Source of the DNA: Granulicella sp.
GTDB taxonomy: Bacteria; Acidobacteriota; Terriglobia; Terriglobales; Acidobacteriaceae
Reading direction: 5' to 3'
Length of the DNA stretch: 34,510 bases
Assembly: GCA_003133205.1 (NCBI GenBank)
Contig: PKWK01000247.1
Span: 2,811 to 37,320 of the forward strand
This document shows positions 1-34,510 of the stretch, piece by piece. A program made the position numbers and the translations under genes. Position 1 is the stretch's first letter. Each line of letters opens with the position of its first letter. A model generated the notes under the pieces. The model was not told where the DNA came from. It saw nothing but the letters and a program-made list of their open reading frames with translations, and did no database searches.

Positions 1-78
1 GAGGGCGAGCAGGGGAACGAGGCAGGTGATGGCGGCTGCGAGGAGAGCGGGGCTGGGGCGCGTGGATGTTCTCGGCAT
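1..78 (-). CDS. Secreted or membrane protein, N-terminal fragment only
   Basis: Reading leftward from ATG at 76-78, 26 codons stay open to the window edge, so the gene continues outside. The fragment begins MPRTSTRPSPALLAAAITCL and continues with more Leu/Pro/Ala, a basic N-terminus followed by a hydrophobic core as in a Sec signal peptide or first membrane segment. A GCAGGA ribosome-binding sequence sits a few bases before the ATG. It is divergent from the large secreted protein gene. The function cannot be told from this part. Confidence 0.6.
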   Translation of the reverse strand, partial: MPRTSTRPSPALLAAAITCLVPLLAL

Positions 79-497
79 GATTCCTGCTTTCGGTTCGGGC
101 TTAGCTCGTGGCGGATGGATTCGCTTGCGACGTCCAGAGTAGTCGTGCGGTTGTGGCTTCGTCTATGGAGATGCGGCGGAACGGGCAAAGGACGCGTGGC
201 CAAGAATTTTATGGCGGTACGCGCAGCGGATGGTAGATTGGGGTCGCGGCGCGCAACCGATTTCAGGGTTGTTCGCCGCTGGCTGGATCGTTGCTGTCTA
301 TTGCAGCGACCTTTAGCCGCCGATGAAGACGAGAGATCTCCAAGGGCAACCGCAGAGCACGCATTGGAGTTCTCTTGATCCCTTCTGCTTGTTCTGTGTC
401 CGGCGTAATTGCTCTGCTTCCGACTGCTGCATCGCTTGATGCGGCGCGGGGCGGGCCACGCGTGAACGATCCAGAAGAGAGTTGTCGGGGGCGGCGG
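79..497. other. Intergenic leader with a possible hairpin
   Basis: About 420 bases between two divergent genes, with no convincing gene. An 87-residue open frame at 115-378 is Arg/Trp-rich and protein-unlike. An imperfect inverted repeat (333-343 GAGATCTCCAA and 364-374 TTGGAGTTCTC, one mismatch, 20-base loop) lies upstream of the large secreted protein and could form a hairpin in its leader RNA. No clear -35/-10 pair was identified. Confidence 0.3.
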
Positions 498-3400
498 ATG
501 GTACGATTTGTGCGCGGGGTTGCGTGGTGCTGCGTGGGGTTGCTGATGCTGCCGGCTGCGATGGCCGGGTCGGCACAGGAAGCTGGCGCAAACGGAAGCG
601 AGGCCGGCGGCGGAGTTGCGGCGAGCGGAGTTGCGGCTCCTGCTACGCGGGCGCGACGCTTTCTTGCAGGAAGAGTGACGGCAGGCGGGGCTTCGGCAGC
701 GGCGGCGCTGGATGCGGCGCGAAGACAGCATATGGCGATGGCGCAGTCTGGGGTGGATGCGGTGCGCGCGCGGTCGGTTGGGCCGGAGCGGGCGGCGGCG
801 CAAGTAAATCCGTTGAATGCGGCGTGGCAGGCGGTGGGGCCGAAGCAGATTGCGAGCCAGCGCTATGGCAATGTGACCGGACGGGTGACGTCGGTGGCGA
901 TTGATCCGGCGGATGCGACCGGCAACACGGTGTATGTGGGGACGACGGGCGGCGGAGTTTGGAAGTCGGTGAATGCGGCGGGAGCGGCGGGGAGTGTGGC
1001 GTTTGTGCCGTTGACGGACGTGCTTCCGGTGTTCAGCGCGAATGCGGGGACGGTGGCGATTCCATCGCTGAGCATTGGCGCTGTGAGCGTAAGTCCGGCG
1101 GGGGGCGGTGGCGTGGTGCTGGCCGGAACGGGCGACGCGAACGATGCGTCGGATTCGTACTACGGCGAGGGGATTCTGCGGTCGGCGGATGGCGGAGTGA
1201 CGTGGACGCTGGCGCAGGAGTCGCATGACGGCGTGGCGGGGAATCATTCGTTTGTGGGGCTGGGCGTGGCGGGGTTCGCGTGGAATAGCGCGTCGCCGAA
1301 GCTGGTAGTTGCGGCACTGTCGCAGGCGGCCGAGGGAGTGCTGGTGAATGCACCGGATGGGACGTACAGCGTGATGGGGCTGTACTACTCGACGGACGCG
1401 GGCGTGACGTGGCAGATGGGGACGATCCAGGACGGCAGCCAGGTGGTGCAGCGGCCGGGATCGGGTGGTGGGTCGGGAAATGCGGCGACCGCCGTTGTAT
1501 GGAATGCGGTGCGGCAGCGATTCTATGCGGCGGTGCGGGCGCATGGATACTACGAGTCGGCGGACGGAGTGACGTGGATGCGGCTGGCGCATCAGCCGGG
1601 TGCGGGGCTGACGGCGGCGGCGTGCCCGACGAATCCAGGATCGACGGGGAGCGCTGGCTGCCCGATCTTTCGCGGGGCGCTAGCGGTGCAGGCGGCGACG
1701 GGCGATATGTTTGCGCTGACGGTGGATGCGAACAATCTCGACCAGGGGCTCTGGCAGGACGTCTGCGGGCTGTCGGGGACGAGTTGCGCTGTGAGTCCAA
1801 TTGCGTTTGGGAAGCAGTTGGCGTCGGGACCGCTGGAGGTTGGGAGCGGCAGCACGGCGATTGCGCAGGCGGATTACGACTTGGCGCTGGCGGCGGTGGC
1901 TACGGGTTCGGGCGCGAATTCGGATACGGTACTGTTTGCGGGGACGGTGGATTTGTACCGGTGCTCGCTGGCCGCGGGCTGTGTGTGGCGGAATACGACG
2001 AATGCGGTGAATGGATGCGCGGCTCCGGCGATGGTGTCGGGTGCGCAGCACGCGATTGCGGCGGTGGCGGGCGCGGGGACGGGTGGGCTGCCGCTGGTTT
2101 ATGTGGGGAACGATGGCGGGGTTTGGCGGTCGGTGGATGGTGTGAATCAGTTACAGACGCCCTGTTCGCCGGACGATGCGACGCATTTTCAGAATTTGAA
2201 TGGAGGGCTGGGATCTCTCGCCGAGGTGGTGAGCCTTGCCGAGCATCCGACGGATGTGGGGACACTTTTGGTGGGGTTGGGGGCGAATGGGACGGCGGCT
2301 ACCGGGGCTGCGAGTGTAGGGACGGCGTGGCCGCAGATTTCGGCGGGTGAGGGTGGGACGGTTGCGATCGACCAGGTGAATCCGCAGAACTGGTACGTGT
2401 CGACGGCGGCGGGTGTGAATCCTCGCTATTGCGGGAATGGGAGTGCTTGCGCGGCGGCGGACTTTGCGGGGGCGCCGACGATTGGGTACGCGCAGGTGGC
2501 GAATGACGCGTCGCTGATCGATCCGCCGTGGCTGCTGGATACCGCGCTGGGAACGGATGTGTTGATTGGGACGTGCAGAGTGTGGCGTGGGGCGGCGCAG
2601 AGTGGTGCGGGATGGTCGGGGTCGAATGCGATCAGTGCGACGTTGGGCGCGGGGCTGAATGGGATGTGTGGCGGGACGAATGCGATGGTGCGGTCGCTGG
2701 CGGCGGGCGGTCCGGCGAGTGGTGCGGTGGCGGCGCAGAATGCGGGTTCGACGGTGCTGTATGCGGGGATGGCTGGAGGGCTGGACGGCGGCGGGAACTT
2801 CGGCGGGCACGTGTTTGCGAACTATGCGGCGGGGACGGCGGGCTCGAGCACGGTGTGGACGGACGTGGCGAAGTCGACGGTGACGAACGATGCGGCGGAT
2901 GCGGGATTGTTCAACCCGGGCGGGTTTGACGTCTCGGCTGTGATTGTGGATGGCCATGACGCCACAGGGAAGACGGTGTTTGCGACGGTGATGGGGTTTG
3001 CGGGGAACGGGGTGAACGCGCCGCATGTGTATCGATCAGTCGATGGCGGGGCGCACTGGACGAATATTTCGAGCAATCTGCCGAATGCACCGGCGAATGG
3101 TTTGGTGGTCGATCCGAACGATGCGAACACGCTGTACGTGGCGATGGACACGGGCGTGTATGTAACGACGCAGGTGGCGACTTGCGCGTCGGGGAACTGC
3201 TGGAGCGTGTACGGGGCGGGACTGCCGAACGCTCCGGTGGTTGCGGTGGCCGCGGCGGCGGGGATTGCGACTGGCGATGGGCGGTTTGGCGAACTGCGTG
3301 CGGCGACCTATGGGCGCGGGGTGTGGCAGATTCCGCTGCTGACCGCGGCGAGCCCGGCGGCGCCTTCGATGGCGCTGAATCCTGTGAGTTTGACGTTTGC

Positions 3401-5102
3401 GACGCAGGCGGTGGCGACCGCGAGCGCGCCGCAGACGATTACGGTTACAAATTCAGGCAATGCGGCGCTGACGGTGTCACAAATTGACACCTCGGGTGAT
3501 TTCACGGAGGCAGACAACTGCGTTGGAGCGGCAATCGCCGCGGGAGCAACGTGCGCGGTGCAGGTGAAGTTCCTGCCGGCAGCGGTGGGCGCACGCGTGG
3601 GCGTGCTGACGGTGTATGGCAACGTCGCGGGTGGACAGGCTACGGCTGCGCTGAGCGGTGTGGGCGCGCCGGCGGCGGCGATTGCATTGAGTCCAGTTTC
3701 GGTTACCTATTCGGGGACGAATGTGGGGGTGGTGAGCGCGGCGCAGAATATTGCGATCTCGAACACGGGCGGGGTTGCGGCTACGTTGCAGAAACCCGTG
3801 GTGACGGGCGATTTCACGATTACGGCGAACACCTGCGGCGCGACGCTGGCGGCGGGTGTGGGCTGTACGGTGTCGGTTGCGTTTGCGCCGACGGCCTCGG
3901 GGACGCGGGCGGGCAGCTTCAGCATTGTGGACAGCGCGGGGACGCAGACCTCGTCGCTGACGGGTGTGGGTGTGCTGCCGGCGACGGATGCGCTGGCGCC
4001 GCTTAGCCTGAGCTTTGCGGCGCAGCAGTTGAATACGGTGAGCGCGACTCAGCAGGTGACGCTCACGAATGCGGGCGATGCGGCGCTGACGCTGGTGGCG
4101 GCTCAGATTACCAGCGGCGACTTTACCGTGGTGAATAGCTGCGGGAACTCGTTGAGCGGGCACTCGGCTTGCTCGCTGCTGGTGGCGTTTGTGCCGAAGA
4201 ACGTGGGCGCGGGCGCGGGCGTGCTGACGGTGTCGGATGCGTATCGCTCGCAGACGGTGGTGTTGAGCGGGACAGGGGTTGCGCCTGCGGGAGTGTCGCT
4301 GTCGCCGGTGTCGACGGTGACGTTTGCGGCAACGGGGGTGGGGTTGAGTGCGGCGGCTCAGACGGTGACGCTGACCAATAATGGCGGGATGCCGCTGCTG
4401 ATTCAGAGCATGGGTGCGACGGGAGACTTTGCGGTTATAGCGGGGAGCAATACGTGCGGTTCCAGCCTGGCGGTGGGGGCTTCGTGTACGGCGCAGATTG
4501 TGTTTGCGCCTGGGGCGGCGGGGACGCGTGCGGGGAGTTTGGTGGTGGTGGATAGTGCGGGATCGTCGCCGCAGAGCTTGCAGTTGACGGGGATGGGCGT
4601 GGACTTTGCGCTGAGTGCGAATGGAAGCACGACGGCGACGATTTCGTCGGGTGGGCAAGCGGTGTATCCGCTGCTGCTGACCTCGGCGGCAGGCTTGCCG
4701 GGGAATGTTGCGCTTGCGTGCTCGGGCATGCCGGTGCATGCGACTTGCGTAGTGAATCCTGCGACATCGGCGATGGGTGGGACGACGACGATCAGTGTGA
4801 CGGTGGCGACGAGCGTGGCAGGTGCTGCTCTGCGGTGGCCGGGTCAGCAGCAGATGGTTTGGCTGGCGGGGTTGCTGCCGGTGTGGCTGCTCGGGCGGAA
4901 GCGATTGCGTCGGCTGGGTGGAGTTGCGATCCTGTGCTGCGTGGTGGTTCTTGTGGGTTGCGGGGCTTCGCGGCTGATTCCGATGACGAGTTCGGGTGGT
5001 GGGGCGGCGAGTCCAACACCGAGCGGGACGTACAACCTGGTGGTTTCGGGCACGAGCGCCGGGTTGACGCGGAGTGTGGGGCTGACGCTGATTGTGCAGT
5101 AG
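498..5102 (+). CDS. Giant secreted Asp-box beta-propeller protein with choice-of-anchor D repeats
   Basis: The open frame begins at a TTG at 375, but ATG 498 starts a clean signal peptide (MVRFVRGVAWCCVGLLML...AGSAQ), giving 1534 residues. The first ~950 residues carry sialidase-type Asp-box/BNR motifs (RSADGGVTW near residue 228, YSTDAGVTW, RSVDGGAHW near 845), suggesting beta-propellers of the VPS10/BNR-like kind. Four ~100-residue Ig-like choice-of-anchor D (ASPM-SPD-2-Hydin type) repeats follow, starting near residues 957, 1059, 1164 and 1265, each with a Cys pair. A last Ig-like domain starts near 1368. It is interrupted by two hydrophobic segments (near 1453 and 1475), the second ending VLVGCGAS. 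This is probably an exported surface or adhesive protein. No catalytic activity is evident; the substrate is unknown. G-rich codons produce long antisense frames that are not genes. Confidence 0.88.
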   Translation: MVRFVRGVAWCCVGLLMLPAAMAGSAQEAGANGSEAGGGVAASGVAAPATRARRFLAGRVTAGGASAAAALDAARRQHMAMAQSGVDAVRARSVGPERAAAQVNPLNAAWQAVGPKQIASQRYGNVTGRVTSVAIDPADATGNTVYVGTTGGGVWKSVNAAGAAGSVAFVPLTDVLPVFSANAGTVAIPSLSIGAVSVSPAGGGGVVLAGTGDANDASDSYYGEGILRSADGGVTWTLAQESHDGVAGNHSFVGLGVAGFAWNSASPKLVVAALSQAAEGVLVNAPDGTYSVMGLYYSTDAGVTWQMGTIQDGSQVVQRPGSGGGSGNAATAVVWNAVRQRFYAAVRAHGYYESADGVTWMRLAHQPGAGLTAAACPTNPGSTGSAGCPIFRGALAVQAATGDMFALTVDANNLDQGLWQDVCGLSGTSCAVSPIAFGKQLASGPLEVGSGSTAIAQADYDLALAAVATGSGANSDTVLFAGTVDLYRCSLAAGCVWRNTTNAVNGCAAPAMVSGAQHAIAAVAGAGTGGLPLVYVGNDGGVWRSVDGVNQLQTPCSPDDATHFQNLNGGLGSLAEVVSLAEHPTDVGTLLVGLGANGTAATGAASVGTAWPQISAGEGGTVAIDQVNPQNWYVSTAAGVNPRYCGNGSACAAADFAGAPTIGYAQVANDASLIDPPWLLDTALGTDVLIGTCRVWRGAAQSGAGWSGSNAISATLGAGLNGMCGGTNAMVRSLAAGGPASGAVAAQNAGSTVLYAGMAGGLDGGGNFGGHVFANYAAGTAGSSTVWTDVAKSTVTNDAADAGLFNPGGFDVSAVIVDGHDATGKTVFATVMGFAGNGVNAPHVYRSVDGGAHWTNISSNLPNAPANGLVVDPNDANTLYVAMDTGVYVTTQVATCASGNCWSVYGAGLPNAPVVAVAAAAGIATGDGRFGELRAATYGRGVWQIPLLTAASPAAPSMALNPVSLTFATQAVATASAPQTITVTNSGNAALTVSQIDTSGDFTEADNCVGAAIAAGATCAVQVKFLPAAVGARVGVLTVYGNVAGGQATAALSGVGAPAAAIALSPVSVTYSGTNVGVVSAAQNIAISNTGGVAATLQKPVVTGDFTITANTCGATLAAGVGCTVSVAFAPTASGTRAGSFSIVDSAGTQTSSLTGVGVLPATDALAPLSLSFAAQQLNTVSATQQVTLTNAGDAALTLVAAQITSGDFTVVNSCGNSLSGHSACSLLVAFVPKNVGAGAGVLTVSDAYRSQTVVLSGTGVAPAGVSLSPVSTVTFAATGVGLSAAAQTVTLTNNGGMPLLIQSMGATGDFAVIAGSNTCGSSLAVGASCTAQIVFAPGAAGTRAGSLVVVDSAGSSPQSLQLTGMGVDFALSANGSTTATISSGGQAVYPLLLTSAAGLPGNVALACSGMPVHATCVVNPATSAMGGTTTISVTVATSVAGAALRWPGQQQMVWLAGLLPVWLLGRKRLRRLGGVAILCCVVVLVGCGASRLIPMTSSGGGAASPTPSGTYNLVVSGTSAGLTRSVGLTLIVQ

Positions 5103-5113
5103 TGGCGATACAA

Positions 5114-5139
5114 CCCACGTCTCAGAAGCGAGACGTGGG
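5114..5139. repeat. Palindromic intergenic hairpin (REP-like)
   Basis: A perfect 10-bp stem, CCCACGTCTC (5114-5123) and GAGACGTGGG (5130-5139), with loop AGAAGC. It lies 11 bases after the stop of the giant gene and could act as a terminator, though no T-run follows. The next 90 bases hold a second repeat-like block (TTGCGCTTCGGCAAGCTCAG near 5185-5204) before the convergent flavoprotein gene. The TCTCAGAAGC part recurs in the repeats at 12.34 and 34.43 kb. Confidence 0.6.
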
Positions 5140-5239
5140 GCACCCCCAGCGATGTGGCGGGGTAGAGACTATTCCCACGATAACCTTGCGCTTCGGCAAG
5201 CTCAGGGCAGGCTGTGGGGCACCCAGATTGGTGGCGGGA

Positions 5240-6505
5240 TTACGCGGATTGGCCGGCGGCGACTCCGGAGGCCCAGGCCCATTGGAAGTTGTAGCCGCCG
5301 AGCCAGCCGGTGACGTCGACGACTTCGCCGATGAAGTAGAGGCCGGGGACTGTGCGGCTCTGCATGGTCTTTGCGTCAAGCGAGTTGGTGTCGACGCCTC
5401 CGACGGTGACTTCGGCCTTGTCGTAGCCTTCGGTGCCGGCAGGGAGGATACGCCAGGCGTGGAGTTGGCGCTCTATTTCGGCGAGGGCGGTGTTGGGGAG
5501 TGCGCGCGATTGGGCGTGGGCTGGATTGGCGCGGGCGTGGAGGGCGCGCCAGCGATCGGCGAAGCGGCCGGGGACGATGGAGCGAAGGGCCTGCGCGGTG
5601 GCGGAGAGGTCGCGGCGCGCGTCCGGGTGAGTAAGGGGCGCGAAGGTACGAAGGCTCGCGGGATCAGCGCTGGGAGGCGTGGAGTCTGGGTCGAGGTCGA
5701 GTTCGATGGGTTCGCCGGGGTGCCAGTAGGAGGAGATCTGGAGGATAGCTGGGCCGCTGAGGCCGCGGTGGGTGATGAGCATCTTCTCCCGGAACGTGCT
5801 TCGCACCGTTCTCGGCTTCGCGCTGGCTCTTCCGGATGATGCAGTGGTAGGGGCTGACGCGATGACTTCGGTGGAGATGCCGGCGAGGTCGCACCAGTCG
5901 GATTGATCCTCCGGATTGAAGACGAGGGGGACGAGGCCGGGGCGTGTTTCGACGATGGCGTGGCCGAACTGGGTGGCGAGGTCGTAGCCGAAGGAGGTTG
6001 CACCCATCTTGGGGATGGAGAGGCCTCCCGTTGCGACTACGAGGGAGGTGGCGGCGATGGGGCCGGTGTTTGTTTCGACGCGGAAACGGCTGTCGGCGTG
6101 CGCGACGGAGAGAATGCGGGTGGCGAGTTGGACGCGGACATTCGCTTCGGCGCACTCGCGCAGGAGCATGTTGAGGATGTCATTGGCGGAGCGGTCGCAG
6201 AAGAGTTGGCCGAGGGTTTTTTCGTGATAAGGGATGCGGTGCTTTTCAACCAGGGCGATGAAGTCCTGCGGGGTGAAGCGGGCGAGCGCGGACTTGGCGA
6301 AGTGGGGGTTGGCGGAGAGGAAGTTTTCCGGCTTGGCGTGGATGTTGGTGAAGTTGCAGCGACCGCCGCCGGAGATGAGGATCTTCTTGCCGGGGCGGTC
6401 GGCGTGCTCGAGCACGAGGATGCGGCGACCGCGGCGTCCAGCTTCGATGGCGCACATGAGGCCGGCAGCGCCGGCGCCAAGGATGAGGACGTCTACTTCG
6501 GTCAT
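5240..6505 (-). CDS. NAD(P)/FAD-dependent oxidoreductase, HI0933/BaiN (YhiN) family
   Basis: 421 residues from ATG 6503-6505, the usual length for this family. The N-terminal FAD dinucleotide-binding motif is GAGAAGLMCA (residues 11-20), followed by the family motif GKKILISGGGRCNFTN. Mid-protein THRGLSGPAILQISSYW and the C-terminal EVTVGGV...GLYFIGEVVDVTGWLGGYNFQWAW are diagnostic of HI0933-like flavoproteins. These are cytosolic two-electron oxidoreductases; the physiological substrate is poorly defined outside bile-acid-converting homologues. Between the ISTEV strand and FREKMLITHRG there is an extra stretch (around SSGRASAKPRTVRS, residues ~225-237). Its DNA resembles an insert in prmC (see 5796-5830). 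The neighbours are convergent or divergent, so it is probably monocistronic. Confidence 0.93.
   Translation of the reverse strand: MTEVDVLILGAGAAGLMCAIEAGRRGRRILVLEHADRPGKKILISGGGRCNFTNIHAKPENFLSANPHFAKSALARFTPQDFIALVEKHRIPYHEKTLGQLFCDRSANDILNMLLRECAEANVRVQLATRILSVAHADSRFRVETNTGPIAATSLVVATGGLSIPKMGATSFGYDLATQFGHAIVETRPGLVPLVFNPEDQSDWCDLAGISTEVIASAPTTASSGRASAKPRTVRSTFREKMLITHRGLSGPAILQISSYWHPGEPIELDLDPDSTPPSADPASLRTFAPLTHPDARRDLSATAQALRSIVPGRFADRWRALHARANPAHAQSRALPNTALAEIERQLHAWRILPAGTEGYDKAEVTVGGVDTNSLDAKTMQSRTVPGLYFIGEVVDVTGWLGGYNFQWAWASGVAAGQSA
5796..5830. repeat. Short repeat-like insert in frame within the flavoprotein gene
   Basis: The plus-strand block GTGCTTCGCACCGTTCTCGG followed by CTTCGCG resembles 17256-17284 inside prmC (GCACTTCGTGCGGTTCTCGA then CGCTTCGCG). 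In both genes it falls in a linker between conserved motifs and keeps the frame. Interpreting it as a mobile or palindromic small repeat is inference from the two copies. Confidence 0.4.
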
Positions 6506-6647
6506 AAGGTCTATTGTCAGCGAAGAGAGGCTCGATCTTACAACGGCGAGGCGAGTTTATGATTCCTATCAGTAGCGAGTCAGGAATCGGCTATGAGCTG
6601 TGAGCTTAGAGCAATGAGGTATGAGCGAGTCAGGGAAAGGGACAACG

Positions 6648-7517
6648 ATGAAGATCGATACGAAGGATTCCTACGTAACGCCGGGCAAGAAGGTCAAGCT
6701 GAACGATTGGCCGACGAGCGTGAAGCCGATCTACGGCTCGAAGGAGGAATACAAGGAGCTGCTGGAGAAGCACATTAAGGAAATGAGCTCGCTGCAGCAG
6801 CTTCTTTACGGGTCGAACCAGTATGCGTTGCTGCTGATCTTTCAAGGGATGGACGCTGCGGGCAAGGATGGCGCGATCCGGCACGTCATGTCCGGAGTCA
6901 ATCCGCAGGGCTGCGAGGTGGCGAGTTTCAAGCAGCCGAGCGCGGAGGAACTCGAGCATGATTTTCTGTGGCGCTCGACGCAGCGGCTACCCGAGCGCGG
7001 GCGGATCGGCATCTTCAACCGCTCGTACTACGAGGAGGTGCTGGTGGTTCGAGTGCATCCTGAGATTTTGCGGGGCGAGGGGCTTGCTGAAGGGCCACGC
7101 GACGGGAAAGACGTCTGGGAGCATCGGTATCGCTCCATCGTTGATTTGGAGAGACACCTTGATCGCAATGGAACTCGCATCGTCAAGATCTTTCTTCACC
7201 TGTCGAAGGAGGAGCAGAGGAAGCGGTTCCTGGCGCGGATCGATGATCCGGACAAGAATTGGAAGTTTGGCGCCGCGGACATTCACGAGCGCAAGTACTG
7301 GAAGGAATACACAGAGGCTTTCGAGGCGTGTTTGCGCGCGACCAGTACGCGTCATGCGCCGTGGTATGCGGTCCCTGCGGATGACAAGGAGAATGCGCGG
7401 CTGATCGTGTCGCAGATAGTTCTGGATGCGCTGGGGGAACTGAAGATGTCGTATCCGAAGACGACGGCAAAACGCCGGCAGGAGTTGCTGGCTATCCGCA
7501 AGGAACTGGCGAAGTGA
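6648..7517 (+). CDS. ppk2: Polyphosphate kinase 2 family protein
   Basis: Starting at ATG 6648 gives [18 protein letters not shown] and 289 residues. An upstream in-frame ATG at 6621 lies in repeat-like DNA (TATGAGC...), whereas GGGAAAGGGA sits just before 6648, so 6648 is preferred. PPK2 enzymes transfer phosphate between polyphosphate and nucleotides in the cytosol. Walker A is GMDAAGKDG (residues 67-75), the family sequence [13 protein letters not shown] follows, and the Walker B/lid region is [25 protein letters not shown]. DDPDKNWKF and the C-terminal [14 protein letters not shown] are also typical of single-domain PPK2. Whether it makes NDPs or NTPs is not decidable here. It is convergent with the YceI gene. 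Confidence 0.95.
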
Positions 7518-7520
7518 AGG

Positions 7521-7570
7521 GAGTGGTAAGTGGTAAGTAAGAACAGACAACTTACCACTTATCACTTAAG
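7521..7570. repeat. GTGGTAAGT inverted/direct repeat
   Basis: Direct copies of GTGGTAAGT (from 7523) are followed by the reverse complement ACTTACCAC (7550-7558), so the transcript can fold into a hairpin between two convergent genes. The same nonamer family occurs at 15704-15733 and 23970-24050 and, degenerate, near 17671. It is a dispersed intergenic repeat and perhaps a two-way terminator here. Confidence 0.6.
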
Positions 7571-7584
7571 ACTGACCACTGTGC

Positions 7585-8139
7585 TTAGGAGGGGTGCCAG
7601 ACCATGTCGACGCGGACTGGGATTTCGTTCTTGATGGGGATGGTGAGGAACGTGGGTGGTTCGATCTTGAAGTCGGTGAGCGTGGCGGGGACGATGCCTG
7701 TGATGTGATGGGCGGAGCCTTCGATCGTCTGGTGGAACTGCACGTGGGAGTAGTGTGCGGAGTTGCCGGCGAACTGGACTTCGAGGTCGCAGTCGAGCGT
7801 GGGCGATGTGAGGCTCGATTGCGTGAGTCGGAAGCGGACCTGAACGATGGGGAACTGCGCGCCGCGGCTGGTCTGGATCATATGCAAGTCGCGATTGCTG
7901 TCGCCGGAGTCGAAGGACTTGACGGGGGCGGCGATCAGGAAATCGCATTGCCCGGCGTGGCAGATGCCCTTGCCGCGAGCGCCGTGGCTGGTTCCGTCGA
8001 CCTCATGCATGGGATGCGACATGTGGTAGGTGAGAGAAGATTGATCGAGATTCCACGTCTGGTCGGGTGCCTGGGCGCGTGTGGGGGCGAATGAATGCAG
8101 CGAGAGCAGGAGGATTGCGAACAGCGGAAGTTTCTTCAT
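7585..8139 (-). CDS. YceI-like periplasmic (lipocalin-fold) protein
   Basis: The open frame extends to 8196, but ATG 8137-8139 starts a normal signal peptide (MKKLPLFAILLLSLHSFAPT) and has AGGGG just upstream, overlapping the stop of the preceding gene; 184 residues. The mature part matches the YceI-like pattern: WNLDQSSLTYHMSHPMHEVDG near the start and later strands ending TDFKIEPPTFLTIPIKNEIPVRVDMVW. YceI folds as an extended lipocalin-like barrel that binds isoprenoid or other amphiphilic ligands in the periplasm. The pair with the upstream b561-like membrane gene (7-base gap) parallels E. coli yceJ-yceI. The two are probably cotranscribed under the adjacent Rrf2 regulator. Confidence 0.85.
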   Translation of the reverse strand: MKKLPLFAILLLSLHSFAPTRAQAPDQTWNLDQSSLTYHMSHPMHEVDGTSHGARGKGICHAGQCDFLIAAPVKSFDSGDSNRDLHMIQTSRGAQFPIVQVRFRLTQSSLTSPTLDCDLEVQFAGNSAHYSHVQFHQTIEGSAHHITGIVPATLTDFKIEPPTFLTIPIKNEIPVRVDMVWHPS

Positions 8140-8146
8140 TGAACCC

Positions 8147-8932
8147 CTAGAGCTTGAGATGGATGGGCCAGGAGACGGCGATGATGGCTGCGCCATAGCT
8201 GATTGCGGTGGCGGTGGCGACGGCGCCGTGAGCGGAGGCGATGCCGTGAACCTTCTGGCCGCTGTTGATCTGGTTGAAGGCCATTGCGCCGAGGATGGGC
8301 GTCAGGATCATTCCGGGGGCATGGATGTAGATGAGGTACTTGTGCCACTTGACGCCACCGCGCGCGGGTTCGTTGGAGACTCTAGGAGCTCGGATTGCGT
8401 AGAAGGCGGTCGCGCTATACATGGCAACGGCTGCGCCGCCCAGCGCGACGTGTATGTCGCGCGAGGTGGTGTTGCCGTAATTGCCGTGTTGCGGCGGGGC
8501 GCCGATGGCGCTGATGCATGCAGCGGCGACTGGGATGACGGTGATGAGGCCGAGGCGCTGATGGACCTTCAGCATGCGGGTTCGCTTGTCGAGGAGGGCT
8601 TGGCGCGCCGCACTGCCTTCGGTCTCTGCCGGAGTTAGGCCGAGGTCACCGAGAGATGGACCAGCGCTGGGCGCTGGTGCATTTTGTGTGGGAGGCTGTA
8701 GGGAACTGCTGAACAAAAGCGGCTCGTCGCGGTCAACATTAGATCCTGACGCGGCCATCGGGACAGGGGCATCCGGCAATGTCAGCGATTCGGAGTTCGC
8801 CGCCAACTCAGGCGCTTGCGGGTTAGCCGTCTGTGCGGCAAGGGGGCTGACAGCTACAGAAAGAGCGATCAGACACGTCGCTGTACTCAAGAACCTGCCG
8901 CGGCCCGCTCGAAGGAGCCCGGGGATTTCCAT
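8147..8932 (-). CDS. Four-helix membrane protein, cytochrome b561-like
   Basis: 261 residues from ATG 8930-8932, preceded by GGAGG. It has an N-terminal signal (CLIALSVAVSPLAAQ), a Pro/Ala-rich periplasmic stretch to about residue 110, then four hydrophobic helices (about 124-143, 161-180, 200-218, 231-254). Histidines sit at or near the helix ends: H124, H161, H197, H204, H229 and H235, as expected for a haem-b four-helix bundle of the b561/ferric-reductase type. No family name was recognised by sequence alone. The b561 call rests on helix/histidine layout and on the neighbouring YceI gene (E. coli YceJ is a b561 homologue). It could instead be a haem-free membrane protein. Confidence 0.6.
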   Translation of the reverse strand: MEIPGLLRAGRGRFLSTATCLIALSVAVSPLAAQTANPQAPELAANSESLTLPDAPVPMAASGSNVDRDEPLLFSSSLQPPTQNAPAPSAGPSLGDLGLTPAETEGSAARQALLDKRTRMLKVHQRLGLITVIPVAAACISAIGAPPQHGNYGNTTSRDIHVALGGAAVAMYSATAFYAIRAPRVSNEPARGGVKWHKYLIYIHAPGMILTPILGAMAFNQINSGQKVHGIASAHGAVATATAISYGAAIIAVSWPIHLKL

Positions 8933-8965
8933 GTTGCCTCCAATTCTGTCGCAGCAAGTCTTAGT

Positions 8966-8982
8966 TCCCTAAGATTTAGGGA
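8966..8982. promoter_or_regulatory. Perfect palindrome, probable Rrf2 operator
   Basis: TCCCTAAGATTTAGGGA: two 7-base arms with a 3-base spacer. It starts about 6 bases downstream of the -10 box of the putative promoter at 8989-9017, so it would cover the transcription start of the b561-like/yceI operon. A dimeric repressor encoded by the upstream Rrf2 gene is the natural candidate. That assignment is inference. Confidence 0.55.
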
Positions 8983-8988
8983 TGTACC

Positions 8989-9017
8989 TTTATACCTGCC
9001 GTGGAGGAAGCGCGCAA
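8989..9017 (-). promoter_or_regulatory. Candidate sigma-70 promoter of the b561-like/yceI operon
   Basis: Read on the minus strand: TTGCGC (9017-9012), a 17-base spacer, then TATAAA (8994-8989), about 57 bases before the ATG at 8932. The -10 matches consensus at five of six positions, the -35 only at TTG. The spacing is ideal and a palindrome follows directly at the expected +1. Confidence 0.45.
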
Positions 9018-9131
9018 CTCGGCCAGCAACCATCGTGTGCGTCGGGAAGGGTGGGAGGCGGCCGGGTTCCGTTCGGTTGGAGGACAACACCGCAACCGAT
9101 GCACTACGCGTGTTGTAGGCGGAAGACCGCC

Positions 9132-9545
9132 CTATTTGTGGGACACGCCGTTCTGGGACTTGGCAACGGTGGCCTTCTTTTTGATGCGCTTGAGCATCTG
9201 GGCCAGGGTGGTCTCGTTCATGGCGAGAACTCCCTCTGCGCGGACTCGCTTCATCAGACCCGCGATGGTCGGGTCATCGAGGATGAGCCAGTCATCTTCG
9301 GTGGCCACGTAGACATCGCCGAGGCCGATCTGCTTGGCGGGGAGCTTGAGTTTGGCTCCGCCGTGGGGTCCCTTGCGCTGCTCAATCAGGCCCTTTTTGT
9401 GTAACAACAGGAAACACCGGCGAACCATTACTGCGCTCTCTGTGAGCGATTCTGCAATTTCCGCTGAGGTGTGCATAGTGCCAGGTTCTGAAGCCAACAC
9501 CGTGAGGATTCTGAGACTTAGTCCGAAACGACCGCTTTGTGCCAT
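9132..9545 (-). CDS. Rrf2 family transcriptional regulator
   Basis: 137 residues from ATG 9543-9545 (a TTG three codons upstream is less likely). The N-terminal winged helix-turn-helix reads FGLSLRILTVLASEPG...TSAEIAESLTESAVMVRRCFLLLHKKGLIEQRKGPHGGAKL, the typical Rrf2 arrangement. Apart from one Cys in the recognition region (RRCF) it lacks the three-Cys Fe-S ligand set of IscR/NsrR. It probably therefore senses something other than through an Fe-S cluster (YwnA-like subgroup). It lies directly upstream of the b561-like/yceI operon in the same direction, with the 17-bp palindrome between, so control of that operon is likely. No second copy of the palindrome was seen before its own start. Confidence 0.88.
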   Translation of the reverse strand: MAQSGRFGLSLRILTVLASEPGTMHTSAEIAESLTESAVMVRRCFLLLHKKGLIEQRKGPHGGAKLKLPAKQIGLGDVYVATEDDWLILDDPTIAGLMKRVRAEGVLAMNETTLAQMLKRIKKKATVAKSQNGVSHK

Positions 9546-9744
9546 GCAGAGCAAACTATCACACGGAGGGTTAATCCGACTACCGGGGAATTCAGAAAAT
9601 TAATGGAAACCTCATGTCGAGTTTTTGTACAGCGCAGGTTGCATTTCGGGTGCCGCAGTCGAGACGATCCGGCCGGGAACCGAGGGGACGATCCCTGAGG
9701 AAAAGGCGGCGACACCGGTGCGGCAAATGCTATAGCCTTTTCAA

Positions 9745-10539
9745 GTGAATATTCTGTTTGTTGGGGATGTATTTGGGCACGCCGGGCGGCGTATTGTTCG
9801 GGAACACCTTGCGCATGTGATGGAGACGAACGCGGTTGACCTGTTGGTAATCAATGGGGAGAACGCGGCGGGCGGGTTTGGCATTACGCCCTCGATTGCG
9901 GAGGAACTGTTCGACCTGGGTGCCCACGTGATTACGACGGGCAACCACATCTGGGACAAGAAGGAAATCTTCGAGTACATGACGGTGCCCGTGGAGTCGC
10001 ATGGGCGCGGGCGGAGGGTGCTGCGGCCGGCGAACTATGCGGTGGGGACGCCAGGGTTCGGGGTGTACGAGGGCGAACTGCCGACGGGGCAGACCTATGC
10101 GGTGATCAACCTGCAGGGACGCGTGTTCATGTCGAGCTGCGATGATCCGTTTCGCAAGGCAGATGGGTTGCTGTCGCATGTTTCGGCGAAGGTGATTCTG
10201 CTGGATCTCCATGGCGAGGCGACGTCGGAGAAGATGGCGCTGGGATGGTATCTCGACGGGCGTGTGACGGCGGTGCTGGGGACGCATACGCATGTGCCGA
10301 CCGCGGATGAGCGGCTGCTGGGCAAAGGCACTGCATATCAAACGGATGTTGGAATGAGCGGGCCGTTCGACTCGGTGATCGGGGTGGAGACGGAGATGGT
10401 GGTGCAGCGGTTCCTGACCGGGATGCCGGGGAAGTTCGAAGCGGCGAAGGGGAACCCGAAGATGTGCGCGACGCTGATTGAGTGTGATGGTGGGACCGGG
10501 CGCGCGAACGGGATTAGGCGGATCATGCTCGGGGAATAA
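9745..10539 (+). CDS. YmdB-type metallophosphoesterase (TIGR00282 family)
   Basis: 264 residues from GTG 9745 (MNILFVGDVFGHAGRRIVRE). Metal-binding blocks are in order: GDVFG (residues 7-11), NGENAAGG, TTGNHIWDKKE, and GTHTHVPTADE, with GTAYQTDVGMSGP near the end, all characteristic of the YmdB family. These are cytosolic 2',3'-cyclic nucleotide phosphodiesterases with binuclear metal centres that affect global RNA levels and biofilm behaviour in Bacillus. The length is normal. The upstream ribosome-binding site is weak. The previous ~200 bases (9546-9744) are non-coding. Confidence 0.93.
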   Translation: MNILFVGDVFGHAGRRIVREHLAHVMETNAVDLLVINGENAAGGFGITPSIAEELFDLGAHVITTGNHIWDKKEIFEYMTVPVESHGRGRRVLRPANYAVGTPGFGVYEGELPTGQTYAVINLQGRVFMSSCDDPFRKADGLLSHVSAKVILLDLHGEATSEKMALGWYLDGRVTAVLGTHTHVPTADERLLGKGTAYQTDVGMSGPFDSVIGVETEMVVQRFLTGMPGKFEAAKGNPKMCATLIECDGGTGRANGIRRIMLGE

Positions 10540-10544
10540 AGCGA

Positions 10545-10592
10545 AAGGCAACCACGGATTCGCGCGGATGAACGCGGATAAGACCGGGTATG
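10545..10592. repeat. Dispersed intergenic repeat (ACGGAT-type)
   Basis: The block CAACCACGGATTCGCGCGGA followed by TGAACGCGGATAAG, with internal direct copies of CGCGGAT, sits between the phosphodiesterase stop and the signal peptide of the next gene. A similar sequence type is familiar as a dispersed intergenic repeat in many bacterial genomes; only one copy is present in this window. Confidence 0.45.
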
Positions 10593-10600
10593 ATGCGTGC

Positions 10601-12272
10601 ATGAAAAATTGCGGTTTTTTTGGGCGCGTGTGTTTGGGTAGTGCGGCTCTGGCTGCGGTGTTGGTTGCGGGTGTGAGCGTTGCGCAGGGGCCGGTGCGGC
10701 CGGCGGCGCAGACGGGTGCGGCGCAGATGCCGCGGGTGGTGGAGAAGGATGGGCGATGGGCGTTGCTGGTGGATGGCGCACCGTACCTGATGCTTGGCGT
10801 GCAGATCAACAATTCCAGCGCGTGGCCGGCGATGTTGCCCGAGGTGTGGCCGGCGGTGGACAAGCTGCATGCGAATACGGTGGAGGCTCCCGTGTACTGG
10901 GAGCAGATGGAGCTGGCGAAGGGCAAGTTTGATTTCTCCGTGGTGGATGCGCTGCTGGCGGGGGCGCGCGAGCATAAGGTGCGGCTGGTGCTGCTGTGGT
11001 TTGGGACTTGGAAGAATGGCGCGCCGCACTACGTTCCGGATTGGGTGAAGCGGGATAACGCGACGTATCCGCGAGTGACCGGGCCGAAGGGCGAAGTGCG
11101 GGATACGATGTCGCCGTTTGGCGCCGCGACGATGAAGGCGGATGCGGCGGCGTTTGCGGCGTTGATGCGGCATTTGAAGGTGGCGGATGCGCGGCACACG
11201 GTGATCCTGGTGCAGGTGGAGAACGAGATCAACGCGTATGGCAGCGCGCGGGATTATTCGCCTGAGGCTGTAAAGCTGTTCGAAGGCCAGGTGCCGGCGG
11301 AGTTTGCGGCGGCGCTGCATACGAAGTCGGGGACGTGGACCGAGGCGTTTGGGGCGGAGGCGGAGAACACGTTTCAGGCGTGGTCGATTGCGCGGTATGT
11401 GGAGCAGGTGGCGAAGGCGGGCAAGGCGGAGTATGGGCTGCCGCTTTATTTGAATCATTCGCTGGAGAACCCGCTGGCGGCACCGCGCGAGGGACGGCTG
11501 GCGTGGCCGTGCGATGACGGACCATGTGCTGGATATCTGGAAGGCGACGGCGCCTTCACTGGATTTGATTGCGCCGGATATTTATATGAGCCAGTATGCG
11601 CAGTACGAGAAGGTGCTGGACGTGTACGCGCGGGCTGGAGATAAAAGCAAAGGAGGCAATGCGCTGTTTGTGCCGGAGAGCGGGAACGCTGCGCCGTATA
11701 CGCGGTACATGTTTGCGACGCTGGGGCATGGGGCGATTGGATGGTCGACGTTTGGGCTGGATCTGACGGGGTATGCGAATGCTCCGCTGGGCGCGCCGGT
11801 GGTGGATGACAAGCTGATCGATCTGTTTGCGCTGAATAACGAGATTGTTGGGCCGATGCAGCGCGAGATTGCGAAGCTGAACTTCGAGGGCAAGGTGCAG
11901 GCTGTTTCGGAAGACCCCGCTGTGCACTCGCAGAACCTGGAGTTCGGGCCGTGGACGGCGACCGTGGCGTATGGCCTGCGGGTGTTTGGCCAGGCAATGA
12001 ATGCTCCCGGGAATGCGGACCCGGTGGGACGGGCGCTGGTGGCGCAACTGGGGCCGGATGAGTTTTTGGTGACGGGCGTTTCGACGCGTGTGGATTTTCG
12101 GCCGACCGATGCGGCGAGCGGGAAGCATCGTGAGTTTGTGAAGGTGGAAGAGGGGACTTATGTGGATGGGAAGTGGAAGTTTCTGCGGATATGGAATGGG
12201 GATCAGACCGATTATGGGTTGAACTTTACGACGGCGCCGCAGGTGCTAAGGGTTACGTTGATGACGTATTGA
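10601..12272 (+). pseudogene. GH35-like (DUF5597) beta-galactosidase, frameshifted
   Basis: Starts at ATG 10601 with a signal peptide (CLGSAALAAVLVAGVSVAQ). Frame one (to 11644) holds the N-terminal barrel half: LLVDGAPYLMLGVQINNSS, NTVEAPVYWEQME, and the acid/base region QVENEINAYG (Glu near residue 209). The second frame (ATG-like entry at 11514, ending 12272) continues the same protein with TDHVLDIWKATAP..LDLIAPDIYM, the nucleophile region FVPESGN (Glu codon at 11676) and the C-terminal DUF5597-type part. The two halves join around 11480-11513. One extra base there would explain it; removing the T at 11504 gives a smooth reading GRLAGRAMTDHV. The two catalytic glutamates are in different frames, so the gene is inactive unless this is a sequencing error or recoding. 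It leads a block with a GH2 enzyme and a sugar kinase. Confidence 0.85.
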
Positions 12273-12282
12273 GGGCGTGTCC

Positions 12283-12400
12283 CGGGGGCTAAAGCCCCAG
12301 ATCTTTGTCGGGCACAATGTCCGGGCTGAAGTCCGGACCTATCTCAGAAGCAAGAACAAGGGCGAAATACGGAGATTCTGAGCTGGGCTCAGAATGACGG
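12283..12400. repeat. Cluster of three hairpin repeats before the GH2 gene
   Basis: In order: GGGGCTAAAGCCCC (near 12288-12301), GTCCGGGCTGAAGTCCGGAC (12319-12338) followed by CTATCTCAGAAGCAA, and ATTCTGAG-CTGGG-CTCAGAAT (12375-12395). The 36-base block 12318-12353 recurs with one change at 34410-34445, and the last hairpin recurs in tandem at 17765-17838. No T-run follows, so they are better seen as REP-like repeats than as terminators. Confidence 0.7.
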
Positions 12401-12415
12401 CACTTTGGGGGAAAT

Positions 12416-15400
12416 GTGAGTAAGGGATCGATTAGCAGGCGGGCTTTTGTTGGGGGAGTTGCGGCGGCGGGGGTTGCGGCGCGTGCAGGTCGCGCGCAGG
12501 CGGCGTTGGGGCAGGGCGGTGCTGGTGCGCACGTGGCGGCGGAGGCTTGGCCGGAGAATGGGACGCTGATTCCGGATGAGGGGTGGCGGCTTTGGCTGGA
12601 TCGCGCGGCGGAGTGGAAGCAGGATGCGATCTTTCTGCCGGAGGATGTGGCGCAGGATGCGAATGGCGTGATGATGGGTGGAGGGAAGGCGCTGCCGGTG
12701 AATCCGCCGACGGGTGGGTGGGGTGTGCTGGCGGGTGCGGCGGCGGGTTCGATTCCGGTGACTCTGCCTTCGACCGTGGAGCAGCATTTCTGGGGGAAGT
12801 TTGGCGAGCGGCCTTATACGCCGACGGAGTATCGGTATGCGGCGGACGATCCGATTCCGCGGAATGGAGCTTACTTTGGCGTGTCGTGGTGGTGGAGGGA
12901 GATTGATATTCCGGCGGCGATGGCGGGGAAGCGGATCTTTCTGCATGTGCGTGGGGCGCATCTGCGGGCCGAGGTTTATCTGAATGAGAAGCTGGTGGGC
13001 TACTCGATACTGGAGGAGCTGCCGTTTGAGGCGGAGCTGACCCATGCGGCGAAACCCGGTGGGAAGAATGTGCTGGCGATCCGGATTACGAATCCTTGGG
13101 GGCGGTTCGATTGGGTGGATGGGCTGAATGAGCAGTGGGGCGCGGTGAAGCTGTACCGGTCGCATGGGTTCGGCGGGCTGGATCGGGGCATGACGATCTC
13201 GGCGCATCATAACGTGCGGGTCAAGGACGCTTGGGTTCTCAATACAGCCGACCCAAAGACGATCGTCGCTCGTATTGCGCTCGAGTTCACCGTTGCGCCA
13301 AAGGGCATCTACAACGTGCCGCTGCGAATCCAGGTGGAAGACCCGCAGACCGGACGTGTTCTGGCCCACGTCAGTCGTGGGGAAGATATACTCCTCAGCG
13401 GAGATGCTAAAAACGGCGAGCACATCCTTCCTGACTTCCTCGAGGTGAAGTTCACAGTTCCTGAGGCCGAACTCTGGGAACTCGAGAAACCGCGAATCTA
13501 TCACCTGTCCATAAGGCTAAGTATCTTCGCAGATACAGAGCCGCATGTGGTTGCGTTCGGCTTCCGCAGCTTTGCCGTGGATGGCCTCGACTCGAATGCA
13601 CTGTTTCGGTTGAATGGGCGGCGGATGAAGATTTATACGGCGATTTCTTGGGGGTATTGGGGGATCAATGGGATGTGGCCGACGCCGGAGCTGGCGGAGA
13701 AGGAGGTGACGCAGGCGAAGAAGCTGAATCTGACGTGCCTGAACTTCCATCGCAACCTGGCGAAGGAGGATGTGCTGCGCGCGCACGACCGGCTGGGGCT
13801 GCTGCGGTACATGGAGCCGGGCGCGGGGAAGATTGCGATCGGGCGGCTGCCGGCGGGGGCGACGGGCAGCGCGAACTCGGTGGTGATGGTGCGGGCGACC
13901 GATGCGGCGGATAAGTTCGCGCAGCGTTATATGTTTACCAAGTGCGTGGAGATGGTGAAGGCGTTCCGATCGCATCCTTCGGTGATTGAGTACTGCCTGC
14001 AGAATGAGATTGGCGCGGACCTGAAGAATCCGGACACGATTGCGGTGTTGGAGGCGATGCGCAAGGAAGATCCGAGCCGCTGCATTGTGCTGAACGATGG
14101 GTTCGTTGCGCCTCCGCGGAAGGCGGCGCAGGCGTGGTTTGCGCCGTGGGACGCGAAGCTGCATCGCAGCGATGAGGAGGAGTGGGGCGGGTGGTGGAAT
14201 CAGCACCAGGGCGCGGGGGATCAGTGGTACGACGAGTTCTACAAAGGGCCGCAGGATTTTACGTACAAGTCTCCGGAGCGGAAGGCGCTGTCGGAGTTTG
14301 GCGAGATGGAGGGGTGCGCGACTCCGGATAACCACTCGCTGATGCTGCATGAGCTGGCGGACCCGAAGGGCACGGGGATTGGGAATCAGCCGGCGAATAC
14401 GAGCTACGACCTGCGCGACCACCAGGAGATTGTGGCGGCGTATGACAAGTTCATCGACAAATGGGGATTTCGCGGGGCGTTTCCGGCGACGGAGAAGGTT
14501 TGGACTTCGCTGGGGAAGAAGTGCTACGACACGTGGCAGAACTATATGGAGAACGCTCGGATCAGCGATGAACTGGACTTCTGCGCGATCTCGGGTTGGG
14601 AGTCGACGGCGATTGAGAATCATTCGGGGATCGTCGACAATCTGCGGAACTTCAAGAGCGATCCGGGGCCGATTGCGGGGACACTGATGCCGGTGCGGCC
14701 GGTGGCCAAGCAGCGGTCGATGTGTACGGCGCTGGGTGAGGCGGCGACGTTTGATCTGTATCTGCTGAATGACACGGATGCGGCGGCGACGGGGACGTTG
14801 AGCTTTACCGCGGTGACGCCGAGCGGGAAGCTGGTGAAGCTGGGTGAGTTTCCTGCGCCGAGTTGGCGGCGGGATCAGTTCAGTTATCTGGTGAAGGAGG
14901 CGTTTGTTACTCCGAAGCTCACCGAAGAGGGGATGTACAAATTCAAGTTTTCGCTTTCGTCGGCGCCGCTGGCAACGCAGACGAAAGAGATTTGGGTTGC
15001 GAGCGACTGGTACGAGAGCTATGTGCCGACGATCGTCGGAGCTTCCGGCATCACTCCCGCACTGCGTAGACAGCTAGGAAAGCTCATGGATGTCAAAGTC
15101 GAGGATTTTGTCCCCGGGAAAAAGTACGCCGCTATCGTTTCGTCAGGGATTACGGCGAAGGCGCAGCAGCCTCAGGATGCTGGCGATCGGACTGGGTTGG
15201 AGGCGCAGCCGGCGAGTGTGGTGGGACCCGTGGTGACGACGACGCAGCTTGGAGAACTGGCGGCGGGGATTCTGGATGCGGTGCGGGCGGGGACGCCGTT
15301 GCTGGCGATTCCACAGGCGGATGCGTTGAGCGATGGCGTGGCGAAGCAGTTGGCGGCGGCTGGCGCGTTTACGTACAACGGAAACGTTGGAGACTTCCGC

Positions 15401-15703
15401 GCGCCGTGGATGGGCAACTGGTACTTCGTGCGTAAGCACCCGATCTATGACGGCCTGCCGGTGGATCAGCCGATGGGGATTCACTACCAGGCGAAGGGGC
15501 GCGAGTCGAATGGGCTGCTGGTGGATGGGCCGGGAGTGGAGATTGTGGCGGCTTACTCGCGGGATCACGATCGACGGATCGGGGCGGGGACGTTTACGAC
15601 GAAGCTCGTCAGGGGCAAGGTGCTCTATCATCGCGTGCCGGAGATGCAGCCGGTGATGCAGGCGCGGCTTCTGGCGAATGCGCTGCGGTGGCTGACGAGT
15701 TGA
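12416..15703 (+). CDS. Tat-exported glycoside hydrolase family 2 protein
   Basis: 1095 residues from GTG 12416, preceded by GGGGGAA. The N-terminus SISRRAFVGGVAAAGVAA is a twin-arginine signal. A jelly-roll sugar-binding domain (~85-230: FLHVRGAHLRAEVYLNEKLVG, NVLAIRITNPWG) is followed by an Ig-like sandwich and a TIM barrel. Catalytic candidates are E531 in EYCLQNEIGAD (acid/base) and E627 in ALSEFGEMEG (nucleophile), matching GH2 spacing. The last ~200 residues (AGTPLLAIPQADALSDG, HPIYDGLPVD, LLANALRWL) resemble a class-I glutamine-amidotransferase/ThuA-like fold, which is an inference. Probably a periplasmic beta-galactosidase/glucuronidase-like enzyme; substrate undetermined. Codon use changes sharply at about 13215-13590 and 15005-15145. 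Confidence 0.87.
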   Translation: MSKGSISRRAFVGGVAAAGVAARAGRAQAALGQGGAGAHVAAEAWPENGTLIPDEGWRLWLDRAAEWKQDAIFLPEDVAQDANGVMMGGGKALPVNPPTGGWGVLAGAAAGSIPVTLPSTVEQHFWGKFGERPYTPTEYRYAADDPIPRNGAYFGVSWWWREIDIPAAMAGKRIFLHVRGAHLRAEVYLNEKLVGYSILEELPFEAELTHAAKPGGKNVLAIRITNPWGRFDWVDGLNEQWGAVKLYRSHGFGGLDRGMTISAHHNVRVKDAWVLNTADPKTIVARIALEFTVAPKGIYNVPLRIQVEDPQTGRVLAHVSRGEDILLSGDAKNGEHILPDFLEVKFTVPEAELWELEKPRIYHLSIRLSIFADTEPHVVAFGFRSFAVDGLDSNALFRLNGRRMKIYTAISWGYWGINGMWPTPELAEKEVTQAKKLNLTCLNFHRNLAKEDVLRAHDRLGLLRYMEPGAGKIAIGRLPAGATGSANSVVMVRATDAADKFAQRYMFTKCVEMVKAFRSHPSVIEYCLQNEIGADLKNPDTIAVLEAMRKEDPSRCIVLNDGFVAPPRKAAQAWFAPWDAKLHRSDEEEWGGWWNQHQGAGDQWYDEFYKGPQDFTYKSPERKALSEFGEMEGCATPDNHSLMLHELADPKGTGIGNQPANTSYDLRDHQEIVAAYDKFIDKWGFRGAFPATEKVWTSLGKKCYDTWQNYMENARISDELDFCAISGWESTAIENHSGIVDNLRNFKSDPGPIAGTLMPVRPVAKQRSMCTALGEAATFDLYLLNDTDAAATGTLSFTAVTPSGKLVKLGEFPAPSWRRDQFSYLVKEAFVTPKLTEEGMYKFKFSLSSAPLATQTKEIWVASDWYESYVPTIVGASGITPALRRQLGKLMDVKVEDFVPGKKYAAIVSSGITAKAQQPQDAGDRTGLEAQPASVVGPVVTTTQLGELAAGILDAVRAGTPLLAIPQADALSDGVAKQLAAAGAFTYNGNVGDFRAPWMGNWYFVRKHPIYDGLPVDQPMGIHYQAKGRESNGLLVDGPGVEIVAAYSRDHDRRIGAGTFTTKLVRGKVLYHRVPEMQPVMQARLLANALRWLTS

Positions 15704-15800
15704 GTGGTAAGTGATCAGTGGTAAGTGGTAAGTCGAGAGACAAAGGCAGAAGCAGATTCCCTTCGGGAATGACAAGCAAAGGGAATGACGAGCAAAAGGG
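15704..15800. repeat. GTGGTAAGT repeats plus ATTCCCTTCGGGAAT hairpin
   Basis: Directly after the GH2 stop come GTGGTAAGTGATCAGTGG and GTGGTAAGT copies, then AAAGGCAGAAGCAG and a hairpin ATTCCC-TTC-GGGAAT (15756-15770) followed by GACAAGC and a partial second copy GGGAATGACGAGC. The AGCAG-TTCCC motif is echoed inside prmC (17294-17306). It separates the GH2 gene from the ROK gene. Confidence 0.6.
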
Positions 15801-15812
15801 ATTGAGGAACGC

Positions 15813-16757
15813 ATGGCTGAGCATGTTCGGATTGGGATTGACTTAGGTGGCACGAAGATTGAAGGGCTTGCGCTGGACGAGTGTGGTGGGGAGATTGCGC
15901 GGCTGCGCATCCCGACGCCGCAGCACGATTACGAAGCCACGGTGCGGGCCATCGTGGATGTGGTGCATGATCTTGAGCGCCGCATTGGAGGGATTCGCAG
16001 TGACCGCGAGCCGGCGTCGGTAGGCCTGGGGATTCCGGGGACGGTGGTGCGCGCGACCGGGTTGGTGAAGAATGCAAACTCGACTTGGCTGAACGGGATG
16101 CCGCTGGAGCGCGATCTCACGACTATGCTGGGGCGGCCGGTGCGTTGCGCGAATGATGCGAACTGTCTCGCTGTATCTGAGGCGAGCGACGGTGCTGCGG
16201 TCGGGGCGGGTGTGGTCTTCGCTGTCATCCTGGGTACGGGATGCGGCGGCGGTGTAACGGTCAACGGGCACGTGCATGTGGGGCCCAATGGAGTCGGGGG
16301 CGAGTGGGGGCACAATCCGCTGCCATGGGCGACGGAGGACGAGTTGCCGGGGCCGCACTGCTACTGCGGACGGTTCGGGTGCATCGAGACGTGGATCTCC
16401 GGCACCGGGCTGGCGCGCGATCATGCGACGCTGCATCCGCCGGGTTCGGGACACCGGCTGAGCGCAGCGGAGATTGTGGCCGCGGCGGAGGCGGGCGATG
16501 CCGCGGCGGAGGGCAGCGTGGTGCGGCTGGAGGATCGCATCGGTCGGTCGTTGGCGTCGGTGGTCAACCTGCTTGATCCGGATGTGATTGTGATTGGCGG
16601 CGGTTTGTCAAAGCTCGACCGGCTTTACGCCAACCTGCCGGCGCTGATTGCGCGTCATCTGTTTGGCGGCGGTGCGCTGGCCACTCCAGTGCTAAAGGCG
16701 AAACATGGCGATGCGAGCGGCGTGCGCGGAGCCGCGTGGTTGTGGCCTGCCGATTAG
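15813..16757 (+). CDS. ROK family sugar kinase
   Basis: 314 residues from ATG 15813 with GAGGAA upstream. ATP-binding phosphate-1 motif IGIDLGGTKIEG (residues 7-18); substrate region GIPGTV, NANSTWLNG and catalytic CANDANCLA; glycine-rich ILGTGCGGG; ROK signature with GGEWGHNPL and the zinc motif HCYCGRFGCIETW (CxCGxxGCxE). Length and motifs match bacterial fructokinase/N-acetylhexosamine-kinase-like ROK enzymes. No N-terminal helix-turn-helix is present, so it is a kinase rather than a repressor. It lies 110 bases after the GH2 gene and probably phosphorylates a sugar released by that pathway. Its stop codon overlaps the convergent prmC stop by three bases. Confidence 0.92.
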   Translation: MAEHVRIGIDLGGTKIEGLALDECGGEIARLRIPTPQHDYEATVRAIVDVVHDLERRIGGIRSDREPASVGLGIPGTVVRATGLVKNANSTWLNGMPLERDLTTMLGRPVRCANDANCLAVSEASDGAAVGAGVVFAVILGTGCGGGVTVNGHVHVGPNGVGGEWGHNPLPWATEDELPGPHCYCGRFGCIETWISGTGLARDHATLHPPGSGHRLSAAEIVAAAEAGDAAAEGSVVRLEDRIGRSLASVVNLLDPDVIVIGGGLSKLDRLYANLPALIARHLFGGGALATPVLKAKHGDASGVRGAAWLWPAD

Positions 16758-17674
16758 GGTTTGCGGGTGAGGGCGACGCGGGGGATGTGCTGCAGGTCGT
16801 CGACGAAGTGGAGTTCGTTCCAGTCAGCGAGCAGGGCAGCAATGGCATCGCGCTGGTCGTGGCCGATTTCAATGGCGAGCAGGCCGTTAGGCTTGAGGGC
16901 TGCGCGAGCCTGGGGAATCAGGCGGCGGTAGATGTCGAGACCGTCGCCGCCGGCGAAGAGCGCGGTGGCTGGTTCGTGGTCGCGGACCTGGGGATGGAGG
17001 GTGTCGCGGTCGGCGGTGGGGACGTAAGGCGGGTTCGACACGATCGCGTCGAAGGTGGAGTCGCAGGGGGCGACTGCTTCGAGCAGGTCGGATTTGAGGA
17101 AGCGAATGCGGCTGGTGAGGTTGTGGTGCGCGGCGTTTGCTGCGGCTACTGCGAGGGCTGCGGGAGAGACGTCGACAGCGGTGACGTGCGCGTTGGGCAG
17201 ATGGTGGGCCAGCGCGATGGCGATGGCGCCGGATCCGGTCCCGATGTCGAGTATGGCACTTCGTGCGGTTCTCGACGCTTCGCGTGAGGGCAAAAGCAGG
17301 TTCCCTGGCGTTGCTGCGGGGTGACAGCCAAATTCAGCGAGGACGGCTTCGACCAGGTGTTCGGTTTCCGGGCGAGGGATGAGGACGGCTGGTGTGACGT
17401 TGAGCGCGAGGCCGTAGAACTCCTGCTCGCCGGTGATGTATTGGATGGGCTCGTTCGTGAGGCGGCGGAGAATGAGGCTGTCGTAGCGGGCTTGTTGATG
17501 GGGAGTGAGCGTGCGGTCGCGGTCGGCGTGCAGCGCGGCGCGCGAGATTCCGAGCGTGTGGAGAAGCAGCAGGAGCGCGTCGCGGTGGGCATCAGCGCGA
17601 AGATCTGGCGACGCGTCAAGTTGAGCGGTGGCGCGCGTGAGGGCTTCGCGGAGGGTGGGTGGGGCGGTTGTCAG
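16754..17674 (-). CDS. prmC: Release factor glutamine methyltransferase, unusual start
   Basis: PrmC methylates the GGQ glutamine of release factors (prfA is at 31.0 kb). The Rossmann part has ILDIGTGSGAIAIAL and the catalytic SNPPYVPTADR; the N-terminal helical domain reads TLREALTRATAQLD, LLLLHTLGISRAALHADRD, RRLTNEPIQYITGEQEFYG and ends PRPETEHLVE. The frame is open from 17677 to 16754, but the only ordinary start is TTG 17293, which would remove the whole N-terminal domain. The best start is CTG 17672-17674 (306 residues); an in-frame TAA lies two codons upstream. A degenerate GTGGTTAGT repeat abuts this spot and may have replaced the native start. Between the two domains there is an insert (GNLLLPSREASRTARS) encoded by repeat-like DNA. 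The gene is probably still functional, since all motifs remain. Confidence 0.85.
   Translation of the reverse strand: MTTAPPTLREALTRATAQLDASPDLRADAHRDALLLLLHTLGISRAALHADRDRTLTPHQQARYDSLILRRLTNEPIQYITGEQEFYGLALNVTPAVLIPRPETEHLVEAVLAEFGCHPAATPGNLLLPSREASRTARSAILDIGTGSGAIAIALAHHLPNAHVTAVDVSPAALAVAAANAAHHNLTSRIRFLKSDLLEAVAPCDSTFDAIVSNPPYVPTADRDTLHPQVRDHEPATALFAGGDGLDIYRRLIPQARAALKPNGLLAIEIGHDQRDAIAALLADWNELHFVDDLQHIPRVALTRKP
17256..17328. repeat. Repeat-like insert in frame within prmC
   Basis: Plus strand GCACTTCGTGCGGTTCTCGA then CGCTTCGCG resembles 5796-5822 in the flavoprotein gene. The adjoining GGCAAAAGCAGGTTCCC resembles the intergenic repeat AGCAGATTCCC at 15751-15761. It encodes about 20 residues in the linker between the PrmC N-terminal domain and the Rossmann domain without breaking the frame. 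Confidence 0.45.
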
Positions 17675-17764
17675 TGGTTAGTTCTCAGAGACTGCGTGGG
17701 ACTTGGCGCGAGAAGATGTGTGAGTACCTTCGCCGGAGATTGGATAAGCTACGACGAAATACGG

Positions 17765-17838
17765 GGATTCTGAGCTTTGCTCAGAATGACAAGCGTAAGA
17801 CGGATTCTGAGGTTCGCTCAGAATGACAAGCGTAAAAC
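17765..17838. repeat. Tandem pair of 37-base hairpin repeats
   Basis: Two near-identical 37-base units (17765-17801 and 17802-17838). Each has an 8-bp stem ATTCTGAG / CTCAGAAT, with loop CTTTG in the first and GTTCG in the second, followed by GACAAGCGTAA. The same hairpin occurs singly at 12375-12395 and a degenerate one (GATCCTTC...AGGATGAC) at 30922-30943. They fill the gap between the VOC gene stop and the start of prmC. Confidence 0.8.
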
Positions 17839-17843
17839 AAAGA

Positions 17844-18788
17844 TCACCGGGCGGACTGGATGCGGATGATGTTGCCGTCGGGTTCGGTTACGGAGATCAT
17901 CTCCGTGGTGTGAGTCTTGCCCTTGCCGTCGGTCGCGCTTGCACTGGCTCGCTTGAACTCGATCTGCTGCCGGGTGAGTTGGGCTGCGGCTTTGTCGAGG
18001 TTGGCGGATTCGAGGACGATGCTGGACTTTGGTCCGAGCGCGTCGACGGGGACGATCTCGACCTGTTCACCCGAGGTGCCGGGAAGAATGAGGCGCGAGG
18101 GATTGCCGGGATCGGCGGTGAAGCCGAGCTTGGTGAGGTAGTACGTGCGGGCGGCGGCGGGGTCCTGCATGGCGAGCGCGACGACGGTCATCTTATCGCC
18201 GACGCGCTCGGGGCCAAGGTGCTGGCCGAAGTCGACCGTGTGCTTCGAGCCGGGCATGTACTGGGTGTACTCGATGTTCTGCGGGTCGGCGAACTGCTGC
18301 GGACCCTTCATGGTGAAGAGCAGGTTTCCCGCGCCGGCGGTGCGCACGGAGATGGGTGTGAGGCCTTCGGCGACGTAGTAGTCGTGGATGGCGTTGAGGT
18401 CGGCGCCCTCGAAGCACAGGTGGAGGAATTCGACCCGGGTGTCGCGGTCGGTGACGGGGTAGAGTTCGATGAACTGGCGGTCGTTGAGCTTGACGAAGGA
18501 TTGCGTGACGACACCGTCCTTGCCGGTATTGGCGAAGGCCTGATCGAAGCCGAGTTTGTGGTAGAAGGTGACCGAGGCGGCGATGTCCTTGACGCGGATG
18601 GCGATGTGAGCGATGCCGTTCATCGGCGGAACCGTCGCGGGCGCGCTGGCAGCTGCGGGTGTCTGAGCGGTCGTGAAGGGAGAGAGGCTCACGGCCAGGG
18701 CGAGCAGAGCGATGCGGCGAAGCGTGGTGTGCGCGGGTGCGATTCTGGTACGGGTCTGGAAACTATGCGACATGGAACTTAACGACAT
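17844..18788 (-). CDS. Exported protein with two VOC (glyoxalase-fold) domains
   Basis: 314 residues from ATG 18786-18788 (a second Met is five codons on). The signal peptide is RRIALLALAVSLSPFTTAQ. Domain one (~55-180) starts GIAHIAIRVKDIAASVTFYHKLGF; domain two (~190-312) has VALAMQDPAAARTYYLTKLGF and ends ISVTEPDGNIIRIQS. These are betaalphabetabetabeta modules of the vicinal oxygen chelate superfamily, which bind divalent metal and catalyse isomerase, dioxygenase or lyase reactions. His/Glu candidates (IAHIAI, EFLHLCFEG, EMISVTEPDG) are present but the reaction is not predictable. The predicted periplasmic location is unusual for this superfamily. Confidence 0.85.
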   Translation of the reverse strand: MSLSSMSHSFQTRTRIAPAHTTLRRIALLALAVSLSPFTTAQTPAAASAPATVPPMNGIAHIAIRVKDIAASVTFYHKLGFDQAFANTGKDGVVTQSFVKLNDRQFIELYPVTDRDTRVEFLHLCFEGADLNAIHDYYVAEGLTPISVRTAGAGNLLFTMKGPQQFADPQNIEYTQYMPGSKHTVDFGQHLGPERVGDKMTVVALAMQDPAAARTYYLTKLGFTADPGNPSRLILPGTSGEQVEIVPVDALGPKSSIVLESANLDKAAAQLTRQQIEFKRASASATDGKGKTHTTEMISVTEPDGNIIRIQSAR

Positions 18789-19190
18789 GGGGCGATCCTC
18801 TCAGCGCTGGCTTGGACTGATTTTCTCCAGCTAGAGGATTCTCGCTGACTGGAGCTGGAAAGCCAAGTCGGGGTCTTCCGGCTTCGACGGCGCAGACGCC
18901 GCTGGAACGGTTCTGGAGACGACGGCGCCGTCACATCAGGAGGGAGTGAGCGACGGCGCCTGTCAATATGAGAGGGTGCTTGCGGAGGAGTTTGGAGGGC
19001 CCGGCGAGAATCTTTTGTCTCTCGCCACGCGCCTCCAACTCCTGGCTTTGCGGGGTACTACAAGTTCAACTGGATCCGGACCTGGGAGAGGGTTTGGTCT
19101 CTTGATCCGTTTTCATTATCGGCAGATTCATGGTTGCCGGTATATTCCACGTTTGCGGTGATCGCATCCCACCTTGGCGTCATGTGAGCG
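18789..19190. other. Intergenic region with an imperfect direct repeat
   Basis: About 400 bases without a convincing gene; a 71-codon plus frame at 18946-19161 is protein-unlike. It contains the 12-base perfect palindrome GACGGCGCCGTC (18919-18930) and two related segments, GACGGCGCCGTCACATCAGG (from ~18919) and GACGGCGCCTGTCAATATGA (from ~18953), each followed by a short G-rich run. It should hold the promoter of the minus-strand VOC gene, but no clear hexamer pair was found. Confidence 0.35.
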
Positions 19191-21353
19191 CTAATGCCCG
19201 GGGAGGACCAACTGGCGCGTGTGGACGCTGGTCTGGGTCTCGGGAACGCCTCCGTCGTTGGCGTCGACCTGCTCGGGAGTGCCTGCGAAGACGATGCGCG
19301 TGGATGCGCTCGATCGGCCGGGAATGCGCATCTTCATGGTCTGCGATGCGGTGCGCGACCGCACGGTGACGGGGATCTCCGCTTCGGCGTACCCATCGTT
19401 GCGGACAACGACTGCAACCAGCCACCCGTCGGGGGAACCGTTGCGCGATTCAAGCTGGCTGGGGGTCACGCTGACGATGCTCAGGTCGGGCAGACCACGG
19501 TCGCGGTAGACCCAGTCGTTGAAGAACCAGCGCAGGTCCTTGTGCGAAGACATTTCGAGCGTATGTTCGAAGCCGGCGGGGTCGTGGTCGAGTTTGGCAT
19601 CGAGGCGGTAGGCCTGGAGGGCCTGCTTGAGCGCCTCATCTCCGACGATGCTGCGGAGCATCCACCAGACGGCGGCGGCCTTGGTGCGGTAGAAGACTTC
19701 GCCGGTAGCGGCGATCAGACTTTCGCCTGCGGGGCTGACGGGTGGGCCATGAGCGTCCGTTTGATCGGAAGGGTTCGACGAACTGGAGGTCTGCGAGGAG
19801 GAATCGCCGGACGAACTGGCCGAGCTGGATGCGGGGCTTGGGGTCGAGTCGGGGTCTTCCGGTTCGGCGAGGGCGAGTGTTCGGGCTGCGTCCTGCAACT
19901 CGGCCAGCGCGGCGGCGCGGCCTGCGGTGCGTTCGGTCCACAGCAGGGAGACGAACTGCGCGAGGCCTTCGTCGATCCATGGGTGGCTGGAATGGATCCA
20001 GACATGGGTGAGCGAGTGGGCGAGCGACGGCGCGAGGGTTGCGGGCTCGACGGCGCGCATGGGCCGGACGAGGAGCGCATCGTCCTCGAATGGCTGGCCC
20101 GGGTGGTCGAGGATGGTGAGGGCGGTGTCGGGCTGCGCGCCGAGCCAGTCGGTCAGTAGGGGCTCGACCAGGACGGCGGCGGCAGAGTAGGCAGGCAGGG
20201 CGTCGTAGTGGCTGGTGACGGCGGCAATCAGATCGGGGTTCGCGGGTGTGCCGGTGTCGCTGGCGGCGCTGCCGGTGACGAATAGGTCGGGGACGCGGAA
20301 GCCGAGCGGCTGAGGGGCGAAGACGGCTGTGGCGATGCCGGGGGACTCGGCTGCAGGCATGTTGGGATTGTCGCTGATGGCGATCAACTGCTCGCGCCGG
20401 CCGCAGAAGAAGGCGGCATCGGGTGGATCGCCGACGTACTCGACTGCAAGCCGCAGGCGGAAGGTCGCGGCGGATTGGCGCAGCTTCATGCTGCCTACGG
20501 CTTGGAAAAGCTTGGCGCCGTCGCCGAGAAAGACCGGAGGCGCTGCTGCGGGGTACCACAGCACATTGCCGAAGCCGCGCAGGGCCGTGCCGCCGGTCAA
20601 CGCATCTGGATTGCTGCCCGCGACGGCGTCCCAATCGGCGGCGAGGGCCTGATCGGCAGGCGCGCCGATGCGTTCCAGGCGCTCGGCCGAGGGTGGAATC
20701 GCGCCGGAATAGAGTGCGGTTAGGGCGATCGACGCACCCGGGGCGAGCGGCTGCGGCAGGGTGACCACGGCTTCCGCCATCAGTCCGGTGTGATCGGCAT
20801 CAGTGTCGACGAGGCGTGCTGCGAATTTCAGTGGCGCGGCCGCAGACGCGGCAGTGTGGCTGGAGAACGCGTCCCAATGCATCGAAGAGGTGATCTCGAG
20901 GATCAGGCGACTGAGCGGGGCGGCGCTGTCGTTGCGAACCGTGAGGCCCGCGCGTACGGAGATTCCGGCCGAGGCGGGGGTCAGGTGGACGTCGAGGTCG
21001 TAGGCGGTGAAGGTGAGGGCATTGCGCTCCCCATTGGTGACGCCGAGCTTGTCGTCCGGGTTCTGCGCGGCGGGCATCTGCGAATCAGCGGGTTGAGCGT
21101 CGGGCGGCGTTGCGACGTCGCGCGAGAATAGGACCTTTCCGGACGGGGGTGCCGGCTCGGTTGGTTGCTCGGGCGCGACGGTCTTGTCGGGCTGGGGCTG
21201 GGGCTCGGTGGGCTGTGGCGCAGGTGTTTGGGCTCGCGTCGCGGGGGCGGGCAGGGCGATTGCAAGTCCTATTGCCAGCAATGATTTAGCCAGAACTGCG
21301 GCAATGGTCTTCGAGGGCCGGGTAGCTGGCGGGTGGAGCAGGCGGCGGGTCAC
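19191..21353 (-). CDS. Exported M1-peptidase-like protein with degenerate active site
   Basis: 720 residues from GTG 21351-21353, overlapping the rlmB stop as GTGA. The N-terminus has a hydrophobic signal (LLAIGLAIALPAPATRAQ) and a Pro/Gln-rich stretch. An N-terminal beta domain (ALTFTAYDLDVHLTPASAG...VRNDSAAPLSRLILEI) resembles the M1 aminopeptidase saddle. The zinc region reads LAHSLTHVWIHSSHPWIDEG: H446, H450 and E462 keep the HxxxH...E ligand pattern, but the catalytic Glu of HExxH is Ser447 and the ligand spacing is 11 instead of 18. A Ser-rich linker (~505-540) precedes an ERAP1-like helical part (YRTKAAAVWWMLRSIVGDE...FFNDWVYRDRGLPDL) and a C-terminal beta domain. It is probably a non-catalytic or altered relative in the periplasm. 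Confidence 0.78.
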   Translation of the reverse strand: MTRRLLHPPATRPSKTIAAVLAKSLLAIGLAIALPAPATRAQTPAPQPTEPQPQPDKTVAPEQPTEPAPPSGKVLFSRDVATPPDAQPADSQMPAAQNPDDKLGVTNGERNALTFTAYDLDVHLTPASAGISVRAGLTVRNDSAAPLSRLILEITSSMHWDAFSSHTAASAAAPLKFAARLVDTDADHTGLMAEAVVTLPQPLAPGASIALTALYSGAIPPSAERLERIGAPADQALAADWDAVAGSNPDALTGGTALRGFGNVLWYPAAAPPVFLGDGAKLFQAVGSMKLRQSAATFRLRLAVEYVGDPPDAAFFCGRREQLIAISDNPNMPAAESPGIATAVFAPQPLGFRVPDLFVTGSAASDTGTPANPDLIAAVTSHYDALPAYSAAAVLVEPLLTDWLGAQPDTALTILDHPGQPFEDDALLVRPMRAVEPATLAPSLAHSLTHVWIHSSHPWIDEGLAQFVSLLWTERTAGRAAALAELQDAARTLALAEPEDPDSTPSPASSSASSSGDSSSQTSSSSNPSDQTDAHGPPVSPAGESLIAATGEVFYRTKAAAVWWMLRSIVGDEALKQALQAYRLDAKLDHDPAGFEHTLEMSSHKDLRWFFNDWVYRDRGLPDLSIVSVTPSQLESRNGSPDGWLVAVVVRNDGYAEAEIPVTVRSRTASQTMKMRIPGRSSASTRIVFAGTPEQVDANDGGVPETQTSVHTRQLVLPGH

Positions 21354-22144
21354 GAGCCGAGCCCCTTGCGCGGCTTTACTGGCGCGGCGGGCTTCGGAGT
21401 TGGCTCCGCCGGACGGTTGCGCTGGCGCATAGCCTCGTACATGACGACCGCGCCGGCGACCGAGACGTTCAGCGAGGAGACCATGCCGGCCATCGGAATG
21501 CGCAGGAGGTGATCGCAGGTCTTCTTGACCAGGTCGTGCAGACCGGCGCCCTCGCGTCCGAGGACGAGCACGCAGTCGGTGCGGAAGTCGAAATCGGTGT
21601 AGTCGGGCGTCCCGCGCTCGTCGAGGCCCAGCACCCAGATATGGGCCTGCTTCATCTGCTCGAGCGAGCGGACGAGGTTGGTGACGCGGGCGATGCGGAC
21701 GTGTTCGGACGCGCCGGCGGAGGTTTTGGCCACGGTGGCGGTGACCGGGGCGGAGCGGCGTTCGGGCAGGATGACGCCGTCGACTCCCGCGCCGTCGGCC
21801 GTGCGCAACAGCGCGCCGAGATTGTGGGGGTCCTCGATACCGTCCAGCGCGAGGAAGAACCTGTGTTGTGGGGTCGACTTGTTAGTCGCCAGCAGGTCCT
21901 CGATTCCGAGAAAAGCCCGCTCGCGGACTAGTGCGAGCACTCCCTGGTGTGCGTCGGTGCGGGCCATGCGGGTGAGGTGGTCGCGGGATTCGAGGGATAC
22001 GCGAACGCCGGCAGCTTGGCACGTTTCGGCCAGCCGCTCCAGGCGTTCGTCCTTGCGTTCGCGCGCCAGCATCACGCAGTCCAGCCGCCGCGAACCTGAC
22101 CGGACCGCCTCCTCGACCGGGTGCAGGCCGTAAAGAACTTCCAT
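21350..22144 (-). CDS. rlmB: 23S rRNA (guanosine-2'-O)-methyltransferase RlmB-like, SpoU family
   Basis: 264 residues from ATG 22142-22144. The N-terminal substrate-binding domain starts VLYGLHPVEEAVRSG, typical of RlmB/TrmH. SPOUT motifs: ALDGIEDPHNLGALLRTADG (motif 1, N and R catalytic region), VLVLGREGAGL (motif 2) and IPMAGMVSSLNVSVAGAVVMYEA (motif 3, knot). It methylates the ribose of a 23S rRNA guanosine (G2251 in E. coli) using SAM in the cytosol; the exact position here is by homology. A Pro/Lys-rich tail follows. It is translationally coupled to the downstream M1-like gene by a four-base overlap and divergent from the sigma factor gene. Confidence 0.92.
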   Translation of the reverse strand: MEVLYGLHPVEEAVRSGSRRLDCVMLARERKDERLERLAETCQAAGVRVSLESRDHLTRMARTDAHQGVLALVRERAFLGIEDLLATNKSTPQHRFFLALDGIEDPHNLGALLRTADGAGVDGVILPERRSAPVTATVAKTSAGASEHVRIARVTNLVRSLEQMKQAHIWVLGLDERGTPDYTDFDFRTDCVLVLGREGAGLHDLVKKTCDHLLRIPMAGMVSSLNVSVAGAVVMYEAMRQRNRPAEPTPKPAAPVKPRKGLGS

Positions 22145-22340
22145 CCAACCAGTTTACGTCTGAAATGATCTCGCCAAAGCTATCCTGCTCGTCTTAGAAT
22201 CAAGTGTGAAGCCAGTTTCAGAGACTTTTTGGGCCTGCGGCGGCCCGTTGCGGAAGGGATTTTGGATGACTTTTCTGTCTCGGCGGGAAAAGAGCGGCTC
22301 TGACCGAGACTTTTCTACGCAAATTGGCGTCTCTAAGACT

Positions 22341-22973
22341 ATGCAGAGCGCGGCGATCGCCATCTCGACAGAACAGGCGGAGCAAAGTCAGCGTGAGAAC
22401 GCGGCTATTGCGCGCGGCCTGAAGAGCCAGGACCCCGAACTCCTCGACCACCTCATCGAACTGTACCAGCATCGCCTGCTGCGCTACCTGCTGTTCCTCA
22501 CCGGCAAGCGCGAGGTTGCGGAAGACCTGTTCCAGGAGACCTGGATGCGAGTGCTGCTGCGCGGAGGGCAGTACAACGGCAAGGCGCGCTTCGACACATG
22601 GCTGTTTACGATTGCCCGCAACCTGGTCATCGACCTCTCGCGCAAGCGCACCATGGCGTCGCTGGATGAGATGAGCGATGCGACCGACGACGGTCGCGCC
22701 TTCGAGATCGCCACCGAGGGTCCCTCGCCGCTCGAACAGTTCCAGATTCGCGAAGACCGCGCCGAAGTTGCAGAGGTTCTACTGAAACTCGAGGCCAACT
22801 ACCGCGAGGTGCTGGTTCTGCGCTTCCACGAGGAGATGTCTCTCGAAGAGATTGCAAGCGTGACGCGGGCTCCGCTTTCCACGGTGAAGTCGCGGCTGTA
22901 TCGCGGCCTGGCTGCCTTGAAGCCGGAGATTGAGCGTTTGCGCGGATGCCGCACTGCGGAGGCGATGGGATGA
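22341..22973 (+). CDS. ECF-type RNA polymerase sigma factor
   Basis: From ATG 22341 the protein is 210 residues (MQSAAIAISTEQAEQSQREN). The frame is open to GTG 22206; ATG 22266 has a better ribosome-binding sequence (GAAGGGA), but its first 25 codons have low third-position GC and contain an inverted repeat (GTCTCGG...CCGAGAC), so they look like leader. Sigma region 2: YQHRLLRYLLFLTGKREVAEDLFQETWMRVL then ARFDTWLFTIARNLVIDLSRKR. Region 4 helix-turn-helix: LEEIASVTRAPLSTVKSRLYRGL. It overlaps the next gene as ATGA, so the membrane protein following is its likely partner or anti-sigma factor. Divergent rlmB lies upstream. Confidence 0.9.
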   Translation: MQSAAIAISTEQAEQSQRENAAIARGLKSQDPELLDHLIELYQHRLLRYLLFLTGKREVAEDLFQETWMRVLLRGGQYNGKARFDTWLFTIARNLVIDLSRKRTMASLDEMSDATDDGRAFEIATEGPSPLEQFQIREDRAEVAEVLLKLEANYREVLVLRFHEEMSLEEIASVTRAPLSTVKSRLYRGLAALKPEIERLRGCRTAEAMG

Positions 22974-23413
22974 GCCTCTCCTTCGAGCAACTTGATCCTC
23001 GGTTTGAGTCCCAGGCGGATGATGCGGAATTCTTCGCGCGTACCACGCTGAGTAGCAGCATGAACACTGCGGCCCGAGCAGGAGTCGTCAATCGGACCCA
23101 TCGTGTGGTGCGGCAGCGGGCCAAGGTGATGCAGGCGAGGCGCAGTCATGTTCGCAGCCTGATGGTCCCGTTGATTGTCTGCTCTGCGCTCTTGATTCTC
23201 ACCTGCCTTGCGGTGTGGACCGGGCTGTATCAATATCAGGCTGCCGAGGCTGCCGAGGCGGTTCAGGCCGATGTCGCCGCGCTGGCGGCCGCCGACGCAA
23301 ACAACCACCTTCTGGTGGTGCTGCTCTGGTTTGTGCCGGTCTCCATCGCGCTTCTGGCTGCTGTTTGGTTGCGCCGCGCTCGTAACGGCGCTGAACGCGA
23401 GATAGTCCGATGA
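22970..23413 (+). CDS. Two-helix membrane protein, possible anti-sigma factor
   Basis: 147 residues from ATG 22970 (MSLSFEQLDPRFESQADD), overlapping the sigma factor stop by ATGA. A cytoplasmic, charged N-terminal ~65 residues is followed by helix one (SLMVPLIVCSALLILTCLAVW) and helix two (NNHLLVVLLWFVPVSIALLAAVWL), then RRARNGAE. The position after an ECF sigma gene and the topology suggest an anti-sigma role. However, no HxxxCxxC zinc anti-sigma motif is present and no family is recognised. It overlaps the next gene by ATGA, so the three genes form a tight operon. Confidence 0.75.
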   Translation: MSLSFEQLDPRFESQADDAEFFARTTLSSSMNTAARAGVVNRTHRVVRQRAKVMQARRSHVRSLMVPLIVCSALLILTCLAVWTGLYQYQAAEAAEAVQADVAALAAADANNHLLVVLLWFVPVSIALLAAVWLRRARNGAEREIVR

Positions 23414-23967
23414 CAATGCCCTGGAACCGCCAGACAACGGACTCTTCGGAGCCACGGGAGTTTGGAGATGGCGACAGCCTGAAGTTGATTCCGCTGTGGT
23501 CAATCATCCTGGCGATCGTGTTCTTTGTCGGAACTCAGTATTGGTTCAACAGAAATCCGCCTGCACATCGCCGGCCAGGATCGCTGCCAGCTCATCTCAT
23601 CATGAGCTACATGACCTCGGCTGCACTTGCCAGCTACGTCTTGCTGGTCGGCTACGTCAGCCGCGACGTGAAGCGCCGCAACATGTCGGCTGCGCTGTGG
23701 ATGCTTGTCGTCGTCGTGATGCCCGGAGGGATTGGCGCTGTCGTTTATTTCCTGCTGCGCCAGCCGATCATGATCCGGTGTCCGAATTGCACCACGGAAC
23801 TCACCGCAGGTGTCCACTTCTGTCCGCAGTGCCGCTTCCAGGTCGCGCCAGTGTGTGGCCAGTGTTTCCGCGGAGTGCAGATCACCGACGCGTATTGCCC
23901 GCAATGCGGCCACGACGTCGCCGAGGATCTGGCGCCAGCCAGGCTGCGCGCCTACAGCGACTCGTAA
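23410..23967 (+). CDS. Membrane protein with PLDc_N-like segment and double zinc ribbon
   Basis: 185 residues from ATG 23410. Three hydrophobic helices (LIPLWSIILAIVFFVGTQYW; MSYMTSAALASYVLLVGYV; SAALWMLVVVVMPGGIGAVVYFLL). The part YVSRDVKRRNMSAALWMLVV..GGIGAVVYFLLRQP resembles the phospholipase-D N-terminal membrane hairpin. The C-terminus is two zinc ribbons: CPNC...CPQC and CGQC...CPQC, about 50 residues in all, in the cytoplasm. This is a sensor-like or scaffold layout for the sigma operon; the exact function is unknown. It ends 95 bases before the LytTR regulator. Confidence 0.8.
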   Translation: MTMPWNRQTTDSSEPREFGDGDSLKLIPLWSIILAIVFFVGTQYWFNRNPPAHRRPGSLPAHLIMSYMTSAALASYVLLVGYVSRDVKRRNMSAALWMLVVVVMPGGIGAVVYFLLRQPIMIRCPNCTTELTAGVHFCPQCRFQVAPVCGQCFRGVQITDAYCPQCGHDVAEDLAPARLRAYSDS

Positions 23968-24062
23968 ATAAGTGGTAAGTTGTGAGTGATAAGTGGTAAG
24001 TTGCGATGGGTTGTTACTTGCTTTTTCTGACCACTTACCACGGTTGACTTATCACTCTTCCC
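23968..24062. repeat. GTGGTAAGT repeat block with inverted copy
   Basis: Contains AAGTGGTAAGTTGTGAGTGA, then a second AAGTGGTAAGTT, and later CCACTTACCACGG and ACTTATCACTC, the reverse complements, so the stretch can fold on itself. The same family is at 7521-7570 and 15704. It runs right up to the TTG start of the LytTR gene, leaving no obvious ribosome-binding site. Confidence 0.6.
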
Positions 24063-24851
24063 TTGGCCCTGACTGCCCTCATCATCGACGACGAACCGCT
24101 TGCGCGCCAGGAGCTTCTGTATCTGCTCCAGTCGGCTGAAGGTGTGCAGGTACTGGCGCAGGGGACCAACGGGATCGAAGCGGTCGACCTGATTCGCACG
24201 CTCAAACCGGATGTCGTCTTCCTCGACGTCCAGATGCCCGGCCTGGACGGATTTGCCGTTCTCAAAAAGCTGCTCGACAAGAAGATGGATCTGCCCCAGG
24301 TCGTCTTCGCCACCGCGTTCGACCAATATGCCGTGCGCGCCTTCGAAGTCAACGCGGTGGATTACCTGCTGAAGCCCTTCGATCGCAAGCGGGTGCTGAA
24401 GACGATCGAAAAGGTGCGGGCGAAGATTGCAGGTCAGGGAGATTCGGCAGGCGATGCCAAACTCGACGCGCTGTTGAAGCTCGTCGAAACGCGCACGCAG
24501 CCCGCCAAACCCAACTCCGGAAAGGTGATTGTCCGGGCGCTGGGACGGCTTCTGCTGGTCGACCAGAGGGAGATTTGCTACGCCTCGATTGAAGGCGGGA
24601 CGATCAGCGTGGTCACGCGCGGGGTGGAGGGCGAGTCGAACTGCCGGACGCTCGAGGAGTTGATGGACCAACTCGATCCGGAGGCGTTCTGGAGAGCGCA
24701 CCGTTCGTTTGTCGTCAATATCCAGCACATCCGCGAGGTTGTGCCGTGGTTCAAGTCCAGCTACCAGCTACGCATGGACGATCCAAAGAAGACAGAGATA
24801 CCGGTCAGCCGGGCGCAGACCAAGCGGCTGCGTGAATTGTTCAACCTGTGA
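24063..24851 (+). CDS. LytR/AlgR-type response regulator (receiver + LytTR)
   Basis: 262 residues from TTG 24063 (MALTALIIDDEPLARQE). Receiver domain: acidic pair D9/D10, phospho-acceptor D55 in VVFLDVQMPG, T84 and K104 (LLKPFD). The C-terminal LytTR DNA-binding domain (~155-262) has the usual EICYASIEGG..SVVTRGVEG, LEELMDQLDPEAFWRAHRSFVVNIQHI and PVSRAQTKRLREL. It binds DNA as a dimer after phosphorylation by a partner histidine kinase, none of which is in this window. The start is a rare TTG with no clear ribosome-binding site, because a repeat block abuts it. The stop lies 16 bases before the mobile element. Confidence 0.92.
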   Translation: MALTALIIDDEPLARQELLYLLQSAEGVQVLAQGTNGIEAVDLIRTLKPDVVFLDVQMPGLDGFAVLKKLLDKKMDLPQVVFATAFDQYAVRAFEVNAVDYLLKPFDRKRVLKTIEKVRAKIAGQGDSAGDAKLDALLKLVETRTQPAKPNSGKVIVRALGRLLLVDQREICYASIEGGTISVVTRGVEGESNCRTLEELMDQLDPEAFWRAHRSFVVNIQHIREVVPWFKSSYQLRMDDPKKTEIPVSRAQTKRLRELFNL

Positions 24852-24861
24852 ACTCGGGGCC

Positions 24862-24867
24862 AATCTA
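24862..24867. repeat. Target-site duplication, left copy (AATCTA)
   Basis: AATCTA directly precedes the left end of the element and AATCTA (27266-27271) directly follows the right end. With the preceding CC (24860-24861) and the CC of the right terminal repeat the match can be read as 8 bases, CCAATCTA, the duplication size usual for IS1595. The two readings cannot be separated here. Confidence 0.75.
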
Positions 24868-24890
24868 GGGGATTTATATACATGACTACC
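24868..24890. repeat. Left terminal inverted repeat of the IS1595 element
   Basis: Starts GGGGATTTATATACATGACT. It differs from the right end at 3 of 23 positions. The stop codon of the 44-residue ORF overlaps its inner edge. Confidence 0.85.
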
Positions 24891-25020
24891 TTTCTTGAGC
24901 ATCGGCCTTTGCTTTCTTCGCCTTGCGAACCCGCTTCTTTCCGCCCTTTGATTTCGGCGTGGGGCGGTAGGCGAGTACGACATCGGTTATTTTGTCGAGC
25001 AGTTCGGGAGTCTTTTTCAT
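24886..25020 (-). CDS. 44-residue basic protein coupled to the transposase
   Basis: Starts at ATG 25018-25020, overlapping the transposase stop as ATGA, and runs almost to the element end. It begins MKKTPELLDKITDVVLAYRP and continues with a Lys/Arg-rich tail (KSKGGKKRVRKAKKAKADAQ). A short predicted amphipathic helix followed by a strongly basic tail suggests a nucleic-acid-binding helper. Similar small basic ORFs next to IS1595 transposases are recalled but not verified here. The overlap implies translational coupling, so it is unlikely to be chance. Confidence 0.65.
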   Translation of the reverse strand: MKKTPELLDKITDVVLAYRPTPKSKGGKKRVRKAKKAKADAQER

Positions 25021-25946
25021 GCGGTCAACCTTTCGTAAGTGAGGCGCTTGCCATCGACGGACGCGATAAAGGCATCCAGCCGCGCCAAGGTGTGTTCTTC
25101 CACGTTGCCAGCGTTCAGGCGAAAGGCTACCTCGTCCACATAGCGCCCAAGGTGCTTCGGGGAGACGTGATGCCATGTGCCGTAGATGCCGCGCTTCAGG
25201 AGCGCCCAGACGCTCTCTATGGAGTTCGTGTTGACAGGGCCGCGAGCATACTCACCTTCGCCATGGTTGACGGTGCGGTGATTGAACCAAAGGCCGTCCA
25301 GACCCGCATAGCCCTTCGCCTCGTCCGTATGGATCATCGAACCGGGTTTGACGTGATCGTGGATAGCCTGATGCAAGGTGCGGAGTTCGGTGCCTTCGAT
25401 CACCATTCCCTTGACGCGGCCAGTGGTACGTTCGCGCATCCCAAGCACGATGGTTTTGCCGACCGATCCACGCCCCGCGTTCAGCCTCTTATGCTCGTGC
25501 TTGTTCTTTTCCTTTCCGCCGACGAAAGTCTCATCTACTTCGATCAGGCCAGCGAGACGAGCATCCTTGCCGCCTTTGCCCATGCAAGCCTCACGGAGAC
25601 GTTGGAGCATGAACCATGCCGTCTTCTGGGTGACGCCGATCTCCTTCGCCATCTGCATAGAACTGATTCCCTTCCGCGCTGTGACGAGCAGATACATCGC
25701 GTAAACCCATTTGTGTAGTGGTACATGTGACCGCTCGAAAATGGTTGCGGTACGGACGGTGAAATCAAGTTTGCATTGGTTGCAGCGGTAGAACCCGCCT
25801 TTACGGGCCGTGATCCGCTGGCTGGTAATGCAGGATGGGCAGACTGGGCCATCGGGCCAAAGGCGCGTTTCGAGGTAGATTCGCGCCGTCTCAGCGTCGG
25901 GGATGAGAGCGAAGAGTTGGAAGGTGCTGATAGTGGATTTGCTCAT
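25017..25946 (-). CDS. IS1595 family transposase (ISXO2-like)
   Basis: 309 residues from ATG 25944-25946. The N-terminal zinc ribbon has C36-x2-C39 (VCPSC) and C55-x2-C58 (RCNQC), then a helix-turn-helix (GISSMQMAKEIGVTQKTAWFMLQRLREA). The ISXO2-like DDE catalytic core has D138 in EVDETFVGGK, D208 in HTDEAKGY and N241/E244 in NTNSIESVWALLKRG, followed by GTWHHVSPKHLGRYVDEVAFRLN. All catalytic residues are present and the frame is intact, so it may be active. It overlaps the preceding gene by ATGA and the following small ORF by ATGA. Confidence 0.95.
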   Translation of the reverse strand: MSKSTISTFQLFALIPDAETARIYLETRLWPDGPVCPSCITSQRITARKGGFYRCNQCKLDFTVRTATIFERSHVPLHKWVYAMYLLVTARKGISSMQMAKEIGVTQKTAWFMLQRLREACMGKGGKDARLAGLIEVDETFVGGKEKNKHEHKRLNAGRGSVGKTIVLGMRERTTGRVKGMVIEGTELRTLHQAIHDHVKPGSMIHTDEAKGYAGLDGLWFNHRTVNHGEGEYARGPVNTNSIESVWALLKRGIYGTWHHVSPKHLGRYVDEVAFRLNAGNVEEHTLARLDAFIASVDGKRLTYERLTA

Positions 25947-26401
25947 CGTGTTCCTGCCATTCCCTTGTGATTCTCGCAGTGAGAAAATCCGTGGTCACCG
26001 GGGCCGAATGTGCGCCCACAGTTTGAGCAGAAGACATTATCGAACTTGAACGGATGGCGCATACAGCATCCGTCCTGACCCGGTTCGGAGCATCCCTGCC
26101 CGCACGGAGGTTTGAACTCCTTCGGCTTGTCAACCAAGCACAGTCCGCACATCTCAATCTGCGCCAACAACTTCATTGCCTCGCGGGAGGACAATAGCCG
26201 CTTGTAGGTTCGCTGGGCCTCTGCGGGTACTCGCAGCGCGTCGTCTAGCGTCCCAAAATGCTTTTGAAGCTCCACCACCATCATGGCGTGCGCCAACTTG
26301 TGTAGAACTTCTACGCGGGCATCAGAGATGCAATTCGCGTCGCCGGGATGTGGAATCGTTCCCCAACACTCAGGGCATTCAAGATTCTCAGTACCTTTCA
26401 T
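25943..26401 (-). CDS. Cys-rich passenger protein of the IS1595 element
   Basis: 152 residues from ATG 26399-26401, with AGAGG upstream. It starts MKGTENLECPECWGTIPHPG and ends in an overlap (ATGA) with the transposase. Possible metal sites: CPEC (9-12), a central CGLC, a cluster CGQGCSEPGQDGCC, then FCSNCGRTFGPGDHGFSHC. The middle (~30-90) is helical (HKLAHAMMVVELQKHFGTLDDAL). No known family was recognised. The zinc-ribbon ends suggest nucleic-acid or protein binding. Its coupling to the transposase suggests a role in, or dependence on, the element rather than in the host. Confidence 0.75.
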   Translation of the reverse strand: MKGTENLECPECWGTIPHPGDANCISDARVEVLHKLAHAMMVVELQKHFGTLDDALRVPAEAQRTYKRLLSSREAMKLLAQIEMCGLCLVDKPKEFKPPCGQGCSEPGQDGCCMRHPFKFDNVFCSNCGRTFGPGDHGFSHCENHKGMAGTR

Positions 26402-26801
26402 CGCCAACCTCTTTCTTTGTCGCGGCCTGCCAATCGGCAACAGCCTTCATATTCGGCCAGTTATTCTGCAACCTCATCCGACGCCGTTCGTATTCGCTAA
26501 TGAGAAGCGCAGATTTCTTCAATAGGAGTACCAATTCGGCAGCGTCTTCCCACCTAATCCATTCGCCTGTCTTGCAAGGCTCCATGACATGATCGTGATG
26601 GTAGTCGCCGGAGCTAGCCTTCACTAAATCGAACCTCTCCAGCTTATCTGGCGAGGAAGGCCAACCTTGCAACGATCTCTCCCAACAGTCCCCGCAAACA
26701 ATGGTGTCGCTAGGCAACCGGATAGTGTCATCTTCACAGCGTCCAGTGGGCTCGTCGCACAGTTCGCAATACTGAATCATCCTGCTATCCCTCGTATTCA
26801 T
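26388..26801 (-). CDS. Zinc-ribbon-like passenger protein of the IS1595 element
   Basis: 137 residues from ATG 26799-26801, chosen because AGGAG lies 5 bases upstream; an upstream TTG at 26816 is weaker. The N-terminus YCELCDEPTGRC...IVCGDCWERSL has two CxxC pairs about 20 residues apart, as in a small zinc-binding fold. The rest is mainly helical (WEDAAELVLLLKKSALLISEYERRRMRLQNN). It overlaps the previous gene by 17 bases and the next by 14. Family unknown. Confidence 0.72.
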   Translation of the reverse strand: MNTRDSRMIQYCELCDEPTGRCEDDTIRLPSDTIVCGDCWERSLQGWPSSPDKLERFDLVKASSGDYHHDHVMEPCKTGEWIRWEDAAELVLLLKKSALLISEYERRRMRLQNNWPNMKAVADWQAATKKEVGDERY

Positions 26802-26988
26802 CGTTGCTCCTTCCAATGCGCTCTGCCGCTTGCCTGATGCTCAGTGGCTTGTTGGGATAGTTTGGGTGGTGGGTGTAATGGTTGAGACTGCGGAGGTGGG
26901 ATTCGTGCATCAAATCCTCGCCGCAGTGATTGCACTCGCGCACCAAAATACCGTCTACATACTTCGCCTCATGGTGGTGGAAGGTCAT
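26785..26988 (-). CDS. Small Cys/His passenger protein of the IS1595 element
   Basis: 67 residues from ATG 26986-26988, preceded by a strong AAAGGAG. It begins MTFHHHEAKYVDGILVRECN and contains CNHCGEDLMHESHLRSLNHY, a CxxC pair followed by spaced histidines, which may bind zinc. The end is SIRQAAERIGRSNDEYEG. It overlaps the previous ORF by ATGA. No family recognised; the Cys/His pattern alone is too little to call it a nuclease. Confidence 0.68.
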   Translation of the reverse strand: MTFHHHEAKYVDGILVRECNHCGEDLMHESHLRSLNHYTHHPNYPNKPLSIRQAAERIGRSNDEYEG

Positions 26989-27173
26989 AACGCTCCTTTC
27001 GTAGCGAAGCGGCGCTGAATCAGCGAATCCGCGAAGGATGGATCGCGGAGCGTGTAGGAGAATCGGAGATAATCCGAAGGGAAAAGGAATCCAGCAACTT
27101 TCTTGCATTCAATCAAGGCGTCGATTGCAAGAGGAGCTGATCCCGTTGTCACTACTCTTCCCAAGTCATTCAC
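26985..27173 (-). CDS. First passenger ORF of the element, possibly 5'-frameshifted
   Basis: Read from GTG 27171-27173 it is 62 residues (VNDLGRVVTTGSAPLAIDAL...LIQRRFATKGAL) and ends in an ATGA overlap with the next gene. That GTG has no ribosome-binding site. Upstream, GGAGG is followed by ATG 27202-27204, which opens only MTSEY then TAA (27187-27189). Dropping one T from the TATTAAAA run would fuse it into MTSEYKIAYAVNDLGR. The gene is therefore either frameshifted by one base, recoded, or preceded by a five-codon leader peptide. Family unknown. Confidence 0.55.
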   Translation of the reverse strand: MNDLGRVVTTGSAPLAIDALIECKKVAGFLFPSDYLRFSYTLRDPSFADSLIQRRFATKGAL

Positions 27174-27265
27174 TGCGTAGGCTATTTTAATATTCGCTGG
27201 TCATGTGTTCCTCCATTCCTCAATAGTACATAACTCCCTCGTGGGAGTCAAGTATATAATTCCCC
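27174..27265. promoter_or_regulatory. Right end and probable promoter region of the element
   Basis: About 90 AT-rich bases between the first passenger ORF and the outer edge, including the right inverted repeat (27243-27265) and, on the minus strand, the ribosome-binding sequence TGGAGGAACAC before ATG 27204. The promoter of the operon should be here or in the terminal repeat (TATATAC is present), but no confident -35/-10 pair was found. Confidence 0.4.
27243..27265. repeat. Right terminal inverted repeat of the IS1595 element
   Basis: In plus orientation it ends AGTCAAGTATATAATTCCCC. Its reverse complement matches the left repeat at 20 of 23 positions. AATCTA follows immediately. Confidence 0.85.
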
Positions 27266-27268
27266 AAT

Positions 27269-28264
27269 CTAGCGCAGCGGCGTGAGCGGAAAATCGCGGT
27301 AGTAGAGCGGCTTGTAGCGCAGTATGTTGGCGGCAGCTTTGCACGGCGTCATGGGGGAGATCGCGGTCAGGATGAGTCGGTTGTGCGTGCGCTTCCAGAT
27401 ATGCGGCATGACGTACTTGTCCACCAGGTCTTCCATAATGTTCCATCCCACCCCGTAAACGGGCGTGTCGACGAAGTCCTGGAAGCCGGTCTCGTTGGTG
27501 CTGCGCCCGTGCACTCTCGGGGTGAAGTAGGTATTGAGGCCGCTGTTGCCGATGGAGGCTTCGCTGGCCGGCCCGATCTTCCACTGGACCTCGTAGACCG
27601 TGATCCATGCCATCGCCTTCAGGCGGCTGCGCCAATAGTTACCGTTGTTGACGTAGATGAGGCCGCGACCCTTGGGGTCGTGCTGCTCGAAGCTGCTGGC
27701 GACGATTGCACCCTGCATGCCGTGGCCAACGTAATCGACCATGAAGCCGTCGTCGTCGGACCACTGCCGGTAGCGAAACTGATGCACGCATTTGACGTAG
27801 GTTGCCCAGTAGGGATTGGTGACCAGATCGTGGCGGGTCTCGCTGTCGAAGGCGATGTTACCGGCGTTCTCGAGTGCGGTCGCCGCGAACGCTTCCCCGA
27901 CGATGGGGAGCCAACTGACCCTGCATGGCTTGCCGTGCAGCGCGCCGGACTGACAAGCCGCGTCGAGTTCCTGCCGGGTGAGCCTGGGCGCCGGGGATTC
28001 GCTCGCCGGGACAGAGGACGATGCCGACAGGACGATGTGGACGACGGCGTAATCCGGTTTGGGAAACTGCGCGTAGGCTGCGCTTGACTCGCCCGCCAGG
28101 CTCGCGTCCGGGGCATCGGGCAGTTCGGCAGTCTGGCCGGCCGGCGTGGGCGGCACCGAAGGTTCGATAGCCGAGGAAGGGACTTCGCAGGCGCCAAGCA
28201 CGGCGATCAGGCAGGCACCCCTGAGGATGCGTACTACGACGATCTGTTGAAACGTGGGGCACAC
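27269..28264 (-). CDS. Exported protein of unknown function, probable lipoprotein
   Basis: GTG 28262-28264 is chosen over TTG 28327 because AGGAG lies 7 bases upstream; it gives 331 residues. The N-terminus has VRILRGACLIAVLGACEVPS: a short basic part, a hydrophobic core and a lipobox-like LGAC. A Pro/Ala-rich stretch follows, then a C-terminal half with PIVGEAFAATALENAGNIAF, VDYVGHGMQGAIVASSFEQH, WITVYEVQWKIGPASEASIG and DTPVYGVGWNIMEDLVDKYV. This layout recalls membrane-associated DUF3943-like proteins, a weak resemblance. The IS1595 element is inserted exactly at its end: the stop codon TAG lies within the target duplication, so the protein is intact. The outer-membrane protein gene is just upstream in the same direction. 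Confidence 0.7.
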   Translation of the reverse strand: MCPTFQQIVVVRILRGACLIAVLGACEVPSSAIEPSVPPTPAGQTAELPDAPDASLAGESSAAYAQFPKPDYAVVHIVLSASSSVPASESPAPRLTRQELDAACQSGALHGKPCRVSWLPIVGEAFAATALENAGNIAFDSETRHDLVTNPYWATYVKCVHQFRYRQWSDDDGFMVDYVGHGMQGAIVASSFEQHDPKGRGLIYVNNGNYWRSRLKAMAWITVYEVQWKIGPASEASIGNSGLNTYFTPRVHGRSTNETGFQDFVDTPVYGVGWNIMEDLVDKYVMPHIWKRTHNRLILTAISPMTPCKAAANILRYKPLYYRDFPLTPLR

Positions 28265-28357
28265 TCGACGACTCCTGCGTACGTGGATAACGTCTTGGGG
28301 CCCCGAATCTCGGCAAGATGATTTCAAAGAATCAATCCAGGCGTAACGGTTGCAAGA

Positions 28358-28960
28358 TCAACGTCTGCCGTGCCCCTCGAAGTTGAAGCGGTAAACAATG
28401 CCTACGGTTCCCACCTTCGACCAGATATTTCCGGACGGAGTGGGCGTCGATCCCCAACGCTGGAACTGGCCATCGACCTTGATTGCCAGACGGTCGTTGA
28501 AGTTGAAGTCGGCCCCGACGCCGGGCGAATAGACGTAGGTTGTCGTGAGTTCGTACACATTATTGCCGTAGATGTATCCCAACCCATAGTTGATCTGGCC
28601 GCGTCCGACGAGAAAGTCGCCGTACGGGCGCAGCCGATGGCTTAGCAGGAATTCAGCCTTGAGGCCGCCCAGGATGCTCTTCTGCGAGTCGACCAGGCCG
28701 TGGTCGGTGGGATAGGTGCCACGCAACTCAACGGTGGGGCGCACACCATGCCAAGGGGGCAAGCCGAGGTCGCCGCCGGCCGTTATGCCGAAGTTCTTGC
28801 CGCCTCCCAGTCCGGTGAACACACCGGAGACCGCGCCGAAGGCCGAGAGTTGCAGCTCGCGCGATGCGGTGGGGTGGGTGTCCTGCGCTTCAGCGGCGCT
28901 CACCCAGGAGATCGTGGCAACCAGCAGCGCCAGCGTCAGGACAATTCTGTATTGCTTCAT
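28358..28960 (-). CDS. Outer-membrane beta-barrel protein
   Basis: 200 residues from ATG 28958-28960 with signal peptide MKQYRIVLTLALLVATISWV...AEAQ. The mature part alternates short amphipathic strands typical of an 8-stranded OmpA/OmpW-like barrel: LQLSAFGAVSGVFTGLGGGK, FGITAGGDLGLPPW, RPTVELRGTYP, LRPYGDFLVGRGQINYGLGY, YVYSPGVGADFNFNDRLAIK and VGTVGIVYRFNFEG. No enzyme motif is visible. It is probably cotranscribed with the downstream exported protein gene (about 90 bases apart). Confidence 0.82.
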   Translation of the reverse strand: MKQYRIVLTLALLVATISWVSAAEAQDTHPTASRELQLSAFGAVSGVFTGLGGGKNFGITAGGDLGLPPWHGVRPTVELRGTYPTDHGLVDSQKSILGGLKAEFLLSHRLRPYGDFLVGRGQINYGLGYIYGNNVYELTTTYVYSPGVGADFNFNDRLAIKVDGQFQRWGSTPTPSGNIWSKVGTVGIVYRFNFEGHGRR

Positions 28961-29044
28961 CTAGATTCAGGCCCCTTGGTATTTCGAAGTGCGATCTTTT
29001 CAACAAATGGACCGCTACCCATCTTCTCATCTTGAGATGCTGGC

Positions 29045-29079
29045 GGGGCGCAAAAACGCTGTAGTTACGTTTGCGCCCC
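29045..29079. terminator. Long GC-rich hairpin, possible terminator
   Basis: GGGGCGCAAA (29045-29054) and TTTGCGCCCC (29070-29079) form a 10-bp stem with a 15-base loop. It lies about 80 bases past the aldo/keto reductase stop on the minus strand. No U-run follows, so termination is only possible. Confidence 0.4.
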
Positions 29080-29156
29080 CAATGGGCGCTCTTCAGTAAC
29101 AGACGGCCGCAGCCTGTTGATCTGATCGGATATGATGCGCGAATCCTTGAAACGGG

Positions 29157-30194
29157 CTAAACCAGCTTCGGATGGAGGTACGGAAACTGGCGTTGATGCC
29201 AGTAGGGATAGGCGAGCGGAAGCTCGCTGGCGGCGTCGAGGGCTGCGACTTGCTCCGGTGTCAGGCTCCAACCGACAGCGCCGAGGTTCTGGCGGAGCTG
29301 CTGCTCGTTTCTCGCTCCAATGATGAGGCTTGAGACAGTGGGGCGGCGAAGCAGCCAGTTGAGGGCTATCTGTGGGACGGTCTTGCCGGTCTCTTTGGCG
29401 ATTGCGTCGATGGCGTCGACGACCTTGTAAAGATGCTCTTCAGGAACCTGCGGCCCCATATCAAGCACCAACTGCGACTTCAGGCGGCTGTCCTTGGGAA
29501 TGCCCGTTTCGCGGCGAATCTTTCCGGTCAGCCGTCCCCAGCCGAGCGGCGACCAGACCAGCGCGCCGAGGCCCTGGTCGAGTGCCAGCGGCATCAACTC
29601 CCACTCGTAGTCGCGGCCGACGAGCGAGTAGTAAACCTGGTGGCCAACGTAGCGGCTCCAGCCATAGCGCTCGCTCACCGAGAGCGATTTCATCAGGTGC
29701 CAGCCGGAGAAGTTCGAGCACGCGATGTAGCGAACTTTGCCTTCGCGGACGAACCTGTCGAGCGTGGACAGCGTCTCTTCGACGGGCGTCAGGGCATCGA
29801 AGCCGTGCAGGTGGTAGACGTCGATGTAATCGGTGCCGAGCCGCTTCAGCGAGCCTTCGAGCGCCTGGATCAGGTGGTAGCGCGAGGAACTAAAGTCGTT
29901 CGGACCATCGCCGAAGCGGAACGTCGCCTTGGTGGAGATGAGGACGTCTTCGCGGCGGAGGTGCTGGATCGCGCCGCCGAGCACGGTCTCGCTGCGGCCG
30001 TCGGAATAGATGTCGGCGGTGTCGAAGAAGTTGATGCCGGCTTCCATGCAGATGTCGACGATCTTGCGCGCTTCGGCGATGTCGCTGGTGGCTCCCCACG
30101 CGTCGAAGAACTCGTCGTTACCGCCGAAGGTTCCGCAGCCGAAGCAGAGCTCCGGAACCTTGATTCCTGAACGGCCAAGTTGTCGGTATTCCAT
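29157..30194 (-). CDS. Aldo/keto reductase
   Basis: 345 residues from ATG 30192-30194 (MEYRQLGRSGIKVPELCFGC), the usual AKR start; the open frame extends upstream to 30233. Catalytic tetrad candidates: Asp and Tyr in FFDTADIYSDGRSETVLG, Lys in EDVLISTKATFRFG and His in DYIDVYHLHGFD. The NADPH-binding end is PQIALNWLLRRPTVSSLIIGARNEQQLRQNLGA. It is closest in style to the YajO/Tas-like branch of (beta/alpha)8-barrel NADPH oxidoreductases that reduce aldehydes in the cytosol; substrate unknown. It is divergent from the small secreted protein gene. Confidence 0.93.
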   Translation of the reverse strand: MEYRQLGRSGIKVPELCFGCGTFGGNDEFFDAWGATSDIAEARKIVDICMEAGINFFDTADIYSDGRSETVLGGAIQHLRREDVLISTKATFRFGDGPNDFSSSRYHLIQALEGSLKRLGTDYIDVYHLHGFDALTPVEETLSTLDRFVREGKVRYIACSNFSGWHLMKSLSVSERYGWSRYVGHQVYYSLVGRDYEWELMPLALDQGLGALVWSPLGWGRLTGKIRRETGIPKDSRLKSQLVLDMGPQVPEEHLYKVVDAIDAIAKETGKTVPQIALNWLLRRPTVSSLIIGARNEQQLRQNLGAVGWSLTPEQVAALDAASELPLAYPYWHQRQFPYLHPKLV

Positions 30195-30317
30195 GCTGCT
30201 TATGATGCTCCTTGTCTTGAGTGGGTTCAACATCTGAGAAGGTTCGGGCTAGGTACGCGGAAGGGCGAGCTTGGGATTATGCTGGTCCGCAGTGTTCGTT
30301 CCCCCGGAGTTGGTTCG

Positions 30318-30740
30318 ATGAAGAAGATGGCGCTGATGCTCCTTTTGCTGCAAACTACCCTGCTGCTCGCCGCTGCAGACAAGCCAAACCCAGCAGACTT
30401 TTCTGTCAAAGTTCATGTTGTCTTTTCGCGCGCTGTACTGGTTGGCAGCTACCAGCAGATCGAGGCTCTGATCGACGGCCAGCGGGTGGAATTGACCGGA
30501 TTCAGTCTGGGCTACCTGGCGCTGGGCGATTATCCGGCGCGCGTCTCACTCAAGGTACATGGTCCTAAGAACCCAAACAGCTACGACATCTACAAAGGCT
30601 ACGACTTTCTGATGCCGGATGGGAATGTCCGCACCTATCATGTGACGGCGGTTGGCCAATCCGAATTTCCCGCGCCACCGCCGCCAGCGCCACCTACGCC
30701 GCCAGACACGACACCGGCGCCAATGCCAACCACTCCTTGA
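30318..30740 (+). CDS. Small secreted protein with proline-rich tail
   Basis: 140 residues from ATG 30318 with GGAG 8 bases upstream; the longer frame from 30180 overlaps the divergent gene and is rejected. Signal peptide MKKMALMLLLLQTTLLLAAA. The core has a beta-rich pattern (FSVKVHVVFSRAVLVGSY...QRVELTGFSLGYLALGDYPARVSLKVH, YDIYKGYDFLMPDGNVRTYHVTAVG), and the tail is Pro/Thr-rich (PPPPAPPTPPDTTPAPMPTT). No family recognised; probably periplasmic. Confidence 0.75.
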   Translation: MKKMALMLLLLQTTLLLAAADKPNPADFSVKVHVVFSRAVLVGSYQQIEALIDGQRVELTGFSLGYLALGDYPARVSLKVHGPKNPNSYDIYKGYDFLMPDGNVRTYHVTAVGQSEFPAPPPPAPPTPPDTTPAPMPTTP

Positions 30741-31028
30741 AGGTACGCGGGGAGTCCGAATCCGGGTATTTCGCTGTAACATCTAACGAGAGATGATTTC
30801 TGCCAGTGCAATCCCGGTGAACTCCTCCCGCGTGACGCCCCTGCGTCGCGACCAGCACTAGCTGCGCCTATCCGGCAAGCTCTCGCTGCCGGCGAGAGCC
30901 GTTCTGCCCCGAACGAAATGCGGGGATCCTTCACTCCGTTCAGGATGACAACCTCAGGTTCAGGATGACGGCCCTAGATAAAGCAGGCGCCTTGACGTCC
31001 TGCGGTGATAAGCAAGAGGAGAATACCC
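30741..31028. other. Intergenic region with two hairpin repeats, upstream of prfA
   Basis: Contains GCTCTCGC-TGCCG-GCGAGAGC (near 30879-30899, 8-bp stem) and a REP-like block GGGGATCCTTCACTCCGTTC then AGGATGAC (near 30919-30947), with a second AGGATGAC shortly after. The latter resembles the ATTCTGAG/CTCAGAATGAC hairpins at 12.4 and 17.8 kb. The prfA promoter should be here; none was called confidently. Confidence 0.5.
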
Positions 31029-32105
<1,077 letters not shown>

Positions 32106-32267
32106 TCTTTGACGCGGTGGATCACCGTGCGTATGATCGAACCACCTTCCGGTCTGATCCTGGCTGAAGGCATTTGGCCCTTTCTCTTCTCTATTGGGCC
32201 CTTTCTCGAAGATCAGCGCATCTCCAGCGCTTTGACTCCGCGAGACAATTGATCCAACTTAGATGGC

Positions 32268-32696
32268 ATGCCGAGGCTCGATCCAAACGATGTGGCATGT
32301 CGAGGAACCCTGCTAAAGATCATGGGACTTCCCTCGAAACTTGAGAGGTGTCTTATCGTCAATTGCTGCGTTAATCGGGTCTGTCGTGCTGAGTTCAAGC
32401 ATCTTGCCGGCGGTGATCTTTATGCGTTCGAACGGCAGTGCGCGGACACGGAGTTCTTCTGGCTATGTTCCGCGTGTGCGTCCCGGTTTGATCTGTATCT
32501 GGATCCGACGGTCTGCGTCTCGCTGAGACCCCGAGGTGATAAAGGACAAGTGCCCCATCCTGACGGCACTCTTCGTCTCGTCGCTCGTGCCGAGCGAAGC
32601 ATACCATCGCGCCAAGCTGTGCCCGCAGACGACAGCGCGACTGCTACCGAGGATTCAGGTGAGTGGGGCGGCCTTGCGCATTGCCCGCGGCCTTGA
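32268..32696 (+). CDS. Small Cys-rich protein, unknown function
   Basis: 142 residues if started at ATG 32268; an in-frame ATG at 32322 would give 124. Neither has a strong ribosome-binding site, and the stretch between them contains a near-duplication (GGCATGCCGAGG / GGCATGTCGAGG), so the later start is possible. The core LPSKLERCLIVNCCVNRVCR...EFKHLAGGDLYAFERQC and FFWLCSACASRFDLYLD is dense in Cys and aromatic residues, like a small zinc-binding fold. The tail is disordered-looking. Family not named; a similar type is recalled from acidobacteria without verification. Confidence 0.6.
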   Translation: MPRLDPNDVACRGTLLKIMGLPSKLERCLIVNCCVNRVCRAEFKHLAGGDLYAFERQCADTEFFWLCSACASRFDLYLDPTVCVSLRPRGDKGQVPHPDGTLRLVARAERSIPSRQAVPADDSATATEDSGEWGGLAHCPRP

Positions 32697-32733
32697 GCAA
32701 ACACTGTCGCCGCACCAGAGAAGCGTCGAATTC

Positions 32734-33291
32734 CTAGTCGGGGACCTGCCAGCCGGCGATGGTGCCGGCGAGGGTTGCCTTGTCGGTGGAGGTTCCGCTG
32801 ATGGCTTGTGCCATGGCGGGGAACGCGGCGAGCACCTCAGTGGACTTAGCCCAGACCGGAACGTTTTGCATCGTGTAGCGGTAGGTGACCTTGGTCTCGG
32901 GGAAGCCGTTGGTTGGGGTGGGCGGCGTGAAGCTGTCGATGGCGGTGACTTCGCGATGGCCGTAGCAGAAGCGGGGCGCGACGCGGGCTCCGGCGTCGGT
33001 GGTGGTGTAGCGGCTGGCGTGGATGTCGCGCTCGACGGCAACGGTGAGGAGCTGCGAGGCGACCAGCGCGTTCATCTGCTTCGTCATCGCCGGGTCAGTG
33101 GTCTCGTAGGGGAAGCTTGGCGGGTTGGGGAAGAGGCATTCGGGATGATCGGCGAAATGGGCGTTGAGCCCGACGATGAAGTTTTCCGGAGTTGCCTTCG
33201 ACTTGGAGTTGCATGCAGCGAGCGGGAGCAGAAGGAATGCGCCGGTGAGCATTGCGATGAGTCTGGACTTACTGGTTCGAGCGGAGAGCAT
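32734..33291 (-). CDS. Lipoprotein of unknown function
   Basis: 185 residues from ATG 33289-33291, with GAGGTA upstream. The signal ends in a clear lipobox (LIAMLTGAFLLLPLAACNSK), so Cys27 should be lipidated. The rest has FIVGLNAHFADHPECLFPNP, TKQMNALVASQLLTVAVERD, ARFCYGH-like APRFCYGHREVTAID and YRYTMQNVPVWAKSTEVLAA, with a probable Cys pair. No family recognised. It is convergent with the Cys-rich protein gene. Confidence 0.78.
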   Translation of the reverse strand: MLSARTSKSRLIAMLTGAFLLLPLAACNSKSKATPENFIVGLNAHFADHPECLFPNPPSFPYETTDPAMTKQMNALVASQLLTVAVERDIHASRYTTTDAGARVAPRFCYGHREVTAIDSFTPPTPTNGFPETKVTYRYTMQNVPVWAKSTEVLAAFPAMAQAISGTSTDKATLAGTIAGWQVPD

Positions 33292-33397
33292 GAACGTACC
33301 TCGATTGCACCGATTCTCAATGAGTTGGATGCATATTCTGTGACCGCGTTTGGCGCTGAGTTGTTGGCGAATTGCGATCTTGCTGGGCTGCGACGGC

Positions 33398-33610
33398 TCA
33401 GTAAAAGTCCGCGCAGCTTAGGAAGTAGCCGCAGGTTCGGCAGATGAGCTTGCACCGGCTCTCTGAGAGTCGGGACGAGCAGTTTGGGCAGAAGACCGAA
33501 TGGTGTTCGGCGGCGATCGGGAAGACCTCTGGGCTGGGCGAGTTCGCGGGTTGCGACGATTCCGTCGGCATGAGGGATAGCGTAGAACATCGGGGAGGAT
33601 TTTCACTCAT
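33398..33610 (-). CDS. Zinc-ribbon mini-protein
   Basis: 70 residues from ATG 33608-33610 with GAAGAAAG just upstream. A flexible Ser/Pro-rich N-terminus is followed by HSVFCPNCSSRLSESRCKLI and CRTCGYFLSCADFY at the C-terminus, i.e. two CxxC pairs forming one zinc ribbon. The SCADFY ending is reminiscent of a small conserved acidobacterial protein (recalled, not checked). Role unknown. Confidence 0.7.
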   Translation of the reverse strand: MSENPPRCSTLSLMPTESSQPANSPSPEVFPIAAEHHSVFCPNCSSRLSESRCKLICRTCGYFLSCADFY

Positions 33611-33706
33611 CTTTCTTCGCCTTGATTGCGATTGGGAGCATCGAATGGGGTACCGTTTGTATGGGACAATTCTTCAGAACCTTTCGAAAACATTAGGAGA
33701 AATGAT

Positions 33707-34129
33707 ATGGACCGCAGTGCAAGTGCAGTTTGGAACGGCAGTTTGAAAGAAGGCAAAGGCACGATCTCGAGCCAGAGCGGCGCAATAAAGGCGATGCAGT
33801 ACAGCTTTGCGGCGCGGTTTGCCGAGGGCGTCGGGACCAACCCCGAGGAGTTGGTTGCGGCGGCGCATGCGGGCTGCTTCTCGATGGCGCTGAGCGCGGA
33901 GCTGGGCAAGGCGGGTTTCACGCCGGACTCGATTGAGACGACCGCGGTGGTGACGCTGGACCTGCACGACAAGCCGACGGTGACGAAGAGCCACCTGACG
34001 ACGAAGGCGAAGATTCCGGGCATCGACAAGGCGAAGTTCGACGAGATTGCCAACGGCGCGAAGGCGGGTTGTCCGATTTCGCGGCTGCTGACGGCGGCGG
34101 AGATCACGCTGGACGCTACGCTGGTCTAG
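33707..34129 (+). CDS. OsmC family peroxiredoxin-like protein
   Basis: 140 residues from ATG 33707, preceded by TTAGGAGAAA, with the family start MDRSASAVWNGSLKEGKGTI. Catalytic cysteines: one in AAAHAGCFSMALSAELGKAG and one in GAKAGCPISRLLTAAEITLD, the usual OsmC pair, plus NPEELVAAAHA. OsmC proteins are cytosolic thiol peroxidases that reduce organic hydroperoxides under osmotic or oxidative stress. The length is typical. It is divergent from the zinc-ribbon gene. Confidence 0.94.
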   Translation: MDRSASAVWNGSLKEGKGTISSQSGAIKAMQYSFAARFAEGVGTNPEELVAAAHAGCFSMALSAELGKAGFTPDSIETTAVVTLDLHDKPTVTKSHLTTKAKIPGIDKAKFDEIANGAKAGCPISRLLTAAEITLDATLV

Positions 34130-34134
34130 GCCGT

Positions 34135-34150
34135 ACCCCCCCGGGGGGGT
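34135..34150. repeat. 16-base GC palindrome after osmC-type gene
   Basis: ACCCCCCCGGGGGGGT, a perfect palindrome 5 bases after the stop codon. A run of eight T follows about 37 bases later. The lack of a loop makes a normal terminator unlikely; it may be a dispersed repeat. Confidence 0.5.
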
Positions 34151-34509
34151 GGTATGGGCAACTTGCCTAGTTTCAGCGACATGTATTTTTTTTATGTCTG
34201 CAAATATCTCGATCTAAACGGGTTACTGGTAAAGCGTACTCACTCCGGGGCCGACCGCTCTCAATCCTCCTGCTTGTATGAAGCCCGGATACTGGATTGA
34301 GCTTGGGAACCGCATGCGCGAGCGAATTGAACGCCGCGGTATCCAAGGCTGATGGTCGAGCGAAGGCATATCCCAGGGGCTGAAGCCCGAGCGTGCGGCG
34401 GGGTCGGAGTGTCCGGGCTGAAGCCCGGACCTATCTCAGAAGCAACAGCAACAGCAAGGGCAAAGGCAAGGGCAAGGGCAAAGGCAAAGGCAAGGGCAAA
34501 GGCAAAGGC
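34151..34509. other. Non-coding tail of the window
   Basis: No gene was supported. It holds an AT-rich patch (near 34182-34215, including TATTTTTTTTATG), the repeat at 34340-34445 and the hexamer array at 34442-34510. Confidence 0.4.
34352..34445. repeat. REP-like hairpins, copy of the 12.3-kb repeat
   Basis: GGGGCTGAAGCCC is followed by GTCCGGGCTGAAGCCCGGAC (34411-34430), an 8-bp stem, and then CTATCTCAGAAGCAA. The 36 bases 34410-34445 match 12318-12353 except for one C/T. Confidence 0.75.
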
Positions 34510-34510
34510 A
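34442..34510. repeat. Hexamer tandem repeat (GCAARG)n
   Basis: About 11.5 six-base units: two GCAACA, then GCAAGG and GCAAAG in mixed order, continuing to the window edge. It abuts the REP-like repeat. It is not a CRISPR array because the unit is only six bases. Confidence 0.9.

Follow-up and report, generated by a model that had tools for sequence, protein, structure and literature searches.

Insertion sequences of the IS1595 family are divided into the ISPna2, ISH4, IS1016, IS1595, ISSod11, ISNwi and ISNha5 groups, all of which except IS1016 possess an N-terminal Zn ribbon, and their terminal inverted repeats begin with GG. Passenger genes unrelated to transposition are found in transporter IS (tIS), where they are enclosed, together with one transposase, by simple IS ends. 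Tn7-like transposons are larger and rely on multi-protein machinery. A passage of one published account describes the IS1595 family as having a single transposase gene, a transposase with Zn-ribbon and DDE_Tnp_IS1595 domains and an 8-bp duplication, and states 5'-GG ends for Merlin (PMC8101967), while an excerpt of another refers to 'passenger genes' in IS elements (PMC3942029). Transposases are described as very rare in phages, at under 0.4% of phage recombining genes, in part of a third (PMC10879196). Here, we analyze an element found within a window of 34,510 nucleotides, the whole stretch of DNA considered, which we read as a new phage-associated, modular variant of an IS1595 cargo element.

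Organization of the window element

The element is real, the initial observation being confirmed with corrections. Alignment of its ends with relatives places its limits at 24869-27264 (2,396 bp), with the termini GGGATTTATATAC... at 24869 and ...GTATATAATTCCC at 27264. The inverted repeats reported in the earlier note were borne out, with arms at 24868-24890 and 27243-27265 that are 87% complementary (20/23); no inverted repeat listed for this region is longer. The duplication AATCTA proposed to bracket the element is also present, but not at that length: the 6-bp version was rejected because an exact 8-bp duplication agrees with relatives, which set its register. The following features were assigned:

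24861..24868, no strand: target-site duplication, left copy, CAATCTAG (direct reading; register from relatives)
24869..24891, minus strand: terminal inverted repeat, element right end (operon end; repeat listing and relatives)
24886..25020, minus strand: gene E, basic peptide of 44 aa (a helix, RPxPKSK and a basic helix), overlapping the transposase stop by 4 bp
25017..25946, minus strand: IS1595-family transposase, intact, 309 aa, Zn ribbon and DDE domain (Pfam, D/D/E motifs)
25943..26401, minus strand: cargo gene A, N-terminal module and C-terminal CSNCGxxFGPGDHGFSHCENH zinc-type module
26388..26801, minus strand: cargo gene B, CxxC pair and RFDLV..DYHHDHVME..GEW module
26785..26988, minus strand: cargo gene C, 67 aa, ECNHCGEDLMHESH
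26985..27173, minus strand: cargo gene D, 62-aa ORF with GTG start, the least certain gene call
27207..27264, minus strand: leader of the left end, 58 bp, conserved, with 93% identity to the phage-contig element L081
27223..27251, minus strand: predicted sigma-70-like promoter, TTGACT-17-TACTAT, with the -35 within the inverted repeat
27242..27264, minus strand: terminal inverted repeat, element left end (promoter end; repeat listing and relatives)
27265..27272, no strand: target-site duplication, right copy, containing the stop codon of the neighboring leftward gene, which is thus preserved

The claim of an IS1595-family transposase with an overlapping passenger operon held. The transposase matches PF12762 (DDE_Tnp_IS1595; 1.6e-45, 155 bits, cut-off 27) and PF12760 (Zn ribbon; 4.3e-8, 33.4 bits, cut-off 25.4), and its D/D/E motifs VDETFVGG, HTDE and NSIESVWALLKRG give matches beginning at residues 137, 206 and 241. 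Direct reading agreed with the reported gene overlaps of 4-17 bases (D/C 4, C/B 17 using the 26801 start, B/A 14, A/transposase 4 and transposase/E 4).

Genes A-D gave no match to any Pfam model at its cut-off, and a PHROG scan of A-E returned nothing convincing, with no match at all for D. Their earlier description as zinc proteins is a weak point of the note, being based on CxxC spacing. The C-terminal gene A module is also present in other small proteins and in the phage-contig element L275, and both halves of gene C are found separately in other small proteins. The fold prediction for gene B (pLDDT 48) was discarded. When the viral collection was searched with back-translated patterns, neither A nor B had a relative there, and GenBank phage records yielded one weak match for A (E 0.01; two records of one phage) and none for B. 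Across 311 loci, no relatives of B, C or D were found at E <= 0.01, and all that A had in common with a single further element, L275, was its C-terminal zinc module. The proposal that these four genes define the transposon type is not supported. The zinc module of A also occurs in 11 viral stretches fetched for that module, which show no such ends. Since 11/151 plus-strand ORFs in the first element set contain at least two CxxC pairs, zinc-type cargo is not the rule.

Elements with the same ends share a fixed frame

A survey of 284 loci and the window identified 190 facing end pairs, 146 of which were flanked by a 7-8/8 duplication, versus 2 among the shifted controls (four per end pair, up to 760). 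Requiring such ends and a 7-8/8 duplication, which left 44/190 pairs out of the element counts, 100 distinct elements were delimited; 95 of these 100 have an exact 8/8 duplication. In the first set, 9/87 loci (L005 and L010 among them) had an end pair lacking the duplication, and in 17 more the end pair itself was missing. The consensus over 120 ends is GGGAATTATATACTTGACTCCCT, beginning with GG. For L011, one diverged paralogous single-copy target site was found. Insertions fell within a possible ORF of at least 100 aa in 46/87 cases with enough flank versus 1459/1740 random sites.

These elements measure 1.4-3.8 kb when they encode one transposase plus E, and a fixed frame recurs, consisting of the left end and leader, the transposase, peptide E and the right end, flanked by 8-bp duplications where the target is AT-rich. 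Foreign genes are found in as many as three slots, namely leader-transposase, transposase-E and E-right end. Seven distinct elements lack a transposase between their ends, six of them having exact duplications; these cargo-only elements span 285-1,298 bp, and two carry a methyltransferase alone.

In the transposase tree, the window falls into an 84-row clade (support 99/92) containing 71 viral rows and is sister to the viral element L081 at 100/100. The three-motif D/D/E pattern matches 54/78 intact clade transposases. Relatives of E, conserved and basic with about 44 residues, accompany 76/78 intact clade elements, two of the 76 scoring below 30 bits. E is under purifying selection, with a dN/dS of 0.15 summed over 10 non-overlapping pairs. 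An alignment of 18 E sequences was built and the structure model reached pLDDT 89; comparison of E and the transposase with solved structures gave nothing significant.

A promoter score of at least 9 of 12 was obtained for 44/78 left ends and 3/78 right ends, with 4.8 expected after shuffling; the window left end scores 9, and 34/78 left ends are below the threshold. In the window, the palindrome CTCCCACGAGGGAG at 27234-27247 extends into the promoter spacer.

Cargo content and exchange

Cargo is present in 78/78 clade copies with an intact transposase. Recognized cargo includes DNA methyltransferases, PAPS reductase(-like) proteins, Lar anti-restriction proteins, P63C and ASCH; some of these kinds are known to protect viral DNA against the defences of bacteria. 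Most cargo belongs to no recognized family, with 10 Pfam member matches in sum over 87 proteins. The PHROG category 'moron, auxiliary metabolic gene and host takeover' was matched by PAPS reductase (phrog_424, 5/87).

The nearest relative, L081, has 93% transposase identity and resides on a phage contig with a terminase. The two elements match over 58 bp of the left end and again over the whole part that begins at the start codon of the transposase; their cargo is not shared. In 9/9 compared pairs with upstream cargo on both sides, the right-hand homology starts at most 5 bases away from this start codon, and the left homology block covers 52-140 bp. At 80-90% transposase identity, 4/160 pairs have a cargo relative in common; at 90% or more, 10/25 pairs have common cargo and 15/25 do not. 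Whole blocks of cargo are replaced, and the frame persists.

The position of A-D directly ahead of the transposase, with operon overlaps of 4-17 bases, could mean that they are dedicated transposition or target-choice factors. We consider this very unlikely, because L081 has two unrelated genes at that place, 33/78 intact copies have only a leader of less than 150 bp before the transposase, and B, C and D lack relatives among the loci searched. The earlier suggestion that the four genes aid transposition or target choice is accordingly not supported, and it is E that accompanies the transposase. The earlier note had taken homologous transposases with the same ends but never accompanied by these genes as evidence against its reading; this is nearly the case for this particular gene set, yet every intact relative examined carries another set, and the distinct transposon type is upheld.

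Association with phages and chromosomal context

The transposase clade appears mostly in uncultivated phage contigs. Using the same six patterns, 74/80 kept viral loci reached at least 60% identity in the best segment versus 12/80 kept genome loci. Terminase was detected in 23/43 viral records searched and not in the other 20; many are fragments, and some terminases fall outside the four families used. Genes for portal, capsid and baseplate proteins and for RecT lie in the flanks. GenBank phage records hardly contain the transposase, with 3/50,697 matching, each at 36% identity or less.

A rival view is that a standard IS1595 insertion captured some genes of a host or phage on a single occasion and has no distinctive lifestyle. 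IS1595 relatives with passenger genes were reportedly described by Siguier in 2009, and four less closely related IS1595 elements, recognized through the same ends (L023, L025, L033 and L070), also contain extra DNA, so that cargo is not private to the clade. Cargo in every intact clade copy, repeated block exchange, viral enrichment and E in 76/78 copies argue against this explanation, which we regard as unlikely.

Ten proteins flanking the window element were scanned, including a release factor, a SpoU methylase and an aldo/keto reductase, and no phage family was found among them. The right-hand neighbor gene has relatives in 45/200 family genomes. An empty chromosomal site was not found, with no LytTR gene beside the right-hand gene relative in 12 loci and 13 kb of the best genome. 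A 253-aa frame spanning the joined site was taken as spurious because it overlies the LytTR gene in a different frame and is antisense to the second neighbor. Leftover genes of a decayed prophage or phage satellite lying beside an IS by chance would fit the recurrence of A-C modules in small proteins and of A's module in viral contigs. The ends and exact 8-bp duplication enclose precisely this gene set, however, and together with the non-phage flanks make such an origin highly improbable.

Proposed model

The window element is probably a phage-associated cargo transposon of the IS1595 family, here in a chromosomal copy, with exchangeable cargo of which A-D represent one load; close relatives have little cargo in common and L081 lacks the window's cargo, which argues for A-D being one exchangeable load. 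The left end would carry a promoter, so that first-slot genes could be transcribed at once, while the transposase may be made late through coupled translation. E might act as a DNA-binding cofactor working with the transposase or the ends. The element may persist because its cargo pays for carriage in a phage genome through phage DNA protection or host takeover. The window copy would have come from a phage into an acidobacterium-like chromosome, a direction that we infer and that does not derive from the tree. The A-D load is possibly anti-defence; the host-defence escape suggested for these genes in the earlier note is indirectly supported by the methyltransferase and Lar cargo of other elements.

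A broader hypothesis, to which we give slightly less than an even chance, is that of a dedicated phage gene-shuttle in which promoter-bearing ends, transposase and E form a universal frame, counter-defence or host-takeover genes are loaded and exchanged, and cargo-only elements are moved in trans. If so, accessory genes could pass between phages whose genomes are unrelated, with no need for homologous recombination. The transposon lineage itself provides a concrete, testable route by which phages acquire methyltransferases, Lar-like proteins and further small accessory proteins, and makes genes between these ends candidates for counter-defence or host-takeover functions.

Comparison with known systems

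Among the matches listed in open-licence PMC literature without preprints, partly the best 15 of 97, 128 and 481, none described IS1595 elements in phages or such cargo exchange. Given the rarity of transposases in phages, a transposon lineage mainly in phage contigs with cargo in all intact copies is unexpected. Like IS1595 family members, the window element has a Zn-ribbon and DDE_Tnp_IS1595 transposase and an 8-bp duplication, but all 78 intact clade copies carry cargo, nearly all carry E and most are in viral contigs. Owing to this further DNA, we assign the transposase to the IS1595 family and regard the element as a variant rather than a typical IS1595 insertion sequence. Transporter IS are similar in that methyltransferase, PAPS reductase, Lar and P63C cargo lies between IS ends here; they differ from the present elements, which show block exchange between close relatives, a promoter-like left end and transposase-less single-gene derivatives. 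The machinery of Tn7-like transposons is unrelated, the elements described here having one transposase plus E, a compact size and phage-type cargo. Finally, part of the cargo resembles phage morons and auxiliary genes in matching that PHROG category, and because such genes are enclosed here by transposon ends and a target duplication, they could be mobile independently.

The element and its insertion site

Direct reading together with the repeat listing identified the inverted repeat at the element ends as the longest among those listed for the region, and a target duplication lies at both limits, bearing out the earlier note's observation of an inserted element. Alignment with relatives shifted each limit by one base, to 24869-27264, and set the register of an 8 bp target duplication (CAATCTAG, at 24861-24868 and 27265-27272), which replaces the 6 bp duplication first proposed. 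A LytTR regulator gene ends directly before the insertion point, and the duplication spans the stop codon of the neighboring gene on the opposite side. Pfam matches at E ≤ 0.001 were obtained for 7 of the 10 larger window proteins scanned, including a SpoU methylase, a release factor, an aldo/keto reductase and an HI0933-like protein; no phage family was matched among these ten. The transposase matched both DDE_Tnp_IS1595 and the IS1595 zinc ribbon (Pfam), each above cut-off.

Distribution in viral and cellular genomes

Six peptide patterns, run once against the genome collection, returned 223 relatives of the transposase (at least 60% identity in 12 of the best 80), and the identical patterns returned 102 relatives from IMG/VR, where 74 of the 80 loci kept, some of them partial or sharing a contig, reach at least 60% identity over the best segment. 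A second viral query, locus L087, yielded 139 relatives, and the 80 kept include many contigs already in the first viral set. Among 396 Acidobacteriota genomes drawn, three matched at E ≤ 1e-80 and only one at 60% identity or more, namely the genome of locus L001, itself the center of the draw. Only three matches, all weak, were found in 50,697 GenBank phage records. In a tree of 105 rows, the window copy falls into a clade of 84 (support 99/92) comprising 71 viral and 13 genome rows, with the viral locus L081 as its sister (100/100).

Flanking proteins of viral loci (78 of 103 selected larger ones scanned) match terminase large subunit, portal, major head, baseplate, head-tail adaptor, RecT and primase families. 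Four terminase families gave matches in 23 of 43 whole viral records, a part of the 80 loci kept from the first IMG/VR search that includes a few near-duplicates; a fifth, searched in 22 viral records and 12 genomes, matched one genome and no additional viral record. The 52 proteins flanking genome-derived members gave matches to 27 PHROG families, and among the 25 listed, metabolic or DNA-handling enzymes predominate, with one integrase and no structural phage family. The lineage therefore resides in phages as well as in chromosomes.

A conserved frame

Using an end matrix derived from 120 ends, 190 facing end pairs were identified in 284 loci plus the window. A 7-8/8 duplication accompanies 146 of them, compared with 2 of the shifted controls (four per end pair). 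Reduction at 95% identity and length left 100 distinct elements with the transposase intact (82), broken (11) or missing between the ends (7); one of these seven, L135, is doubtful, its duplication being only 7/8. The clade proper (transposase identity of at least 59%) contains 78 intact elements: 68 viral, 9 genome-derived and the window copy. Every one of the 78 has one or more slots holding 150 bp or more of additional sequence, and carries no less than 485 bp beyond the transposase. These slots lie between leader and transposase, between transposase and E, the gene for a conserved basic peptide, and between E and the right end, where the operon finishes. Cargo is found only before the transposase in 38 elements, only after E in 23, only in the transposase-E gap in 7 and in combinations in 10. 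Choosing the longest frame leaves a few E positions uncertain. One viral contig holds an element nested within another (L108, 2727-7070; inner copy 3624-5784).

Sigma-70-like sites scoring at least 9 of 12 are present in 44 of 78 left ends, against an expectation of 4.8 when the bases following the repeat are shuffled, and in 3 of 78 right ends. Among the 60 left ends with any such site, the -35 element is at base 14 in 40 and the spacer is 17 bp in 55. Of 45 elements with upstream cargo, 26 have a final cargo frame that touches or overlaps the start of the transposase (-8 to 0), and in 8 no cargo frame was found near it. At the other end of the transposase, a 4-base overlap between its stop and E is present in at least 35 of the 59 elements where the two are close. 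The promoter and overlap data would be consistent with one operon transcribed from the left end, its genes being translated in a coupled manner.

E is present in 76 of the 78 intact clade elements. In 18 aligned copies of the 44-residue peptide, L8, V15 and L16 are invariant and Y18 and P20 nearly so, and the predicted model (pLDDT 89) consists of two helices joined by an RPxPKSK linker. Summed over ten non-overlapping pairs, dN/dS is 0.15 for E and 0.10 for the transposase. E had no match in Pfam or PHROG and no significant relative among solved structures. Its likeliest role would be that of a DNA-binding partner of the transposase or the ends, a proposal we consider about evenly balanced.

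A+T makes up 82% of the 95 exact duplications, whose base pattern is symmetric (first base G in 3, last base C in 3). Insertions avoid reading frames, with ORF-like stretches at 46 of 87 sites versus 1459 of 1740 random sites. For L011, a diverged paralogous site on the same contig (78% identical) contains the target as a single copy.

Cargo types

Of 105 selected cargo proteins, 87 were scanned. Eight Pfam families were matched: PAPS reductase (three proteins) and, once each, P63C, N6/N4 methylase, C5 methylase, Lar, Dam, DUF551 and ASCH. PHROG matches, among 25 of 49 families listed, comprise PAPS reductase in five proteins, several methyltransferases and many unknowns, and PADLOC matches, among 25 of 74 listed, are chiefly to the same methyltransferases and to SspD/DndC-like domains. 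An E-like start precedes the C5 methylase in two further loci, L244 and L280 (weak E score in the latter), and an E-like stretch also heads the long cargo protein of L011, which we take to be the P63C match. Longer cargo proteins of L008 (7017-7613), L010 (7031-7561), L007, L009, L085 and L106 look membrane-bound or coiled-coil by eye; Pfam gave no match at E ≤ 0.1 for L007, L008 and L009 and none above cut-off for L010. Our impression is that some could be effector-like.

Several elements have ends and an exact 8 bp duplication without a transposase. In L164 (1681-2583, 903 bp) and L178 (6996-7740, 745 bp), the only long frame encodes an N6/N4 DNA methyltransferase. L185 (1,298 bp) contains small frames plus E, and L199 (391 bp) and L262 (736 bp) are likewise transposase-less with exact duplications. 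On the 98-kb viral contig L109, a full element whose cargo includes a C5-methyltransferase-like gene (5931-7937) lies 842 bp from a 285 bp mini-element (8780-9064) with the same kind of ends, an exact duplication and one 77-residue frame. The same arrangement is seen in L143 and L224. Such transposase-less elements are cargo-only derivatives, which would depend on a transposase supplied in trans.

The window element carries four small cargo genes, A to D, ahead of its transposase. By sequence comparison, A, B and C are mosaics: A's zinc module forms the terminal or initial part of other small proteins, and 11 viral stretches lacking element-type ends also encode it, B's middle module recurs elsewhere, and C's two halves recur separately. 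On viral contigs L285-L295, small proteins in otherwise differing surroundings contain a zinc-type module, CSxCGxxFGPGDHGFSHCxxH, without a Pfam match above cut-off. Relatives of A and C (P0002 and P0015) each lie on a single 2,875 bp contig that the two probably share, and A and C may thus travel together. D is the weakest gene case. In the stretch 27187-27214, the leader's GGAGG, a ribosome-site-like sequence, is followed by no more than a frame of five codons (ATG 27204 to TAA 27187) before the GTG of D is reached, and D may therefore be a gene that has suffered damage. A's module occurs in one other element, L275, whose contig ends before any right end; there the gene that encodes it shares an overlap with a Lar restriction-alleviation gene, ahead of transposase and E. 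This linkage is the best pointer to a counter-defense role, and only a hint.

Cargo exchange between close relatives

Homology between the window element and L081 covers 58 bp at the left end (93%) and another 1,080 bp (84%) that begins with the transposase start codon and extends through the right end, with no common sequence in between. Fifteen hand-picked pairs, with transposases about 90% or more identical and no cargo in common, have the same layout. In the nine with upstream cargo in both members, the left block spans 52-140 bp and the right block begins no more than 5 bases from the start codon. The pairs L087/L092 and L098/L208 have downstream cargo, and their homology is lost within E and regained over the final 28-31 bp. 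A cargo relative is common to 4 of 160 pairs of distinct elements at 80-90% transposase identity and to 10 of 25 at 90-100%, a figure that falls without near-identical elements. The earlier interpretation, an IS1595 element distinguished by a four-gene zinc-protein passenger operon, was half right: the noteworthy feature is the frame, rather than the four genes riding in it.
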